Part shown: positions 1 to 64,000 of the stretch, piece by piece
Position numbering within the stretch: the first letter of the stretch is position 1
How the letters are laid out: every line of letters begins with the position of its first letter
Assembly (NCBI GenBank): GCA_006226595.1
Contig: SBGP01000092.1
Span: 62,001-126,000 of the forward strand
DNA: 64,000 nt
Origin: Deltaproteobacteria bacterium
GTDB taxonomy: Bacteria; Myxococcota_A; UBA796; GCA-2862545
Direction: 5' to 3'
Notes under the pieces: model-generated
Database searches by the model: none
What the model saw: only the letters and a program-made list of their open reading frames with translations
Told to the model about the DNA's origin: nothing
Made by a program: the position numbers and the translations under genes

Positions 1-1
1 G

Positions 2-1093
2 GGCGTGGTCATCGAGACCAGCCTCGACCCGCTCGCCCAGGAGGCCGCCGAGGCCGCCCTGGCGCGCCGTCTGCGCGACTACAAGGACGTGCAGGGGGCC
101 GTGGTGCTCGTCGATGCGGGCAACGGGGCCGTGCGCGCGTACGTGGGCGGCGACCCGGCCCATCCCGACGCTTTCGACCGTGCCGGCACCGCGCTCCGCC
201 AGCCCGGGTCGACGGCCAAGCCCTTCGCCATGCTCGAGGCGGTGGAGCGCTGCGGCGACCGGGGACCGCTGCACCTGCAGTCCTGGCTCTCGGACTCGCC
301 GCTGAGCATCGACACGCCCGCCGGCCCGTGGACGCCGGACAACTACGACCACAAGGACCACGGTGCGACGCGCCTGCGCGACGCGCTCGTGCATTCCTAC
401 AACCGACCTTTCGCGCGGGTCGGGCGTCTGTGCGGCGCCGACGCGGTCGGCGAGCGCATGGCCTCGGCGGGACTGACCATGCCCGAGGAGGTGCCGCAGA
501 GCGTCGTCCTCGGTACGGTCGAGACCACTCCCCTCGCCCTGGCGGGCGCCTACACCGCGTTTGTCGATGGCAAGGCGCACCGTCCGGTACTGGTCACGCG
601 CATCGAGAAGCCCGGCGGTGGCGTGCTCTTCCGAGACGGCGGCGAGAGCCTGGCGGTAGCGACGCCCACCGGGGCGCGCCTCGTGCGCTCCGCCCTCGCC
701 GACGTCGTGGAGCGCGGCACCGCCACGCGGGCGAAGACGCCGGGCGTGAGCGTGGTGGGCAAGACCGGCAGCACCGCGGCCGACGCCTGGTTCGCGGGCC
801 AGGCGGAGGGCCTGGTGGCGGTGGTGTGGCTCGGCAAGGACGACGCCAGCAAGCTCGGCATCAGCGGCGGCAAGGGCGCCGCGCCGGTCGCGAAGGAACT
901 CGCTCCCCTCGCCCTGGCCTGGCCCGCTCCGCAGCTTCCCGAGCCCCTGTTCCTCGTGACCCGCGAGATCGATCCGGACACGGGACTTCGCGTCGGCGCG
1001 CTCGGAAGCGGCGAGCCCGAGCTCTTCCGCCGCGGCGTGGTGCCGCCCACCAAGCCGCTGCTCGGCAAGGGGCGCCCCGAGGTCCTCGACTGA
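2..1093 (+). CDS. Penicillin-binding protein, transpeptidase part (5' end outside window)
   Basis: This is the C-terminal half of a class A type penicillin-binding protein, which cross-links peptidoglycan in the periplasm. The reading frame is open to the left edge, so the N-terminal glycosyltransferase and membrane anchor, if present, lie outside. All three catalytic motifs of the penicilloyl-serine transferase fold are visible. Counted from the GTG at base 5, they are STAK at about residues 69-72 with the nucleophile serine, SYN at 131-133 and KTG at 253-255. The opening residues resemble the linker that precedes the transpeptidase domain in PBP1 proteins. The tail is short, with no obvious extra C-terminal domain. 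It is followed by two hairpins and a convergent gene. PBP1A versus PBP1C cannot be decided from this fragment. Confidence 0.88.
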   Translation, partial: GVVIETSLDPLAQEAAEAALARRLRDYKDVQGAVVLVDAGNGAVRAYVGGDPAHPDAFDRAGTALRQPGSTAKPFAMLEAVERCGDRGPLHLQSWLSDSPLSIDTPAGPWTPDNYDHKDHGATRLRDALVHSYNRPFARVGRLCGADAVGERMASAGLTMPEEVPQSVVLGTVETTPLALAGAYTAFVDGKAHRPVLVTRIEKPGGGVLFRDGGESLAVATPTGARLVRSALADVVERGTATRAKTPGVSVVGKTGSTAADAWFAGQAEGLVAVVWLGKDDASKLGISGGKGAAPVAKELAPLALAWPAPQLPEPLFLVTREIDPDTGLRVGALGSGEPELFRRGVVPPTKPLLGKGRPEVLD

Positions 1094-1110
1094 GGACCCC
1101 AGACGCACGA

Positions 1111-1171
1111 AGGGCGTGACGGCAACCACCGCCACGCCCTGTCGTCAGCCCGCTCCCGAGGCTCGGGAGCG
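1111..1171. terminator. Two hairpins between convergent genes
   Basis: The first hairpin (1111-1140) pairs AGGGCGTG with CACGCCCT and has a further 3-bp inner stem. The second (1151-1171) is a perfect 10-bp stem, CGCTCCCGAG against CTCGGGAGCG, around one base. They lie between the ends of the penicillin-binding protein gene and the TonB receptor gene. There is no T-run, so a bidirectional terminator or transcript-end stabiliser is inferred from position and structure only. Confidence 0.5.
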
Positions 1172-1183
1172 GTCAAGCTCGGA

Positions 1184-4045
1184 CTAGTACCGCATCTTCA
1201 CGCCAGCGCGGATGCCGCGCGGGCTCTGACGGAACATGACCTTGCCGAAGCCGACGGTGTCGTTCTCGAAGTACGTGATCGGCGCCTTGAAGCCCGGCAT
1301 GTTGAAGATGTCCAGGGACAGCTCCAGGCTCTTGTGCTCGTCGAACTCGAACATGTGAGCGACGCGCACGTCCACGTAGTGCGACGCGGGCATGAAGCGG
1401 GTACCACGACCCTCCTGCATGCCGTCGTAGCCGTAGAACGGGATGAGCGTGCGCTTCTGCCAGGCGTGGCCGCTGTCGAACTCGTACACGAGACCCAGGG
1501 TCGTACCGAAGGGCAGCGAGTAGGAGCCGTTCAGCTTGAGGGCGTGGAACGAGTGGTACGGCAGGTAGCCGAAGAAGCCGCCGTCGTCGTTGTAGGTGTC
1601 ATCGGTCACCGAGTAGCGACCGAGGCCCTTCAGACCCTCGAGGAGCCAGCCGTATCCGACGTCGTAGAAGAACGCGCGGTCGGCCTGCTCACCGATGTCG
1701 TCGAGGTACACACCGACGTTGTTGCCGTTGGAGCCCGAGGACGCGCCCGAGGCGAGCTCGAACTGACCCGGGGTGTGGCCGAAGGACTCGGACAGGGTGT
1801 AGCTGCCGTAGAAGCCCCAGTTGCCATCGTGACGGCGCTGGAACGCGACCTCGAGGCCGCGGTAGTTCCGCTCCTTGAGGGGCGAGTTCATGATGTACCA
1901 GTCATCCAGGTTGACGTCGATGTCCTCCGGGATGTTGGCCGTCTTCGACAGGATGCCGCGGAGCGAGACCACGACCTCGTCGGCGATGACGTGCTCGACA
2001 CCGGCGATGGCCTTGTCCATGTGCGCGGGCTTCACGCCAGCCGCGTAGATGAGCGGGTGACCCTCGGGATCCTGCGTGTTGGACCAGATCCAGTTGCCGT
2101 CGGCGTCGCGGGTGTAGCGCACGAAGCCAGCGGAGCTGCGAGCGTTGGACCACTCCCAGAAGTCGCCACCCGCGAGATCGTAGTAGCGACCGGCGTGGGC
2201 GAAGACCTTGGTGTGACCCTGACCGAGCACGTCCCAGGAGAAGCCGACGCGGGGCGCGGGCATCACGCGGGCGCCGAGCTCACCGACCTCACGCTCCTCG
2301 GGAGCGACGGTGAACTCGTCGACCAGCTGGGTCGTCGGGCTGTTGCCCTCGTCGTTCCGGCCATCCTCGATGTCGACGCGGGCGCCGATGTTGAGGGTGA
2401 GCTGGTCGGCGATGGTCCAGTCGTCCTGGAGGAACGCGGAGTAGGTGCTGACCGTGTTGCCCAGCGGACCGACGTTGACCCAGTGCTCGCGGTAGTAGCA
2501 GTCGCTACCGTCCGGCTGGGTGCAGTCGTAGCCCTCTTCGGGGTTCGCGCTGTACTCGGTGCCGACGAGGGTCTGCTCGCCGGTCGGGTTGCCGTCCGAG
2601 TCGATCCACTCGATCTCGGTCTCACCCGTGTGGCGAAGCTCGCGGTTGAACTTCAGGAACCACGCGTCCGCACCCGCCTTGATGCGGTGCTCGCCCGCGG
2701 CGTTCAGGAACTGGGTGAAGCGCAGGCCACCACCCACGCGGGCGCGGGTGTTGAAGTCGTAGTCCTCGGCGTTGTCGAACAGACCGCCGGTGAAGTCACG
2801 ACGGGACGGGGTCTCCGCGTCGCCGGACACCGGAACCACGTTGATCGTGTTCTGGGTCAGGCCGCCGTACACCTCGAGCTGCGTGTCCTGGCTCGGGGCG
2901 ATGTTGACCTTGAGCATGTGCGACATTGCCATGTCGCGGCGGTCGGTCTGCGCCTCGGCGTTGGTCAGCGGATCGTTGTCGAAGTTGTTGAAGAAGTCCG
3001 GAGCCGCCGTGAAGTTGTAGCGGATCGAGATCGTGTCGTTCAGGAAGTAGGTCAGCTTACCCATTCCCTGGCCGCCGAAGGAGCTCAGGCTGGTGTCGCC
3101 ACCCTCGGGGATACGCCAGTCGTACGCGGTGGTGAGGGCCGCGAAGTACCAGAGCTTGTCCTGGATGATCGGGCCGCCCGCGGTGAGGGCGAGGTTCGGG
3201 GAGCGGAAACGACGCTTGGTGGTCGCAGCCTCTTCACCGGTGGAGGTGTCGAGGATGTCGTATTCCTTGTTGAACCAGGCGTGCTGGCTGTAGAAGATGG
3301 CCGCGGAGCCGTGGTGCTCGTTGCCGCCGTCCTTGGTCGACACGTTCACGGCCATGCCGGTGAACTGACCGAACTCGGCGGGAGCGCCGTCGGTGTAGAC
3401 CTGGACTTCCTCGATGGCGTCGAAGTTGACGGACTGGGCCACGGTGTTGGTGGCCGGGTCACGCACGGAGATGCCGTCGATCGTGTAGTTGTTGCCGTAC
3501 TGGCCCTCACCGCGGACCGACGGGTTGGCGCCGCCGCCACCGCCGTTCTGCGTGTCGACGCGGCCGTAGACACCCGGGAGGGTGTTGACGACGTCGGTGA
3601 AGGTACGACCGACCGGCATGTTCTGGATGGTCTCGGCGGACAGCGAGGTCGACAGGGCCGACGACGTGGTGTCCATCGCGGGACGCACACCGAACACGTC
3701 GATGGTCGCGTCGCTGGCGTTGAGGTTCGCGGTCAGGTTCGCGCGGGTCACCGCATTGAGCGCGACGTCCACCTGGCCCTTGGTGACCACCTTGCCCTGG
3801 AACACGACCTCGACGTCGTAGGTGCCGGGGGGCAGGTTGCGGAAGCTGAAGGAACCGTCTTCGGCCGTGTTCTCGGTGCGAGGCATCGGAACGTTCGGGC
3901 CCTTGAGGGTGATCTCCGCGTTCGGAACGGGCATGCCGTCCGTGTCCTCGAGGACACCGCGGATGTCGCCGAACTCGGCGGCCTCGGCGATCGCCGGGAG
4001 GTTCGCGAACAGCGCAACGGCGAGAAGGGAGTTCATGCGGTTCAT
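1184..4045 (-). CDS. TonB-dependent outer-membrane receptor with carboxypeptidase-like N-terminal domain
   Basis: A 953-residue TonB-dependent receptor that would import a large or scarce substrate across the outer membrane. A signal peptide (residues 1 to about 22) is followed by a carboxypeptidase-regulatory-like beta domain (about 25-115). A plug domain follows, with the PGV and SVRGEGQ...NNYTIDGI type motifs, and then a long beta-barrel. The protein ends in Tyr, as expected for barrel insertion by BAM. The start at 4045 is chosen because the signal peptide begins there, AGGTGC/GGAGGT lies just upstream, and the ATG overlaps the stop of the lipoprotein gene as ATGA. The substrate is unknown, and no iron-box or vitamin signal was seen. 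It is probably co-transcribed with and translationally coupled to the upstream lipoprotein. Confidence 0.93.
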   Translation of the reverse strand: MNRMNSLLAVALFANLPAIAEAAEFGDIRGVLEDTDGMPVPNAEITLKGPNVPMPRTENTAEDGSFSFRNLPPGTYDVEVVFQGKVVTKGQVDVALNAVTRANLTANLNASDATIDVFGVRPAMDTTSSALSTSLSAETIQNMPVGRTFTDVVNTLPGVYGRVDTQNGGGGGANPSVRGEGQYGNNYTIDGISVRDPATNTVAQSVNFDAIEEVQVYTDGAPAEFGQFTGMAVNVSTKDGGNEHHGSAAIFYSQHAWFNKEYDILDTSTGEEAATTKRRFRSPNLALTAGGPIIQDKLWYFAALTTAYDWRIPEGGDTSLSSFGGQGMGKLTYFLNDTISIRYNFTAAPDFFNNFDNDPLTNAEAQTDRRDMAMSHMLKVNIAPSQDTQLEVYGGLTQNTINVVPVSGDAETPSRRDFTGGLFDNAEDYDFNTRARVGGGLRFTQFLNAAGEHRIKAGADAWFLKFNRELRHTGETEIEWIDSDGNPTGEQTLVGTEYSANPEEGYDCTQPDGSDCYYREHWVNVGPLGNTVSTYSAFLQDDWTIADQLTLNIGARVDIEDGRNDEGNSPTTQLVDEFTVAPEEREVGELGARVMPAPRVGFSWDVLGQGHTKVFAHAGRYYDLAGGDFWEWSNARSSAGFVRYTRDADGNWIWSNTQDPEGHPLIYAAGVKPAHMDKAIAGVEHVIADEVVVSLRGILSKTANIPEDIDVNLDDWYIMNSPLKERNYRGLEVAFQRRHDGNWGFYGSYTLSESFGHTPGQFELASGASSGSNGNNVGVYLDDIGEQADRAFFYDVGYGWLLEGLKGLGRYSVTDDTYNDDGGFFGYLPYHSFHALKLNGSYSLPFGTTLGLVYEFDSGHAWQKRTLIPFYGYDGMQEGRGTRFMPASHYVDVRVAHMFEFDEHKSLELSLDIFNMPGFKAPITYFENDTVGFGKVMFRQSPRGIRAGVKMRY

Positions 4046-4752
4046 CGCGCACCTCCACTGCTGTCGATAGTGATGTAGGTCGGCGCACACACGGTCGCGG
4101 TGTCGAGACCGGTATCCGACGGATCGCACAGCATGCCGCCGCTACCGCCGTTCGAGTGCGTCATGTAGACGAGGTAGGTGCCGTCGGCGACGTCCGGGAC
4201 CTCGAAGTGGGTGATGGCCCCACGGCAGTCACTGACGATGTCGAACGAGGCGACCTGGGTGAAGTCGGTGACGGAGTAGAGGCCACCGGTGACCTCCGCC
4301 TCGTCGATGCCACAGCCGAAGACGCCGATGGCGTCGCCCACGACGTTGGTCTCGCCCACGCCGATGGCCTCGACCATGAAGTCGCCCGGGCAAGCCAGGT
4401 AGTAGAAACCGCGGTCGAGCGTCAGGGTGACGTCGTCGATGGTCAGGTCGACATCGACGAACGTGCCGCCGGCCTCGTAGTTGGCCGGGCTGACGCCGTA
4501 GTACTTGAAGCCGACGTCCTGGGCGTGCTCGCCACGGGTCGGGTCTTCCTCAGCCGCGGCCCAACCCTCGATGGGGTTGCCGCCGATGCTCGCCGTGGCC
4601 TCGGTGCCCAGGCGGGCGCCGCTGATGGTCACGTCGGTACAGCCGTCGGTGTATGCGTAATCAGGGTCGATGGACACGAGCCGCGGCTCGGTCGCCAGCT
4701 TGCACGCGGGCAACATGCCCGCGACGAGCAGGAGCGTGAAGTGTCGATACAA
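4042..4752 (-). CDS. Lipoprotein partner of the TonB receptor
   Basis: A 236-residue predicted lipoprotein. A short hydrophobic leader ends in the lipobox LPAC, with the lipidated Cys at about residue 17. The mature protein starts with a stretch resembling an IPT/TIG immunoglobulin-like fold (LVSIDPDYAYTDGCTDVTISG, shortened here to its key pattern of an S-I-x-P start and a T-I-S-G strand). The rest is beta-rich with several Cys. GAGGAGG lies 8 bases upstream of the ATG. Its stop overlaps the receptor start by four bases, so both are made together. A surface or periplasmic accessory of the receptor is inferred; no enzyme motif is visible. Confidence 0.75.
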   Translation of the reverse strand: MYRHFTLLLVAGMLPACKLATEPRLVSIDPDYAYTDGCTDVTISGARLGTEATASIGGNPIEGWAAAEEDPTRGEHAQDVGFKYYGVSPANYEAGGTFVDVDLTIDDVTLTLDRGFYYLACPGDFMVEAIGVGETNVVGDAIGVFGCGIDEAEVTGGLYSVTDFTQVASFDIVSDCRGAITHFEVPDVADGTYLVYMTHSNGGSGGMLCDPSDTGLDTATVCAPTYITIDSSGGAR

Positions 4753-5067
4753 GGGTGCCTCCTCACAGGTGGGCGCAGACTCACGGGAAAGCGACGCTTA
4801 TCCCCGTCCTCCGGGACAAAGCATGACACTTTGTGTTGCAACAAACGAGCGGAAACAGGGAGTGAGCGCCGCCTCACCGATCCCAAAGCCACTTCAGATC
4901 GACACAATGCCGATGTGTGCGTGCTTTGCGAACTTTTCGTTGCACCGTTTCCACACACCCGTGCGGAGTCGCATCACGCCGCTTCAGCCCCGGTGCATGT
5001 GGGGGCGAACCGCGTGTCGCTGGTGATTAGAATGCCGCCGCGACGCCACCTCGGACCGGAGACCTCG
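4753..5067. promoter_or_regulatory. Divergent promoter region with a 10-bp palindrome
   Basis: This 315-base non-coding region separates the lipoprotein/receptor operon from the MBL-fold gene and must hold both promoters. It is visibly richer in A and T than its surroundings. A perfect palindrome, TGTTGCAACA, lies at 4834-4843, about 80 bases upstream of the lipoprotein start. It could be an operator. No convincing -35/-10 pair was found. Confidence 0.35.
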
Positions 5068-6000
5068 ATGGACGTGCGAACCCTGGATTGCAACTATACC
5101 GAGGAGGAAGGCGTGGCTGCGGCATACCTCCTCGTCGATCACGATGAGGCCGCGTTCGTCGAGACGAATACGAATCACGCGGTACCGCGCCTGTTGCGCG
5201 CGCTCGAGGATGCGCACCTTGCGCCGGAGCAGGTGCGCTACGTCATCTGCACGCACATCCACCTCGATCATGCGGGTGGCGCCGGCCTTCTCATGGACGC
5301 GTGCCCCGAGGCCCGGCTGTTGCTGCATCCGCGGGCGGCGCCGCACGCCATCGACCCGTCCAGGATCGTCGCGGGTGCGACTGCGGTGTATGGGGAACGT
5401 CGGTTTGCCGAGCTTTATGGCGCCATCCGCCCGGTGGCCGAGACCCGTGTGGACGCCCTCGACGACGACGCCACCGTGCCCTTCGGACAGGGCGAGCTCC
5501 GCTTCCTGCACACTCGCGGCCACGCGAATCACCACTTCTGCGTCCGAGCTGGAGACGGCATCTTCACCGGAGATAGCTTCGGAATCGCGTACCCCGGCCT
5601 GCAGACCCGGGGCCGCTTCGTGTTTCCGTCGACCACGCCCACCGACTTCGACGCCGAGGCCGCGCACGCCTCGGTGGACCGCATCCTGGCGAGTGGGGCC
5701 GAGCGGGCCTGGCTCACGCACTTCGGCGAGGTCCGTGACCTCGAGGCCATCGCGGGCGAGCTGCACCGCCAGCTCGACGACTACGCCACGCTCGTCGAGG
5801 AGGCCGACACCTCGGGGCGGGAGGGCGACGCACTCGAGGCCTTCTGCGGCGAGCGAGTAGGGGCGCTGTTCGCCGCCGAGCTCGACCGTCACGGGCTCGG
5901 CAGCTCGGCCTTCCTCCACCTGCTCGACATCGACATCGACCTCAACGGTCAGGGTGTCGCGTTCGCGGTGAAGAAGCGCCGGTTCAAGCGCGCGCACTGA
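5068..6000 (+). CDS. MBL-fold metallo-hydrolase
   Basis: A 310-residue metallo-beta-lactamase-fold hydrolase. The zinc signature THIHLDHAGG is near residue 65, giving H-x-H-x-D-H. Downstream are HTRGHANHH, GDSFG and THFGE segments that supply the remaining metal ligands of the family. There is no signal peptide, so it should be cytoplasmic. The start at 5068 has GGAGA about five bases upstream; an in-frame ATG at 5032 is possible but less well supported. The family includes glyoxalase II-like, lactonase and esterase members, and the substrate cannot be read from sequence. It stands alone, convergent with the DsbA-type gene. Confidence 0.85.
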   Translation: MDVRTLDCNYTEEEGVAAAYLLVDHDEAAFVETNTNHAVPRLLRALEDAHLAPEQVRYVICTHIHLDHAGGAGLLMDACPEARLLLHPRAAPHAIDPSRIVAGATAVYGERRFAELYGAIRPVAETRVDALDDDATVPFGQGELRFLHTRGHANHHFCVRAGDGIFTGDSFGIAYPGLQTRGRFVFPSTTPTDFDAEAAHASVDRILASGAERAWLTHFGEVRDLEAIAGELHRQLDDYATLVEEADTSGREGDALEAFCGERVGALFAAELDRHGLGSSAFLHLLDIDIDLNGQGVAFAVKKRRFKRAH

Positions 6001-6020
6001 CGGGCCGCCGCGGCGACCCG
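6001..6020. terminator. Near-perfect palindrome between convergent genes
   Basis: CGGGCCGCCG is followed directly by CGGCGACCCG, a 20-base palindrome with one mismatch. It sits in the 30-base gap between the MBL-fold gene and the DsbA-type gene. There is no T-run, so a bidirectional transcript end is inferred from position. Confidence 0.4.
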
Positions 6021-6030
6021 CTGCCTCGCG

Positions 6031-7080
6031 TCAGTTCTTGAGCTCGCGGTCGATGACCTTCGAGAACTCTTCGATCGGCTGGGCGCCGCTGACGAGCAGA
6101 CCGTTGATGAAGAAGGTCGGCGTCGAGTTCACGCCGAGCTTCTGGCCCTGCTCGGAGTCCGCCTTGACCAGGGGCTCGTACTTGCCGCTCGCGAGGCAGG
6201 CCGAGAACTTGTCGCCGTCGAGGCCGATCTCCGCGCCCCACGCCTTGTACTGGGCATCGCCGAGGGCGCGCTGGTTGTGGAGCATCTTGTCGTTGAGCTC
6301 CCAGTACTTGCCCTGCTCGCCGGCGCAGTGCGCCGCGACGGCCGCGCCGATGCTCGGTCCCGTCTCGCGGAGCGGGTAGTCCTTGAACACGATGCGCACC
6401 TTGTCGCCGTACTTGTCGAGCAGCGCGTCGAGCGTGGGCTCGACCACGCCGCAGTAGTGGCACGCGTACTCGGCGAACTGCACGATGGTCACCGGCGCCT
6501 CGGCGTTGCCGCGGATCGGGTCGTGGTCCGCGAGCTCGACCTTCATGCGGGGCAGCTCGGGGTAGTCGATGAACGACTCGAAGCCGGTCTTCGCCTTGAG
6601 CTCGCCGATATACGCTCCGTAGCGCTCCACCGACTTTCGGTAGATCAGCTCCTGCTCGAGGTACGGCTTCGCGGTGTCGAAGGGCACCTCGCCCATGCGA
6701 CGCGCCATGGCCGGGTACAGCTCGCGCATCTCGGCCTCGGTCGGCGCGCTGATCTTGTCCTCGACCTCGATCTTCAGCAGGCCGTCGATGTCCGTGTCGC
6801 GCGACTTGGCCTCGGCCTCGAGCATCTTCTCGACCGCGAGGGCGTCGAGGGCGCGGGACTTCGCCTCGTAGGTACCCATCAGGTACTCGGTCTCGAGCTT
6901 GACCAGCTGGTTGTGCACCTCGGCGTCGAGCTCGGCCTGGGTGAGCTGGCCGCCCTTCCACTGTGCAACGGGCGCGTCGGGCGCGCCGACCGGGTCGGCG
7001 GGGGCAGCCTCGGCGTGCTTCTCGGTCGCGGGACCGCAGGCGGCGAGGAGGAAGAGCATGGTGAGCGTCACAGGGCGCAT
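6031..7080 (-). CDS. DsbA-like thiol oxidoreductase lipoprotein with foldase-like N-terminal region
   Basis: A 349-residue predicted lipoprotein with lipobox LAAC at about residues 12-15. The N-terminal half (about 40-160) is charged and helical and begins with the VAQWKGGQLTQAEL pattern typical of SurA/parvulin-type chaperone modules. The C-terminal half (about 185-345) is a thioredoxin-fold DsbA-like domain with active-site CHYC (in FAEYACHYCG) and a cis-Pro loop (STPTFFINGL). It should form or shuffle disulfides in the cell envelope. GAGGC lies upstream of the ATG. Single-gene unit, transcribed towards the MBL-fold gene. The fusion of a foldase-like and a disulfide domain is known in deltaproteobacterial proteins; the client proteins are unknown. 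Confidence 0.88.
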   Translation of the reverse strand: MRPVTLTMLFLLAACGPATEKHAEAAPADPVGAPDAPVAQWKGGQLTQAELDAEVHNQLVKLETEYLMGTYEAKSRALDALAVEKMLEAEAKSRDTDIDGLLKIEVEDKISAPTEAEMRELYPAMARRMGEVPFDTAKPYLEQELIYRKSVERYGAYIGELKAKTGFESFIDYPELPRMKVELADHDPIRGNAEAPVTIVQFAEYACHYCGVVEPTLDALLDKYGDKVRIVFKDYPLRETGPSIGAAVAAHCAGEQGKYWELNDKMLHNQRALGDAQYKAWGAEIGLDGDKFSACLASGKYEPLVKADSEQGQKLGVNSTPTFFINGLLVSGAQPIEEFSKVIDRELKN

Positions 7081-7245
7081 GGGGCCTCACTGGAAGAATC
7101 GTCCCGCGTCGGCTAACCCAGAGGCGCGGAGGAGGCGCGCAATGTGGCATCCTCCGACAGGTTGGCTGGGGGGCCGACCGAAGCGAACGGCACGGCACGA
7201 CGTCTGCACGGGGACCAGACGACACCGCGCCCCCGGAGCCTCCTC

Positions 7246-8589
7246 GTGAACCACGTCTTCTTCTTCATCGTGCTGATCTCGTTCCTGTTCGCCGCCGCCA
7301 CCGGCAGCATGGAAGCGATGGGCAGCGCCGCGCTCTCCTCGGCCAAGGCCAGCGTCGACATCTCGCTCGGTCTCGTCGGGTACATGGCCCTGTTCCTGGG
7401 CCTGATGAAGGTCGGTGAGGAAGGCGGGCTGCTCAAGCTGCTCGCCCGCGCGATTCGCCCGGTCATGTCGCGGCTGTTCCCGGAGATTCCCTCCGACCAC
7501 CCCGCCCTGCCCGCGATGGTGCTCAACATCAGCGCGAACATGCTCGGACTCGGCAACGCCGCGACCCCGCTGGGCATCAAGGCGATGCACGAGCTGAACA
7601 AGCTCAACCAGACCCCGGGCGTGGCGACCAACGCCATGGTGCTGTTCCTCGCCATCAACACCTCCGGCGTGGCCCTGCTCCCCTCGGGCGTCGTCTCCTT
7701 CCGCGAGCAGGCCGGAAGCGCCGATCCGTGGGGCATCGTGGCTCCCACGCTCTTCGCCACGCTGTGCTCGACCCTCGTCGGCATCACCGCCGCCAAGACC
7801 CTGCAGCGCCTGCCGATGTTCGCGCCGCCGGACCCGTCCGAGGTCGAGGTCGGCGAGGTTGCCGAGCTCAAGGAGCGCGACCTCGGCAAGGCCGTCGACG
7901 AGGCCGCGGCAGGACTCGACAGCGGCGAAGCGACCTGGGGCGTCTACGTCCTCGGCAGCTTCCTGCTCGTCGCCTCCGCGCTGCTCGTCGTGCCGCCCAT
8001 CGGCGCCGCGTTCATGAGCGATGCCGCCCGGGCCGCCGAGTGGCGTGCCTTCGCCGACACCGTCGGCGACTGGGTCATCCCCGTGCTCATCCTCTCGCTG
8101 CTCTCGTTCGGCTACTTCACGGGCGTGAAGGTGTACGAGACCTTCGTCGCCGGCGCGAAGGAGGGCTTCGAGATCGCCGTGAAGATCATCCCCTTCCTCG
8201 TCGCCATCCTCGTCGCCGTCGGCATGTTCAAGGCATCGGGTGCGATGGACGCGGTGCTGCGCAACGTGGGTCCGATCACGATGGCCCTGGGCATTCCGCC
8301 AGAAGCGGTGCCGATGGCGCTCGTCCGTCCCCTCTCCGGCTCCGGCGCAAGCGGCGTGATGGCCGAGGTCCTGCAGTCCAGCGGCCCCGACTCCTACGCC
8401 GGCTACGTCGTCAGCGTCCTCAACGGCTCGACCGAGACCACCTTCTACGTGCTCGCCGTGTACTTCGGCAGCGTCGGCGTCACGCGCATCCGCCACGCGG
8501 TGTTCGCGGGGCTCGCCGCCGACATCACCGGCGTCATCGCGACCGGCTTCATCTGCATGGTGCTCTACGGGCACCTGATCGCGGGCTGA
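7246..8589 (+). CDS. SpmA-SpmB fusion, nucleoside-recognition domain membrane protein
   Basis: A 447-residue inner-membrane protein made of two nucleoside-recognition (Gate) domains, matching spore maturation proteins SpmA and SpmB joined in one chain. The SpmA part has the signature NISANMLGLGNAATPLG near residue 90. The SpmB part ends with the STETTFYVLAVYFGSVG segment near residue 400. A hydrophilic linker (about 190-225) joins them. The GTG at 7246 is chosen because GGAG lies 7 bases upstream and the protein then starts at the first membrane helix. The transported or sensed molecule is not established. A small gene follows after two bases, so they are probably co-expressed. Confidence 0.88.
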   Translation: MNHVFFFIVLISFLFAAATGSMEAMGSAALSSAKASVDISLGLVGYMALFLGLMKVGEEGGLLKLLARAIRPVMSRLFPEIPSDHPALPAMVLNISANMLGLGNAATPLGIKAMHELNKLNQTPGVATNAMVLFLAINTSGVALLPSGVVSFREQAGSADPWGIVAPTLFATLCSTLVGITAAKTLQRLPMFAPPDPSEVEVGEVAELKERDLGKAVDEAAAGLDSGEATWGVYVLGSFLLVASALLVVPPIGAAFMSDAARAAEWRAFADTVGDWVIPVLILSLLSFGYFTGVKVYETFVAGAKEGFEIAVKIIPFLVAILVAVGMFKASGAMDAVLRNVGPITMALGIPPEAVPMALVRPLSGSGASGVMAEVLQSSGPDSYAGYVVSVLNGSTETTFYVLAVYFGSVGVTRIRHAVFAGLAADITGVIATGFICMVLYGHLIAG

Positions 8590-8591
8590 GC

Positions 8592-8867
8592 ATGGACGTC
8601 CACTTCGTCGGCCTTCCCACCGACCCCGAGCCCGCCGCCGTGTACCTCCAGGAGCTCGCGATGGACCTTGCCGAGGCCGCTGGGCCCACACTGTCGTGGC
8701 AGGCGTCACTTGGAGTGGAGGGCATCACCCTGGAGTGTGCAGAGGGCGGCTTCGGATTTCGCGGCGGCGACGCGTGGCGCGTGGAGATCTGGGGCGATCA
8801 GCGCCTGAAAGACGCACTGAAATACGCCCTGCTCCGCGACGAGCGCGTCTCCGGCAGCCATCCGTAG
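8592..8867 (+). CDS. Small conserved-looking protein of unknown function
   Basis: A 91-residue acidic protein that starts two bases after the stop of the SpmA-SpmB fusion gene, which argues for translational coupling. There is no signal peptide or membrane segment and only one Cys. The middle holds short alternating hydrophobic strands (ITLECAEGGFGFRGG, VEIWGD), so a small alpha/beta fold is likely. I do not recognise the family. The codon pattern matches that of neighbouring real genes. Confidence 0.6.
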   Translation: MDVHFVGLPTDPEPAAVYLQELAMDLAEAAGPTLSWQASLGVEGITLECAEGGFGFRGGDAWRVEIWGDQRLKDALKYALLRDERVSGSHP

Positions 8868-8955
8868 GACCGATCTGCGAAAAAAGCAGCGAAGCGTCTG
8901 CATGGCGACACTTCTCCCGGTGAGGACGCTGTAAAACGGTGGGCAGGAGAGACCC

Positions 8956-9348
8956 ATGGCCCACGCGATGCTCGCGAACCTCAGCGACGCTCAGATTGCC
9001 GAAGCCCGCCCGTGGCTTCAGTTCCTCGGAGTCGAGGCCGGCGCGCCCCTGCTCCTCGAGGGCCAGGACGACGCCTACGCCCTGGTGCTCGTCACCGGCG
9101 CACTCGAGGTCCACCGCCACGGCTTCCTCGTCGACGAGCTCGGCCCTGGTGACGTGGTGGGCGCGCGCTACCTGTTCAGCGACGAGCCCGCGCGCGAGCA
9201 CGTGATCGCCAGCACGCCGTGCCGGGTCATCCTCATCGACGACCTCGCCTGCCGCTCCCTCGCCCAGAGTGGTCACCCGATCGCCACCGTCCTCGAGCGC
9301 ATCGCCTTCGACGAGTTCGAGCGCGAGCAGACGAAGAGCGTCGCCTAG
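8956..9348 (+). CDS. Cyclic-nucleotide-binding-like (cupin roll) protein
   Basis: A 130-residue protein consisting of little more than a cNMP-binding beta-roll. It has repeated strands, the GPGDVVG turn near residue 60, and a C-terminal helix that resembles the hinge after the roll. There is no helix-turn-helix, so it is not a full Crp/Fnr regulator. The usual phosphate-binding cassette (G-E-x-A...R-x-A) is not clearly kept, so ligand binding is uncertain. AGGAG lies upstream of the ATG. Its TAG stop shares a CTAG with the TAG stop of the convergent cusA homologue. Confidence 0.65.
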   Translation: MAHAMLANLSDAQIAEARPWLQFLGVEAGAPLLLEGQDDAYALVLVTGALEVHRHGFLVDELGPGDVVGARYLFSDEPAREHVIASTPCRVILIDDLACRSLAQSGHPIATVLERIAFDEFEREQTKSVA

Positions 9349-12300
9349 GCGCGCAGGCCCCGGCCCCGCCACCACGCGAAGATCGCCGGGTACACGGTGA
9401 GCTCCAGCAGGAAGCTCGTGGTCACGCCGCCGACCATCGGGGCAGCGACGCGCTTCATCACGTCGGCGCCAGCACCGTCGGACCACAGAAGCGGCGTGAG
9501 CCCGATGATCAGCGTGAGCACGGTCATCAGCTTCGGGCGAATGCGGTGGGCAGCGCCCTCGACAATGGCCTCGCGCAGGTCGGCGCGGGTCCCGAGGCGT
9601 CCCTCGCGTTCCCAGCGCGCGTGCGCCATGCGCAGGTAGAGCAGCATCACCACGCCGGTCTCCGCGTCGAGCCCGGCCAGGGCGATGAGCCCGACCCACA
9701 CCGCCACCGAGAGGTGGTAGCCGAGGGCCCACAACAGCCACACGGCGCCGATGAGCGAGAACGGCAGCGCGAGCAGCACGATCAGCGTCTCCGGCACCGA
9801 GCGGGTGTTCGCGAAGAGCAGCACGAACACGAGCAGCAGGGTCAGCGGTGCGACCCACAGCATGCGCGCGCGAGCCCGCTCGAAGTGCTTGTACTGGCCG
9901 GTCCACGACAGGCGCATGCCCGGCGGAAGGGCCACCTGAGCGCCGACCGCGGCCTTCGCCTCGGCCACGTAGTCCGCCAGCGCGCGGTCACCCGGGTCGA
10001 CGAAGACGAAGCCGACGAGGCGTCCGCTCTCGCTCCGCACCATCGGCGGGCCAGTGCGATGCACCACGTCCGCGACCTGTGCGAGCGGCACGATGGTGCC
10101 GTGGCTGCCGTGGACCAGCGCGCGCTCGAGCTCGTCCGGATCGTCACGAAGCTCGCGGCCGTAGCGCACGCTCACCGGATAGCGCTCTCGGCCGTCGATG
10201 AGCTCGGTGACGTTCATGCCGCCGATGGCGCTCTGCACCACCTCGTTGACGTCACGGGCGCGCACGCCGAAGCGCGCCGCCTGCTTGCGGTCCAGATCGA
10301 CGTCGACGAAGAACCCGCCCGTGCTCCGCTCGGCAAAGGCGCTGCGCGTCCCGGGGAGGTCGGCGAGCACGCGCTCGATGGCCACCGCCGTCTTCTCGAT
10401 CGACGCGAGGTCGTCCCCGTGGACCTGCACCGCGAGCGGGCTGCGCACGCCGGTAGCGAGCATCTCGATGCGGGTCTGGATCGGCATCCACCACAGGTTC
10501 GGCATGCCCGGGACCTGCACGGTCTCGTCGAGCTCGCGAACAAGCTGCTCCCACGTCATGCCCGGGCGCCACTGGTCCTTGGGCTTGAGGAGGATGGTCG
10601 TCTCGGCCATCGACAGCGGTGCCGGGTCCGTCGCGGTCTCGGCGCGGCCGATCTTGCCGAACACGCGCGCGACCTCGGGGATCTCGGCGATCTGCCGGTC
10701 CGTGGCCTGGAGCACGTTTCCGGCCTCGGTGATGCTCATGCCCGGCGGCGACGACGGCATGTACAGGAGGCTGCCCTCGTTGAGCGGCGGCATGAACTCG
10801 CTCTCGAGGGTGAAGAACACCGGCACCGTGATCAGGAACAGGCCCGCCGCCGCCGCGATGACGGCCTGGTGCCGGTCGACGACCCAGCGGACCACCGGCG
10901 TGTAGGCGCCGATGACCGCGCGGCTCACCGGGTGCTGCGACTCGGGCAGCACCTTGCCGCGGAGCAGGAGCATGACCAGCGCCGGCGACAGGGTCACCGC
11001 GAGCAGCGCCCCGAAGCCCATCGCGTAGGTCTTCGTGAACGCGAGCGGCTTGAACAGCCGGCCCTCGGTCGCCTCGAGCGCGAACACGGGCAGGAAGCTC
11101 ACCGTGATCACGAGCAGGCTGAAGAAGATGGAGGGGCCGACCTCGGTCATCGCCCGCAGCATCACGTCCTGGCGCGGCTCGGGCCGCCCGGACTCCTCCC
11201 ACTCCCCGAGTCTTCGATGCACGTTCTCGACGATGATGATGCTCGCGTCCACCATCGCGCCGATCGCGACGGCGATGCCGCCGAGCGACATGACGTTCGC
11301 GGTGAGCCCCTGCGCCACCATGGGTACGAAGGCGACGAGCACCGCCACGGGCAGGGTGAGGATGACGACCAGCGCGCTGCGGAAGTGCAGCAGGAACAGG
11401 CCGATGACCAGGCTGACGACGATCACTTCTTCGGCGAGCGTCCACGTGAGCGTGTCGATGCTCGCCTCGATGAGCTCGCTGCGGTCGTAGACGACCTCGA
11501 CGCGCACACCCGGGGGCAGCCCGGCCTCGACCTCGGCCAGGCGACGCTTCACGGCTTCGATGACGCGGAGGGCGTTCTCGCCGTAGCGCATGACGACGAT
11601 GCCGCCGACGACCTCGCCCTGACCGTCGAGATCGGCGATGCCGCGGCGCAGGTCCGGGCCGACGCCGACCTCGGCCACGTCTCCGAGCAGGATGGGCACG
11701 CCCTCGGCGGAGGTCCCGACCGGCACGCTGCGCAGGTCCTCGACGCCAGTGAGCAGTCCACGTCCGCGGACCATGTGCTCGTGGCCGGCGATCTCGAGCA
11801 GGCGCCCCCCGCTGTCGGCGTTCGACTCGCGAATCGCGGTGATCACCTGGCGAAGCGGAAGGTTCAGCGCGGCAAGCTCGTTGGGGTCCACCTGGACCTG
11901 GAACTGCTTGACCATGCCGCCGACCGAGGCGACCTCGGCGACGCCGGGCACGCTCTCGAGCGCGTAGCGGAGGTTCCAGTCCTGCAGGGCGCGAAGCTCG
12001 GAGAGGTCGTGCTGCCCGCTGTCATCGACCAGCGCGTACTGGAACACCCAGCCGACGCCGGTCGCGTCGGGGCCGAGAGCGGGCCGCGCGTCGGGCGGCA
12101 GCTTGTGCTGGACCGTGGCGAGTTCTTCGAGCACGCGGCTGCGCGCCCAGTACAGGTCCGTGCCGTCCGCGAAGATCACGTACACGAACGACAGCCCGAA
12201 GAAGGACTGCCCGCGCACGAAGGTCACGCCGGGGGTGCCGAGCAGCGCGGTCGACAGCGGGTACGTGACCTGGTCTTCGACCCGGTCCGGGCTCTGACCG

Positions 12301-12482
12301 GGCCACTCGGTGAGCACGACGACCTGCGCGTCGGAGAGGTCGGGGATGGCGTCGAGCGGCGTACGCTGCACCGACCACACCCCGGCGACCGCGAGCACGA
12401 TCACGAGGAGCAGGGTCAGTAGCGGGTTTCGGGCGCTGGCGATGATGACGCGAGCGACGACGCCCGGGTCCTCAGTGGCCAT
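9345..12482 (-). CDS. cusA: CusA-family heavy-metal RND efflux pump
   Basis: A 1045-residue inner-membrane RND transporter of the heavy-metal efflux (HME) subfamily, which pumps Cu(I)/Ag(I) through a periplasmic adaptor and an outer-membrane channel using protons. The N-terminus with DAIPDLSDAQVVV, and the TM4 motif GAMVDASIIIVENVH carrying the proton-relay Asp, are typical of CusA/CzcA. Length is normal for the family. It follows the adaptor gene with an 11-base overlap. No CusC-type channel gene adjoins it; the TolC homologue at 29 kb belongs to another operon but might serve. Copper rather than zinc or cobalt is inferred from the adaptor's metal modules and the neighbouring multicopper oxidase. 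Confidence 0.93.
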   Translation of the reverse strand: MATEDPGVVARVIIASARNPLLTLLLVIVLAVAGVWSVQRTPLDAIPDLSDAQVVVLTEWPGQSPDRVEDQVTYPLSTALLGTPGVTFVRGQSFFGLSFVYVIFADGTDLYWARSRVLEELATVQHKLPPDARPALGPDATGVGWVFQYALVDDSGQHDLSELRALQDWNLRYALESVPGVAEVASVGGMVKQFQVQVDPNELAALNLPLRQVITAIRESNADSGGRLLEIAGHEHMVRGRGLLTGVEDLRSVPVGTSAEGVPILLGDVAEVGVGPDLRRGIADLDGQGEVVGGIVVMRYGENALRVIEAVKRRLAEVEAGLPPGVRVEVVYDRSELIEASIDTLTWTLAEEVIVVSLVIGLFLLHFRSALVVILTLPVAVLVAFVPMVAQGLTANVMSLGGIAVAIGAMVDASIIIVENVHRRLGEWEESGRPEPRQDVMLRAMTEVGPSIFFSLLVITVSFLPVFALEATEGRLFKPLAFTKTYAMGFGALLAVTLSPALVMLLLRGKVLPESQHPVSRAVIGAYTPVVRWVVDRHQAVIAAAAGLFLITVPVFFTLESEFMPPLNEGSLLYMPSSPPGMSITEAGNVLQATDRQIAEIPEVARVFGKIGRAETATDPAPLSMAETTILLKPKDQWRPGMTWEQLVRELDETVQVPGMPNLWWMPIQTRIEMLATGVRSPLAVQVHGDDLASIEKTAVAIERVLADLPGTRSAFAERSTGGFFVDVDLDRKQAARFGVRARDVNEVVQSAIGGMNVTELIDGRERYPVSVRYGRELRDDPDELERALVHGSHGTIVPLAQVADVVHRTGPPMVRSESGRLVGFVFVDPGDRALADYVAEAKAAVGAQVALPPGMRLSWTGQYKHFERARARMLWVAPLTLLLVFVLLFANTRSVPETLIVLLALPFSLIGAVWLLWALGYHLSVAVWVGLIALAGLDAETGVVMLLYLRMAHARWEREGRLGTRADLREAIVEGAAHRIRPKLMTVLTLIIGLTPLLWSDGAGADVMKRVAAPMVGGVTTSFLLELTVYPAIFAWWRGRGLRA

Positions 12483-13860
12483 GCGCGCTGGCCTCGGACT
12501 TGGCGGGCATCGGCATGCCCTCGTGCGCCATCGGCGCGCCTGGGTCCATCGCCTTCATGCTGTGCGGCGGGGCCGCGGGTTCTTCGCTCGGTGCCGCGCC
12601 CCAGTAGGTCTCGGCCGCGCGCAGGCGGCTCTCGGCGGCCACCAGGAACGCCCCGGAGTGCACCACCGCGTCGCCAGGCGCAAGCCCCGAGACGACCTCG
12701 GTCCAATCCCCTGCCCGGCGACCGACCACGATGTCGCGCGGCACGAGCCGGTCCTCACCCGCGTCCACGAACACCACGCGGCGCTCGCCGGTGACGACGA
12801 TGGCCTCGGTGGGTACGGCGAGCTTCTCGCCGAGGTCGACCTTCGCGACCACGTCCACGTACATGTCCGGCAGCAGGCGCTTGTCGGGGTTGTCGACCGT
12901 CGCGCGCACGGTGGCGCGGCGGGTCTTCGGGTCGACCCACGGCTCGACGCGCGAAACCGACGCGTGGATGGGCTCGCCGGAGGGCGCGTGCACGACGATC
13001 GGCGTGCCCTCGGGGATCAGCGCGACCTCGTCCTCGTAGACCTCGGCCTCGACCCACACGGTATCGAGCTTCGCGATGCGCCCGAAGGTCGCGCCGCGCT
13101 GCAGGTGGTCGCCCTCGATGGCCTCGAAGTCGATGAGCACACCGTCCATGGGCGCGGGGAGGTCGATGCTGTAGCTCGCCTCCTTTCGGTAGCCGATGCG
13201 GGCGATCTGCTTGTCGGACAAGCCAATCAGCTTGAGCCGCTCGAGCTTGGTGGGCTCGCGCTCGGTGCCCTTGGTCGCGAGCCACTCGCGGGCCGCGCCG
13301 TAGAGCTCGGGGCTGTAGAGCTTGGCCAGGGGCTGGTCCTCGCTCACCCACTGCCCGGACTCGACCTCGTACAGGTCCTCGACCCACACCTCGGCGCGGA
13401 TGCTGAGGTCGTAGATCTTGTCCTCGTCCCACTTCACGGCACCGGGAAGGCGCAGCTCGCGGGTGAGCGACCGGATCTCGGCGGGCACGGTCTTCACGCC
13501 GAAGCGCTGACGACGCAGGGCGTCGACGACGACCGAGCCGCCCTCGAGCTCGCCCCGGGTCACCGGGGTGAGGTCCATGCGGCAGATCGGACACGGGGTC
13601 TGGCCCGCTTCCTTGACCGAGGGATGCATCGGGCAGGTCCAGTGCACGACCTCGTCGGCAGGGCCCTTCGCCTCGGCCTTCACGGGCACGAGGTCCATCT
13701 TGCACTTCGGGCACGGCGTCTGCCCGGCCTCGTGCACCTCGGGGTGCATGGGGCAGGTCCAGTGGCTGATCGCGGGCTCGGCGCTCGCGGAGACCTCGGG
13801 CTTCGCGGGCTCAGAGGAGCCGCACGCGACGAGGACCAGCAGGAAGAGAGTGCGATACAT
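12472..13860 (-). CDS. cusB: CusB-like efflux adaptor with two heavy-metal-binding modules
   Basis: A 462-residue periplasmic adaptor lipoprotein (lipobox LVAC at residues 10-13) for the CusA pump. Two copies of a heavy-metal-binding module, each with HWTCPMHP followed by TPCPxC and M-D, lie at about 33-60 and 73-100. After them come the usual barrel-sandwich, hairpin and beta-barrel domains of membrane fusion proteins. The last 30 residues are rich in Met and His (for example MPMPAK, AHGH), a likely metal-binding tail. The start at 13860 is chosen because the lipoprotein leader begins there. It overlaps cusA by 11 bases. Expression is separated from the upstream oxidase gene by a strong terminator. 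Confidence 0.92.
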   Translation of the reverse strand: MYRTLFLLVLVACGSSEPAKPEVSASAEPAISHWTCPMHPEVHEAGQTPCPKCKMDLVPVKAEAKGPADEVVHWTCPMHPSVKEAGQTPCPICRMDLTPVTRGELEGGSVVVDALRRQRFGVKTVPAEIRSLTRELRLPGAVKWDEDKIYDLSIRAEVWVEDLYEVESGQWVSEDQPLAKLYSPELYGAAREWLATKGTEREPTKLERLKLIGLSDKQIARIGYRKEASYSIDLPAPMDGVLIDFEAIEGDHLQRGATFGRIAKLDTVWVEAEVYEDEVALIPEGTPIVVHAPSGEPIHASVSRVEPWVDPKTRRATVRATVDNPDKRLLPDMYVDVVAKVDLGEKLAVPTEAIVVTGERRVVFVDAGEDRLVPRDIVVGRRAGDWTEVVSGLAPGDAVVHSGAFLVAAESRLRAAETYWGAAPSEEPAAPPHSMKAMDPGAPMAHEGMPMPAKSEASAHGH

Positions 13861-13872
13861 CGGGAACCATAC

Positions 13873-13913
13873 GAAGAAAAACGGCCGGCAACGGGGATTC
13901 CCGCGCCGGCCGT
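13873..13913 (-). terminator. Intrinsic terminator of the multicopper oxidase gene
   Basis: On the minus strand a 9-bp stem (ACGGCCGGC against GCCGGCCGT, plus-strand arms 13881-13889 and 13905-13913) is followed by a T-rich run (TTTTTCTTC). It begins 16 bases after the oxidase stop. This is the clearest rho-independent terminator in the window. Confidence 0.85.
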
Positions 13914-13928
13914 GCATAACCCTTCCGA

Positions 13929-16049
13929 CTACAGGGGGGAGGCGCAGACCTCGCCCATGTTGGCGGAGAAGTCGGTCAGCGTCGGGTGGCTGATGCCGGT
14001 GACGCAGAAGTTCACGTTCAGGCCGCCCTTCTGGCTGCCGGTGGTCTGCACCGTGGTGCTGCCGCTGGCGTTCGTCGGGTCGCTGCCGTTGATGACCTCG
14101 TTGAAGGTCCCGGTGAACTCGCCCGTGACCACAGCGCCGCTGATCAGGTTGCCCTGGTCGTCCTCGACCACGATGGTCGCGGTGCCGCCGTTGTTGCCAC
14201 GCCCAGCGCTCCAGGTGCCGGTGGTGATCGAGCGGACCTGCACCGCGCTACCGGCGACCACGTCGAGGGTCGTCGCGCTGGCGGTGTTGCTCCACGCGGA
14301 GTCACCGGCGCCGTTCGCGGCGAGCACGCGGTAGTAGCAGGTCGTGTTGCTGCTCAGGCCGCTGTCGCCGTAGCTGGTGACGTTGGCGCCGACCTGGCCC
14401 ACGTAGGACCAGCTGCTGCCGTCGAGGCTGCGCTCGATGTCGAACCAGTCCTCGTCGCTGCTGTTGTCGGTCCAGGCCACGTCGATGGTGGTCGACGAGG
14501 TCGCGGTGGCCGAGGCCGCCGTCGGAGCCGCAGGCGGGTTGGAGGGCGGAGCCACCGTGCTGTAGTACTCGCTGAAGCCCGCGCCCGACGGGAAGGTCGG
14601 CGCCGGCGCACCACCGACGACGTCCATCCAGCCCATGGCGCCCTGGTCCTCGTGCTGGAGGATGTGGCAATGCATGATGGTCCGGCCGTTGTACGGCGTG
14701 GACGTCTGGGTGTTCATGTCGAAGCGCACGCTGCAGTTCGCGTCGACGACGTCGTAGTACTCGCCGTCCTCGAAGTCACCGCCGCAGTTCATCGACTGGA
14801 CGTGGTAGACGTGGAGGTGGAAGGGGTGACGCGCGGCGCCGGTGATGCCCCACTCCTGCACGGAGTCGGCGGGCAGGGTGAAGGTCGGCACGTTCGCGTC
14901 GAAGGCGGTGCCGTTCACGGTGCGGGCGCCCATCTTCACGGACTCGGTGTTCACGCCGGTCTCGCCCCGCAGGTCGCGGAGGTAGTCCGGACGCGTGGCC
15001 GACCAGGTGTTGGTGCCGCCGTCGTACGGGGTGGCGGTGCTGCCCGTGGAGCCATCGACGTAGATGTTCGCGACGGGGCTGTTGTTGATCATGACCGTGG
15101 TGTCCTGGGTACACCGCACGGCGAAGTCGGCGCGGGAAGCGCCGGACATCGTGATGCCGTTGGTGGTCAGGTCCTTCGGAGCCACGGTGCGCCACACGCC
15201 GTCACGGGCGAGGAGCTTGGCCTCACAGCCGGCGCCGAGGGTCAGCGTCTTCTGGGTCGCGTCGCGGTCGGCGAGGAGAATGCGCCAGTGCTGCCACTCG
15301 TTGTTGGCCACGCACATGTTGCCGTCGATGGCGCCGTTGACGGTCCAGCCCGCGCTCACCGTGCCGGTCATCAGGGTGTCGCCACCGGTGCCAGCCGCGC
15401 CCGGGTCGAGGTACGCGACGGCGAGCTGACGCTCTTCCATCGAGGCCACGGACGCGGGGATGCCATCGTTGCTGTCGTCGACGAGCAGCATGCCGAAGGC
15501 GCCACCGGCCACCTGGAGGTAGGTCGAGCCGTGGTGGTGGGCGTGGTACCAGTAGGTGCCGCCCATGTGGTCGGCCGGGATGTCGTAGACGAAGTCGCCG
15601 CCGTAGCCGCCCTCGAACGAGCGAGTCACGTCATCGCCCGGGCTCTCGCCGGAGATGTGCAGGCCGTGCGTGTGCAGGTTGCTGATGTTCGCATCCTTGA
15701 ACACGTTGTGGGCCGGGTCCGGGGACTCGTACGGCAGGTTGTTGTGGAACGACAGCACGTACTTGTTACCCGGGGTGACCCGCATGGTCGGCGCCGGAAT
15801 CGTCGGGGCCTGGCCCTGCTGACCGTACGCACGCGTGGTGAGCGTCTCACCGTTCGCGAAGGTGAAGGTCTCCTCGCTCATCTCCATCACGCCGGTGTAG
15901 TAGCCGCCGTTCGGCTGGCTGGCGTCGGCCACCCAGGTCCACTGGAAGTCCGCCGGGTCTTCGATGAGGTTGGTGCCGGGGCACGGGGACGCAACGGCAG
16001 TCGAGCCGAAAGCGAACATCGTGCCGAAAAGAGCAACGAGTCGGTGCAT
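13929..16049 (-). CDS. Secreted multicopper oxidase with fibronectin type III and C-terminal Ig-like domains
   Basis: A 706-residue exported multicopper oxidase. A signal peptide (residues 1-20) precedes cupredoxin domains with all trinuclear and type 1 copper motifs: HTHGLH (126-131), YHAHHHGS (168-175), HPFHLH (408-413) and HCHILQH (460-466). A fibronectin type III domain (about 505-595) and a final Ig/invasin-like domain (about 600-706) follow, an unusual extension. Copper efflux partner Cu(I) oxidation fits the adjacent cus genes, but laccase-like activity on other substrates is equally possible. The position five residues after the last ligand His, normally an axial Met or Leu, is Ala471 followed by Met472. 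The start has GGAG upstream. Confidence 0.9.
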   Translation of the reverse strand: MHRLVALFGTMFAFGSTAVASPCPGTNLIEDPADFQWTWVADASQPNGGYYTGVMEMSEETFTFANGETLTTRAYGQQGQAPTIPAPTMRVTPGNKYVLSFHNNLPYESPDPAHNVFKDANISNLHTHGLHISGESPGDDVTRSFEGGYGGDFVYDIPADHMGGTYWYHAHHHGSTYLQVAGGAFGMLLVDDSNDGIPASVASMEERQLAVAYLDPGAAGTGGDTLMTGTVSAGWTVNGAIDGNMCVANNEWQHWRILLADRDATQKTLTLGAGCEAKLLARDGVWRTVAPKDLTTNGITMSGASRADFAVRCTQDTTVMINNSPVANIYVDGSTGSTATPYDGGTNTWSATRPDYLRDLRGETGVNTESVKMGARTVNGTAFDANVPTFTLPADSVQEWGITGAARHPFHLHVYHVQSMNCGGDFEDGEYYDVVDANCSVRFDMNTQTSTPYNGRTIMHCHILQHEDQGAMGWMDVVGGAPAPTFPSGAGFSEYYSTVAPPSNPPAAPTAASATATSSTTIDVAWTDNSSDEDWFDIERSLDGSSWSYVGQVGANVTSYGDSGLSSNTTCYYRVLAANGAGDSAWSNTASATTLDVVAGSAVQVRSITTGTWSAGRGNNGGTATIVVEDDQGNLISGAVVTGEFTGTFNEVINGSDPTNASGSTTVQTTGSQKGGLNVNFCVTGISHPTLTDFSANMGEVCASPL

Positions 16050-16220
16050 AGAGCGCTCCAAGAGGTGATGGCGGCGCGAGTAGCGCGCCGAAATGGAGCA
16101 GACCACCGAAAAACAAAGCTTTTCTGTGACGCATGCGCCCGCCACCGCAGCCCACACAGACGTCACGAATCCTCAAGGCGCTGAACGAGCGGTTCCGCCG
16201 GAAGAGAGCCGCTGCTCGCG

Positions 16221-17984
16221 CTACGCGAACTGCCGCTCGACCAGTCGCTTGTACAGGCCGTCGGCGATGACGAGCTCGTCATGGCTGCCGATCTCGGCGA
16301 CCCGACCGCCATCGAGCACCACCACGCGGTCCGCATCGCGCACAGTCGACAGCCGGTGCGCGATGACGAGGGTGGTGCGGCCCTCCATCAGCCGGTCGAG
16401 CGCTTCTTGGACGAGGTGCTCGCTCTCGGCATCGAGTGCGGAGGTGGCCTCGTCGAGCACGAGGATGCCCGGGTCCTTGAGCAGGGCGCGGGCAATCGCG
16501 ATGCGCTGCTTCTGACCGCCAGACAGACGCACGCCACGCTCGCCGACCAGCGTCTGGTAGCCCTCGGGGAAGGCACTCACGAAGTCGTGCGCGTTCGCGG
16601 CACGCGCGGCCGCTTCGACGTCCTCGAGGCTGGCGGACGGGCGACCGTAGCGGATGTTCTCGGCAATCGACGTGGCGAACAGGATGGGCTCCTGCGCCAC
16701 GAGGCCCACGTGCTCGCGCAGCCCGCGCGGCTGCAGGGAGGTCAGCGGGTGGCCGTCGACGACGACCTGACCCTCGTCCGGGTCGTAGAAGCGCGACAGC
16801 AGCGCGGCGATGGTCGACTTGCCCGAGCCGGAGGGCCCGACGAGCGCCACCACCTCACCCGGCTGGATGTCGAGCTCCACGCCATCGAGCACCTTCACGT
16901 CCGGACGCGCGGGGTAGGAGAAGCTGACCCCCGAGAAGCGCACGTGTCCGCGCACCTCGTCGAGGACCTCACCCACGGAGGACTCGATGGAGGCGTCGTG
17001 ATCGATGAGCTGGAACACGCGCTGGCTGGCCCCCTGGGCCTTCATCAGGTCCGCGTACAGACCCGCGAGCGCACCGAGCGACATGGCGACCATGAACGTG
17101 TACAGCAGGAACTCGACGAGATCGCCTTCCTGGAGCGTGCCGTCGAGGACCATGTGGCCGCCGTACCAGACCACCAGCGCGATCGCGGCGTAGCCAGCGA
17201 AGCCGAGGGCGCCGTGGAACAGGCCTACCGCGAGCGCCCGCTCGGCCGCGACCCGGTAGGACTCGTCCACCGCCGCCTCGTATCGGGCGACTTCCTGGGG
17301 CTCGCGGGCGAAGGAGCGCACGGTGCGCACGCCGGCGATCGTCTCTTCCGCGACGGTCGAGGACTCGGCGAGCGCGTCCTGCACCCGCTTGGCGAGCTTG
17401 CGCAGGCGGCGACCGAACACGGACGAACCGATGGCGACGACGGGCACCACGGACATGGCGACCGCGGCGAGCTTGGGCGAAGTCCAGGCGAGGATGAGCA
17501 CCGCGCCAACCGCGGTGATGCCAAAGCGCAGGGCCATCGACACGTTCACGGTCACCGTGTTCTGGAGCACGGTGGTGTCGGCGGCGAGGCGGTTCGTGAG
17601 CTCACCGATGCGGGTCGTGTCGAAGAAGCCGACGTCCTGGCTGATGATGGCTTCGAACAGGCGCGTGCGCAGCCGGGCGACCACGCGCTCGCCCGCGACG
17701 GTGAACAGCCATGCGCGCATCATCGAGAACACGGCCTGGATCGCAAAGAGCACGATCAGGAACAGCGCGACCTGATCGAGCGAGCGGTCCCCTCCCCGGT
17801 CGACGACGGTATTCACCATGTCGCCCACGGCCTGGGGAAACACGAGGCCCGCGCCGGCACTGATCGCCAGCGACACCGTCGCGAGCACGAGGATGCCGAG
17901 CTCGGGCCTGGCGAGGGCGACGATGCGGGTCAGCGGCACCGGCTGGGCATCGTCGATGCCTGGGATCTTGCGGGACTCGGCCAT
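16221..17984 (-). CDS. ABC exporter, fused permease and ATPase (MsbA/multidrug type)
   Basis: A 587-residue half-transporter that would work as a homodimer in the inner membrane. Six membrane helices lie in about 25-310. The nucleotide-binding domain (about 345-585) shows Walker A GPSGSGKST, signature LSGGQ, Walker B ILVLDEA and switch His in IAHRLS. Lipid A, lipid or drug export is the usual role of this subfamily; the substrate cannot be told from sequence. It ends 170 bases after the oxidase start and is divergent from the amidohydrolase gene, so it is probably transcribed alone. A GAGGAGTGCC-type ribosome site lies upstream. Confidence 0.9.
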   Translation of the reverse strand: MAESRKIPGIDDAQPVPLTRIVALARPELGILVLATVSLAISAGAGLVFPQAVGDMVNTVVDRGGDRSLDQVALFLIVLFAIQAVFSMMRAWLFTVAGERVVARLRTRLFEAIISQDVGFFDTTRIGELTNRLAADTTVLQNTVTVNVSMALRFGITAVGAVLILAWTSPKLAAVAMSVVPVVAIGSSVFGRRLRKLAKRVQDALAESSTVAEETIAGVRTVRSFAREPQEVARYEAAVDESYRVAAERALAVGLFHGALGFAGYAAIALVVWYGGHMVLDGTLQEGDLVEFLLYTFMVAMSLGALAGLYADLMKAQGASQRVFQLIDHDASIESSVGEVLDEVRGHVRFSGVSFSYPARPDVKVLDGVELDIQPGEVVALVGPSGSGKSTIAALLSRFYDPDEGQVVVDGHPLTSLQPRGLREHVGLVAQEPILFATSIAENIRYGRPSASLEDVEAAARAANAHDFVSAFPEGYQTLVGERGVRLSGGQKQRIAIARALLKDPGILVLDEATSALDAESEHLVQEALDRLMEGRTTLVIAHRLSTVRDADRVVVLDGGRVAEIGSHDELVIADGLYKRLVERQFA

Positions 17985-18116
17985 GAGGCACTCCTCACGG
18001 GGAGGGCGCCCCGGGATGGAACCAAGCTAGCCGCCCTCCACCGCGAGACAAGGTGGAGCAGGCGGTGCACGAATGGGACGCGGCGGCACGCTGCTGGGAC
18101 GGATAGGCACGAGTCC

Positions 18117-19007
18117 ATGCTGCCCACCGCACACATCCAGATCCTCCGAGGGCCCGAGGCGGCGCTCGATGCGCCCCCCACCCTGCTCGTCGAGGTGCCG
18201 CACGGCGCCGACCGCATGGCTCACTACGAGGCGGTGGCGAGCGCGCTGAACGGCTCGCTGCCCCGCGATCTGCACCACTTTTTCTGCGTGAACACCGACG
18301 TCGGCGCGTGGCAGCTGGGCGTGGCCGTCGCCGAGGCCCTCGTCGCAAGCAACCCGACCCTCGTCGTCCAGTTGATCCGATGCCTGGTGCCGCGCACCTT
18401 CATCGACACCAACCGCGTGCCCGACGCAGGCGGAGATCTGACCCGGGGCGGCGTGACCCCTGGCCTGCAGCCCTACATCCACGACCCCCACGACCAGGCT
18501 CTGCTGCGGGCCATGCACGCCGACTACACCGCCCAGGTCGAAGCGGCCTACGAGGCCGTGTGCGGCGCAGGCGGGCTCGCGTTCATCCCGCACACCTACG
18601 GTCCGGTGACGATGGGCATCGACCGGGTCGACGACGACATCGTCGACAAGCTGCACTGGGCACTGGCCCCCGAGCGCGCCGACCGCTGGCCGGTACGCGC
18701 CGAGGTCGACCTCATCCACCACGATGCGGACGGCCAGAGCCTCGCTCCGCACGGCATGATCGAGTCGCTCGTCAACGCCCTCGCCGACGTCGCCCAGGTC
18801 GAGGAGAACGGCGCCTACTGGCTACACCCGAGCACCATGGGCGCACGCTGGTCCACCCGCTACCCGGCCCAGGTGCTGACGCTCGAGGTGCGCCGGGACC
18901 TGCTCGTCGCCGAGTGGACGCCATTCGCGGAGATGACCGTCGTACCGCAGAAGGTCGCTCGGTTTGCCGCGCCCATCGCGGAGGTTCTCGCGGACGCCAC
19001 GCGGTAG
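18117..19007 (+). CDS. N-formylglutamate amidohydrolase family protein
   Basis: A 296-residue zinc hydrolase-like protein of the N-formylglutamate amidohydrolase family. Recognisable pieces are VEVPHGAD near residue 23, the NTDVGA segment, and DTNRVPDAG near residue 100, where the family keeps metal and substrate residues. No hut genes for histidine breakdown are near, so the substrate may differ from formylglutamate. The ATG at 18117 is preceded by only a weak GGATAGG. The next gene starts 26 bases downstream with its own strong ribosome site. Confidence 0.8.
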   Translation: MLPTAHIQILRGPEAALDAPPTLLVEVPHGADRMAHYEAVASALNGSLPRDLHHFFCVNTDVGAWQLGVAVAEALVASNPTLVVQLIRCLVPRTFIDTNRVPDAGGDLTRGGVTPGLQPYIHDPHDQALLRAMHADYTAQVEAAYEAVCGAGGLAFIPHTYGPVTMGIDRVDDDIVDKLHWALAPERADRWPVRAEVDLIHHDADGQSLAPHGMIESLVNALADVAQVEENGAYWLHPSTMGARWSTRYPAQVLTLEVRRDLLVAEWTPFAEMTVVPQKVARFAAPIAEVLADATR

Positions 19008-19033
19008 ACTCGGCCGTCTCCCAGGAGGAGCGG

Positions 19034-19984
19034 TTGAGCGCCCTGCCGTCCGTCATTGCCGTGACCGGAGCCTCCGGTCACCTCGGTCGCGCCGTCGTCG
19101 ACGCCCTGTTGGCGCGAGACGAGGTGCACCGCATCGTCTGCATCGACCGGGTGCCCTTCCCCAGGGACGATGCCCGCCTGCACTCGGTCACACGGGACAT
19201 TCGCGATCCGGCGCTCGCGAAGGAGCTCGAGGGCTGCGAGACGGTCGTGCACCTCGCGTTCATCGTCGAGGTCGGCTCGCGCGACGCCAGCGAGGTGGAG
19301 TCGATCAACATCGACGGCAGCCAGAACGTCTTCGACGCCGCCGTCGCCGCCGGGGTCGACCACCTCGTACACCTGTCGAGCGTCTCAGCCTACGGATTCC
19401 ACGCCGAGAACGCCGATCGCATGCTCACCGAAGACGCACCGCTTCGCGGCAACGACGACTTCTACTACTCGCGCACCAAGACCGCCGTGGAACGCTTGCT
19501 CGACGAGGTCCAGGGGCGGGTTCCGGCGCTGCGCATCTGCCGACTACGCCCGACGACCTTCCTGGCGACGCGATCGGACCGGGTCACCGCAGCGTCGCTG
19601 TTCGGACCGCTGTGGATCGCGTCGAGCACGGGTCCAGCCTGCCAGATGCTCCACCAGGACGATGTGGTCGACGCTCTCGTGAAGGTCCTCGAGCTGCGGA
19701 GCACGGGCGCGTTCAACCTCGCCCCGCGAGACGCCTTGCCGCCGCGGGAGTGGGGGTACGCCCTCGACAAGCCGACGATCACGCTCCCGGTCTGGCTCAT
19801 CGATCGCCTGCTCGCGCTGCTGTACTTCCTGCGGCTCAGCGACATGGACCCACAGTGGCTGCGGCTCTCGAACCGCGTGGCCATCAACGTGGACGCGACA
19901 AGAGCCCGTGATGAGCTCGGGTGGCAGCCGCGCCACGACACGACCCGCGACGCTCTGAGGGCGATTGCCGGCCTCGAGCCCTAG
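19034..19984 (+). CDS. NAD-dependent epimerase/dehydratase (extended SDR)
   Basis: A 316-residue extended short-chain dehydrogenase. The Rossmann motif TGASGHLG is at about residues 10-17, the catalytic Tyr and Lys are in YYSRTK near residue 157, and the Ser of the triad is in LSSVSAYG. The TTG at 19034 is chosen because AGGAGGAG lies just upstream and the TGASGHLG motif then sits near the N-terminus as usual. Nucleotide-sugar epimerases, dihydroflavonol reductases and similar enzymes share this pattern; the substrate is open. Probably co-transcribed with the upstream amidohydrolase gene. Confidence 0.85.
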   Translation: MSALPSVIAVTGASGHLGRAVVDALLARDEVHRIVCIDRVPFPRDDARLHSVTRDIRDPALAKELEGCETVVHLAFIVEVGSRDASEVESINIDGSQNVFDAAVAAGVDHLVHLSSVSAYGFHAENADRMLTEDAPLRGNDDFYYSRTKTAVERLLDEVQGRVPALRICRLRPTTFLATRSDRVTAASLFGPLWIASSTGPACQMLHQDDVVDALVKVLELRSTGAFNLAPRDALPPREWGYALDKPTITLPVWLIDRLLALLYFLRLSDMDPQWLRLSNRVAINVDATRARDELGWQPRHDTTRDALRAIAGLEP

Positions 19985-20099
19985 GCCAGCACCCAGCACA
20001 GATCAACACCTGTTGCGCAGAGAACGCTAACCGACATGTGTCGCCCGTCTGTGCAAGATGCGAGGGAACCCGAGACGGTGTCGGCAGTCGAAGCGGCAC

Positions 20100-20627
20100 A
20101 TGCTGCTCCTGTCCCTCGCCCTCGCCTTCGCCGAGCCGCCCGCCGAGAACCCGCACGGTCCCGCGCTGGTCGCCGAGGCCGAGCGCTACCTGGGCATCCC
20201 GTATGCGTTCGCGAGTGAGCCGCCGCGCACGATGAACTGCCTCAACCTCGTGTACGAGCCCTATCGGACCGTGTTTCGTGAGAAGGGCGTGGCCTACGAG
20301 GTGGACCCAATCGCGATGATTCACGACCGCCACCTCGGCGAGCCCGTTCCCGGTCTGTCTCCGGTGCTCCGCGCGGACCTGGACGCGGCCACACTCGCGC
20401 GGCTGCAGCCCGGCGACCTCGTGTACTTCCTGGTCGAGGGGTACGACGAAGGCTGTCCACGGTGCCGCGTGACCACAATCGACGGGAAGGGGTACGGCGG
20501 CTGGCACACCGCCATGTCCGCGGGTGGCGCTGCCATCGTGCACGCCAAGCCCGGCGGCGTGGTCTCCCGCGACACCTTGGACGCCGTTGCGTTCGACGCC
20601 CTGTGGGTGTCGCGACGCGTGCGCTGA
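20100..20627 (+). CDS. Secreted NlpC/P60-like peptidase or amidase
   Basis: A 175-residue exported protein with a short hydrophobic leader starting at the ATG at 20100. The mature part fits a small NlpC/P60-type papain-like fold. It has AERYLGIPYAF, a candidate nucleophile Cys in NCLNLVYEP at about residue 43, a QPGDLVYF strand and a candidate His in GGWHTAMS. Such enzymes cut peptidoglycan stem peptides, though some act on other amides. The catalytic assignment is inferred from order and spacing only. It ends just before a hairpin shared with the convergent AIM24 operon. Confidence 0.6.
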   Translation: MLLLSLALAFAEPPAENPHGPALVAEAERYLGIPYAFASEPPRTMNCLNLVYEPYRTVFREKGVAYEVDPIAMIHDRHLGEPVPGLSPVLRADLDAATLARLQPGDLVYFLVEGYDEGCPRCRVTTIDGKGYGGWHTAMSAGGAAIVHAKPGGVVSRDTLDAVAFDALWVSRRVR

Positions 20628-20656
20628 GCGCGGGCTCCAGAGCCGGAGCCCCGCGC
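20628..20656. terminator. Hairpin between convergent genes
   Basis: An 11-bp stem with one bulged C (GCGCGGGCTCC at 20628-20638 against GGAGCCCCGCGC at 20645-20656) fills the gap between the NlpC-like gene and the last AIM24 gene. It is suited to end both transcripts. There is no T-run. Confidence 0.55.
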
Positions 20657-20658
20657 GA

Positions 20659-21327
20659 TCAGTTCTTGTTCTGGACGCGTCGGAACGGGTGCAGGAAGCC
20701 CGCGAGCGCCGGCGCGTTGCGGGTCTGGATCCACAGCCGGCCGGTGCCCGAGAACTGGCACACCAGGCCCTCGGACGAGAAGAACAGGCTCTTGAGGCCG
20801 CCCGACTTGCGCACCTGGAAGGTGAGGCTCTCGTCGAAGGCCACGATGTGGCTGGTGTCGACCGTGTAGCCGCCCTGGACGTCGACCTGGTGGATGGCGC
20901 CGTAGGAGCTGATCCACAGGTCGCCCTGGCCTTCACAGCGGAGCATGATCAGCCCTTCGCCGCCGAAGAAGGTCTTGGCACCGCCCCACTTCGCGCTGAC
21001 CTCGATACCCGGCGTGCTCGCGAGATAGGACCCGCGCTGCACGACCACGGCACCGCTCACCGGGATGTGCTCCATGTCGCCGGGCTGGGAAGGCGCGACG
21101 TCGAGTCGCTGGCCCGCCCCGGTGCCGGTGTAGGTGTTGAGGAACACGCTCTCGCCGCCCAGGGCGCGCTTGGCGGCGCCGAAGATGCCGCCCTGCATGT
21201 TGGTGTCCATCTTGAGCGCGGGGTCCATGCCCATCATCGCGCCCGCCTCGGTGACCACGGCCTCGCCCTCGTCGAGGAGGACGTGCAGGGACGCGAAGTC
21301 CGGCTTGTTGCGAATCTCGTGCTGCAT
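20659..21327 (-). CDS. AIM24-family protein, paralogue 1
   Basis: A 222-residue protein of the AIM24 (TIGR00266) family, a beta-barrel-like fold found widely in bacteria with no settled biochemical role. Repeated short strands and the motifs FGGEGLIMLR, VDTSHIVAFDESLTF and GRLWIQTRN are shared with the two paralogues upstream. There is no signal peptide, so it is cytoplasmic. It is the third gene of a three-gene operon and starts 9 bases after paralogue 2, with AGGAGG upstream. It ends with a basic FRRVQNKN tail that the others lack. Confidence 0.85.
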   Translation of the reverse strand: MQHEIRNKPDFASLHVLLDEGEAVVTEAGAMMGMDPALKMDTNMQGGIFGAAKRALGGESVFLNTYTGTGAGQRLDVAPSQPGDMEHIPVSGAVVVQRGSYLASTPGIEVSAKWGGAKTFFGGEGLIMLRCEGQGDLWISSYGAIHQVDVQGGYTVDTSHIVAFDESLTFQVRKSGGLKSLFFSSEGLVCQFSGTGRLWIQTRNAPALAGFLHPFRRVQNKN

Positions 21328-21336
21328 CGCTTCCTC

Positions 21337-22029
21337 CTATGCGCGGGGCGGCAGCTTGCCGCCGATGAGTTCACCGAAGCCCTGGGGATTCCGGGTCTGG
21401 ATCCACAGCTTGCCGGTGCCGGAGAAGCGGCACACCAGGCCCTCTCCACCGAAGATGAAGGCCTTGATGCCGCCCCCGAAGCGCGTCACCTTGAAGGTCA
21501 GGCTGTCCTCGAAGGCCACGATGTGGCCGGTGTCGACGATGTACTCGCCCTCGACGTCGATCTCTCGGATGCCGCCGAACGAGTTGAACACCAGGGGGCC
21601 CGTGCCGCTCGCCTTGAGCATGATCAAGCCCTCGCCGCCGAAGAAGGACTTGGCGCCGCCCCACTTCGCGTCGATCTCGACGTCCTTGCCGCTGCACAGG
21701 TACGCCGTGGACTGGAGCACCATGGTGTTGCCTGCCAGGTCGCACTGGACCACGTCGCCGCAGTGCGTGGGCGCGAAGGTGACCTCGCCCGCGCTACCCT
21801 CGGCGGTGAAGTGGTTCTGGAAGAAGGACTCGCCGGCCACCATGCGCTTTAGGCCGCTCATCAGGCCGCCGAGCAGGCCTTGGCCCTCCTTCTTCTTGGT
21901 GGTGGTCTCCATCTTCACGTGGGTGTCCATGGAGACCATGGCACCACCCTCGGCGACGACGGTCTCGCCGGGCTGAAGGTGGACGACGGCCAGCGCATAG
22001 GCGGGCCCGTGCTGAATATCGATGTTCAT
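21337..22029 (-). CDS. AIM24-family protein, paralogue 2
   Basis: A 230-residue AIM24-family protein, middle gene of the operon. It is the closest relative of paralogue 1 here: FFGGEGLIMLK, VDTGHIVAFEDSLTF and GKLWIQTRN match almost letter for letter. A Lys-rich loop (TTTKKKEGQ) near residue 45 and the following GLLGGLMSGLKRMVAGESFF segment are its own. The ATG at 22029 has AGGAGGGCC upstream and lies 8 bases after the stop of paralogue 3. Biochemical role unknown; a homo- or hetero-oligomer with its neighbours is plausible. Confidence 0.85.
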   Translation of the reverse strand: MNIDIQHGPAYALAVVHLQPGETVVAEGGAMVSMDTHVKMETTTKKKEGQGLLGGLMSGLKRMVAGESFFQNHFTAEGSAGEVTFAPTHCGDVVQCDLAGNTMVLQSTAYLCSGKDVEIDAKWGGAKSFFGGEGLIMLKASGTGPLVFNSFGGIREIDVEGEYIVDTGHIVAFEDSLTFKVTRFGGGIKAFIFGGEGLVCRFSGTGKLWIQTRNPQGFGELIGGKLPPRA

Positions 22030-22037
22030 CGGCCCTC

Positions 22038-22736
22038 CTACGGCAGAAGCGGGGTGATCCAGGAGATGAAGCTCCCGAGGTTTCGAGTCTGCAGCCAGAG
22101 CGTGCCCTTGCCCTCGAACTCGAGCACGAGGCCCTCGCCGGAGAGCAGGGTGGACTTCCAGCCGCCGACGCGCTTGGCGCGGTGCTTCACGTCCCCTTCG
22201 AAGGCGACGACGTGCCCGCTGTCGACGACGTACTTGCCGTCGAGCTCCATCTTCTCGATGGCGCCGTAGGCGTTGATGAGCAGCTTTCCGGCCTTTCCTC
22301 GGCACTTGAGGAAGAACGCGCCCTCGCCGTTGAACAGCATGGAGAAGCCGCCCCACACGAGCTCGACGTCGACGTCCGGGGTGGACGCGAGGTAGCTGGA
22401 GGCCTGGACGGTGATGGCCTTGCCCTCGGCCATGTCGACCTCGACCACGTCGCCGACGAGGGAAGGCGCGAGCATGACCTGCTGCCCGTCCTCGCGCGCC
22501 TTGAAGTGGTTGACGAACATCGACTCACCCGCGAGGAACTTCCGTGCGAGGCCAGCGAGCGCCGCCTTGAGGAAGCCCACGAAGCCGCTCTTTCCGGCGC
22601 CGTTGAAGGTGGTGTCCACGAGCACGCCGGTCGACATCGCGACCATCGCCCCGCTCTCGGCAATGAGCTTCTCGCCCTTGCTCATGGTGACCACCGCCAT
22701 CCCGTAGGACGGGCGGGAGTCCAACTCGATCTCCAT
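22038..22736 (-). CDS. AIM24-family protein, paralogue 3
   Basis: A 232-residue AIM24-family protein and the first gene of the operon. It is the most diverged copy: the FNGEGAFFLKC and VDSGHVVAFEGDV segments replace the motifs of the other two, and the tail is SFISWITPLLP. The start at 22736 (MEIELDSRP) is chosen because GGAGGA lies directly upstream and the N-terminus then matches its paralogues. The frame stays open far upstream through a tandem repeat, but that extension has no family likeness. Confidence 0.83.
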   Translation of the reverse strand: MEIELDSRPSYGMAVVTMSKGEKLIAESGAMVAMSTGVLVDTTFNGAGKSGFVGFLKAALAGLARKFLAGESMFVNHFKAREDGQQVMLAPSLVGDVVEVDMAEGKAITVQASSYLASTPDVDVELVWGGFSMLFNGEGAFFLKCRGKAGKLLINAYGAIEKMELDGKYVVDSGHVVAFEGDVKHRAKRVGGWKSTLLSGEGLVLEFEGKGTLWLQTRNLGSFISWITPLLP

Positions 22737-23285
22737 GGATCCTCCGAGCACCGCGGTCGGCTCGTGCCAGAACCCCGCTTGCTGTGCGGGCACACGTTCC
22801 ATCGCGGGAAGGCGAAAAGTCAACAGGTCGCGCCATTCTGCCTGTGGGGCCCACCGCGTGCACCGTGCGGAACGCGCGCGCGGGGCATCGGACCTGTCGA
22901 ACGCCGCAGTCTCTTCGTCGGTATTCGTCGATTTCCGACGGTTTTCGGGGGTCTGACACCCCTGTGGGGTCTGACCCTCGAGGGGGGTCTGACCCCCGGG
23001 TGGGGTCAGACCCCCGGGTGGGGTCAGACCCATGCAGATCCGCTCACCGCCGCTTTCCGCCAGCGAACACCACGCCGACCGACGCGGTCGCTCGCGTCAG
23101 AAACACCCGCGAACCCGGAGGTCTGGGACCGCTCCTGGCACGTCGTCTGCTCAGCCCCCAAGGGGAAAGGGGCCCCGTCGCACCCCGACGGGACCCCCGA
23201 AAGCCTCGAGCAATGCCGAAGCACCGTCCGCCTTCCCGGCACCACCCGAGGGTGGATACGCACGGACGGCTCCCTCCCTGGAGAA
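22737..23285. other. Gene-poor stretch upstream of the AIM24 operon
   Basis: About 550 bases without a convincing gene. It should hold the AIM24 operon promoter (near 22737-22945) and contains the 18-bp tandem repeat at 22948-23033. The part from 23040 to 23285 shows no recognisable structure beyond the end of the next gene. Confidence 0.6.
22948..23033. repeat. Tandem repeat, five 18-bp units with palindromic core
   Basis: Units start at 22948, 22966, 22984, 23002 and 23020, exactly 18 bases apart. Each opens with GGGGTCTGAC or GGGGTCAGAC and runs into CCC, giving the palindromic core GGGTCWGACCC. Units 3 and 4 differ only in the central T/A. The first and last units are the most diverged. 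The array lies in the gene-poor stretch upstream of the AIM24 operon. Confidence 0.92.
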
Positions 23286-23954
23286 CTACGGGAGGGTGAA
23301 GTTCACGCGCGTCCAGGTCTGGCTGTTCGCGGACGAGTAGTAGGAGCAGCTGTCGGTCCACACCCACTCGGTGCCCTGCAGCACGCCCAGGTTGCTGCTG
23401 TTCCACGGGTGGTAGGTGCACAGCGACGGGGTGCTCCAGGTGCTGTCGTCGTAGGACGCGAGGTCCCAGCCAGCGCCCGGATTGGCGCCAGTGATCTTGC
23501 CGCCGAGGTCGTCGCTCGACTGCACGAGCACGCCGTCGACGTACAGCTGGTAGACGACGCCCACCGCGACGCGACCCACGTCCCAGGTGTAGATGCCGAA
23601 GGTGTGGTCGCCAGTCTCGAGGGTCTCGACCCGCTCGTTGGCGTAGGACCACCACTGCTCGCCGTTCTCGAAGGCGTAGGGGGCGCCATCGAGGCTCACC
23701 GCGACGCTGTCGTCACCGGAGTACACGAAGCGAACCTCGTACTCGGTGATCTCGCACGGCGGCTCTTCGCCGGTGGCGGCGAAGAAGTTGTTCGCGACCG
23801 CGTCACAGGCCTGCGCGTTCGCGTTCGGGTCCTCGTCGCAGTCCATGGCCTCGCAGTACGCGTTGCACAGGCCGTAGGCCTGGCCGCTGTAGTCGGCGCA
23901 GTCGCCGGTCGAGGGGTTCGCGGATGCAGAGAGGGCAAGGGACAGAAGCAGCAC
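23286..23954 (-). CDS. Secreted protein of unknown function with Cys-rich N-terminal part
   Basis: A 222-residue exported protein with a GTG start at 23954 (GGAGG upstream) and a short leader ending ALSASA. The first 70 mature residues hold six Cys (in DCADYSG, LCNAYCEAMDC, ACDAV, PPCEIT), likely disulfide-bonded. The remainder is beta-rich and aromatic (EQWWSYAN, STWSTPSLCTYHPW), with a lectin- or carbohydrate-domain look but no definite match. It follows the PHP-type lipoprotein gene by 122 bases and is separated from it by a hairpin. No function is proposed. Confidence 0.7.
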   Translation of the reverse strand: MLLLSLALSASANPSTGDCADYSGQAYGLCNAYCEAMDCDEDPNANAQACDAVANNFFAATGEEPPCEITEYEVRFVYSGDDSVAVSLDGAPYAFENGEQWWSYANERVETLETGDHTFGIYTWDVGRVAVGVVYQLYVDGVLVQSSDDLGGKITGANPGAGWDLASYDDSTWSTPSLCTYHPWNSSNLGVLQGTEWVWTDSCSYYSSANSQTWTRVNFTLP

Positions 23955-24032
23955 GAAGCCTCCAGGGCTTGGGTTCGCCGCCCTCGTATGCGGGGCCCCC
24001 TCACCTGGAATCCAACGCTGATCTCACACGCC

Positions 24033-24061
24033 CGTCGATCCTCTCGTTTAGCGGATCGACG
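24033..24061 (-). terminator. Hairpin after the PHP-type lipoprotein gene
   Basis: A perfect 9-bp stem (CGTCGATCC at 24033-24041 against GGATCGACG at 24053-24061) with an 11-base loop lies 16 bases after the stop on the minus strand. There is no T-run; a terminator or RNA-end stabiliser is inferred. Confidence 0.5.
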
Positions 24062-24076
24062 ACGCGCCCCCCGCGG

Positions 24077-26701
24077 CTACCTCACGTCGTAGGCACACAC
24101 CCGCCCGCCCGGGGCCGTCCACCCGTCGCCCTCAGCGTCGACGAAGATGGCGCTGGTCATCACTCGCGGCACGCCGGTCGGGTTGAAGTTCGGCAACCCG
24201 TCCGGGTACCGCCCGGTCCCGAAGGCCGCGACCGTGACCTGGCTGTCGGCGGTGATGTCCACCGTCACCGCCTCGTCGAGCTTCACGATGGCCGCGGGAT
24301 CGCTGACCTCGAGGCGCGCGACCTCGTCGCAGTTCACGAACACCAGAGCGTGCGTGACGTCGATCTCCGGGATGGCCTCCACATGCACGTTCAGCGACAG
24401 GGCGCCGCTCCCGACCACCTCGTCGCCCGGGCCCGCGCCGTTGATGTCGACTCGCGCGAAGGCTCCGGAGCTCACCATGATCGCGCCGTCCTTGTAGGAC
24501 TGCACCACCTCGCTCGCGTCGAGCTCGGCGGGCACGTCGGTGCTGCTCGCGAAGTAGGTCCGCGGGAAGCCCGTCTGGTCGCCGCCATGGTCGTCGCTGC
24601 AGCCGGCAGGCACGATGCGGTGACCGGCATTGAGCAGGCTCTGCCACTTCTCGAACCGCGCGTTGCCGCCTTCGCCGTCGAAGATCACGCCGTGGCCGTT
24701 CATGACCTCGATGCCCTCGAAGTCCCAGGACCACACCTCGCCGCTCGCATCCCAGCCGAGCACCGTGGGATCGGTCATCTGGGGGGCGCCGGCGACGAAG
24801 TCCCAGCGAATCGCGTCCATGTAGTGCGGGTGGTTGAGGATGTTGATGCCGCCGTCGGTGCGCTCGTGCATCAGCGCGTAGATCCCGCCGATGTCCTTGG
24901 CGTACCAGGGGATGAACCCGCCACGCACGGTGTCGTCCGGCGAGGCCACCGGGAACATCGTCATGTGCTCGGGCATGGTCGCGGTGACCTCCTGGCCGAG
25001 CAGGTTGTTCACGTGGTCGCCGAGCCCCGCCTCCACGTCGTTCGCGAGCTGGTCGACGATGTGCTCGTGCTCGGTGTGCAGGACCACGTCCACGCCGTGG
25101 GCGGCGCCGTGAAGCAGCTGCGTCTTGCTCGGCACCCGGCTGTCGGGGCTGTACTCGCTGTGCACGTGCGTATCGATCGACATCCACCCGGTGGTGTCGA
25201 TGACGTGGGAAAGGCTGGCCTCGACGGTACCCGCGCCGTCCTCGGGGATGACCACCGTGCCCGTCGCCACGCTGTACTCATAGCCGCGGGTGACCGTGTA
25301 CTCCCAGGTGCCGGGCGCGAGTGGCTGGCTCCCCTCCCCGTTCACCCACACGGTCGCACGCTGGCCGTCGCCTCGCCGCAGCTGCACGCGCGCGGGGAGC
25401 GGGCCGTCGTCGCCAGTGACCGACACCTCGAGCAGCCCGCTCGGCCCCACCGCGAGGTCGACCGTGCCAACCGTGGGCTCGATGGCCACCGCCTCGACGA
25501 AGTCGCGTCCGTCGGCGACGACCGACAGGCCGTAGGCCCAGGTCTGCTCGTTCCATGCGGGAACGGTCATCACGAAGGCCCCCTCCGCGTCGGCCCACGC
25601 CTCGTCGAGCACCCCAGGACCGTCGCCCGCATCGGCCTCGAGTCGCACCCGCGCCCCCGGAACCGCGGTGCCCGCGGCATCGCGGACGACGCCCCGCACC
25701 TCGTGCAGCGCATAGGTCAGGTCGCGCACCGGCTCCGGGTTCACCGCGGCGAGGTGACGCGTCGCCGAAGGCCCGTCCGTCGCACCGATGGCGAGGAAGC
25801 TCGTGCGCCGCGTGTCGTCTCCCGGATCGAGCGCGATCGGCTCGAAGGTGGCGGTGTCCAGGTCCACCGCGACGTTGACACCCGAGAAGTACAGGAACCC
25901 GAGGTTGCCCTCTTCGGGCGCGTAGGCGTAGGCGCCCGCCCCGTCGCTGGCGACGACCCACGGCACGCCGGATTCGATGGTCAGCCCACCGAGGTTGATC
26001 GCGTTCGTCGGGAAGCGGTGGCGGTCGAGGGTGATGCCGTACTGCACGAGAAACGCGGAGAGCAGCTCGACATCTGCCTGCGCGTCGGCCGGGTTCGCGA
26101 AGGTCATCTCGATCTCGACCACGCTCGAGCCCGGCGCGAGGATGTAGTCGACGACGATGTCGACGCCGAAGCCACGACCGGCAACGCGGGTGTCCCCGTC
26201 CATCACCGCCGCCTTCTGCAGCTCGTTGTCGACCAACCAGTGCATGTCGTCGGTGCCGGTGGCGCGGACGATGGCGGCCCCGCCGTCGCTGCCGTCCGCG
26301 AGGACCTCGACCTGCTCGGCCCGGAAGCCCCGGAGCACGCTGTCGTTGATGTTGAGGAAGTTCAGATCGCCGATGACCAGGGCCATCTCGTCGAGCTTGT
26401 CCTCGGCCGCGGGCGCGCATCCGTTCATCGCCAGCGCATCGGCGATGATTCCTCCGTAGTACCAGTAGGTGCTGCCCTTGTCCGCCTCGGTGATCACCAC
26501 CGCCACCTGCTCGTTCGCGAGCAGGAAGTCTCCGCGGGTCCCGACGGCAGCGTCTCCGGGCAGCTTCGCGTCCACGCCGATCTGGCGGGCCAGCGACGCC
26601 CCTTCCGCGGGACATCCCTCCGCGAACAGGCCGTCACCAACGGGCAGTTCCTCCTGCTTCTTGCAGGCGGCGAGGACGAGGAGGAGGGGCAGTACGCGCA
26701 T
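24077..26701 (-). CDS. Large lipoprotein with PHP-type (CehA/McbA-like) metallohydrolase domain
   Basis: An 874-residue predicted lipoprotein (lipobox LAAC near residues 10-13). A long N-terminal beta-rich region (about 20-330) precedes a carboxypeptidase-regulatory-like domain (about 335-400). The C-terminal hydrolase carries PHP metal motifs: DTHVHSEYS (from about 510), a TEHEH segment, NHPH and CSDDHGG. Members of this CehA/McbA-like group include a carbaryl esterase, but most have unknown substrates. The location makes it a cell-surface or periplasmic hydrolase. The start has GGAGC upstream and lies 115 bases from a divergent DUF1801 gene. Confidence 0.82.
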   Translation of the reverse strand: MRVLPLLLVLAACKKQEELPVGDGLFAEGCPAEGASLARQIGVDAKLPGDAAVGTRGDFLLANEQVAVVITEADKGSTYWYYGGIIADALAMNGCAPAAEDKLDEMALVIGDLNFLNINDSVLRGFRAEQVEVLADGSDGGAAIVRATGTDDMHWLVDNELQKAAVMDGDTRVAGRGFGVDIVVDYILAPGSSVVEIEMTFANPADAQADVELLSAFLVQYGITLDRHRFPTNAINLGGLTIESGVPWVVASDGAGAYAYAPEEGNLGFLYFSGVNVAVDLDTATFEPIALDPGDDTRRTSFLAIGATDGPSATRHLAAVNPEPVRDLTYALHEVRGVVRDAAGTAVPGARVRLEADAGDGPGVLDEAWADAEGAFVMTVPAWNEQTWAYGLSVVADGRDFVEAVAIEPTVGTVDLAVGPSGLLEVSVTGDDGPLPARVQLRRGDGQRATVWVNGEGSQPLAPGTWEYTVTRGYEYSVATGTVVIPEDGAGTVEASLSHVIDTTGWMSIDTHVHSEYSPDSRVPSKTQLLHGAAHGVDVVLHTEHEHIVDQLANDVEAGLGDHVNNLLGQEVTATMPEHMTMFPVASPDDTVRGGFIPWYAKDIGGIYALMHERTDGGINILNHPHYMDAIRWDFVAGAPQMTDPTVLGWDASGEVWSWDFEGIEVMNGHGVIFDGEGGNARFEKWQSLLNAGHRIVPAGCSDDHGGDQTGFPRTYFASSTDVPAELDASEVVQSYKDGAIMVSSGAFARVDINGAGPGDEVVGSGALSLNVHVEAIPEIDVTHALVFVNCDEVARLEVSDPAAIVKLDEAVTVDITADSQVTVAAFGTGRYPDGLPNFNPTGVPRVMTSAIFVDAEGDGWTAPGGRVCAYDVR

Positions 26702-26816
26702 GGACGCTCCGTGACGGACACGAGGAGGCTGTCAGCCTATCGAAACGATTGACGGTCGTCAGCAGGGATACACACTCCTTGCGCCCCCTCGACCGCCTGC
26801 TTGCCACAGGGACCGC

Positions 26817-27164
26817 ATGAGCACCCAGACCATCGACCTGTACCTCGCCTCGTTCCCCAGCCACGTGCGGGGTCGCCTGGAGCAGATCCGCCGGGAGATC
26901 CGTGCGATTGCGCCGGAGGCCACCGAGCGCATCAGCTACGGCATCCCGACGTTCAAGCTCGAGCGCAACCTCGTCCACTATGCGGGCTACGCCCACCACA
27001 TCGGCTTCTACCCGGGCGCCTCCGGCATCGCGGCCTTCGCCGACGAGCTTGCCTCCTACAAGTCAGGCAAGGGTTCGGTGCAGTTCCCCAACGACGAGCC
27101 CCTGCCCATCGACCTGATCCGGCGCATCGTCCATTGGCGGCTCGAGGAGGAGCGCGCCCGCTAG
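26817..27164 (+). CDS. DUF1801 (YdhG-like) small protein
   Basis: A 115-residue cytoplasmic protein of the DUF1801 family. The family pattern is clear: the helical opening YLASFPSHVRGRLEQIR, ISYGIPTFKL at about 39-48, the HHIGFYP strand near 60, and GSVQFPNDEPLP near 85. Some relatives are called iron chaperones or frataxin-like by fold, without firm evidence of function. It is transcribed divergently from the PHP lipoprotein and is followed by a small membrane protein gene. Confidence 0.85.
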   Translation: MSTQTIDLYLASFPSHVRGRLEQIRREIRAIAPEATERISYGIPTFKLERNLVHYAGYAHHIGFYPGASGIAAFADELASYKSGKGSVQFPNDEPLPIDLIRRIVHWRLEEERAR

Positions 27165-27202
27165 GCCCCGAGGCCTGCTGTATGCTCGCCGCGGAGGCGC
27201 GG

Positions 27203-27568
27203 ATGCCCGGTTGGCTGCGTGGATCGCTGTTCTTCACCACTGCGTTGAACCTGGTCGGCGCACTGACGATGAGTCCGCTGTGGCCCGCCGCGTGGAATCC
27301 ACCGGGAACGCCGGTGGCGCCGGCTCTTCACGGATGGATCATCAGCTCCTTCGTGCTCGGCTTCGGCATCGCCTATGGCTGGATGGCGTGGACCAACACC
27401 CCGAACCGCGGCATCCTCGCGCTCGCCTGCTACGGCAAGCTGACCTTCGCGATGGCGATGTACGGCCAGTCCGCGGTGGGCAACATGCCCTGGATGGTCG
27501 GCATCACTGGCACGCCGGACCTCGTGCTCGGGCTGATGTTCGGGTACTACCTGGCGACGACGAAGTAG
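27203..27568 (+). CDS. Small four-helix membrane protein
   Basis: A 121-residue protein with four predicted membrane helices and short loops, and no signature motif I recognise. The ATG at 27203 is chosen because GGAGG lies five bases upstream; an ATG at 27182 is in frame but lacks such a site. The helices start at about residues 6, 40, 72 and 95. It lies 38 bases after the DUF1801 gene and ends two bases before the stop of the convergent thioredoxin gene. Function unknown. Confidence 0.7.
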   Translation: MPGWLRGSLFFTTALNLVGALTMSPLWPAAWNPPGTPVAPALHGWIISSFVLGFGIAYGWMAWTNTPNRGILALACYGKLTFAMAMYGQSAVGNMPWMVGITGTPDLVLGLMFGYYLATTK

Positions 27569-27570
27569 CC

Positions 27571-27948
27571 CTACAGCGCAGCGAGAGCCGAGGGCGACAT
27601 CGCGCCGACGCGCACCGCGGCGATCTGACCGGCGCGGATGACGACGGTCGTCGGCGTCGCCATCACCCCGAAGGCCTGGGCCGTGTGCATGTCCTGGCTC
27701 ACGTCGATGATGCGGGCCTTGTCGCCGAGCGCCTCGACGGTGGGCTTCATCGCGCGGCACGGCGCGCAACCCGGCGCGTGGAACCACACGATGACGTCGC
27801 CCTTCACCGCATCCCCGAGCTCGCCCGGCAGCGCGGGAGCGGGTTGCCCCTCGGACTTGCGTGCGGCCCGCTGGGCCAGGAACTGGGTCACCGTCGACAG
27901 CAGCACGAGGCTGACGATGAACAGGAAGATCTGGGTGCCGAGACTCAT
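27571..27948 (-). CDS. Membrane-anchored thioredoxin-like protein
   Basis: A 125-residue protein with one N-terminal membrane helix (about 5-25) and a thioredoxin-fold domain. The active site is CAPC in FHAPGCAPC near residue 58, and the cis-Pro loop is ATPTTVV. With the N-in orientation expected for such an anchor, the catalytic domain is more likely periplasmic, but the topology is not certain. Its ATG overlaps the anti-sigma factor stop as ATGA. Last gene of the sigma/anti-sigma operon; a role in resetting the anti-sigma thiols is tempting but needs the domain to be cytoplasmic. Confidence 0.85.
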   Translation of the reverse strand: MSLGTQIFLFIVSLVLLSTVTQFLAQRAARKSEGQPAPALPGELGDAVKGDVIVWFHAPGCAPCRAMKPTVEALGDKARIIDVSQDMHTAQAFGVMATPTTVVIRAGQIAAVRVGAMSPSALAAL

Positions 27949-28196
27949 TCTCGCTCCCTGGCGAGGCGCGCGTCGAGGCGCGCCATCACGCCCGCGCCGA
28001 GCTCGACGGGAACCGCGGCGCGAAGCTGGTGGACCACGCGACCGTAGGCCTCGCCGAAGGCCGCGCAGTTGTTGCATCCCTGGACGTGGGCGGTGACCGC
28101 CGTGAGCTCGGCCGGCCCGAGCAGGCCATCCATGTAGCGGTCGAGTCCCTCGAGCACCTGGCTGCAGCGCAGCCCTCCGATGGTTCGCTCATCCAT
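27945..28196 (-). CDS. Zinc-finger anti-sigma factor (zf-HC2/ZAS type)
   Basis: An 83-residue cytoplasmic protein with the ZAS zinc motif H-x3-C-x2-C (HVQGCNNC, about residues 33-40) and a conserved upstream Cys in RCSQVLE near residue 11. It has no membrane segment, unlike many anti-sigma factors, which fits RsrA-type redox sensors. It should bind the ECF sigma factor encoded directly upstream, with which it overlaps by 8 bases; the thioredoxin gene overlaps its own end by four. Confidence 0.85.
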   Translation of the reverse strand: MDERTIGGLRCSQVLEGLDRYMDGLLGPAELTAVTAHVQGCNNCAAFGEAYGRVVHQLRAAVPVELGAGVMARLDARLARERE

Positions 28197-28740
28197 GGGC
28201 CCCTCCTTCGCGAAGCTCGCCCATGAGGCGAAGTCGCGCCCGGTGAAGTCGCACGCGCACCGTGCCTGCGGCGAGCCCGAGCTCTTCGGCCAGCTCACTC
28301 GGCGCCATGCCCTCGAGGTCGCAGCGAGCGAGGACCTGCTGGTCAGCGTCGGGAAGTCGCGCCAGCGCCTCGAGCAGCTGGACGCGGTCCTCCGAGCGCG
28401 ACGCGGCGCACTCCGGGTCGCAGCCCCAGCCGGCACGGAGGCCGAGCTCGTCGAGGGACTCGGTCGTACGGGGCTCTCCGGCACGCCGACGCCAGGTCCT
28501 CGCCGCCTGACGGCGTGCCACGCCGTACAGCCAGCTCTTCGCGTGGCTCGGGTCCTCGACCTGGTCCCGGCCGCGCCAGGCAGCCAGGTAGGTCTCCTGC
28601 AGCGCTTCTTCCGCGGCCTGCTCGGTCGCGGTCAACCGCCGCAAGAGGCCCCACACCGCAGGCGTGGTCTCGGCGACGAAGTGGTCGAAGGCCTGACCAT
28701 CGACGAGCGGACTCGCCGACTCCGGCACGTCCGAGGTCAC
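28189..28740 (-). CDS. ECF-type RNA polymerase sigma factor
   Basis: A 183-residue ECF sigma factor. Region 2 spans about residues 20-85 (with AEEALQETYLAAWRG and SWLYGVARR) and region 4 about 120-178 (ALARLPDADQQVLA, then the SELAEELGLAAGTVRVRLHRAR helix-turn-helix). The GTG start at 28740 overlaps the stop of the DUF2892 gene as GTGA, so it is translated with it. Its target promoters are unknown; a possible own promoter lies at 28984-28997. Confidence 0.9.
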   Translation of the reverse strand: MTSDVPESASPLVDGQAFDHFVAETTPAVWGLLRRLTATEQAAEEALQETYLAAWRGRDQVEDPSHAKSWLYGVARRQAARTWRRRAGEPRTTESLDELGLRAGWGCDPECAASRSEDRVQLLEALARLPDADQQVLARCDLEGMAPSELAEELGLAAGTVRVRLHRARLRLMGELREGGAHG

Positions 28741-28946
28741 TCCTTCGGCAGCGTGGAGACGCCCAGCACCGTGTAGATGGGGCAGCTGCCGAGCACGCCG
28801 GTGGCGATGGGCACCAGGCCAATCAGTCCCGCCAGACCCCAGCCCGGCACCGGGCCGACGACGAGCAGGGAGAGAAGGCCCACGCCGGCAACGACGCGAA
28901 AGCCGCGCTCGATCGGGTGCTCGTTCTTGGGAAGCATGTCGCCCAT
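28737..28946 (-). CDS. DUF2892 (YgaP-like) inner-membrane protein
   Basis: A 69-residue protein matching DUF2892, the membrane part of YgaP-type rhodaneses. It shows NEHPIERGFRVVAG, a first helix, WGLAGLIGLVPIATG, then GSCPIYTVLG with the family Cys. No rhodanese domain is attached. The ATG at 28946 has GGAGG upstream. First gene of the four-gene sigma operon. A membrane sensor or sulfur/redox-linked role is possible, but nothing in the sequence proves it. Confidence 0.8.
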   Translation of the reverse strand: MGDMLPKNEHPIERGFRVVAGVGLLSLLVVGPVPGWGLAGLIGLVPIATGVLGSCPIYTVLGVSTLPKE

Positions 28947-28983
28947 CGGATCCTCCAGGTGGCCGCCATGCGGCCCGCGTTCA

Positions 28984-28997
28984 CCTGACAGGTTCCA
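28984..28997 (-). promoter_or_regulatory. Candidate ECF promoter element and dyad of the sigma operon
   Basis: Upstream of the DUF2892 gene on the minus strand, GGAACC (28992-28997) fits the -35 element of many ECF promoters. It overlaps an 11-base dyad, ACCTGTCAGGT (28984-28994). A matching -10 was not clear. Autoregulation by the operon's own sigma factor is inferred. Confidence 0.35.
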
Positions 28998-29033
28998 GGT
29001 CGCGGTGGCAGCGTTACCGAAAAAGTTCAACCG

Positions 29034-30476
29034 CTACTCGAGCTGCCCCTGCAGCTTGAGAAGCTCGGTCTGAGCGATACGATAGTCGGTGCGCGCCTTC
29101 GCTGCGTCGGCCTTCTTGCGCTCGACGTCGGTGCGAGCCTCGAGCACGTCCTTCTGGATCGCGCGTCCCGCCTCGGCCTTGGCCTCCTCCGCGGCGAGAG
29201 TGGCCTCGGCGAGGCGCAGGTTCACGTCCGCGAGCTCCATCTTCTCGCGGGCCGAGCTGAGCTTGTCGACCTGCAGTGCTGTCTGCGACGCGACACTGCG
29301 TTCGAGCTCTTCCACGGACAGCTGCCGCCCCCGCGCGGCGGCCGCGGCGCGCTTGGACTCGCCACGAGCCGCGCGATTGCCGAGCGGCACGGACAGGTTG
29401 CCCGAGAACGACAGGTTGCTCGTCGGTGCCCACTCGGGCTGCCAGCCCGGATCCGCGCCCTGCGGTGGCACCAGGTTCTCGGACGCACCGAGGTTGGCGC
29501 TTGCGGTGACGGACAGCTCGGGAAGCGTGCCGTGCTTCGCGTTGCGCATGTCGACCACCGCGGCATCGGCGTTCGCACGCGCCACCGCGAGGTCCAGGTT
29601 CTGCGCGAGCGCGACCTCCACCGCCTTCGCCCGGTCGATGGTGAGCACCGGTACCTCGCCGACCTCGGTGGCCGGCAGCAGCTCCTGGCCCGGCAGCTCG
29701 CCCATGAGCAGCAGCAGGCTGTCCGCGGCCTGGTCCGCGCCCTGCTCCGCCTCGAGCGCGTTGATGCGCGCCTGGACGAGCGCCGCCTCGAGCCGCGTCT
29801 TCTCGACCTCGGCGAGCTCACCGGTCTCGACCCTCAACATGCCGATGCGCAGCGCCTCTTCGGCGACCTCGACGCTCTCGTGCGCGATCTCCGCGAGCTC
29901 GACCTGGTACACCCAGGTCCAGTACGCCGACGCCGCCTGGGCCAGCGTGTCCTGGCGGGTCTTCTCCAGCGAGAGCTCGGCGATGGTCATGCTGTTGCGC
30001 GCCCGCGTGACCTGCTGGAGGTTGTACGAGAGCCGGTGCCCCTTGAGGATGTTCTGGGTGATGCTGCCGCGGAACGAGCGCTGCCAGGCATCCGCCTCGT
30101 TGTCGGGGATGAGGTCGTACTGGGTGAGCGAGTTGCTTCGGGTCACCGAAGCGCCCAGCGAGTACCGCGTACCCGACAGCATCTGCCCATTCACGCCGAG
30201 ATCGCCGTTGAGGTTCGTACCGCTGTTCTTGTAGTTGAGCGGGTCGAAGGCCACGCGGGTGAACTGGGCCCACGTACCGGTCGCGCTCAGGCTCGGGTCG
30301 AAGATGCCGCGCGCCGAGATCAGCGACGCCTCGGCCTCGGACAGCGACAGCTGCGACGAGGTGAGCTGCGGATTGTTCGCCAGCGCGCCCTTCAGCGCCT
30401 CGTCGTAGGTCAGCGGGCGCTCGGCGAGCGCCGTCGCCGGCAGGAACAGGGCGGTTGCGAGCAGCAGCCGCTTCAT
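29034..30476 (-). CDS. TolC-family outer-membrane efflux channel
   Basis: A 480-residue outer-membrane factor of the TolC family, the exit duct of a tripartite pump. A signal peptide (about 1-18) is followed by long coiled-coil helices with Ala/Glu/Lys repeats (for example around 170-230 and 400-478), as in TolC. There is no lipobox. Its ATG overlaps the stop of the RND gene upstream as ATGA. It is the last gene of the adaptor - RND - RND - channel operon. GGAGACC lies upstream of the start. Confidence 0.88.
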   Translation of the reverse strand: MKRLLLATALFLPATALAERPLTYDEALKGALANNPQLTSSQLSLSEAEASLISARGIFDPSLSATGTWAQFTRVAFDPLNYKNSGTNLNGDLGVNGQMLSGTRYSLGASVTRSNSLTQYDLIPDNEADAWQRSFRGSITQNILKGHRLSYNLQQVTRARNSMTIAELSLEKTRQDTLAQAASAYWTWVYQVELAEIAHESVEVAEEALRIGMLRVETGELAEVEKTRLEAALVQARINALEAEQGADQAADSLLLLMGELPGQELLPATEVGEVPVLTIDRAKAVEVALAQNLDLAVARANADAAVVDMRNAKHGTLPELSVTASANLGASENLVPPQGADPGWQPEWAPTSNLSFSGNLSVPLGNRAARGESKRAAAAARGRQLSVEELERSVASQTALQVDKLSSAREKMELADVNLRLAEATLAAEEAKAEAGRAIQKDVLEARTDVERKKADAAKARTDYRIAQTELLKLQGQLE

Positions 30477-33400
30477 GCGGTCTCCTTGGTGCCACGGACG
30501 AAGGCCAGCCACGAGTAGAAGCCGGAGCGCACGTCGACGAGCAGCGCGTACAGGAAGGGAATGAACAGCAGCGTGAGGATGGTCGATGCGACCATGCCAC
30601 CGATGACGATGCGACCGAGCGGCGCATACGGAATGCCGATGAAGCTCGAGCTGCCCACGGACATCGGGATCAGCCCGCAGATCGTGGTCAGCGCCGTCAT
30701 CAGGATGGGCCGCAGGCGCCGACGGCCGGCCTCGACCAGGGCGAGATCGCGGTCCATGCCCTCGCGGATCAGCTGTGTGACCAGGTCGATGAGCACGATG
30801 CCGTTGTTGACGACGACGCCGACGAGGATCACCAGGCCGATGCCCGCCATCATGTCCATCGGCGTGTTGGTGAGCCACAGGCCCCACCACGCACCCATCA
30901 TCGCCATCGGAATCGTGGTGATGATGGTGATCGGGATGAGGTAGCTCTCGAAGAGCACGCCCATGAGCAGGAACACGAACACGATGGAGAGCAGCATCGC
31001 GAGGTTCCGCGCCTGGTCGTCCTCCATCTCCATGGACCACTCCTGGCCCTTGCCCACGCGGTAGCCGCGGGGGAGCTTCATGTCCGCCATGGCCTCGTCG
31101 AGCGCGGAGTAGGCCTCGAACACGGACAGCTCGTCCGAGAGGTCCACGCTCACCGAGAGGCTGGTCTCGCGGTCCTCGCGGCGGATGGACGACGGGCCCT
31201 TGCCGACCTCGGTGTCGGTCAGCGCGCGGATCGGCACGAGGCGCATCAGCGACGGTGACCACACGGGATGGTCGAGCAACGCCTCGAGCGTGGCCCGGTC
31301 TTCGAGGGCGTAGCTGCTCTGCACGCCAATCTCGCGCTGGTCGGCGAGCTGCAGCGACGGCAGGCGGTTCGCCCGCATCGCCCACGACACGTTGCCTCCC
31401 ACCGTCTGGGCGTTGAGGCCGTAGCGCGCGAGGCTCTCGCGATGCACACGCAGGCGGATCTCGGGCGCGCCGGTGTTCTCGAAGTCGAGGTGCGCGGCGA
31501 GCACGCCCTCGACGGTCTCGGCACGGCGCACCACCTCGCGGGAGAGGTCCACGAGCGTCGCCATGTCCTCGCCGCTGACGCGCAGCGTGGCGGTGTTTCC
31601 GCCGCTGCCGCTGCCACGACGACCGCCTTCCCAGCCGATCTGGGCGGTCACGCCAGCCACGTCGTCGGGCAGGCTCTTCTTGGCATCCTCGATCACCTTG
31701 TCGCGCGGCACCGTGGCGCCCTCGGCTCCGAGGTACACGTAGATCTGGCCGCGGGTGGAGTCCGAGGACAGGCGCGAGCGGTACACGCGCACGCCCCAGT
31801 CTTCGCGGTGGTCCTCGACGTACTGCTCGAAGGTCTCGACGATGTCGTAGCGCTCGCGGAGGCTCGCCTCGGGCGGCACCGAGAACCGGATGCGGAAGTC
31901 GTTGAGGTTGCCCTGGCTCTCCCCGCCCTCCGGCGCGTTCTTGAACGGCACCTGGTACGTGAGCACCGCGAAGATCGCGAGCAGCACCGCCGCATCGACG
32001 CGATGGGCGAGCACCCAGCGCATGGCCGCGGCGTAGCTGTCGGTGAGCCACACGAGCCAGCGCGCGTCGGGCTGGACCTCGGCGGCGCCGACGAGACGGG
32101 TCGCGAGCGGCGCGAAGTAGGTCGCGACGAGCAGCGACGCCGCGAGCGCGAACACGACCGGCAGCCCGAGCACGCCCATGAAGAACGAGAACTCGACGCT
32201 CTCGGACATCAGGATCAGCGGCAGGAACACGACCATCGTCGTCAGCGTGGACATGAGGATGGCGAGGTTGACCTCGCTCGAGCCCTCGACGGCCGCCTCG
32301 CGCATGCCCGCGCCTTCCGCACGCCGTCGGTAGATCGTCTCGATCACGACGATGGCGTTGTCGACGACCATGCCCACCGCGAGCATCAGCCCCATCATCG
32401 ACAGCAGGTTCATCGTGTCGCCGCGGAAGTACAGCACACCGATGGTGATGAGCAGCGAGAACGGGATCGACAGCGCGATGAGCAGCGTCATCCGCCACTC
32501 GCGCAGGAACAGGTAGAGGATGATCACCGCGAACACGCCGCCGGTGAGCATCGTGTTCTGCAGCGTGTCGACGCTTCCCTCGACGAGCTCGCCCTGGTTG
32601 AAGAACGTGAAGAACTCGGCGCCTTCGAGACGCGGGTCCTTCTGCAGCTCCTCGAGCACGGCGATCACCGCCTTGCTCACCTCGACGGTGTTGGCGGTGC
32701 TCTCCTTGCGAATCGCGAGGGCCACGCCGTCCTGGCCGGCGATGCGGTTGATCGAGCTCGAGTAGGCGCTCCGGAGCTGCACATCCGCGATGTCCGCGAG
32801 GACGACGCCCTCCTTGACCGGGAAGCGCCGCAGATCCTCGACGCTCTCGAGGCGCGCCAGCGAGCGCACGTAGAGCAGCTCGCCATGGTCGCGCAGCTTT
32901 CCGCCCGCCATCTGGAAGTTGTCGGAGGACAGCCGCCGCTGCACATCGCCGAGGTTCACGCCGTGGGCGATGACCTTCTCGCGGTCGTAGTCGATGTACA
33001 CGCTGCGCTGGGGCAGACCCCACGAGTCGATGGCCGCCACGCCGGGGATCCGCTGTAGCTGCGGCTCCACGATGCGACTCATCACGTGGTACGGGTCATC
33101 GACGTCCTCGGGTAGCGACACGCCGGTCCACAGGATCGGCTCGTCGTCGGGGTTGTACTTCCAGATGAAGTAGCGGTCGACGCCCTCGGGAAAGCCGACG
33201 AGCGCACGCTCCATGCGGTCGACGACCGCGTTGTACGCGACGTCCATGTCGACCGACGAGTGGAACTCGATGCCGATGCCGGCGCCGTCATTGTCGGCGT
33301 TCGAGGTGAGGGTCTTGATGCCGGGCACCGTGCCCAGCTGCGCCTCGACCTCCCGCACGATCTCCTCGTCGACCTCGAGGGGACTCGCACCGGCGTAGGA

Positions 33401-33556
33401 CACGCGAACCCAGAGGAAGCGCGGCTCGAAGCCCCGCGGCATCATCTGCAGCGGAATGCGTGACTGGGCGATGAGCCCCACGACGAGCAGGGCCACGAAC
33501 AGCATCAGCGCCGTGACCGGGCGGTCGTAGGCGATGGCCGGGAGCCAGCGCCTCAC
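30473..33556 (-). CDS. RND efflux pump subunit, HAE-type, normal length
   Basis: A 1027-residue RND transporter of the hydrophobe/amphiphile efflux group. The N-terminus has the first helix followed by IPLQMMPRGFEPR. TM4 has GMVVDNAIVVIETIYRR with the proton-relay Asp followed by Asn, where AcrB has two Asp. The second half repeats the RND pattern. Its start overlaps the stop of the longer RND gene by four bases, so the two subunits are made in a coupled fashion and may form a hetero-trimer, as in MdtBC. Confidence 0.9.
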   Translation of the reverse strand: MRRWLPAIAYDRPVTALMLFVALLVVGLIAQSRIPLQMMPRGFEPRFLWVRVSYAGASPLEVDEEIVREVEAQLGTVPGIKTLTSNADNDGAGIGIEFHSSVDMDVAYNAVVDRMERALVGFPEGVDRYFIWKYNPDDEPILWTGVSLPEDVDDPYHVMSRIVEPQLQRIPGVAAIDSWGLPQRSVYIDYDREKVIAHGVNLGDVQRRLSSDNFQMAGGKLRDHGELLYVRSLARLESVEDLRRFPVKEGVVLADIADVQLRSAYSSSINRIAGQDGVALAIRKESTANTVEVSKAVIAVLEELQKDPRLEGAEFFTFFNQGELVEGSVDTLQNTMLTGGVFAVIILYLFLREWRMTLLIALSIPFSLLITIGVLYFRGDTMNLLSMMGLMLAVGMVVDNAIVVIETIYRRRAEGAGMREAAVEGSSEVNLAILMSTLTTMVVFLPLILMSESVEFSFFMGVLGLPVVFALAASLLVATYFAPLATRLVGAAEVQPDARWLVWLTDSYAAAMRWVLAHRVDAAVLLAIFAVLTYQVPFKNAPEGGESQGNLNDFRIRFSVPPEASLRERYDIVETFEQYVEDHREDWGVRVYRSRLSSDSTRGQIYVYLGAEGATVPRDKVIEDAKKSLPDDVAGVTAQIGWEGGRRGSGSGGNTATLRVSGEDMATLVDLSREVVRRAETVEGVLAAHLDFENTGAPEIRLRVHRESLARYGLNAQTVGGNVSWAMRANRLPSLQLADQREIGVQSSYALEDRATLEALLDHPVWSPSLMRLVPIRALTDTEVGKGPSSIRREDRETSLSVSVDLSDELSVFEAYSALDEAMADMKLPRGYRVGKGQEWSMEMEDDQARNLAMLLSIVFVFLLMGVLFESYLIPITIITTIPMAMMGAWWGLWLTNTPMDMMAGIGLVILVGVVVNNGIVLIDLVTQLIREGMDRDLALVEAGRRRLRPILMTALTTICGLIPMSVGSSSFIGIPYAPLGRIVIGGMVASTILTLLFIPFLYALLVDVRSGFYSWLAFVRGTKETA

Positions 33557-36500
33557 GTCGCGACCTCCGCGGGCTCGTCGGCCACCGGGACCACGCGGGT
33601 CCGCAGGCTGTGCAGCGCCCCGTAGGCCGCCGGAATCACGAGCAGCGTGAGCAACGTCGACGACAGCAGGCCGCCGATCACGGTGAGGGCCAGCGGCTGC
33701 TGGATCTCGCTACCCGCCCCGAGTCCCAGGGACAGCGGGAGCAGCCCGAGCACGGTGGTCGCCGTGGTGATGAGGATCGGACGCAGGCGCATCGCCGCGC
33801 CGACCCGCAGGGCCTCGTCCACGTCCATGCCTTCGACGATGCGGCGATTGACCGTGTCGACGAGCACGATGGCGTTGTTCACGACGACGCCCGCGAGCAC
33901 GATCATGCCGATGAACACGACCACGCTGATCGGCATGCCCAGGGGCAGCAGCGCGGCGACGACGCCGACGAGCGCCAGGGGCACCGAGCCGAGGATGATG
34001 AACGGGTGGAGCAGGCTCTCGAAGGTGCTCGCCATGATCACGTAGACCAGGAACACGGCGAGGAGCAGGGCGAAGCGCAGCGAGGACAAGGAGTCCTGCA
34101 TCTCGGTCGACTGGCCGGCCATGCGCCAGGTGAAGTCATCGCCGAGATCGGCCCCGCGCATCGCGTCGGCGATGAGCGACGAGGCGCTGCCGAGGTCGAA
34201 GCCCGCGAGGTTCGCGGTAATCACCACGGCCCGCTGCTGGTCGACGCGACGGATCTCGCTCGGACCCTCGACCTCTTCGACGCTGGCCACCGCGGCGAGC
34301 GGGATCGGCGGGATGAGGTTCGGGTTGATGTTGATCTGCTGCAGATCGGCCAGGCTCGCGCGATCGCGCACGTCGAGCTGCACCTTGAGGTCGATGCGGC
34401 GGTCGCCACGGCGGATCTGGGTCGCGGTGACGCCCTGGATCTTGTCACGCACGCGGGCGGCCACGGTCGCCGGGTCGAGGTTGAAGCGCTGCAGACGGTC
34501 GCGGTCGTAGCGCACGAGGATCTCGGGGTGGCCGCGCACGAGGCTGCTGCGCACATCGCGCATGCCGTCGACAGCGGCGATCCGGTCGGTGACCTTGTCG
34601 CCGGCCTCGCGCAGTCGCTTGAGGTCCCAGCCGAAGACGACGACCTCGACGGGGGTGGCGAACGAGAACAGCGCCGGACGCGCCATCTTCACCTGGAGCT
34701 TGGGCAGGTCGGCGAGCGCGATGCGCAGGTCCTCCATCACGCGAGCTTCCTGCTCGGCGATGCGACCACTGGACACGAGCTGCACGCGCAGGCGACCGGA
34801 GTGCTCACCCTCGTCAGCACCCGCGTCCGCACGGTTGTCCGCGCCAATCTGGGTGTAGACGCTGGCGACCTCCGGGTGCTGGCGCACGATCTCCTCGGCC
34901 ATGCGCAGCACCTTCTCGGTGCGCCCGAGCGGCGTGCCCACGGGCATCGCGGCCTCGACCGTGAACCGGCCCTGGTGCACCTCGGGGATCAGCTCGGAGC
35001 CGAGGATGCGCGCGCCGCCCAGCGAGAGCACGAAGACCAGTGCGGCCGCGAAGAGCACGCCGAAGCGCCCGTTCAGCGCCCGCCCGAGCACGCGGCTGTA
35101 GCGGTTCTCCACCCGTCCGTACACGGACTGGAACGCGTTCGCGGCAAGCATCGCGCCCGCGGCGAGCGGCCGGAGCACCTGCCCCGCCACCCACACGACG
35201 ATGCGGCTCACCCAAGCGCTGCCGAGCAACGCCGTGTACAGGCCCAGCCCGGCGCCGAGCAGGAACAGCGCTCGCGCCCACAGGTAGGGGAACATCGCCC
35301 GGCGCCAGAGCTTCTCGCGCGCCCAGGCCGCGCTCTCGGCATAGCCCTCGCGCACCGGCTGCACGGCGAGCCGCTTGAGCGCGGTCACGAAGCCCTCGCC
35401 CTGGAGCAGCGCCGCAAAGAAGCCCTCGGCCTCGACCCCGTCGGACATGCCCCCGCGTGCCGCCATCGTCGGCACCGCGAACAGCGCGACGGCGAGGCTC
35501 GCGAGCAGCGAGGACACGACCGCGAGCGCGAGGTCTCCGAACAGCTGGCCGGCCACGCCCTCGACGAAGGTGATCGGGAAGAACACGGCCACGGTGGTCA
35601 GCGTGGATGCGGTGACCGCGGCCGCGACTTCCTGCACACCGAGGACCGAGGCCGTGACGCGGTCCTTGCCCTCTTCGGTGAAGCGCTGGATGCTCTCGAG
35701 CACGACGACCGCGTTGTCGACGAGCATGCCGACGCCGAGCGCCAGGCCGCCGAGCGACATCAGGTTCAGGGTCACGCCGGTGAGGTAGAGCGGCGCGAAG
35801 CCGATGACCACGGACATCGGAATGGCGATGCCGATGATGCGCGTGGACCGGAAGTCCTTGAGGAACAGGAACAGGATGACGATGGCGAGCACGCCACCGA
35901 GCAGGGCCGTCGAGAACAGGTTGTCGATGGCGGCTTCGATGAACTCGGCCTGGTTGTCCAGCACCGCGAGGTGCACGCCGTCCGGGAGCTCACCGATGAT
36001 GCCCGGATCGCCCGGAAGCCCGAAGCCGACGGAGGGCGTGCCGTTGAGCGCGGTCATCACCTCGGCAGCGACGGAGACCACGTTGGCATCGGCCTCCTTG
36101 AACACTTCCAGCTCCACGGCCTCGGAGCCGTCGAGCAGGCTGACGACCTCGCGCTCGCGGTGGCCTTCGGTGACGCGCGCCACTTCGTCCAGCCGGATGG
36201 TCACGCCGTCGCTGCGGCGGATGGCGAGGGCCTTGAGCTCGTCGAGGTCCCGGTACTCGTTGAGCGTGCGCACCAGGTACTCGGTGTCGCCCTCGAGGAT
36301 CGAGCCGCCGGCGAGGTTGATGTTCTGGGACGACAGGGCGCTCTGCACTTCGGAGAGCTGCAGCTTGCGGGCGCCGAGCCAGTCCTCGCGGACTTCGATG
36401 CGAATCTCGCGCTCGAGACCGCCACGCACACGCACCGCCGCGACGCCCTCGGTGGACTCGAGGCGTCGCTTGATGTCGTCCTCGGCGATCTCGCGCAGGC

Positions 36501-37029
36501 CGACCAGCGCGGTCTCCGGGTTGGCGTCCGGATCGTCGACGGCCACGGCGATGCGCAGGAACGGGTCCAGGCTCGGGTCGTAGCGAAGGATGAGCGGACG
36601 ATCGACGCCATCGGGAAGGAAGGTCGTCTGGAGGTTCTCGCGGACAGTCTGCACCGCCGCGGACATGTCGGTGTCCCAGCCGAAGCCAAGCACGACGTCC
36701 GACGAACCCGCGCGGGAGCGGCTCTCGAGCGTGACCAGGCCATCGAGCGTGGCGAGCGCCTCTTCGAGCGGACGACTCACCTGGTTCTCGACCTCGCCGG
36801 GGGCAGCGCCCTCGTAGGTCGTGCGTACGGTGATGGTCGGGTAGCCGATGTCGGGCATCAGCTCGATCGCCAGCCGCTTGTAGCTGACGTAGCCGAAGAC
36901 CAGTGCGGCGAGGAAGATCATCGACACCGCGACCGGATGGGTCACGACGTGGAGGAACAGACCTCCGAGATCGGGCAGACCACTGCCGCTGGCCGCCTCG
37001 TCGCGGCCCTGGGGCGTGGGCTCGCTCAC
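33553..37029 (-). CDS. RND efflux pump subunit, HAE-type, with central insertion
   Basis: A 1158-residue RND transporter, roughly 120 residues longer than usual. It has ELMPDIGYPTITVRT near the start and the TM4 motif GMLVDNAVVVLESIQRF. Extra sequence lies between the two halves (about residues 545-690) and includes Trp-rich hydrophobic stretches (FPYLWARALFLLGAG, VSRIVVWVAGQVL) that look like additional membrane segments. The GTG at 37029 overlaps the adaptor stop as GTGA, with GGAGG four bases upstream. Confidence 0.9.
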   Translation of the reverse strand: MSEPTPQGRDEAASGSGLPDLGGLFLHVVTHPVAVSMIFLAALVFGYVSYKRLAIELMPDIGYPTITVRTTYEGAAPGEVENQVSRPLEEALATLDGLVTLESRSRAGSSDVVLGFGWDTDMSAAVQTVRENLQTTFLPDGVDRPLILRYDPSLDPFLRIAVAVDDPDANPETALVGLREIAEDDIKRRLESTEGVAAVRVRGGLEREIRIEVREDWLGARKLQLSEVQSALSSQNINLAGGSILEGDTEYLVRTLNEYRDLDELKALAIRRSDGVTIRLDEVARVTEGHREREVVSLLDGSEAVELEVFKEADANVVSVAAEVMTALNGTPSVGFGLPGDPGIIGELPDGVHLAVLDNQAEFIEAAIDNLFSTALLGGVLAIVILFLFLKDFRSTRIIGIAIPMSVVIGFAPLYLTGVTLNLMSLGGLALGVGMLVDNAVVVLESIQRFTEEGKDRVTASVLGVQEVAAAVTASTLTTVAVFFPITFVEGVAGQLFGDLALAVVSSLLASLAVALFAVPTMAARGGMSDGVEAEGFFAALLQGEGFVTALKRLAVQPVREGYAESAAWAREKLWRRAMFPYLWARALFLLGAGLGLYTALLGSAWVSRIVVWVAGQVLRPLAAGAMLAANAFQSVYGRVENRYSRVLGRALNGRFGVLFAAALVFVLSLGGARILGSELIPEVHQGRFTVEAAMPVGTPLGRTEKVLRMAEEIVRQHPEVASVYTQIGADNRADAGADEGEHSGRLRVQLVSSGRIAEQEARVMEDLRIALADLPKLQVKMARPALFSFATPVEVVVFGWDLKRLREAGDKVTDRIAAVDGMRDVRSSLVRGHPEILVRYDRDRLQRFNLDPATVAARVRDKIQGVTATQIRRGDRRIDLKVQLDVRDRASLADLQQININPNLIPPIPLAAVASVEEVEGPSEIRRVDQQRAVVITANLAGFDLGSASSLIADAMRGADLGDDFTWRMAGQSTEMQDSLSSLRFALLLAVFLVYVIMASTFESLLHPFIILGSVPLALVGVVAALLPLGMPISVVVFIGMIVLAGVVVNNAIVLVDTVNRRIVEGMDVDEALRVGAAMRLRPILITTATTVLGLLPLSLGLGAGSEIQQPLALTVIGGLLSSTLLTLLVIPAAYGALHSLRTRVVPVADEPAEVAT

Positions 37030-38387
37030 CCCTCCTCCCCGGCCTTCTCCTCGCCTTCGGCCTTGGCCTCGGCAGCCCGCTGGGCCTTGAGCTCGGCCTT
37101 CTTCTCGGGCGTGAGGATGGGCGCGCCATCCCGCAGGTTGGACTGGCCGACGACCACGATCTCGTCGCCGACCTTCACGCCGTCGAGCACCTCGACGTAC
37201 TCGGCATCGGTGAGGCCGACCTCGAGGGCCACGCGCTCGGCAATCCACGGGGACTTGAGCGGCGGCTCCTTGTCCTCGTCCTCACCGCCGCCCTTTCCGC
37301 CGCCACCCATGCCCGAGAGGGCCCGGCGCGACGAATAGCGCTTGCTGCGACGTCCCTGATCCCCACCGCCGTCCGCGTCCGCGGAGGCATCCTCGCCATC
37401 CTCGCCCTTACCGTCATCCTCGGGCGCCAGCGCCTTGCGGTACACGATGGGCTCGCCGTCCTCGTAGACGACCGCGCGGCGAGACACGACAGTCACGTCC
37501 TCGTGGCGGTCGACCTCGATCTCGACGCTGACGAACTGGCCGGGGCGCAGGGTGGCCTGCCCCTCGTCGATGGCGATGGTCACGCGGAAGGTGCCGCTGG
37601 AAGCATCGATGACCGGCGACACGCGCTCGACCTTGCCCCACGCGAACAGGTCCTCGTCGTAGGCGCTGACGAGGCGCGTCTTCTGACCGACGCTCACCCG
37701 GGCGACATCGCGCTCGGGCAGGCTGGCGACGACGCGGAGCGCGTCGAGATCGACCACCGAGAACGCCGTGGTGCCGCTGCTCGCGAGCTCACCGACCTTG
37801 ACCCCGCGCGAGGCGACCACACCGTCGAAGGGCGCGGTGAGGCGCGTGTTGCCGTAGCTGCGCGACGCCTCGCGCAGCGAGGTCCGGGCGGTGGCGAGCT
37901 GGTACTGAGCGTCCTCGAGCTCACGCTGCGAGATCGCGCCACGCTGGTACAGCTGCTCGAGCTCGCCGGTCTGGGCCTCGAGCTTGGTGACCTCGGCGCG
38001 CGCCCGCTCGGCGGAGGCATCGAGACTCACGTTCTCGATCACGGCGAGCAGGTCGCCCTTCTTGACGACGTCGCCCTCGTCCTTGTGGATCGAGAGAACG
38101 ACGCCCGTCGCGCTCGGCACGAGGTTCGCCGATCGCTCGCTCTCGACGAGGGCGCTGGTGAGAAGCAGCTCGGACACGCCGCTGGTTCCGACCTCGGAGA
38201 GCTCGACGACGGTGGCGGGCTCGACGCTGGACTTCTTGCCGCCCCAGCCGCCGCGCCCTCCGCGTCCGCCGCCCCATTCGTCGCCTCCGTCCCCGCCCAT
38301 CGAGCAGGCGAGCATCGAGGCTACGGCCAGCCCGGCGAGTGGAACGGCGACGAGGCGCCAGACCCGGTGAAGTGAAGACGAGGACAT
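37026..38387 (-). CDS. RND periplasmic adaptor (membrane fusion) lipoprotein
   Basis: A 453-residue adaptor protein with a lipobox MLAC at about residues 25-28. A Gly-rich stretch (about 31-50) precedes the usual domains: a lipoyl-like LVPSATGVVLSIHKDEGDVVKKGD segment in two parts, a coiled-coil hairpin (about 105-150), LTAPFDGVV, and a beta-barrel. Between the barrel and the last domain is a polar, Gly/Asp/Glu/Lys-rich insertion of some 60 residues (about 325-385). The tail is Lys/Glu/Ala-rich. First gene of the four-gene pump operon. Confidence 0.88.
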   Translation of the reverse strand: MSSSSLHRVWRLVAVPLAGLAVASMLACSMGGDGGDEWGGGRGGRGGWGGKKSSVEPATVVELSEVGTSGVSELLLTSALVESERSANLVPSATGVVLSIHKDEGDVVKKGDLLAVIENVSLDASAERARAEVTKLEAQTGELEQLYQRGAISQRELEDAQYQLATARTSLREASRSYGNTRLTAPFDGVVASRGVKVGELASSGTTAFSVVDLDALRVVASLPERDVARVSVGQKTRLVSAYDEDLFAWGKVERVSPVIDASSGTFRVTIAIDEGQATLRPGQFVSVEIEVDRHEDVTVVSRRAVVYEDGEPIVYRKALAPEDDGKGEDGEDASADADGGGDQGRRSKRYSSRRALSGMGGGGKGGGEDEDKEPPLKSPWIAERVALEVGLTDAEYVEVLDGVKVGDEIVVVGQSNLRDGAPILTPEKKAELKAQRAAEAKAEGEEKAGEEG

Positions 38388-38536
38388 GAATGGGCTCCCT
38401 GAAGGGGGGGCATACGGAGCGATGGCGAAAGTTATTCCTCTGGCGAACCGCGCGGACGTAAACGCTTGTCAAGTGGGCCATGCAACTGGCGCCTGCTGCT
38501 GGTACCCTCTCGTCGGATTCGAACGGAGGTCACCGC

Positions 38537-40105
38537 TTGAGCTCACGCCGCCGCACCGCCGATGCCCTGGTCGGCATGGCGGCCCTCCAGAAGGGCCTGA
38601 GCGAGCTGCGTTCCGTCGAAGGCTCTCGCAAGGAGATCCTCGAGCGCGAGCTGGCCGCGAAGGCGGCCGAGGTGGCCGAGCTCTGCCGAAGCCCCATCGG
38701 CTATGGGGCCGCCGATCGTCCGCCCCCGAAGTCGATTGCGCTCGCCATGGGCCTCGCGCTGCACAGTCAGCCGCACCTCGCGGTGACCCTCGGCCCGGTG
38801 AGCGGCGAAGGCACCGAGAAGCTCGAGCTCGGCGACCCACCGCCTCCCGAGGCGCCCGTGGTCCGGCCTTCCGAGACGCTGCGCGACGCGTTGGGGCTCC
38901 AGGACTGGGAGCTCGACGACCTCCGCGAAGAAGTCGACCGCCGCGCCGGGCGGATCATGAAGCAGCGCCGCGCGCTGACCTGGCTCTGGCGCCACTTCGG
39001 GCTTCCGCAGTCCGCGCCCGAGCCGCTGTTCCGCCACCTGTTCCCCGGCATCTCCGGTCGTCTCGGTGAGATCGGCCTGCACCGCCGTGGAGCCCAGCTC
39101 TACGCCGTGCTCGATCAAGGCACGACCGCCGAGGACACGCTGTACCTCACGTGGCGCTCGCAGGGAGAGAGCGGTGCCCGTGCCGTCGGCACCTTCCGCG
39201 GCCGCTACGTCGCCGAGGCCCTGCGCGCCTCGCTCGCCCGCGCCGTCGGCGCCAGCGAAGAAGAGGTCGTGCACATCCTCGACCACATGGTGGCCATCGT
39301 TCCCCGCTCGGCGGCCGGACGCTTCCTGGCCCATGACTGCTGGCGCGTGCGCGGTGCCGCCGCGATCACCGGTCTCGCGTCCCCCTACCCCTCCGCGACC
39401 TGGCTCGAGGGACGCGTGTGGCCCGAGGCGATCCCCACCGAGGCGTGGATGAGCGTCGAAGACGGCAAGCTCACCGTGCGCCGCCCCCGCGCGGTGTTCG
39501 ACAAGCTCGCACTCATCCGCACGACGGTGATGATGCGGCAGGTCTACGGCGAGCTGCTCGGCCGCTACTGTGCGAACCCGCAGATCTCCGCCACCGACCC
39601 GTGCATGCTCCCGCTCTACGAGCTCGGACATCACCTGCGCGGCGTGCTCCGTCCGGTGCTCGACTGGGCCGCGGATCCGCACACCGCGAAGTACCTGGCC
39701 ACCAAGCTCGAGGTCGACGAAGAGGAGTCCGCCAAGGCTCTCGCCGAGATCCACGCGGCGTGGGAGAAGCAGGCGAACTCGGTGTGGTGGGGCCTGTGCG
39801 AGAGCCCGGACCACCCGACCGTCCAGGGCAACCTGGCCCTGCACCTGATGGCGACGGCGACGGCGATGACCGAGCTGCTGAGCCGGCCTCCCGAGCCCGG
39901 CGTGCCGCATCGCGACCTGTTGCTGCTGTTCCTGGGGCACTACTTCGCGAATGCCCCCATCCAGCGCCTGTGGACGAAGACCGACAGCCCTCCGGAGATC
40001 GACCCCGTCGGTCGCTACTTCTGGGGAACCTGGCAGCGCGTCATCGACACGAGCTTCGAGACCGACAGCGCCACCTGGACCGGACCGCCGCCGAAGCTGG
40101 GCTGA
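38537..40105 (+). CDS. Unrecognised 522-residue protein
   Basis: A 522-residue protein that I do not recognise. It appears mostly helical and soluble, with no signal peptide or clear membrane segment. Notable pieces are an Arg/Lys/Glu-rich N-terminus, the EVDRRAGRIMKQRRALTWLWR segment (shortened pattern: basic helix ending W-L-W-R) near residue 150, an HDCWRVRG segment near 285, and VWWGLCESPDHP near 415. The TTG at 38537 is chosen because GGAGGT lies six bases upstream; an ATG at 38480 has no such site. Only one base separates it from the LysR gene, so they are probably co-transcribed. Confidence 0.65.
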   Translation: MSSRRRTADALVGMAALQKGLSELRSVEGSRKEILERELAAKAAEVAELCRSPIGYGAADRPPPKSIALAMGLALHSQPHLAVTLGPVSGEGTEKLELGDPPPPEAPVVRPSETLRDALGLQDWELDDLREEVDRRAGRIMKQRRALTWLWRHFGLPQSAPEPLFRHLFPGISGRLGEIGLHRRGAQLYAVLDQGTTAEDTLYLTWRSQGESGARAVGTFRGRYVAEALRASLARAVGASEEEVVHILDHMVAIVPRSAAGRFLAHDCWRVRGAAAITGLASPYPSATWLEGRVWPEAIPTEAWMSVEDGKLTVRRPRAVFDKLALIRTTVMMRQVYGELLGRYCANPQISATDPCMLPLYELGHHLRGVLRPVLDWAADPHTAKYLATKLEVDEEESAKALAEIHAAWEKQANSVWWGLCESPDHPTVQGNLALHLMATATAMTELLSRPPEPGVPHRDLLLLFLGHYFANAPIQRLWTKTDSPPEIDPVGRYFWGTWQRVIDTSFETDSATWTGPPPKLG

Positions 40106-40106
40106 C

Positions 40107-41021
40107 GTGGACTGGAACGACCTGCGCTTCTTCCTCGCGCTCGCCCGCCACGGGTCGGTGCGCGCCGCCGGACAGGACCTCGGGGTGAGCCACTCCACCG
40201 TGGCCCGCCGGGTCGAGGCCCTCGAGGCCCAGCTCGGCACACGGCTCTTCGACCGGCACCGCGACGGCTACCTGCTCACCACCGCCGGCGAGCGCATGGT
40301 GCCGCTCGCAGAGCGCGTCGAGGACGAGGTGTGCGCACTGGAGCGCGGCCTGGCCGGCGAGGACGAGCGCCTCGCGGGCACCGTGTCGCTCACGTGCAGC
40401 GACGAGTACATCGCGAGCATGCTCCTCGCGGAGCTGCGCCCGCTGTGCGCCGAGCACCCGGACATCGTGCTCTCCGTGAACACGGAGAGTCGCTCGCTGA
40501 ACCTGGCCAAGGGCGAGGCCGACCTCGCGATTCGCGTGCTCGGACCCCACTCCTCGCCCCCAGAGTACGTCGTCGCGCGCAAGCTCGCGCCCCTGTTCGT
40601 CGCCAGCTACGTCGCCCGTGAGCACGCGGCGCGACTCGATCCGCGTAAGGGCGACACCCGCTGGCTCGCCTTCGGCGAGGACCCCACCCTCGAAGCCCTG
40701 GTCGCGAGCTCCAGCTACCCGGACCTGCCGCGGTGGGGCGCGCTGCAGTCGCTGCGGCTCATGGTGCACGCCGCGCTCGAGGGCTACGGGCTGTGCATGC
40801 TCCCGACCTACGTCGGCGAGGCCGAGCCGGGTCTACGGCGCGTCGACCCGCCAGACATCCGGCACATGGCGGACATCTGGCTGCTCTACCACCCGGACCT
40901 GCGCACGACCGCGCGGGTGCAGGCCGTGCGCTCGGTGATCCTCGAGGGCTTCGCGCGCCACGTGGCCCGCTTCGACCCGCGGTCCAGCGGTGGACCACCG
41001 GGTCCCGCAATCGCGCCATAG
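40107..41021 (+). CDS. LysR-family transcriptional regulator
   Basis: A 304-residue LysR-type regulator. The winged helix-turn-helix occupies residues 1-60 (WNDLRFFLALARHGSVRAA, then VSHSTVARRVEALE) and the substrate-binding domain about 90-290. The GTG at 40107 begins one base after the upstream stop. The C-terminal domain ligand is unknown. It is in the same direction as the methyltransferase gene 44 bases downstream. It is clearly related to the LysR protein at 50784. Confidence 0.9.
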   Translation: MDWNDLRFFLALARHGSVRAAGQDLGVSHSTVARRVEALEAQLGTRLFDRHRDGYLLTTAGERMVPLAERVEDEVCALERGLAGEDERLAGTVSLTCSDEYIASMLLAELRPLCAEHPDIVLSVNTESRSLNLAKGEADLAIRVLGPHSSPPEYVVARKLAPLFVASYVAREHAARLDPRKGDTRWLAFGEDPTLEALVASSSYPDLPRWGALQSLRLMVHAALEGYGLCMLPTYVGEAEPGLRRVDPPDIRHMADIWLLYHPDLRTTARVQAVRSVILEGFARHVARFDPRSSGGPPGPAIAP

Positions 41022-41065
41022 CGTCACGCCGTGGACGCCGTACAACAGGAGCACAGGGGGCCAAC

Positions 41066-41698
41066 GTGACCTACGCCGACCCGCGCTTCTGGGACGACCT
41101 CGCCGAAGACTACGCAAAGAAGCCGCTTCCGAACCCGGACGCGACCGCCCGCAAGCTCGCCATCACGCGCGGTCTGCTCGCGCCCGAGCACCGCCTGCTC
41201 GACGTGGGCTGCGGAACGGGCACCATCGTGCTCGACCTCGCGGATGCGGTGGCCGAGGCCCACGGCGTCGATCTCTCTCCGGCGATGATCGCGATTGCCG
41301 AGCGCAAGGCCGCCGCCGCCAAGGTGACGAACGCGCGCTTTCACGCGCAGCCCGCGGGTGACCTCGCCAGCTTCGACGACGCGGCCTTCGACTGCGTGTG
41401 CGCCTACAACATCCTCCACCTCGTCGAGGACCCCGCCAAGCTGCTCGTCGCCATGCACCGCGTGCTCGCGCCGGGGGGTCGGTTCGTGACCTCGACCCCC
41501 TGCCTCGGCGGCCGGTGGCTGCCCCCATACGGGCTGATCCTCCCCGTCATGCGCTGGTTCGGAAAGGCGCCGGCCGTGCAGCTGATCGCGCCTTCGGCAC
41601 TCCCCGAGTGGCTCGCCGATGCCGGCTTCGTCGACATCGAAGTCCACGACGTCGGCATGTCGGCCGACAACCTGTTCCTCACCGCGCGGCGGCCGTAG
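41066..41698 (+). CDS. SAM-dependent methyltransferase, class I
   Basis: A 210-residue class I methyltransferase. The SAM-binding loop LDVGCGTG is at about residues 47-54, HGVDLSPAMI follows as motif II, and the VLAPGGRF strand lies near 130. The C-terminal part (about 150-210) is probably the substrate-binding region. The GTG at 41066 has AGGGGG eight bases upstream. Small-molecule or lipid methylation is possible. Its stop touches the end of the convergent gene. Confidence 0.88.
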   Translation: MTYADPRFWDDLAEDYAKKPLPNPDATARKLAITRGLLAPEHRLLDVGCGTGTIVLDLADAVAEAHGVDLSPAMIAIAERKAAAAKVTNARFHAQPAGDLASFDDAAFDCVCAYNILHLVEDPAKLLVAMHRVLAPGGRFVTSTPCLGGRWLPPYGLILPVMRWFGKAPAVQLIAPSALPEWLADAGFVDIEVHDVGMSADNLFLTARRP

Positions 41699-42280
41699 CT
41701 ACCACTGACCAGCGAGCGCCAGGCCGCCTCCGCGCGGATGCACGCTCGGCGCGAGGCCGACCGACACGCCCTTCACGCTGCGCGCCCCGCCCGAGAGCCG
41801 ACGCGAGGCCGCGTGGTTGAGCGCGAGCTGCGTGGTGCCGAGCACGAGCACGCTGGCGTAGGAGCCGATCGCGACCCAGCCCGGCGCGTGGAAGTCGGAG
41901 ATCACCGGCACCACGTAGGCGAAGGTCACGCCGGTCGCCCAGATGCCCGTGGCCAGCGCACCGGGCACCGCGGAGACCCGAGCTCCCCGATTCACCAGCG
42001 CACCGCGGCTCGCGAGCGAGCCCATCGCAAAGGCCGCGCCGCCGCCGGTCGCGAGCGCGAAGCCGCTGGCGTACAAGCCGAGGCCGACCTCGAAGCGCAG
42101 ACCATCCGTGTGCTCGGGCCCGGGCATGATCATCATCGAGCCGGCACCGAGCGCGGGGCCCGCGAGGGCGGTGGCTACGCCACCGGCAATCGCGACGCCG
42201 TTGGCACGGGTGTAGCCATCTCCGGCATGTGCGGAGAGCGCGAAGCAGAGCACGAAGAGCGAAGCGAGGACGCGGATCAT
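41699..42280 (-). CDS. Exported or membrane protein of unknown function
   Basis: A 193-residue protein with a signal peptide ending SAHA at about residue 18. Three or four Gly/Ala-rich hydrophobic segments follow (for example ANGVAIAGGVATALAG, GFALATGGGAAFAMG, IGSYASVLVLG). It could be an inner-membrane protein or an integral envelope component. I recognise no family. The ATG at 42280 overlaps the upstream lipoprotein stop as ATGA and has GGGAGG upstream, so the pair is co-translated. Confidence 0.65.
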   Translation of the reverse strand: MIRVLASLFVLCFALSAHAGDGYTRANGVAIAGGVATALAGPALGAGSMMIMPGPEHTDGLRFEVGLGLYASGFALATGGGAAFAMGSLASRGALVNRGARVSAVPGALATGIWATGVTFAYVVPVISDFHAPGWVAIGSYASVLVLGTTQLALNHAASRRLSGGARSVKGVSVGLAPSVHPRGGGLALAGQW

Positions 42281-43467
42281 CGACGACCTCCCGCCGAGGA
42301 GCCAGCAGAGAGCAGGGACGGAACGGGAGTCGGCAGCACGGGAAGCGCGACGGAACGGACCTCGCGCACGACCGCGTCGTCGGACAGCGCCACGCCGCCA
42401 TTGGCCTTCCAGAACACCTCGCCCTCGACGTCGACCTCGGCGGTCCGCGCGTAGGGCAGGTCCAGCGCGCACACCGTGGCCTCGGTCCACGCCTCGCCCT
42501 CGGTGGTGTAGGAGTTGTTCCGCTCCCACGTCGCGGCGCTCCACTGCTTGAACATCAGGGTCAGCGCGTAGCCGGCGCCGTGCACGCTCGAGGCGGTGGG
42601 CTGGACCTCGGTGACCCAGCTCACGACGTGACTGTCGGAGGACAGGCGCATCGACAGCGCCTGCAGCCCGAGCACGGCCTGCTCGCCGACATCGGGGATC
42701 ACACCGTGCGCCGTCGCATCCTTGGCCTGCAGCTCGTCCGCCAGCGAGGCGTCGGACCAGGTGTATCCGCCGGACTGCGCCGCGCACTGTACCGCGTCGG
42801 CGTCGGTCCCCACGACGAGCCACATCACGTGGGCCGCGTAGTCGACGTCGGTCTCGAGCTTGCCGCTGAGGTGCCAGGTGCCGTCGCACTCGAGGCGGTC
42901 ACAGTCGAGCTCGAGGGCCAGCCGCACCTCGAAGCTCAGCGTCCCCCCTTCGGCATCGACCACAGGCTCGCCGAGCGCGAGGTCCATCGAGCGGAACATG
43001 TCCGCGTCCTCGAGCGCCATCAGGTCGTAGCCCTGCAGCAGCACCTGGTACTGCTCCTGACCGGCGAGCACGCCCGTGAGCGGCACGGTGACCTGCTCGA
43101 TGCGCTCCACCAGCCGACCTTCGGCCCGCGCTTCGTGAAAGGTCAGCGCCGTCGCCCCGGGCAGGAAGCCGCTGCCTGGCGCGTCGATGACGGTCGCCGA
43201 GGCCCGCCAGGCGCCGCTGTCGGTACCGAGACCGCTGGCGGCCGCGTGGGCGACCTCGACCTCACAGGTGTCCGCGTCGCAGGCCACCGGGCCGACCCAG
43301 TTCCCGAGGCGGTTCACCCGGTGGTTGTAGCCCCAGTCGTGGCGAAAGCCTCGCCATACAGCGGCACTCTCGCTGGGGCTGGCGTCGAAACGCGGCAGCT
43401 CCGCCTGTGGCATCTCCGCACAGGCGGAGGCCAGCAGGGACATCGCAATCAGCATCCGGGTACGCAT
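42277..43467 (-). CDS. Lipoprotein of unknown function
   Basis: A 396-residue predicted lipoprotein with lipobox LASAC at about residues 12-16. The mature protein is beta-rich with scattered Cys pairs (CDADTC, CDRLECDG) and no recognisable catalytic motif. The start at 43467 is chosen because the leader starts there and GGAGAAGG lies upstream. The longer upstream extension is basic and unlike a leader. First gene of a two-gene coupled unit with the small membrane protein. Confidence 0.68.
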   Translation of the reverse strand: MRTRMLIAMSLLASACAEMPQAELPRFDASPSESAAVWRGFRHDWGYNHRVNRLGNWVGPVACDADTCEVEVAHAAASGLGTDSGAWRASATVIDAPGSGFLPGATALTFHEARAEGRLVERIEQVTVPLTGVLAGQEQYQVLLQGYDLMALEDADMFRSMDLALGEPVVDAEGGTLSFEVRLALELDCDRLECDGTWHLSGKLETDVDYAAHVMWLVVGTDADAVQCAAQSGGYTWSDASLADELQAKDATAHGVIPDVGEQAVLGLQALSMRLSSDSHVVSWVTEVQPTASSVHGAGYALTLMFKQWSAATWERNNSYTTEGEAWTEATVCALDLPYARTAEVDVEGEVFWKANGGVALSDDAVVREVRSVALPVLPTPVPSLLSAGSSAGGRR

Positions 43468-43659
43468 GACCTTCTCCGATGCTCGATGTCGATGCACGTG
43501 GCATGCCAAGACCACATGCAGGGACTAGACCGCTACAACCCCCACAATACAGGATCAATCCGCCCACGGATCGCGCGCGTGCGTCGTCGATCCGCGACGA
43601 TCAGGCGCGAGCGTCCACGATCAATGACGTGCGAAACGGGCCCTGAGATCTGTGTTTCG
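43468..43659. promoter_or_regulatory. Intergenic region with clustered GATC motifs
   Basis: 192 bases between the Cys-rich lipoprotein stop and the 396-residue lipoprotein start. Several CGATC/GGATC sequences occur between about 43550 and 43625 (GGATCAATCC, GGATCGCG, CGATCCGC, CGATCAGG, CGATCAATG). It presumably holds the promoter of the lipoprotein gene. No clear -35/-10 pair was seen. Confidence 0.3.
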
Positions 43660-44172
43660 TCAGGGCACGGCCTGGTCGGGTACGCACACGCCGGGCCCGC
43701 TGTGGCACAGCCCATCGACACAGGCGCCGGAGCAGTCGTCATCCGTGTCACAGGTCGGCTGCACGCAGCCGTCGAACATCGCGTGCGGCGCGCCGGACTG
43801 GATCACCTGATCGGCCTCGCACACCTCGTGCGCCGCGCACACACTCGGGTCGTCCACGCACGACACGGGCTGGCAGCCTCCCGTCGGCCCGCACTCGAAG
43901 CCGCTGCCGCAGTCGTCGTCGAGCACACAGGCGGCGTCGCAGGTGCTGCCGACCTGGTCGGGACTGCACGAGTCGAAGATCGCGTGGCAGGACCCCTCGG
44001 TACAGTCGCTGTCCCCGCCGCATGCTTCTTGTGGCGGGATGCCGCACACGGCCGGGTCGTTGGGCGCCGCGCAGTACTCCCCGTTGCGGCACTCGTCGTC
44101 GCCGCCGCAGTTGTCGATGCGCGGGGCGTTGCCGCAGCCCGCGAGGAGGACGAGAAGAGCAAGGATGCGCAT
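43660..44172 (-). CDS. Cys-rich lipoprotein
   Basis: A 170-residue predicted lipoprotein with lipobox LAGC at about residues 10-13. More than twenty Cys are spread through the mature chain in repeated patterns such as CGGDDECRNGEYC, CGGDSDCTEGSC and CVDGLC. These resemble the short disulfide-rich repeats common in myxobacterial secreted proteins. No catalytic residues are evident. The ATG at 44172 lies 5 bases after the stop of the larger surface-protein gene, so the two are co-transcribed. Confidence 0.75.
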   Translation of the reverse strand: MRILALLVLLAGCGNAPRIDNCGGDDECRNGEYCAAPNDPAVCGIPPQEACGGDSDCTEGSCHAIFDSCSPDQVGSTCDAACVLDDDCGSGFECGPTGGCQPVSCVDDPSVCAAHEVCEADQVIQSGAPHAMFDGCVQPTCDTDDDCSGACVDGLCHSGPGVCVPDQAVP

Positions 44173-44177
44173 GGGAC

Positions 44178-45647
44178 CTACATGCACACGATGTCGTAGG
44201 AGGTCGAGTTCGCGATGCCGTAGCCCTTGTCACCCACCGTCTGGAAGCGGAAGGTGCCGGTCGCCGTGCCGAGGAGGAGGGCGTTGTTGCCGCCGTCGGT
44301 AGCGTAGATCACCTGCTTTGCGACGTCGTCCTCGCGGTGGAGGAGCATGCACGCCTCGGTCGACCCCTCGATGTTGAGGAACAGCTCGGAGTCCGCCGTC
44401 GACGACGCGAGCACATTGCGCACCGCGATCTTGTTGTTGACCTCGATGACCTCGGCGCCGTCGCTGCCCGCGGCGTTGAGCGTATAGGTGGTGCCGTCGT
44501 AGTCGACGAACGAGATCACGTCGCCACTGCGCCAGAACCTGTAGCGACGGAAGGTGTAGCTCAGCCCGCCGAGGGTCATGCTGTCCGCGGTCACCGTCGT
44601 CGCGCTCACGCTCGTCGCGGCCACGTTGCCGGCGACGTCGATGGGGCCGCCAAAGTCGGTGAGCCCGCCGTTCTGCTGCACGTAGAAGGTCGAGCTGCCA
44701 TTGGACGCCGAGCGCGCCATGATCTCGTTGCCGTCGATGCCGAGGTTCACCTGCCCGCTCGAGCCGATGATCACGGCCCCGTCGTAGGCACTCGGGTTGA
44801 CGTCGTTGTTGGCGCCCACGCGCACGAACGAGGTCGCGAGCGTGCCCGTCGTCGTGAGGTTGTTCGCGGTGCCACCGTCGTCCGCGACGTAGTTGTCGTC
44901 GAGCAGCGCGGTGAGCTGGGTCTCGGTGGTGAACCCGTCGTCGCCATCGGCGAGCCCGGTGGGCACGCTGGTCAGGCTGGCCCAGTCCACCGCGGTCGTC
45001 GTCGACAGGGCCTGCCCGCCGAGCGCGGTGACCACCTCGGCGCCGGAGTCGAGGCACACGCCGGTCGCCCAGCCCTCGATGGTGCTCTGGTTGACCGAGA
45101 AGCTGTTGCCCGAGAGATCCAGGCCCGTGCCCGCGGTGTACACGTAGTGCGCGTCGAGCACGGAGGTGAGCTCGCTCTCGGTGTCGTAGGCCACGCCGCG
45201 CGCCGCGGTCTCGATGTCACTCGTCAGCGGGATCTCGCTGCGCAGGTCGCCGAGCGACATGCCGCCGAGCGTGTTCGCGTCCCCGGCCTGGTCACTCCAC
45301 GCGGCGTAGGGCACGTGATCGAGCGGAACCGGCGCCATCGGGGAGTCCCCGGAGACCTGGATCACGAGGTGCGCGCCGGGGAAGTTCGCGAAGGTCGCGA
45401 GGTCGAGCGGGATGTTGCCCGCGCCGAGGGCGGTCGCGAACGCACCGTCGACCACGTCGAGCGAGAGCGTGTCCGCCCACAGCGAGGTCGTGCTCGCGGC
45501 GTCATCGTACAGGGTGAACGTGACGTCCACCGTGCCGTCGACGCGTGCGCCGGTGCTGTCGGTGAGCACTCCCTGGACCGGCACGTACCCGGGGTCTGCA
45601 GAGGCGGTGGGGGCGGCGGCGAGGGCGAGGAGCAGGGCGAGACGCAT
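44178..45647 (-). CDS. Secreted surface protein with tail-fibre-like C-terminal region
   Basis: A 489-residue exported protein with a signal peptide ending ASA near residue 18. The next 110 residues follow a pattern seen in many bacterial surface proteins: V-Q-G-V-L-T-D, then T-F-T-L-Y-D, L-W-A-D, G-A-F-A-T-A-L-G, and finally VPLDHVPYAAWS. Thr/Ser/Gly-rich strands follow (about 130-400), like trimeric fibres. The end (about 400-489) has YDIVCM as its tail. A fibre or adhesin role is inferred. GGAGGT lies upstream of the ATG. Confidence 0.72.
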   Translation of the reverse strand: MRLALLLALAAAPTASADPGYVPVQGVLTDSTGARVDGTVDVTFTLYDDAASTTSLWADTLSLDVVDGAFATALGAGNIPLDLATFANFPGAHLVIQVSGDSPMAPVPLDHVPYAAWSDQAGDANTLGGMSLGDLRSEIPLTSDIETAARGVAYDTESELTSVLDAHYVYTAGTGLDLSGNSFSVNQSTIEGWATGVCLDSGAEVVTALGGQALSTTTAVDWASLTSVPTGLADGDDGFTTETQLTALLDDNYVADDGGTANNLTTTGTLATSFVRVGANNDVNPSAYDGAVIIGSSGQVNLGIDGNEIMARSASNGSSTFYVQQNGGLTDFGGPIDVAGNVAATSVSATTVTADSMTLGGLSYTFRRYRFWRSGDVISFVDYDGTTYTLNAAGSDGAEVIEVNNKIAVRNVLASSTADSELFLNIEGSTEACMLLHREDDVAKQVIYATDGGNNALLLGTATGTFRFQTVGDKGYGIANSTSYDIVCM

Positions 45648-45690
45648 GAGACCTCCGTCGCGCCATCGTACACGACCCCCGAACGCAAAC

Positions 45691-45713
45691 GACCGAGGCA
45701 CGGGGCCTCGGTC
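45691..45713 (-). terminator. Terminator hairpin after the ETF-QO gene
   Basis: A perfect 9-bp stem (GACCGAGGC at 45691-45699 against GCCTCGGTC at 45705-45713) with a 5-base loop. It lies 32 bases after the ETF-QO stop on the minus strand and is followed by GTTTGCGTT, which is only weakly T-rich. Confidence 0.65.
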
Positions 45714-45745
45714 GCGGTGCCGACGAGCGGCGAGGTCGGAGCGAC

Positions 45746-47437
45746 CTACATCTGGTGGTACTCGGGACCGTTGCCACCCTCGGGCGGCACCCAGGTGATC
45801 ACCTGGTACGGGTCGCGAATATCGCAGGTCTTGCAGTGCACGCAGTTGGAGAAGTCCACCTGCATCTCCTGGCGACCCGTCTCCTCGTTCTCGACCATGT
45901 TGTAGACCTGAGCCGGGCAGAACTTGGTGCAGGGGTTGCCGTACTCCTCGCGGCAGATCGTCGCGCAGATCTCGGTGTCGACGATCTTGAGGTGCGCCGG
46001 CTGGTCCTCTTCGTGGGCAGTGCCGGACATGTAGACGTCCGTGAGCTTGTCCACGAGGTAGGTGCCGTCGTACTCGGGCTTCGCCGGCAGCGCCGGGGAG
46101 CTGTAGTAGTCCTTGATCTTCTTCATGGCCGTGTGGTCGGCCTCGAAGGGCTTGATCGAGGAGCCGGGCCCGAAGAGGTACTGCAGTCCGAACTTGACCA
46201 TGCCGGTCGGAAGGCCGCCGTGGAAGGAGGCGTGCATGTTCTTGGACTGCTCCATCTCCTTCTTGACCCACGAAGCGTCGAGACGCTCCTTATAGGTCTT
46301 GAGCGTCTTCGCGGACGCATCGCCGCTGATCATGGCCTCGAACGCGGCCTCGGCGGCGAGCATGCCCGACTTCATGGACAGGTGGATGCCCTTGACGCGC
46401 ATCGGGTTGAGGAAGCTCGCGGAGTCACCGACGATCATCGCGCCGTCGGTGTACAGCTGCGGAATGCTGCCCCAGCCGCCGATGGTCACGGCCTTGGCGC
46501 CGTACTTGACGACCTTGCCCTTGCCGTCGGCGAGGTAGCTCTTGATCTTCGGGTGCTGCTTGAGCTGCTGAAGCAGCGCGTGGCAGTCCATCATCGGGTC
46601 GGCCGCGTCGAGCGCGACGAGCATGCCGATGCACACCTGGTCGCCGCCCATCGTGTACATGAACGACCCACCGAAGGTCTTCATGTCCAGCGGGTAGCCG
46701 AGCGCGTGGAGGCAGTAGCCCTCCTTCACGGTGCCCTCGGGCAGCTCGATGATCTCCTTGCACCCGATCTCGTAGGCCATCGGGTTGGAGTCCTTGTCGA
46801 GCTGGCGACGATCGATGAGCTTGCGGGCCAGGTAGCCGCGCGGACCCTCGCCGATGATGGTCACCGGGGAGGTGATGTCCATGCCGGGCTCGAAGGTGCC
46901 CTTCTGCTCGCCGTCCTTGCCGATGCCCTTGTCACCGGTACGCACGCCGACGCAGGTCTCGCCTTCCCACAGCAGGTCGGTGCCTGCGAAGCCGGGGAAG
47001 ATGTTCACGCCCTTCTCTTCGGCGATCTCACCGAGCCACTTGCAGAAGCGACCGAGCGAGATGATCGGCTTGCCGTGGTTGACGAGCTCGGGCGGAAGCC
47101 ACGGCGCGTTGAGCTGGGCGCCCGCCGTGAGGAAGGCCATGTGCTCGCGCTCGATGTAGCGCTCGACCGGGAAGTCCTCGCGCTCCTTCCAGTCGGGGAT
47201 GAGCTCGGTGAGGGACTTGGGGTCGAGCACCGCGCCGGAGAGCTGGTGCGCCCCGACTTCGGAGCCCTTCTCGAGCACGAGAATCATCGGCTCGTCGAGG
47301 GCATCGCCCTCCTTCTCACCGGCCTCGATTGCGGCGTTGTGGGCTTCGATGAGGTTCATGAGGTGGATGGCTCCAGCCAGGTTGGCGGGGCCAGCACCCA
47401 CGAACACCACGTCAGCGGGCATCTCGTCGCGTTCCAT
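45746..47437 (-). CDS. Electron transfer flavoprotein-ubiquinone oxidoreductase
   Basis: A 563-residue ETF-QO, which passes electrons from electron-transfer flavoprotein to the quinone pool at the membrane. The FAD-binding motif is near the N-terminus (VVFVGAGPANLAGA, about 12-25). GDSASFLNP near residue 335 is the second FAD contact. The C-terminal region carries the 4Fe-4S cluster cysteines (CTKFCPAQVYN, then NCVHCKTCDI). Length is normal. The ATG at 47437 has AGAGGAG about seven bases upstream. No etfAB genes lie nearby. Divergent from lspA. Confidence 0.93.
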   Translation of the reverse strand: MERDEMPADVVFVGAGPANLAGAIHLMNLIEAHNAAIEAGEKEGDALDEPMILVLEKGSEVGAHQLSGAVLDPKSLTELIPDWKEREDFPVERYIEREHMAFLTAGAQLNAPWLPPELVNHGKPIISLGRFCKWLGEIAEEKGVNIFPGFAGTDLLWEGETCVGVRTGDKGIGKDGEQKGTFEPGMDITSPVTIIGEGPRGYLARKLIDRRQLDKDSNPMAYEIGCKEIIELPEGTVKEGYCLHALGYPLDMKTFGGSFMYTMGGDQVCIGMLVALDAADPMMDCHALLQQLKQHPKIKSYLADGKGKVVKYGAKAVTIGGWGSIPQLYTDGAMIVGDSASFLNPMRVKGIHLSMKSGMLAAEAAFEAMISGDASAKTLKTYKERLDASWVKKEMEQSKNMHASFHGGLPTGMVKFGLQYLFGPGSSIKPFEADHTAMKKIKDYYSSPALPAKPEYDGTYLVDKLTDVYMSGTAHEEDQPAHLKIVDTEICATICREEYGNPCTKFCPAQVYNMVENEETGRQEMQVDFSNCVHCKTCDIRDPYQVITWVPPEGGNGPEYHQM

Positions 47438-47621
47438 CCAGAACTCCTCTACGGGGCGGAAGAATGCGCAGTAACGCAGCCAGGGTGCGCCATCCACGTG
47501 GAATGAACCGCGGTTCAGCGAAAGTCTCCGGCCCGCGCCAACTCTCCGCTTGCAAACCATGACATCGCTGGTGTGAGGCGCATCTTGCCGTGACAAGCTA
47601 AGAGCATCCCGCGGAGGCAGC

Positions 47622-48191
47622 GTGAAGCGCACCTGGACCATCTTCGGCATCGTGGCTCTCGTCGGGGTCATCCTCGACCAGGCAACGAAGATCTGGATCG
47701 TGAGCAACCTCGAGTACCGGGTCGACAGCATCGACATCATCCCGGGCCTCTTCCAGCTCGTGCATGCCCAGAACCCCGGCGCGGCCTTCGGGTTCATGCG
47801 CAACATGCCGGTGAACGCCCGCGTGGCGCTGTTCCTGTTCTTCACGGTCATCGCGATGGGCGTCATCCTCGACATGGTCCGCAAGCTCAAGGACACCGAC
47901 AAGTTCATGCCCGTCGTGCTCGGCATGATCTTCTCGGGTGCCATCGGCAACGCCATCGACCGCATCCACAAGCAGACGGTGACGGACTTCCTGCGCTTCT
48001 ACACGGACAACCCCGAGTGGATCGCGACGCTGCGCAGCTACAACCTGCCGCCCGAGTACCCGAGCTTCAACGTCGCCGACATCGCACTCGTCGTCGGCGT
48101 GCTGATGTTCGTCGTCCATTCCTTCCTCGAGAAGGACGAAGCGCCCGAGAGCAACGGCGCGCCCCCCGAGGCCAACGGCGCCGAGGCCTGA
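47622..48191 (+). CDS. lspA: Lipoprotein signal peptidase
   Basis: A 189-residue signal peptidase II that removes the signal peptide from diacylglyceryl-modified prolipoproteins at the inner membrane. Family motifs are present: LDQATK near residue 18, NPGAAFGF near 51, and the catalytic Asp residues in GNAIDRI and FNVADIAL. Four membrane helices are expected. A short charged tail rich in Glu/Pro/Ala extends the C-terminus. The GTG start has GGAGG upstream. First gene of the lspA-lgt-lgt cluster. Confidence 0.95.
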   Translation: MKRTWTIFGIVALVGVILDQATKIWIVSNLEYRVDSIDIIPGLFQLVHAQNPGAAFGFMRNMPVNARVALFLFFTVIAMGVILDMVRKLKDTDKFMPVVLGMIFSGAIGNAIDRIHKQTVTDFLRFYTDNPEWIATLRSYNLPPEYPSFNVADIALVVGVLMFVVHSFLEKDEAPESNGAPPEANGAEA

Positions 48192-48211
48192 CGCCGCGCT
48201 GAGGAGCCGGC

Positions 48212-49006
48212 GTGCATCCCTGGCTGGTCTACTCGGAGAGCCTCCAGCTCCCGACCTACTTCACCTGCCTCATGGTGGGCTTCGCCCTGTCGCTCGCCTT
48301 CGTGCGTCGCGAGGCCCAGCGTAGCGGCTTTGCGCCCAAGGTCGTGCTCGACGCCGCGTTCTGGCTGCTTCCGGGCGCGCTGATCGGCGCACGCCTGGCT
48401 CATGTCGTGCTCGTCGACCCGCAGACCTACCTGCGCGACCCGTGGATGGCCATCGTGCCCACCGGCGGCTGGGTGTTCTACGGGGGCTTCCTCGGCGGCC
48501 TCGTCGCGGGCTGGCGCTATGCCTCGCGTCGCGGGCTCTCCTTCGCGGAGCTCGCCGACTGCTACGTCATCGCGATTCCATTCGGCCTCATCTGGGGCCG
48601 GCTCGGCTGCCTCGGCGGCGGGTGCTGCTTCGGGCGGGCGGCGGACTTCCCGTTCGGCTGGCCCGTGCCGTGGAGCGTGACCTACACCGCGCGCGGGCAC
48701 CTGCCGGACGAGTTCCTCGCCATGCCCCTGCACCCCGCCCCGATCTACGCGATGCTCCACGCCGCGTGGCTCGTGCTCGCCATCGGCTGGGTCCGCCGCC
48801 ACCAGACGTTCCGCGGCGAGGCGATGGTCGCGTTCATCGCCCTGTACGGCGTGGGTCGCTCGGTGCTCGAGGTGTTTCGGGCCGATGCGTCTCGCGGGCT
48901 GTACTTCGGCGGGTGGCTGTCCACGTCACAGATCATCGGTCTCGGCACCGCGGCCCTGGCGTTCGCGCTATGGGCGGCGAGGAGGCGCGCATCCATCCCG
49001 TCCTGA
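48212..49006 (+). CDS. lgt: Prolipoprotein diacylglyceryl transferase, copy 1
   Basis: A 264-residue Lgt, which attaches diacylglycerol to the lipobox Cys of prolipoproteins. The central signature reads GRLGCLGGGCCFG, the Cys-rich form seen in many non-enteric bacteria. VFYGG replaces the HGG-type segment, and the C-terminal YGVGRSVLEVFR keeps the essential Arg/Glu pair. The GTG at 48212 has GAGGAG upstream and lies 20 bases after lspA. The unusual loop FPFGWPVPW follows the Cys signature. Confidence 0.93.
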   Translation: MHPWLVYSESLQLPTYFTCLMVGFALSLAFVRREAQRSGFAPKVVLDAAFWLLPGALIGARLAHVVLVDPQTYLRDPWMAIVPTGGWVFYGGFLGGLVAGWRYASRRGLSFAELADCYVIAIPFGLIWGRLGCLGGGCCFGRAADFPFGWPVPWSVTYTARGHLPDEFLAMPLHPAPIYAMLHAAWLVLAIGWVRRHQTFRGEAMVAFIALYGVGRSVLEVFRADASRGLYFGGWLSTSQIIGLGTAALAFALWAARRRASIPS

Positions 49007-49806
49007 TCGACCTTCCCGGGCTCCCGCTCCACAGCTACGGCATCCTCGCGGCCGTCGGCTTCGTACTGGTCGTGTTCCTCATCCTGCGGCGGACGGCGGC
49101 CCTCGGAATTCCTCGCGACCACGTCGTCGACATCATCTTCTACGGCGCGATCATGGGCATCGTCGGGTCCCGTGCCCTGTTCGTGTGGCAGAACCTCGAG
49201 CTGTTCGACTCCATCGGGCAGATGGTGAACATCCGCACGGGCGGACTCGTGTTCTACGGCGCGATGCTCGCGGGCCTGCCCACCGGCGCCTTCGTGATGT
49301 GGTACCGCGGTGTGCCCTTCTTCGCGCTCATGGACGTGCTCGCCACCGCGATGCCGCTCGGTCACGCCATCGCCCGCATCGGCTGCATCATGGCCGGCTG
49401 CTGCTTCGGACTGCCTACCGACCTGCCGTGGGCGGTGACCTACAGCCACCCCCTCGCCGTCGCACCGCCGCACGGCGTTCCGCTGCATCCGGTCCAGCTC
49501 TACGAGAGCCTGCTGCTCTTCGGCATCGCCGCGGTCACCAACCTCACCTACGCGAAGCGAAAGTGGGTCGGCCAGGGCATGTTCACCTACCTGCTGCTGT
49601 ACGCCATGGTCCGCTCGTTCACCGAGCAGTTCCGGGGCGACGCCTCGCGGGGCTTCTTGTTCGAGGACGTGCTCGGCCAGACGCTGTCGTTCTCGACGGG
49701 CATCTCGATGGCCATCGCGCTGATCGCGGTCGTGCTGTTCTTCTTCGTCGCGCGCCAGGTGAACCCGGAGCCTCCCGAGACGGGGAGCGCGCCACGACCG
49801 GCGTGA
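48970..49806 (+). CDS. lgt: Prolipoprotein diacylglyceryl transferase, copy 2
   Basis: A 278-residue second Lgt, overlapping copy 1 by 37 bases in another frame. It has HSYG near the N-terminus, VFYGAMLAG, the signature ARIGCIMAGCCFG, and YAMVRSFTEQFR. The ATG at 48970 is the nearest standard start but has no ribosome site. GAGGAGG (48979-48985) sits five bases before an in-frame ATC at 48991, which would start the protein at IHPVLIDLPG, matching typical Lgt N-termini. The true start is therefore open. Both copies keep the essential Arg and Glu, so both look active. Confidence 0.92.
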   Translation: MGGEEARIHPVLIDLPGLPLHSYGILAAVGFVLVVFLILRRTAALGIPRDHVVDIIFYGAIMGIVGSRALFVWQNLELFDSIGQMVNIRTGGLVFYGAMLAGLPTGAFVMWYRGVPFFALMDVLATAMPLGHAIARIGCIMAGCCFGLPTDLPWAVTYSHPLAVAPPHGVPLHPVQLYESLLLFGIAAVTNLTYAKRKWVGQGMFTYLLLYAMVRSFTEQFRGDASRGFLFEDVLGQTLSFSTGISMAIALIAVVLFFFVARQVNPEPPETGSAPRPA

Positions 49807-49819
49807 GCGCGCCTCACGC
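49801..49819. terminator. Hairpin spanning two convergent stop codons
   Basis: GCGTGAG (49801-49807) pairs perfectly with CTCACGC (49813-49819) around a 5-base loop. The stem contains the TGA stop of lgt copy 2 and, on the other strand, that of the alpha/beta hydrolase, so it may end both transcripts. Confidence 0.45.
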
Positions 49820-50677
49820 CGCGCGTGCGTCCGCGTCCGCCCAGCTGCTGAGAACCTGCCCGAGCTCGGGCCACACCGTACCCGCGTAGGTCGGCCGGAA
49901 CATGTCGAAGTGCCCGATGGACGGCAGGCCCAGCGCGCGGGGCGACAGCGTGAGCCGCTCGACCGAGGCATTGGTGAACGCCGCGGCATAGGCGTCGACC
50001 GCGGCCTCCGGGGCGTAGGTATCGTCGGTCGCACGCACCACGAACAGCTCGCCCTCGTAGGCGGCGAAGCGCTCGCGGGCGCCGGGTACGTGGTCCATGA
50101 GGTAGCCGGGCGAGCGACACCACTTCGCCCACTCGCGGGCGGCACCGCCGGGCACGTCGGTCCCGAGTCCCGCCCACCCCGGCATGTAGCCGAAGGCACG
50201 GCTCAGGCCGGGGAGTGCCGCGTACGTCAGGACGCGAAAGCCGAGGCGACGCGGCATGGGCCAGTGGCCGACGTAGCCGAACTGACTGCCGTAGGTGACG
50301 ACGCCGTCCAGTGCGTGAAGGGCGTCGACCACGCCGAGGATCTGACCGCCGAAGCTGTGGGCGACGCCGAGCAGCGGCACGCCCGGCACGTGCTCACGGA
50401 GCGCCTCGAGCGCGACCGCGGCATCGTGGGCCCAGGCGGTCGCATCGGCGGGATGGCCCTTCACGGGGCCGTCGAGCGACGCGCCGACCCCGCGGTAGTC
50501 GTAGGTGAGCACCGCGAAGCCCCGTCCCTCGAGCCACTCCGCGAAACGCCGGTAGAAGCGCTGGGGTACCGCGAATGCGCCGAGCAGCAGCACCGCCGCA
50601 CGCGGGGACGAGGGGCGGTACAGGGTCGCGCCGATGGGGTGGCCGTCGGGAGCGGTGAGGGCGAGGGGCGTGGGCAT
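49814..50677 (-). CDS. Alpha/beta hydrolase
   Basis: A 287-residue cytoplasmic alpha/beta hydrolase. The nucleophile elbow is HSFGG in GVAHSFGGQ near residue 107, the oxyanion-side motif is near LLLGAFAVP, and candidate Asp and His are in RATDDTYAP and SIGHFDMF. It resembles predicted esterases of the COG4757 type rather than lipases with a signal peptide. It is divergent from a LysR gene and may be its target. GGAGGCC lies upstream of the ATG. Confidence 0.85.
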   Translation of the reverse strand: MPTPLALTAPDGHPIGATLYRPSSPRAAVLLLGAFAVPQRFYRRFAEWLEGRGFAVLTYDYRGVGASLDGPVKGHPADATAWAHDAAVALEALREHVPGVPLLGVAHSFGGQILGVVDALHALDGVVTYGSQFGYVGHWPMPRRLGFRVLTYAALPGLSRAFGYMPGWAGLGTDVPGGAAREWAKWCRSPGYLMDHVPGARERFAAYEGELFVVRATDDTYAPEAAVDAYAAAFTNASVERLTLSPRALGLPSIGHFDMFRPTYAGTVWPELGQVLSSWADADARAA

Positions 50678-50783
50678 GAGGCCTCCTGCCCTCTCTCAGA
50701 ACGTCTCCGCTGGACCCGCACCACACGGGAGTTTGCAGACCCTTGCTGCACAAATGCAGCTTGAGGAGACCTATACTGCACAC
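50678..50783. promoter_or_regulatory. Divergent promoter with LysR operator candidate
   Basis: 106 bases between the hydrolase and LysR genes. A dyad, GCTGCA-CAAA-TGCAGC, lies at 50745-50760, with more CTGCA/TGCA copies nearby (TTTGCAG at 50732, CTGCACAC at 50776). TATACT at 50772-50777 is a good -10 for the LysR gene, but no fitting -35 is seen. An operator of the adjacent LysR protein is the simplest reading. Confidence 0.5.
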
Positions 50784-51647
50784 ATGCTGTCCTGGGACGA
50801 CCTGCGCTTCTTTCTCGCCGTGCACCGCGGAGGCAACCTCGCCGAGGCCTCGCGGCGGCTGCGTGTGGACGCCACCACCGTCTCCCGGCGCATGGATCAG
50901 CTCGAGCAGGAGCTCGGGACCGCGCTGTTCGTGCGTCGACGGGGCTCGTGGTCGATGACCCCGGTGGGAGAACGCATCCTGCGCAGTGCGGAGGTCGCGG
51001 AGCGCGCGGTGGCGGACGTCGATCGCATCGCCGCGGGCGGCGAGCGCGCGGAGGGACGCGTGAGGGTGACGACCCTGGAGAGTGTGGCGACCTACCTGAT
51101 CGCGCCGAGCCTGCCGTCGTTCTATGCGCACTATCCGGACATCCAGGTCGACCTCACCTCCTCGATTCGCGTGCTCGACCTCGAGCGCGGCGAGGCCGAC
51201 CTCGCCGTTCGCCTGGGCCGCCCGCAGACGCCCACGCTGAAGACCCGCCGCCTGGCGACCATCGAGGAGCGGCCCTACGCCGCGCGCAGCTGGCTCGCCG
51301 CGCGGGGCGTCGATGCCGAGCAGCTCATCGACCTCGATGGCGCCGAGACCTTGTGCATCTTCCAGCGCGACGACGAGCAGGCCCTTCGCGCCCACGGCGC
51401 GGGCCCTGCGGTGCTGCGCACCCGCAGCGCGACGACCCTGCTCTCCGCCTGTGCCTCGGGTGCCGGCGTCGCCTTGCTGCCCGATCTCCTCGCCGCCTCC
51501 GATCCGCGGCTGGTCCCCCTCCCGGCCCTCGATCTGGGTCGGCGCTCGACCCTGTGGCTGGTGTTTCACGAGGACGTGGGCGCTCAGGCCCGCGTGCGCG
51601 CCCTCATGGACCACCTCGTCGCGCACGTGCAGGCACGCACGGCCTGA
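50784..51647 (+). CDS. LysR-family transcriptional regulator
   Basis: A 287-residue LysR-type regulator. The helix-turn-helix lies at residues 1-60 (WDDLRFFLAVHRGGNLAEA, then VDATTVSRRMDQLE) and the ligand-binding domain about 85-280. It starts close to a TATACT box, so its message may have little or no leader. It is divergent from the alpha/beta hydrolase gene, the usual arrangement for a LysR regulator and its target. It is a paralogue of the regulator at 40107, with about the same domain lengths. Confidence 0.9.
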   Translation: MLSWDDLRFFLAVHRGGNLAEASRRLRVDATTVSRRMDQLEQELGTALFVRRRGSWSMTPVGERILRSAEVAERAVADVDRIAAGGERAEGRVRVTTLESVATYLIAPSLPSFYAHYPDIQVDLTSSIRVLDLERGEADLAVRLGRPQTPTLKTRRLATIEERPYAARSWLAARGVDAEQLIDLDGAETLCIFQRDDEQALRAHGAGPAVLRTRSATTLLSACASGAGVALLPDLLAASDPRLVPLPALDLGRRSTLWLVFHEDVGAQARVRALMDHLVAHVQARTA

Positions 51648-51653
51648 GCACGA

Positions 51654-51678
51654 ACGCCCCCGCGCGAGGCGGAGGCGT
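51654..51678. terminator. Hairpin between convergent LysR and TPR genes
   Basis: ACGCC-c-CCGC pairs with GCGG-a-GGCGT (outer 5 bp, one mismatch, inner 4 bp) around a 5-base loop, in the 53-base gap between two convergent stop codons. There is no T-run. Confidence 0.45.
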
Positions 51679-51700
51679 CCGGATGCTTCGAGCGGCGGGC

Positions 51701-54628
51701 CTACTCGGCGGCCGGCTGCTCCTCGGCGTCGACCACCGGCGCGACCTCGACCTCGGCCTCGGCGGCGTCCACCTCGGCAGGCGCGGCCTCGACCTCGGCG
51801 ACGTCGGCCTCGGCAGGCGCAGCCTCCACCTCGGACACGGCAGCCGCCGCCTCGTTGGCCGCGACGACCGCCGGGTCGGCGACCTCGGTCTGCTCGCCGC
51901 CGCGACGACGGATGACCCGCGCGTGGCTCTTGGCCACGCCGACCGTGGACTCCTCCGCGGGAGCGGCGGACTCGACGGCCAGACCGGCGGCCTGGGCCTC
52001 GATCAGCGCCTGCAGGCGGGCGAGGTGACCCTCGACCTCGCGGTAGGTCAGGCTCTTCTCGTTGCAGCGCTCCTTGGCGCGCGTGTACTCGGCATGCGCG
52101 GGGATGAACAGCTGCTTGGCCTCGAGCACGGTCGCGAGCCCCATGTAGATGCGCGCGTTGCTCGGATCCTTGGCGAGCAGGCCGCGGATCTCGGACTCGG
52201 CCTTGTCGAGCTCACCCTTGTGCATGTCGACCAGCGCCCGCTCGAGGCGGATGCGGGACTTCCGCTCCGCGTTGCGGTCGGTGAGCTTCCAGGCCTTGTC
52301 GAGCAGCCAGGTCGCGCGCTCGAAGTCCGCACCCTGGTGACGCACGATGCGGGCGAGCAGCAGGTGGACCTCGGCGCTCTTCTTGTCGATCTTGAGCGCG
52401 GTGTCGAGCAGCTCCTTGGCCTCGGCCAGACGCTCGGCGCCGCCCTCGGTCTCGGCCGTGGCGCGATCGAAGAGCAGGTGCGCGAGACGCGACAGCTGCA
52501 CGCTGTCCTCCGGGGCCAGACGCACGGCCTCGCGGAGCAGCTCCTCGGCCTTGTCGAGCGCCTCGAGGCCCTCGTCGCGGCGCGCGTTGCCGAGCAGTCC
52601 GTAGGCATCGGGCAGCATCGGGTCGTCGCTCATGGCGGCCTCGAGCAGCTCGATGGCCTGGGAGCGGCGGCCCTCGCGGAGCAGCATGCTCGCGAGACGG
52701 CACTTCAGGCGGCTCTCGTCCGGCATCGCGGCCACACCGGCCTCGAGCACGGCGATGGCCTTGTTCCGCTTGCGGCGCATCAGGTAGAAGCGCACGGCCT
52801 GGTGGAACAGCTCGGGCACCGGCGCCTTGGCGATGGCCTCGTCGATGATCGCGACGATGGCGTCGTGATCCTGACGCGAGCTCATCGCCACGTCGAGGAG
52901 CTGGATCCAGGCCTCGCTGTTCGCGGCGTCGGTCTTGAGCACCTCACGCAGGCGGCGCTCGGCGATGTCGAAGCGCGGGTTCTGCGCGCGCAGCATGCCG
53001 ATGGTCGAGTCCACGAGCGCGTCGTTGTCCGGGTAGGGCACGGTGATGCAGTCGCGCATCGCCCGGGCGCTCACGAACTGACGGTTCGCCTCCTGGCTGG
53101 TCCACAGGCGCTCGAGACCCTCGGCGTTGCGGGACAGGCGGCTGTAGCGCTGTCCGAGCTCCTTGTGGGTGTCGAAGTCGCTGATCTCGCGGAACGAGAG
53201 GTTCATGCCCACGAGGCGGTGGATGCGGTAGCGCTTCTCCTCCATCGTGCCGACGACATCGAGCACACCCGCCTTGAGCAGCGCCATGCGGTGCTTGCGG
53301 GAGATGCCCATGTCCGAGAGGAAGGAGCCATCCACGGGGTAGCGCAGGTGCGCCAACGCGGAGAGGCGGCCGCGGAGGTCCTTGGACAGCTTCTCGAGCG
53401 TCTTGCCGATGGCCTTCTCGACCGGGGCGACGTCGTCGAGCGAGCCCATCTTCATGAACTTCGCATCCTCGACGAGCTGCAGACCCTTCTCGCGCACGGC
53501 AACCGCGTAGGTACGCGCGGCGACCGGGTGCCCGTGGATCTTCTCGTTCATGGGGCCGAACTTCTCGCGCGGGAACTCGGGCGCCCGGTAGGCGTCGAAG
53601 ATCTCGTGGAGGAAGCGGCCCTTGATGCCACCGACCTCGACCCGGCGCAGCGACGGCGCAGCGCCTTCCCGGTAGAACACCGGCTGGACGACGGACGTGA
53701 ACACGATGCGCATGCCGTAGGTGCCGCGAAGCAGCGCCTGGACGAGCAGCTCGAGGCGGCCCTTGCGGAAGGCGTCGCCCTCGCGGCCAATGGCGAGCTC
53801 GAGGCGGTGGATGACCATCACCTGATTCGCGTCGACGGCGCCGAGCACCTCGACGGCCGCGTCGATGAGCTGCAGCGGCGTGTGCTCCTTGCCGAGCAGG
53901 TCGGCGAGGCTCGCATTGCCGGCGGCCTTACCGATCTCGGCGATGCGCGCGATCAGCGTGTCGAAGCCGGAGCCACGACCGATGCGGAAGTCGGGCAGGC
54001 GCGAGAGCTCGGTGTTCGCGATCGCATGCTCGACGATCTGCGTGCGACCCACGCCGTGGGCGCCGCTGACGACGATCGGACCACCCTCGCCGAGGAGCTC
54101 GGTGAGGCTCGCGACCTCTTCTTCGCGACCGGCGAACACGAAGCGCACGTTCTCGCTGTCGCTGCTGCTCTTGCCCTTCACGGCCGCGGGAGCGTCGGGA
54201 ACCGGCGCGTCCTCGACGGCGGGCGGCATGGGCAGGCCCTTGAAGAAGGTCTTCGTCTTGCCCTTGAGCGTGTCCACGGTGAGGCCGCGGAACAGCATGC
54301 CGATCATCAGCGGGTTCACGCGGCCGAGCACGAGCACCGTCGGCTTGTGCGCGGCGCGCTGCAGGATCTCGGCGATCTGGCGCATGCCGGCGTCGTCCGC
54401 GCCCGCGGGCTCGACGATCACGACCACGCCGTCGGGCTGGGCCGTCGCGCGCAGGAGGTTGCCCTCGGAGATCTGCAGAGCCGGAGCCTGGACCGGGCCG
54501 GAGAGGGCCAGCGCAGGCAGCGCCTCACGCTCGCGGAGCGCGAGCAGGACGGACTCGTCCCGCAGGAGGGAAGAAGAGACGGCGAGAACGCAGCGACCGT
54601 TCTCGATGGCGGTCACGACGCGATTCAT
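51701..54628 (-). CDS. TPR protein with degenerate P-loop NTPase domain
   Basis: A 975-residue cytoplasmic protein. An unrecognised N-terminal domain (about 1-135) is followed by an AAA/ORC-like NTPase region (about 160-480). Its Walker A reads GAHGVGRT (189-196), with Arg195 where Lys is normal. Its Walker B-like strand VMVIHRLE (270-277) has His in place of Asp. Several TPR repeats fill about 560-900, and an Ala/Glu/Val-rich low-complexity tail ends it. ATP hydrolysis is therefore doubtful; a scaffold or sensor role is likelier. The start at 54628 is the first ATG with family-like sequence after it. Confidence 0.75.
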   Translation of the reverse strand: MNRVVTAIENGRCVLAVSSSLLRDESVLLALREREALPALALSGPVQAPALQISEGNLLRATAQPDGVVVIVEPAGADDAGMRQIAEILQRAAHKPTVLVLGRVNPLMIGMLFRGLTVDTLKGKTKTFFKGLPMPPAVEDAPVPDAPAAVKGKSSSDSENVRFVFAGREEEVASLTELLGEGGPIVVSGAHGVGRTQIVEHAIANTELSRLPDFRIGRGSGFDTLIARIAEIGKAAGNASLADLLGKEHTPLQLIDAAVEVLGAVDANQVMVIHRLELAIGREGDAFRKGRLELLVQALLRGTYGMRIVFTSVVQPVFYREGAAPSLRRVEVGGIKGRFLHEIFDAYRAPEFPREKFGPMNEKIHGHPVAARTYAVAVREKGLQLVEDAKFMKMGSLDDVAPVEKAIGKTLEKLSKDLRGRLSALAHLRYPVDGSFLSDMGISRKHRMALLKAGVLDVVGTMEEKRYRIHRLVGMNLSFREISDFDTHKELGQRYSRLSRNAEGLERLWTSQEANRQFVSARAMRDCITVPYPDNDALVDSTIGMLRAQNPRFDIAERRLREVLKTDAANSEAWIQLLDVAMSSRQDHDAIVAIIDEAIAKAPVPELFHQAVRFYLMRRKRNKAIAVLEAGVAAMPDESRLKCRLASMLLREGRRSQAIELLEAAMSDDPMLPDAYGLLGNARRDEGLEALDKAEELLREAVRLAPEDSVQLSRLAHLLFDRATAETEGGAERLAEAKELLDTALKIDKKSAEVHLLLARIVRHQGADFERATWLLDKAWKLTDRNAERKSRIRLERALVDMHKGELDKAESEIRGLLAKDPSNARIYMGLATVLEAKQLFIPAHAEYTRAKERCNEKSLTYREVEGHLARLQALIEAQAAGLAVESAAPAEESTVGVAKSHARVIRRRGGEQTEVADPAVVAANEAAAAVSEVEAAPAEADVAEVEAAPAEVDAAEAEVEVAPVVDAEEQPAAE

Positions 54629-54843
54629 GGGACACCCCGTAGAGAAGGCACCGCGGGTAACCCAGCAACTCGCCGCGAGCACCCGAGACGACCGCGCTGG
54701 AGGGCTTAATGACGTCGATGTCGCCTCGGTGATCCGCTTCGGGGCAGCCGCGACCGACGTCGCGACCCTGCACCGCCAGGCCAACCGACACCCCGCGTCA
54801 GCAGCCCCGCCCTGCTCCCGCGCTGCACGAGATAGGTGGGGCC

Positions 54844-56688
54844 ATGCCCTCCCCGCTGGACGAAAAAGCCGCGCAGCTGCCCACCACCTCGGGCTGCTAC
54901 CTGTTCAAGGACGGTCGTGGCCGCGTGATCTACGTCGGCAAGGCGATCAACCTCAGGGCGCGCGTGCGCCAGTACCTGTCGTTCTCGGACGAGCGCGTGA
55001 TGGTGCCGCACCTCGTCGCCGCCGCCCGGGACGTCGAGGTGGTGGTCACCCACACCGAGAAGGAGGCGCTGCTTCTCGAGAACACCCTGATCAAGAAGCA
55101 CAAGCCGCGCTTCAACACCGAGCTCCGCGACGACAAGAACTTCCTGCACCTGCGGCTGGACCCGCGCGAGCCCTGGCCCTGGTACCGGCTGGTGCGGAAC
55201 ATCAAGGACGACGGCGCCCGCTACTTCGGCCCCTACGCCTCGGCCTCGAAGGCGCGCGCGACCCTGGCCTTCGTCCAGAAGAGCTTTCCGCTGCGCACCT
55301 GTACCGACGCCGTGCTGCGCTCGCGTACTCGCCCGTGCCTGCTCGCGCAGATGGGCCGATGCACGGCTCCCTGCGTCGATGCCATCGCGCGGGAGGCGTA
55401 CATGGAGGACGTCGAGTCCTCGATGCTGTTCCTCGAGGGACGCAACCGGCCGCTGATCCGCCGCTTGCAGAAGCGCATGCAGGAAGCAGCCGAGGAGCTC
55501 GAGTTCGAGCGGGCCGCCCGCTTCCGCGACCTGATCGCCTCGGTCGAGATGACCATCGAGCGGCAGCAGGTGGTCGATGCACGACTCGAAGACCGCGACG
55601 TGTGGGGCCTGTTCCGCGAGGGCGCCCGCGGTGCGATCGCCGTGATCCCGGTCCGCGAGGGCATGATGGGTCAGCCGCGGACGACGGTGCTCGACGGCCT
55701 GGTCGGCAGCGATGCCGAGGAGCTGTCCTCGCTCATCAACCGCGCCTACCGCGAGGGCACTCCCCTGCCCCCCGAGATCCTCGTGCCCACCGAGCTCTCC
55801 GACGCCGAGGCCCTCGAGGAGGTGCTCTCGGAGCGCCTGGGCAAGAAGGTCCGGCTCCGGGTGCCCAAGCGTGGCGGCAAGACGCGCCTGGTCGCGCTCG
55901 CGGTGGAGAACGCCCGGGTCGGCTACCTCGCCGAGCACGACGAAGAGGCCCGCCGCCAGGCCGCGCTCGAGGCGCTGGCCGAGGTCATCGGCCTGCCGCT
56001 CCCCCCGCACCGCATGGAGTGCTTCGACAACTCCCACCTCGGCGGCGTGAACCCGGTCGCCGCGATGGCCGTGTTCCTCGACGGCGAGCCCGCCCGCAAG
56101 GAGTACCGCCGCTACAAGGTGAAGACGGCCCAGGGCAACGACGACTACGCGATGATGCGCGAGATCATCGAGCGGCGCTTCCGCCGGGCCATCGAGGAAG
56201 GCAACCGGCCCGACCTGCTCGTCATCGACGGCGGCAAGGGCCAGCTCGGTGTCGCGCGTGCGGTACTCGCGGACCTCGGCCTCGACGACCAGCCGGTGAT
56301 CGGCATCGCCAAGCCTCGGACCGAGCGCAAGCGCGGCGATCGCGAGACGCCGGACAAGCTCGTGCTCCCGAACGCCAAGGACCCGATCACGCTGCGCGCG
56401 GACCACCCCGGGCTGCGGCTGGTCCAGTATCTGCGGGACGAGACGCACCGCCACGCGGTCCGCTACCAGCGGCAGGTCCGCCAGCGGGCGTCGCTGACCT
56501 CGGTGCTCGAGCACATTCCCGGGGTCGGTCCCGCGCGAAAGAAGGCCCTGCTCCGAACGCTGGGCTCGGCCGCGGCGGTCGCGGATGCCGACGTGGAGAC
56601 CCTCGCGGCGGTGCCCGGCGTCGGACCGGCCCTCGCCCAGGTGATCTACGACACGTTCCGGCCCGACCTGGATGCGGACCTGGGCTGA
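54844..56688 (+). CDS. uvrC: UvrABC excinuclease subunit C
   Basis: A 614-residue UvrC, which makes both incisions in nucleotide excision repair. The GIY-YIG nuclease domain is at about residues 12-90 (GCY...VIYVGKA). A UVR motif lies near 205-235 (EFERAARFRD). The RNase H-like endonuclease domain is at about 380-545 with ECFDNSHLGG and DLLVIDGGKGQL. Two C-terminal helix-hairpin-helix motifs (IPGVGPARKKALL and VPGVGPALAQ) bind DNA. AGGTGGGG lies upstream of the ATG. Divergent from the TPR gene. uvrB lies 1.5 kb downstream, a looser link than usual. Confidence 0.96.
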   Translation: MPSPLDEKAAQLPTTSGCYLFKDGRGRVIYVGKAINLRARVRQYLSFSDERVMVPHLVAAARDVEVVVTHTEKEALLLENTLIKKHKPRFNTELRDDKNFLHLRLDPREPWPWYRLVRNIKDDGARYFGPYASASKARATLAFVQKSFPLRTCTDAVLRSRTRPCLLAQMGRCTAPCVDAIAREAYMEDVESSMLFLEGRNRPLIRRLQKRMQEAAEELEFERAARFRDLIASVEMTIERQQVVDARLEDRDVWGLFREGARGAIAVIPVREGMMGQPRTTVLDGLVGSDAEELSSLINRAYREGTPLPPEILVPTELSDAEALEEVLSERLGKKVRLRVPKRGGKTRLVALAVENARVGYLAEHDEEARRQAALEALAEVIGLPLPPHRMECFDNSHLGGVNPVAAMAVFLDGEPARKEYRRYKVKTAQGNDDYAMMREIIERRFRRAIEEGNRPDLLVIDGGKGQLGVARAVLADLGLDDQPVIGIAKPRTERKRGDRETPDKLVLPNAKDPITLRADHPGLRLVQYLRDETHRHAVRYQRQVRQRASLTSVLEHIPGVGPARKKALLRTLGSAAAVADADVETLAAVPGVGPALAQVIYDTFRPDLDADLG

Positions 56689-56835
56689 CTACTCGGCGGC
56701 CTCGGCGGGAAAGCCGGTGTCGCCGGAGTCGCCCTGCCACTGGTCCCCGTCCCACTCGTAGTCGGGGTTCATCGGGTTCAGCCGGCCGCATCCGACCAGC
56801 GCCACGAGCGAGATGGCAATCGCGAACAGACGCAC
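56689..56835 (-). CDS. Tiny lipoprotein related to its neighbour
   Basis: A 48-residue predicted lipoprotein. The GTG at 56835 has AGGAGG five bases upstream, and the leader ends in LVGC at about residues 14-17. The mature part starts CGRLNPMNPDYEW and then has an acidic Gly/Asp/Ser stretch. The next lipoprotein upstream shares this start closely ([13 protein letters not shown]), so the two are paralogues and this one consists of the N-terminal module alone. Below the size usually annotated; function unknown. Confidence 0.62.
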   Translation of the reverse strand: MRLFAIAISLVALVGCGRLNPMNPDYEWDGDQWQGDSGDTGFPAEAAE

Positions 56836-56894
56836 GCGTCCTCCTGACGGGCCCCTATACCCTTCCAGCAGGCGGGGCGTGTCAGACATCGGTG

Positions 56895-56906
56895 TGCATT
56901 TGTGCA
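56895..56906. promoter_or_regulatory. 12-bp site also found at the LysR operator
   Basis: TGCATTTGTGCA on the plus strand (TGCACAAATGCA on the minus) lies about 60 bases upstream of the tiny lipoprotein start. The same 12 bases occur at 50747-50758 inside the LysR operator candidate. A shared regulator is possible. Confidence 0.4.
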
Positions 56907-56943
56907 TCGATGGGGCGACCGCGCCGGTTTGCGCGGCCTCGCG

Positions 56944-57945
56944 TCAGTTGGCGGTCATCGTCCAGGTGCTCGCCGTGCCCGAGTAGCCGACCACCGCGAA
57001 CTGGTAGTTCGAGCCGCTCGTCAGCGACACGCTGGTCACCTCGGGGGCCGAGGTGCCGTTCGCGGTGCCGATCTCGTTGCCCGCAGAGTCGAACACGAAG
57101 AAGTCGTAGTCGGCGCCTGACGGCATGCTCAGCGAGAAGGTCCAGCTACCGGACTCGCACGGCGAGAAGTTCACCCAGTCGACGTCGGAGATGTAGCCCT
57201 CTTCGAGGCAGAAGATGTCCCAGCAGTCCCAGCCTGTTCCGTACAGCGAGCCCGTGAACACCACACCGCGCGCGACGCTGCCCGCCGGGTAGCCGTCAGA
57301 GGTGGTGTCGCCGTAGTCGACGTGGGTGACCGAGGTCGTGCCGCCACTGCCGCCGCCCACGGTGACACTGGTGCTCTGCGTGCCCGAGCGCAGTCCTACG
57401 GTGTCCTGCACGCGCGCGCTGACGCTGACGTTGGTGCCGCTGCCGCAGGTGCCACCGCCCGCGGAGACGGGCACGGTGATCGCCGAGGTCCCGCCGAGAC
57501 TGAAGCTGTCGAGCTGCCCGGGGATCGTGTAGGTCGTGGCCGTGCCCTGCACGGTGAGCTCGAGGCTGCCGCCGGAGAGGTCGGCGTTCACGTCGTCGGC
57601 GACGAAGGTCACCCGGATCGTGCCGTTGCCGTTGTCCGAGGCCGCGAGCGAGGTGAGCGTCGGTGGCGTCGGGGGGTTGGTGTCGGTGTCGGTGTCGCTA
57701 TCGGAGTCGGCATCCGCGTCGGCGTCGCTGTCGGCATCGGAGTCGGCGTCGGTATCGACGTCGGAGTCCGCGTCGCTGTCGGCATCCGCATCGGTGTCGG
57801 CATCCGTGTCGGTGTCCGCCTCGAAGCCGGTGTCGCTCGCGACCCAGCCGCTGTCACCCCAGACGTAGTCCGCGTTGAGCGAGTTCATTCGCCCACAACC
57901 CGCGATCATGAGCCAGCTGATGCCGACCAGGAAGAGTCTGTTCAC
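56944..57945 (-). CDS. Lipoprotein with Asp-repeat linker and C-terminal beta domain
   Basis: A 333-residue predicted lipoprotein. The GTG at 57945 has GGAGG upstream. Lipobox IAGC lies at residues 14-17, and the mature start [13 protein letters not shown] matches the tiny lipoprotein at 56689. Residues 43-89 are almost purely alternating X-Asp (Thr, Ala, Ser, Val before Asp), a flexible acidic linker. An Ig-like part (about 95-205) follows. The last 120 residues resemble a bacterial pre-peptidase C-terminal domain (with [15 protein letters not shown]). It likely sits at the cell surface, possibly binding divalent metal through the acidic linker. Confidence 0.78.
57679..57819 (-). repeat. Hexanucleotide-type repeat encoding an X-Asp linker
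   Basis: About 141 bases of imperfect 6-base repetition (GTCGGT, GTCGGA, GTCGCT, GTCGGC and similar on the plus strand) inside the lipoprotein gene. It codes for alternating Asp at residues 43-89. Its length is a multiple of three, so the frame is kept whatever the copy number in steps of six. Confidence 0.85.
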
Positions 57946-58139
57946 TGCAGCGCCTCCGAAGACGGTGGAGCGACGCGAGGTCGCCGACCGTGCCCCTTCG
58001 GCGCGCATTCTATCCGATAGCGGACCCGCCTGCCGACTCGGCAGTTGCATCCCCCGTTCACGAGCCCTCCGCGCGCGCTCGTGACAGGAGCCGTCAGCAG
58101 GCCCGCGCCGGCGCACCGGGAAACGGATACGGCCGACCC

Positions 58140-60230
58140 ATGGCACGACGCTTCCGCACCCGTTCGCAGCAGTCCGACTCCAAGTGGCCCCCGGTCTCCG
58201 ACGCCGTCGGCGCACCGGCGCTGTCGCATCCGTTCGAGCTCGTCTCGAAGCACCAGCCCACCGGTGATCAGCCCAAGGCCATCGAGGCGCTGGTCGACGG
58301 GCTCGAGGCGGGCGTGAAGCACCAGACCCTGCTCGGCATCACCGGGTCCGGCAAGACCTTCACCATGGCCAACGTCATCGCGCGAGCCGGCCGCCCGACC
58401 CTTGTGCTCGCACCGAACAAGACCCTCGCCGCGCAGCTCTACGGCGAGCTCAAGGGCCTGTTCCCGAACAACGCCGTGTCCTACTTCGTGTCGTACTACG
58501 ACTACTACCAGCCCGAGGCCTACGTCCCGAGCAGCGACACGTACATCGAGAAGGACAGCCTCATCAACGAGGCCATCGACCGCCTGCGCCACGCGGCCAC
58601 CCGGGCGCTGCTCGAGCGCAGCGACGTGATCATCGTCGCCAGCGTGTCGTGCATCTACGGCCTGGGCTCGGCCGAGGCCTACGAGGGCATGCTGCTTCAC
58701 CTTGAGGTCGGCGCCGAGGTGCCTCGCCAGGACATCCTCGCGAAGCTCGTCGAGATTCAGTACGAGCGCAACGAGGCGAGCTTCCACCGCGGCACCTTCC
58801 GGGCGCGTGGGGACGTCATCGACGTGTTCCCCGCCTACGAAGAGGACGTCGCCGTCCGCATCGAGCTCTTCGGCGACGAGGTCGATCGCATCGAGCTCAT
58901 CGACCCCCTGCGCAACAAGCGGCTCGGCCAGCTCGACAAGATCGCGATCTACCCCGCGTCGCACTACGTCACGCCGAAGGAGAAGCTCGAGCGCGCCGCC
59001 ACGAACATCCGCGCCGAGCTCATCGAGCGCCTCGAGGAACTGCGCCAGCGCGACCGCCTCGTCGAGGCCCAGCGCCTCGAGCAGCGCACCCTGTTCGACC
59101 TCGAGATGATCGCCGAGATCGGCCACTGCAAGGGCATCGAGAACTACTCCCGGCACCTCTCGGGGCGCGAGCCCGGCGAGCCGCCGCCGACGCTACTCGA
59201 GTACTTCCCCGAGGACTGGCTGATCGTCGTCGACGAGTCGCACATCGCGATTCCCCAGGTCGGCGGCATGTTCAAGGGTGACCGCGCCCGCAAGGAGACG
59301 CTGGTCGAGTACGGTTTCCGCCTGCCCTCGGCCCTCGACAACCGCCCCCTGCGTTTTGACGAGTTCGAGGAGATGATCACCCAGGCCATCTACGTGTCGG
59401 CGACGCCGGGTCCCTACGAGCTCGACCACAGCAAGCAGCGCATCGTCGAGCAGATCATCCGGCCCACGGGCCTGCTCGACCCCACGGTCGAGGTGCGACC
59501 CGCGGAGATCCAGGTCGATGACTGCCTCGACGAGATCCGCCAGCGGGTCGAGAAGCGCGAGCGGGTGCTCGTCACCGTGCTCACCAAGCGCATGGCCCAG
59601 GAGCTGACCGACTACTACCAGGAGCTCGGCGTCCGCTGCCGCTACCTGCACAGCGACATCGACACCATCGAGCGCATGGAGATCCTCACCGACCTCCGTC
59701 GCGGCGAGTTCGACGTACTCATCGGAATCAACCTGCTTCGCGAGGGCCTCGACCTGCCCGAGGTCTCCCTCGTGTGCATCCTCGAGGCCGACAAGGAGGG
59801 CTTCCTCCGCAACCAGCGCAGCCTGATCCAGACCATCGGTCGTGCGGCGCGCAACGCCAACGGCCACGTGATCCTGTACGCAGCGCGCACGACCGAGGCG
59901 ATGCGCGAGGCCATCGACGAGACACGGCGCCGGCGCGCGGTGCAGGAGGCGTACAACGCCGAGCACGGCATCACGCCGCGGACCATCATCCGCGCCGTCG
60001 ACAGCCCCCTCGCCGAGCTCGTGAGCGGCGACTACGTCGAGGTCGGGACCGACCGGAACAAGCCGTCGAAGGAGCAGAGCCTCGACGGGGTCACCGAGAA
60101 GAACGCCGAGCAGATCCTCGCGCGTCTCAAGAAGGAGATGCGGGCCGCGGCCACCGCCCTCGAGTTCGAGCGCGCGGCCGAGCTGCGAGACCGCATCAAG
60201 GACATCGAGTCCTGGAAGCTCGGGCTGTAG
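58140..60230 (+). CDS. uvrB: UvrABC excinuclease subunit B
   Basis: A 696-residue UvrB, the damage-verifying helicase-like subunit. Walker A is GITGSGKT near residue 65. The DNA-wedging hairpin is [12 protein letters not shown] near 115. DESH (helicase motif II) is near 365, and QTIGRAARN (motif VI) is near 565. A UVR motif ([16 protein letters not shown]) at the end recruits UvrC. About 27 extra residues precede the usual start, so an alternative start is possible. No strong ribosome site is visible before the ATG at 58140. No SOS box was recognised. Confidence 0.95.
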
Positions 60231-60282
60231 CTCGACCTCCGAGCCCGGCGCGTTACCCGGCGCGGCCTGTGCTGGAGTTCCG

Positions 60283-60810
60283 ATGCTGACGCTTGCCCTT
60301 GCCCTTGCCCTCGCCGCCCACGCCGGTGGCTGGACCGACCACAACGACCACGATCCGGGCGTCGCCCTGCTCGAGGTGCTCACCCTCACCTACGGCGACC
60401 ACCCGCGTCTCGCCCCGCTCGCCGCCACGGCCGCCGCCCACGACCCCGAGTGGACGCATCCCACCGTCGGTGACCCCGGTCGCGCCTGGGTCGTCGAGGT
60501 GATCACCCGCTACCTGGCCGGCGAGTCCACCCCGCGCGAGGCCCTGTCGCTGCTCGAGCCCAGCGACCTCACCTGGGGAGAGCTCGCGCCGGAGCTCGCT
60601 CGCCGCATTCCCGAGCACGCGCCCGAGTGGACGAACCCGAGCCAGGGCGATCCCGGCCGCACGCTGGTCCACTGCGAGGAGGGGGCGAGCTTCGTCGCCT
60701 GCGACGTGGTGCTCGAGCAGATCGAGCGCCGCGAAGAGCTACTGCTCGGCCTCGTGAACGAGGGCGGCGTGTGGCGCGAGACCTACCGCGAGATCGTCGT
60801 TCTCGACTGA
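60283..60810 (+). CDS. Small secreted protein with three baseplate-J-like motifs
   Basis: A 175-residue protein with a short hydrophobic leader ending AHA at about residue 14, so it is probably periplasmic. A motif of the form W-T-(x)5-6-D-P-G occurs three times: WTDHNDHDPG at 17-26, EWTHPTVGDPG at 56-66 and EWTNPSQGDPG at 115-125. Before the second and third are helices of the type LAPLAATAAAHDP and LAPELARRIPEHAP. This is strikingly like the N-terminal motif of contractile-injection-system baseplate J proteins (PEWTDHNPSDPG). Two Cys lie near 131 and 140. It follows uvrB by 52 bases. Function unknown. Confidence 0.72.
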   Translation: MLTLALALALAAHAGGWTDHNDHDPGVALLEVLTLTYGDHPRLAPLAATAAAHDPEWTHPTVGDPGRAWVVEVITRYLAGESTPREALSLLEPSDLTWGELAPELARRIPEHAPEWTNPSQGDPGRTLVHCEEGASFVACDVVLEQIERREELLLGLVNEGGVWRETYREIVVLD

Positions 60811-60834
60811 CGCGTGCCCGAGGCGCGAGGTCGC

Positions 60835-60863
60835 TTGACACGCCCCTGACGACCCCATAAACG
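60835..60863 (+). promoter_or_regulatory. Sigma-70-like promoter of the PLD-family gene
   Basis: A perfect -35 TTGACA (60835-60840) is followed after 17 bases by TAAACG (60858-60863), a partial -10. It would give a leader of about 130 bases before the gene at 61002. Confidence 0.45.
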
Positions 60864-61001
60864 GGCGCCAACAACGGACGCGGCCGTGACGCCGAACCAC
60901 CACCGCCTCCACTAAGACCTCGATTCCTACGGCATCTCCAGCGGGATGTTCCGCGGATGCGCCACCGGCTGGAGTTCACGCGCTTCCCTTTGGGAGTCGA
61001 C

Positions 61002-63074
61002 ATGAACCGCCTGACCAACCCTTCGGGGCCAGCCGCTCCAAGTCCAAATCGGGATTTTCCCACGATGTTCTCGTGGGGTAGCCGATTTGGACCTTCCGCT
61101 GGGATCGCCCTCTCCGTTCTCTTCGCCGCCTGCGCCGACGTCGGCTCGCCGGATGCCATCGACGCCCAGGCCTTTGCCTACGGCGAGCTCGGCAACGTGG
61201 CCGACTGCCAGGCCTTCGCGGTGCTCGACCTGCTCAACGCGAGCGGCACCGACGCCGACACGCTCAAGGGCATCGGCGTGCACAGCCGCGCCGCGAGCAA
61301 CCTCGTCGCCGCCCGCAACGGCGCCGACGGCGTCGCCGGAACCGACGACGACGCGCTGTTCGGTGACCTGTTCGCCGTCGATGACGTGCCCTACGTCGGC
61401 CCCTCCGCGATGGACGCGCTGCTCGCCTTCGGACTCGGCGCCTGCGAGGGCACGGTCGAGCTTCCGCAGGCCGACGACACCTGCATCGAGGCCGAGGTGG
61501 TCGCGTGGGTGAACGCCGCCGCCGACGCCGAGGTGCTCAAGGCCGAGGGCGTGCACACCCGGGCCGCGAACGCGGTGATCACCGCCCGCAACGGCACCGA
61601 CGCGCTGTTCGGCACCGATGACGACGAGCTGTTCACCAGCCTCGCCGACATCGACGACGTGCCCTACGTCGGCCCCTCCGCGATGGTCGCCCTCGAAGCC
61701 GTCGGCCAGGCCCGCTGCATCGGCGGCTTCGCCGAGAGCGTGTTCTCGCCCCGGCCGTACCACGACAGCCACCTCACCCGCGTCGGCGAGCTGCTCGCCA
61801 ACGCCAGCGGCACGGTCGACATCGCGATGTACTCGATGAGCGACAGCGCGACCCGCCAGGCCGTCATCGCCGCCCACCGCCGCGGCGTGTCCGTGCGCAT
61901 CCTGTTCCACGGCGCCGCCGAGGACCGCAAGGCGCCGGCGGGCACCAAGTCCGCCGAGTTCGAGAGCGCGGGCATCGAGGTCCGCTGGGTGAACAAGGTG
62001 ATGCACCACAAGTTCGCCCTCGTCGACGGGCCCCGCAACGACTTCGAGCGCACGGGCACCCTGATCAGCGGCTCCGGCAACTGGTCCCACGGCGCCGCGA
62101 CGCGCTTCGACGAGAACACCGCCATCGTCACCGGCGACCACAAGCTCTCCCTCGCCTACCAGCAGGAGTTCGAGCGCCTCTGGGCCCACAGCCGTCCGGT
62201 CGTGTGGAACGAAGACATCGTGCCCGTCGTCGGCACCGAGGTTCCGGACGAGGTCGTCGCCGCGGCCCCCGGTACCGAGGCCTACTTCACGTCGGACAAC
62301 ATGCGGACCTACTTCTCGTCGCGCTACGGCGAGACCTGGTCCAAGGACGAGGGCCGCGTCGTCGCCGACAAGCTCGTCGAGCTCATCGATGGCGCCGAGC
62401 ACAGTGTCCGTCTCGCCCACGGCCACATGCGCTTCCGCCCGGTCGTCGCCGCCCTGCTCGCCGCGAAGGACCGTGGCGTCGATGTCCGCGTGTACCTCGA
62501 CGGCCAGGAGTACACCTCGCACTGGACCTGGGACGACCAGCTCGCCGACTACAACGACTGCCTCGCCGCCGCGGTGGACGCGGACGACGTCCAGGACTGC
62601 AACGACGAGGGCATGCACTTCGGCACCCTGCTCGCCGAGAGCGGCGTGAACCTGCGCTACAAGTACTACGCCTACCGGTGGGACTACTCCTACGCCGACC
62701 AGATGCATCACAAGTACGTGATCGTCGACGAGGACACGGTCGCGACGGGCTCGTACAACCTGTCGCCGAATGCCGAGTGGGACACGATGGAGAACATCGC
62801 CGTGTTCCGCGCCGAGACCTACCCCGAGCTCGTGCAGTCCTACGTCGACAACTTCGACGCGATCTTCGACACCGAGCGTGCGAACGGCACCTACGCCGAG
62901 TTCCTCGACGAGGTCCGCACCGGCACCGGCGACTTCCCCATCGTGTTCACGCCGATGGCCCTGTCCTGGGACGAGGTGTACACGCTGAAGAGTGCCATCC
63001 TCGACGCCTGCCCCGACGTGAACTCGGCCGAGTACCGCGAGAACGCCGGCTCCCACCGGTGGTGCAACCGCTAG
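61002..63074 (+). CDS. Phospholipase-D-family lipoprotein with two helix-hairpin-helix-like repeats
   Basis: A 690-residue protein with two HKD motifs of the phospholipase D superfamily: HHKFALVD (residues 335-342) and HHKYVIVD (569-576), each followed by a GSGNWS/GSYNLS segment. It could be a phosphodiesterase, nuclease or lipase outside the cytoplasm. Two tandem repeats before it (about 45-125 and 135-215) share GVHxRAA...ARNG...GTDDD and VDDVPYVGPSAM, like ComEA-type helix-hairpin-helix units. A lipobox LFAAC lies near residues 41-45 after a very long leader. GGGAG lies upstream of the ATG at 61002; an ATG at 61065 would give a normal leader but has no ribosome site. Confidence 0.82.
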   Translation: MNRLTNPSGPAAPSPNRDFPTMFSWGSRFGPSAGIALSVLFAACADVGSPDAIDAQAFAYGELGNVADCQAFAVLDLLNASGTDADTLKGIGVHSRAASNLVAARNGADGVAGTDDDALFGDLFAVDDVPYVGPSAMDALLAFGLGACEGTVELPQADDTCIEAEVVAWVNAAADAEVLKAEGVHTRAANAVITARNGTDALFGTDDDELFTSLADIDDVPYVGPSAMVALEAVGQARCIGGFAESVFSPRPYHDSHLTRVGELLANASGTVDIAMYSMSDSATRQAVIAAHRRGVSVRILFHGAAEDRKAPAGTKSAEFESAGIEVRWVNKVMHHKFALVDGPRNDFERTGTLISGSGNWSHGAATRFDENTAIVTGDHKLSLAYQQEFERLWAHSRPVVWNEDIVPVVGTEVPDEVVAAAPGTEAYFTSDNMRTYFSSRYGETWSKDEGRVVADKLVELIDGAEHSVRLAHGHMRFRPVVAALLAAKDRGVDVRVYLDGQEYTSHWTWDDQLADYNDCLAAAVDADDVQDCNDEGMHFGTLLAESGVNLRYKYYAYRWDYSYADQMHHKYVIVDEDTVATGSYNLSPNAEWDTMENIAVFRAETYPELVQSYVDNFDAIFDTERANGTYAEFLDEVRTGTGDFPIVFTPMALSWDEVYTLKSAILDACPDVNSAEYRENAGSHRWCNR
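61042..61092 (+). repeat. Nested palindrome inside the PLD leader region
   Basis: The outer arms GTCCAAATCGG (61042-61052) and CCGATTTGGAC (61082-61092) pair perfectly over 11 bp. The inner arms CCCACGA (61059-61065) and TCGTGGG (61071-61077) pair over 7 bp around TGTTC. The alternative ATG at 61065-61067 lies at the top of this hairpin. Confidence 0.85.
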
Positions 63075-63082
63075 GTTCGGGC

Positions 63083-64000
63083 TTGCGCGAGCGAGCCGAC
63101 GCGCGCGATAACCGCGACGTGCTCGCTCCTGATGCCGACCCCCGACACGGCCGCTTCGGCCTGCGCACGGACTGCCCTCGCTGCGGCGAGCACCTGCCCG
63201 TGAACGGGCCGGCGCCGCACGTGGACTGCGCAGCCTGCGGCCACCGTACCGACGTGCCCCCGAGCCTGCTCCGGGACCTGATGCGGGACTTCGAGCGCGG
63301 CTGGCCCAGCCCACAGCCCGGCGGCACGGTCATCCAGGGAGACCTCACGTGGCGGTGGACCGCGGTGCCCGTGGACGGCCCGACCTGTGCCTGCGGCGGG
63401 TACTACGACGAGCCGCACACCATGCGCGACACGGTCCGCTGCGCGACCTGTGGCGGCACGGCACCGGTGATCCCGCCTCCTGACGCGCTTCGGCGCCAGG
63501 TCGGCTCGCTGAAGGCCATCATCGGCGGCGGAGAGGACCAGTCGCGCCCGCAGGGCCCCCCCGAGCCCGTGGCCCTGCAGTGCCCGAGCTGCAGCGGTGG
63601 CCTGTCCATCGATGCCAGCCGCGAGCGCATCACCCGCTGCGAGTTCTGCGGCTCCCAGGTGCACCTGCCCGACGCTGTGTGGCGGCTTCTCCATCCGCCG
63701 CGAGAGGTCCGCGAGTGGTTCGGTCGCTTCGAGGGCGAGTCCGAAGCGGCCAAGCGCATGCGCAAAGAGGCCGAGAAGGCCCAGCGACGCGAGGAGCAAG
63801 AGGCGAAGAAGGCCGAGAAGCAGCGCGCCAAGGACGAACAACGCGCCGCCCGCCAGGCCGAGAAGGACAAGGCGGCCGCGGAGAAGCGTGCCGTTCGCCA
63901 GGCCGAGGAGGCCCAGCGCCAGCGCTACGGCTTCGTCGCCACCGCGCTGGTGTGGGTGCTCTGCCTCGGCGCCAGCGCCACCATGTCGCTGACCATCGCC
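63083..64000 (+). CDS. Zinc-ribbon protein with C-terminal membrane segment (3' end outside window)
   Basis: At least 306 residues, running off the right edge. Three C-x-x-C pairs-of-pairs form zinc-ribbon-like modules: CPRC with CAAC, CACG with CATC, and CPSC with CEFC. A highly charged Ala/Glu/Lys/Arg-rich helix (about 215-285) follows, probably a coiled coil, then a hydrophobic segment at the edge (ATALVWVLCLGASATM). The start is uncertain: TTG at 63083 or GTG at 63119, neither with a strong ribosome site. The family is not recognised, though zinc-ribbon plus membrane helix proteins of this build are common in myxobacteria. Confidence 0.6.
   Translation, partial: MRERADARDNRDVLAPDADPRHGRFGLRTDCPRCGEHLPVNGPAPHVDCAACGHRTDVPPSLLRDLMRDFERGWPSPQPGGTVIQGDLTWRWTAVPVDGPTCACGGYYDEPHTMRDTVRCATCGGTAPVIPPPDALRRQVGSLKAIIGGGEDQSRPQGPPEPVALQCPSCSGGLSIDASRERITRCEFCGSQVHLPDAVWRLLHPPREVREWFGRFEGESEAAKRMRKEAEKAQRREEQEAKKAEKQRAKDEQRAARQAEKDKAAAEKRAVRQAEEAQRQRYGFVATALVWVLCLGASATMSLTIA

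Follow-up and report, generated by a model that had tools for sequence, protein, structure and literature searches.

A conserved operon of DUF2892, an ECF sigma factor and a soluble zinc anti-sigma factor with a likely self-directed promoter

Pairs of ECF sigma factors and zinc anti-sigma factors are well known, and in the SigR/RsrA system the regulatory loop is closed by thioredoxin (PMC5472188). The cysteine at position 11 of RsrA is required for its redox release (PMC4960319). According to a survey of more than 10,000 pairs, the zinc motif occurs in approximately 56 percent of class I anti-sigma factors and in 72 percent of the soluble ones, and it is argued to be often structural; RsiW carries the motif, yet binds its sigma factor without zinc (PMC7406223). 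In E. coli, YgaP combines a rhodanese with a DUF2892-type transmembrane domain and has been linked to thiosulfate, cyanide and thiocyanate (PMC4730233). DUF2892 proteins occur widely and little is understood of them. A sigma factor dedicated to one of them would be of use, as the inducer of such an operon could help to show the purpose of DUF2892. No description of an operon consisting of DUF2892, an ECF sigma factor and a zinc anti-sigma factor was found in the open literature, although a numbered group of the published ECF classification may exist for it.

The operon described here lies within a 64,000-nucleotide stretch of DNA from a Deltaproteobacteria bacterium, referred to as the window. 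A sequence-only reading of the window had named the four products as DUF2892, ECF sigma factor, ZAS anti-sigma factor and thioredoxin, and these identities are confirmed by scores above the Pfam cut-offs for all four (Table 1). The sigma factor belongs to the ECF class, with no sigma regions other than 2 and 4 and a TIGR02937 score of 86.2 compared to a cut-off of 42.9. The first product matches the YgaP-like transmembrane family, but it is not a YgaP, as its short chain does not include a rhodanese. The third belongs to the zinc anti-sigma class, with HxxxCxxC in an anti-sigma domain and a gene that overlaps the sigma gene by 8 bases; by eye it has no transmembrane stretch, and a single-sequence AlphaFold2 model gave four helices with a mean pLDDT of only 65. 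The thioredoxin has a CxPC active site and a cis-Pro loop (ATPTT) in its PF00085 domain. In terms of gene overlaps, the values of 4, 8 and 4 bases given by the earlier reading hold if the sigma gene starts at GTG 28740, where AAGGA directly abuts the start codon. An in-frame GTG at 28728, which was picked by a simple gene caller, results in an 8-base gap to DUF2892 instead, and because of this ambiguity the first overlap is uncertain.

Table 1. Positions of the operon, its genes and its predicted functional sites in the window.
Feature	Position	Strand	Details
Four-gene operon	27571-28946	minus	all four genes on this strand
DUF2892 / YgaP-like transmembrane protein, gene 1	28737-28946	minus	69 aa; PF11127 61.3 bits (cut-off 25.3)
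ECF sigma factor, gene 2	28189-28740	minus	183 aa; PF08281 Sigma70_r4_2 50.9 bits, PF04542 Sigma70_r2 48.5 bits; linker motif ELGLRAGWGCDPE; recognition helix RVRLHRAR; alternative start 28728
Soluble zinc anti-sigma factor, gene 3	27945-28196	minus	83 aa; zf-HC2 29.5 bits (cut-off 22.2)
Membrane-tethered thioredoxin, gene 4	27571-27948	minus	125 aa; PF00085 40.5 bits (cut-off 23.5)
Anti-sigma Cys11 codon	28164-28166	minus	N-terminal zinc ligand, equivalent to RsrA Cys11
Anti-sigma His37-x3-Cys41-x2-Cys44 codons	28065-28088	minus	other zinc ligands
Thioredoxin active site	27757-27768	minus	Cys61-Ala-Pro-Cys64
Upstream promoter box (-35 type)	29012-29019	minus	CGGTAACG; predicted sigma target; equivalent to GAAYCC in most relatives
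Downstream promoter box (-10 type)	28990-28996	minus	GGAACCT; 15 bases past the upstream box

The stop codon of an outer-membrane efflux gene, at 29034, lies approximately 87 bases from the operon, and beyond this gene an RND pump operon continues on the same strand (29034-38315). This efflux operon was considered as a possible partner, but in the relatives with listed neighbours it does not adjoin the DUF2892, sigma and anti-sigma genes (the triad). Other features of the window include an RND-type transporter gene, named by eye, with a CusB-like fusion protein that contains heavy-metal-binding domains (PF19335; 9345-13860, minus strand), three AIM24-family genes in tandem (20659-22736, minus strand), and a signal peptidase II gene after which come two prolipoprotein diacylglyceryl transferase genes that differ from each other and overlap by 37 bases (47622-49806, plus strand).

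A starting search found the anti-sigma in 44 of 141 relatives at an E value of 0.001, and tblastn searches of the relatives' loci showed that the genes for DUF2892, sigma and anti-sigma recur together while the thioredoxin gene recurs far less often. A profile made from an 18-row anti-sigma alignment was then searched in 377 genomes of the window's phylum. Some match was obtained at 1e-7 in 153 of these, and the scores fell into two groups: 45 places, spread over 44 genomes, scored at least 60 bits, and the next match reached 50 bits. All 45 loci were fetched and read. DUF2892 was found on the same strand within 2.5 kb of the anti-sigma gene in 42 of them, and the plain order of DUF2892, sigma and anti-sigma with no intervening gene was found in 40. 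In one of the two exceptions DUF2892 comes last, after the anti-sigma gene (L074, genome G136), and in the other one gene intervenes (L078, genome G028). Of the three loci without DUF2892, L182 and L195 start right at the edge of a contig, and in the genome of L182 (G210) the DUF2892 gene and the start of the sigma gene were located on another contig. The third, L171, is the second copy in genome G373; there is space for DUF2892 but the gene is missing, with what reads as a degraded remnant of it. On these comparative grounds the conserved unit is the first three genes only, that is, DUF2892, the ECF sigma factor and the soluble CHCC zinc anti-sigma factor, which recur together beyond chance. 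Of the gene order whose lack of conservation the earlier reading had named as a refutation, the three-gene part is strongly conserved. The four-gene order is not conserved, and was rejected as the unit, since thioredoxin occupies the fourth position in only 4 of the 45 loci.

The sigma factors of the triad also form a group of their own. In a maximum-likelihood tree, 47 triad sigmas were separated from a sample of 25 other ECF sigmas with support of 100/97, and the linker motif was GWG or GFG in 43 of 47 complete sigmas. When the sigma factor was used as a single-protein query of the genome contigs, 22 ECF relatives with 24-35 percent identity were found, none of which is beside a DUF2892 gene according to the profile. 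Outside the window's phylum, 14 of 297 genomes of the Acidobacteriota, the phylum of a Bryobacterales locus, matched the anti-sigma profile at 1e-12. Four places, in four genomes, scored 85 bits or above and all four are full triads with DUF2892, while eight places read at 50-57 bits had other sigmas and no DUF2892 of the triad type (one weak match of 15.6 bits); three more places were outside this reading. None of the 398 genomes scanned from the phylum to which a Rhizobiaceae locus belongs gave a match. Among 198 genomes from that of a Maribacter locus there were no members, only four 50-53 bit matches with no DUF2892 alongside. Both scans score only some candidates per genome, so an empty answer does not amount to absence. 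Sigma and anti-sigma are in one open frame of 249 aa in genome G096 (L029, the same locus as L079), long open frames of 329 and 393 aa, which may likewise be fusions, extend over the anti-sigma in genomes G322 and G215 (L181 and L186), and behind the anti-sigma gene of L175 (genome G328) there is a frame, cut by the contig end, that by eye resembles the start of a metal P-type ATPase (85 aa, no match in Pfam).

The upstream regions of the triads show two boxes at a fixed spacing, which in the window fall between the outer-membrane efflux gene and DUF2892. The general form of this promoter is GAAYCC-N14-16-GRHHCY, and in the window's clade it is GGTAAYG-N15-GGAACYY. The motif was scored in the 46 upstream regions that had DUF2892 and at least 200 bases of sequence. 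The GAAYC-type motif was present in 29 regions in its strict form and in 35 in its loose form, and with three regions of the GGTAAYG type the total is 38 of 46, for a motif that was derived from the same loci. The scored motif is missing from the other 8 regions, several of which show near variants. In 200 dinucleotide shuffles of the same regions, the loose GAAYC form turned up in 1.1 of the 46 on average and in 4 at most, and the strict form in no more than 3. When the whole fetched upstream stretch was used, the strict set consisted of 30 regions, with a spacing of 15 in 22, 16 in 6 and 14 in 2. Given that the scored loci were also the source of the motif, weight was given to two checks that depend on them less. 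The second-phylum operons, which were outside the derivation, carried the promoter motif in three of four cases. The exact consensus GAATCCTTTT-N11-GRCTCT occurred at 7 places in the 377 genomes, compared to one place for a reversed control pattern, and 6 of the 7 precede a DUF2892-sigma operon, namely five known loci and the newly found half-operon of genome G210. The seventh is located before an unrelated lipoprotein-like gene (L220, 1501-1527, genome G216). The anti-sigma profile gave no member at 1e-7 in that genome.

In the window's genome and in a congener, the operon promoter alone is an exact match to the GGTAAYG form. The recognition helix RVRLHR is found in 3 of 49 sigmas, exactly the three with a GGTAAYG box; this co-occurrence counts as one event since the three sigmas are close relatives. 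Mismatch scans of the same two genomes revealed no wider regulon, as there was no excess over the reversed-pattern control (in the window's genome, 772 sites compared to 1127 for the control at up to three mismatches), and weaker targets are invisible to this test. In contrast to the SigR regulon, the promoter was not found in front of any oxidative-stress gene. The window's genome has a sole one-mismatch copy (G000:C65:61478-61507), approximately 94 bases before a lipoprotein gene (L082, 634-1407, minus strand), and this copy could be a second target or chance. A homologue of the lipoprotein (28 percent identity) is the divergent neighbour of a stand-alone membrane thioredoxin in genome G006 (L228). 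Overall, the sequences suggest that the sigma factor likely reads the two-box promoter and has a very small regulon, and because the promoter precedes 38 of 46 operons and the exact consensus is at the operon in 6 of 7 places, the most likely reading is that the sigma factor drives hardly anything beyond its own operon.

The anti-sigma has exactly three cysteines (11, 41 and 44), which with His37 form Cys-x25-His-x3-Cys-x2-Cys. The RsrA-type zinc motif noted by the earlier reading is therefore complete, and all 49 triad loci that were examined (the 45 and the four of the second phylum) have the CHCC ligands. Thiol sensing is plausible because all four RsrA-type ligands are present. The motif was rejected as proof of redox sensing. 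An N-terminal cysteine was also found in 19 of 20 non-member zinc anti-sigmas, a biased set that was mostly found with a profile favouring cysteine, and in the window's genome it occurs in two of the four that were read among five other zf-HC2 proteins. Since CHCC is the usual form among the zinc anti-sigmas examined, it is by itself no pointer to redox sensing. In addition, the anti-sigma scored 23.9 bits against a cut-off of 62.5 for the curated RsrA model (TIGR03988), and the sigma factor scored 47.9 bits against 251.55 for the curated actinobacterial SigH/SigR model (TIGR02947).

It may be that the zinc site is structural only and that DUF2892, in the membrane, is the input that tethers or releases the soluble anti-sigma as part of the regulator, but we consider this unlikely. 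It would fit with the soluble anti-sigma having no sensor domain, with the nearly constant presence of DUF2892, translated beside the sigma factor, and with the often structural zinc motif and zinc-independent binding described for RsiW (PMC7406223). However, DUF2892 comes after the anti-sigma gene in G136, one G373 copy lost DUF2892 and kept sigma and anti-sigma, and the N-terminal ligand cysteine, the residue that makes RsrA respond (PMC4960319), is found in every triad. The possible input role of a YgaP-type membrane protein raised by the earlier reading can be entertained, but the promoter evidence fits DUF2892 as an output at least as well. DUF2892 is the first gene behind the promoter, and every other conserved product has a regulatory fold; for the latter reason DUF2892 is probably the effector and, judging from these comparisons, the main output of the sigma factor. 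The DUF2892 family is a general one that shows this conserved Cys-Pro motif in other settings too, which was also counted against an input role.

A link of DUF2892 to sulfur is suggested by analogy to YgaP and by one relative. In genome G028, the product of the gene between DUF2892 and sigma (L078, 3602-4441, plus strand) is predicted to be a lipoprotein. It contains two rhodanese domains (PF00581, 142 bits), and an active-site loop reads CQSGAR. This operon and the rhodanese-transmembrane combination in E. coli YgaP (PMC4730233) speak for a response to reactive sulfur or cyanide, in which DUF2892 would act as the membrane partner in a YgaP-like sulfurtransferase pair, persulfidation would take place at the anti-sigma thiolates, and thioredoxin would clear the persulfide where it is present. 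Such a response seems quite improbable, as a rhodanese is found in only 1 of the 45 loci, the G028 rhodanese as a predicted lipoprotein would be on the opposite side of the membrane from that of YgaP, and the neighbourhoods inspected around other triads, mostly judged by eye, showed no sulfur genes.

Thioredoxin follows the anti-sigma gene in genomes G000, G001, G004 and G016; at L192 its presence is not judgeable, with only 126 bases left behind the anti-sigma. The four loci belong to one clade of five (support 97/85), and the remaining member, G020, is without thioredoxin. Among 21 genomes of the family, eight matched the thioredoxin, and four of these have it in the operon. The same membrane-tethered thioredoxin is found alone in G006, G008 and G011, with no triad in the fetched stretch, and G019 matched in the Trx domain only. 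In other triad loci the fourth genes are mixed (CBS, CorA, NTP transferase, phosphatase and others). From this distribution, thioredoxin seems to be a later addition in a few relatives. The window's thioredoxin has one N-terminal hydrophobic helix (residues 7-25), and all four operon thioredoxins have three to four Lys/Arg after the helix and none before it. By the positive-inside rule, the positively charged flank of a membrane helix is on the cytosolic side. Because the positive residues are C-terminal of the helix, the catalytic domain is predicted to be cytosolic, on the same side as the anti-sigma, and this placement behind the anti-sigma gene permits a feedback loop in the clade. That the four genes are a compact SigR/RsrA-type disulfide-stress loop with thioredoxin as the point of the operon is very unlikely: the CHCC ligands, the cytosol-facing thioredoxin with its intact CxPC, its start overlapping the anti-sigma gene in the window and in the congener, and its retention in four of five clade members despite 41-47 percent identity would fit, but it is confined to four loci, occurs alone in three other genomes, and both regulators are far below the NCBIfam cut-offs for the actinobacterial pair.

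The reading that we prefer, with a probability of roughly 0.55, is that the triad is a self-contained ECF switch whose main target is its own operon, with a thiol trigger, DUF2892 as the effector and thioredoxin as a clade-specific reset. We infer that the small soluble anti-sigma binds zinc and holds the sigma factor. If the anti-sigma is disabled, then the sigma factor would act at the promoter upstream of DUF2892, with its own operon as the one main target of transcription. This would result in more DUF2892, more sigma and more anti-sigma, and the rising anti-sigma would limit the response. The likeliest trigger would be oxidants, electrophiles, reactive sulfur or thiophilic metals that attack the CHCC zinc-thiolate site, as in RsrA, and in the window's clade the membrane thioredoxin could re-reduce the anti-sigma and so act as an in-operon reset. 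The closed redox loop of the sequence-only reading is retained in part, in the coupled sigma and anti-sigma genes, the RsrA-type ligands, the appearance of autoregulation and the cytosolic thioredoxin of the clade; the motif is not diagnostic and the four-gene order is not conserved, and such a loop is at best a lineage-specific elaboration. A broader and doubtful proposal is that this ECF family, in at least two phyla, makes DUF2892 on demand against reactive sulfur or thiol-reactive stress, so that the CHCC site would sense, DUF2892 (once with a rhodanese) would handle sulfur at the membrane, and thioredoxin would be the reset of one clade. The fixed promoter and the simple three-gene layout make the unit easy to rebuild in E. 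coli, and the thioredoxin clade is a natural test of zinc anti-sigma feedback that is wired within one operon.

Compared to known systems, the anti-sigma shares the class I anti-sigma domain with the SigL-RslA, SigW-RsiW and RpoE-ChrR pairs, which are of the HHCC type, but its N-terminal ligand is Cys and not His, and it has no membrane anchor and no cupin domain. In a phmmer search of solved chains, RsiW and ChrR were the only ones listed (E 0.14-0.44, not significant). The thioredoxin is similar to TrxA in its fold by sequence, its CAPC active site and its TPT loop, and differs in its N-terminal membrane helix and in its score of 46.7 bits against the TrxA equivalog cut-off of 96.8. DUF2892 is similar to YgaP in its family, and in one relative the operon includes a rhodanese; in contrast to YgaP, which is tied to sulfur and cyanide without a sigma factor, the rhodanese is unfused and is missing from the window's operon. 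SigR-RsrA of Streptomyces differs in that RsrA has four further cysteines and the window's anti-sigma has none, in that the SigR regulon has more than 100 genes (PMC5472188) and the promoter described here is nearly confined to the operon, and in the conserved DUF2892 first gene and the curated-model scores of the present pair. What the two systems have in common is an ECF sigma factor with a small soluble CHCC anti-sigma whose ligands are at positions 11, 37, 41 and 44 (PMC4960319), together with apparent autoregulation and thioredoxin as a possible reset (PMC5472188).
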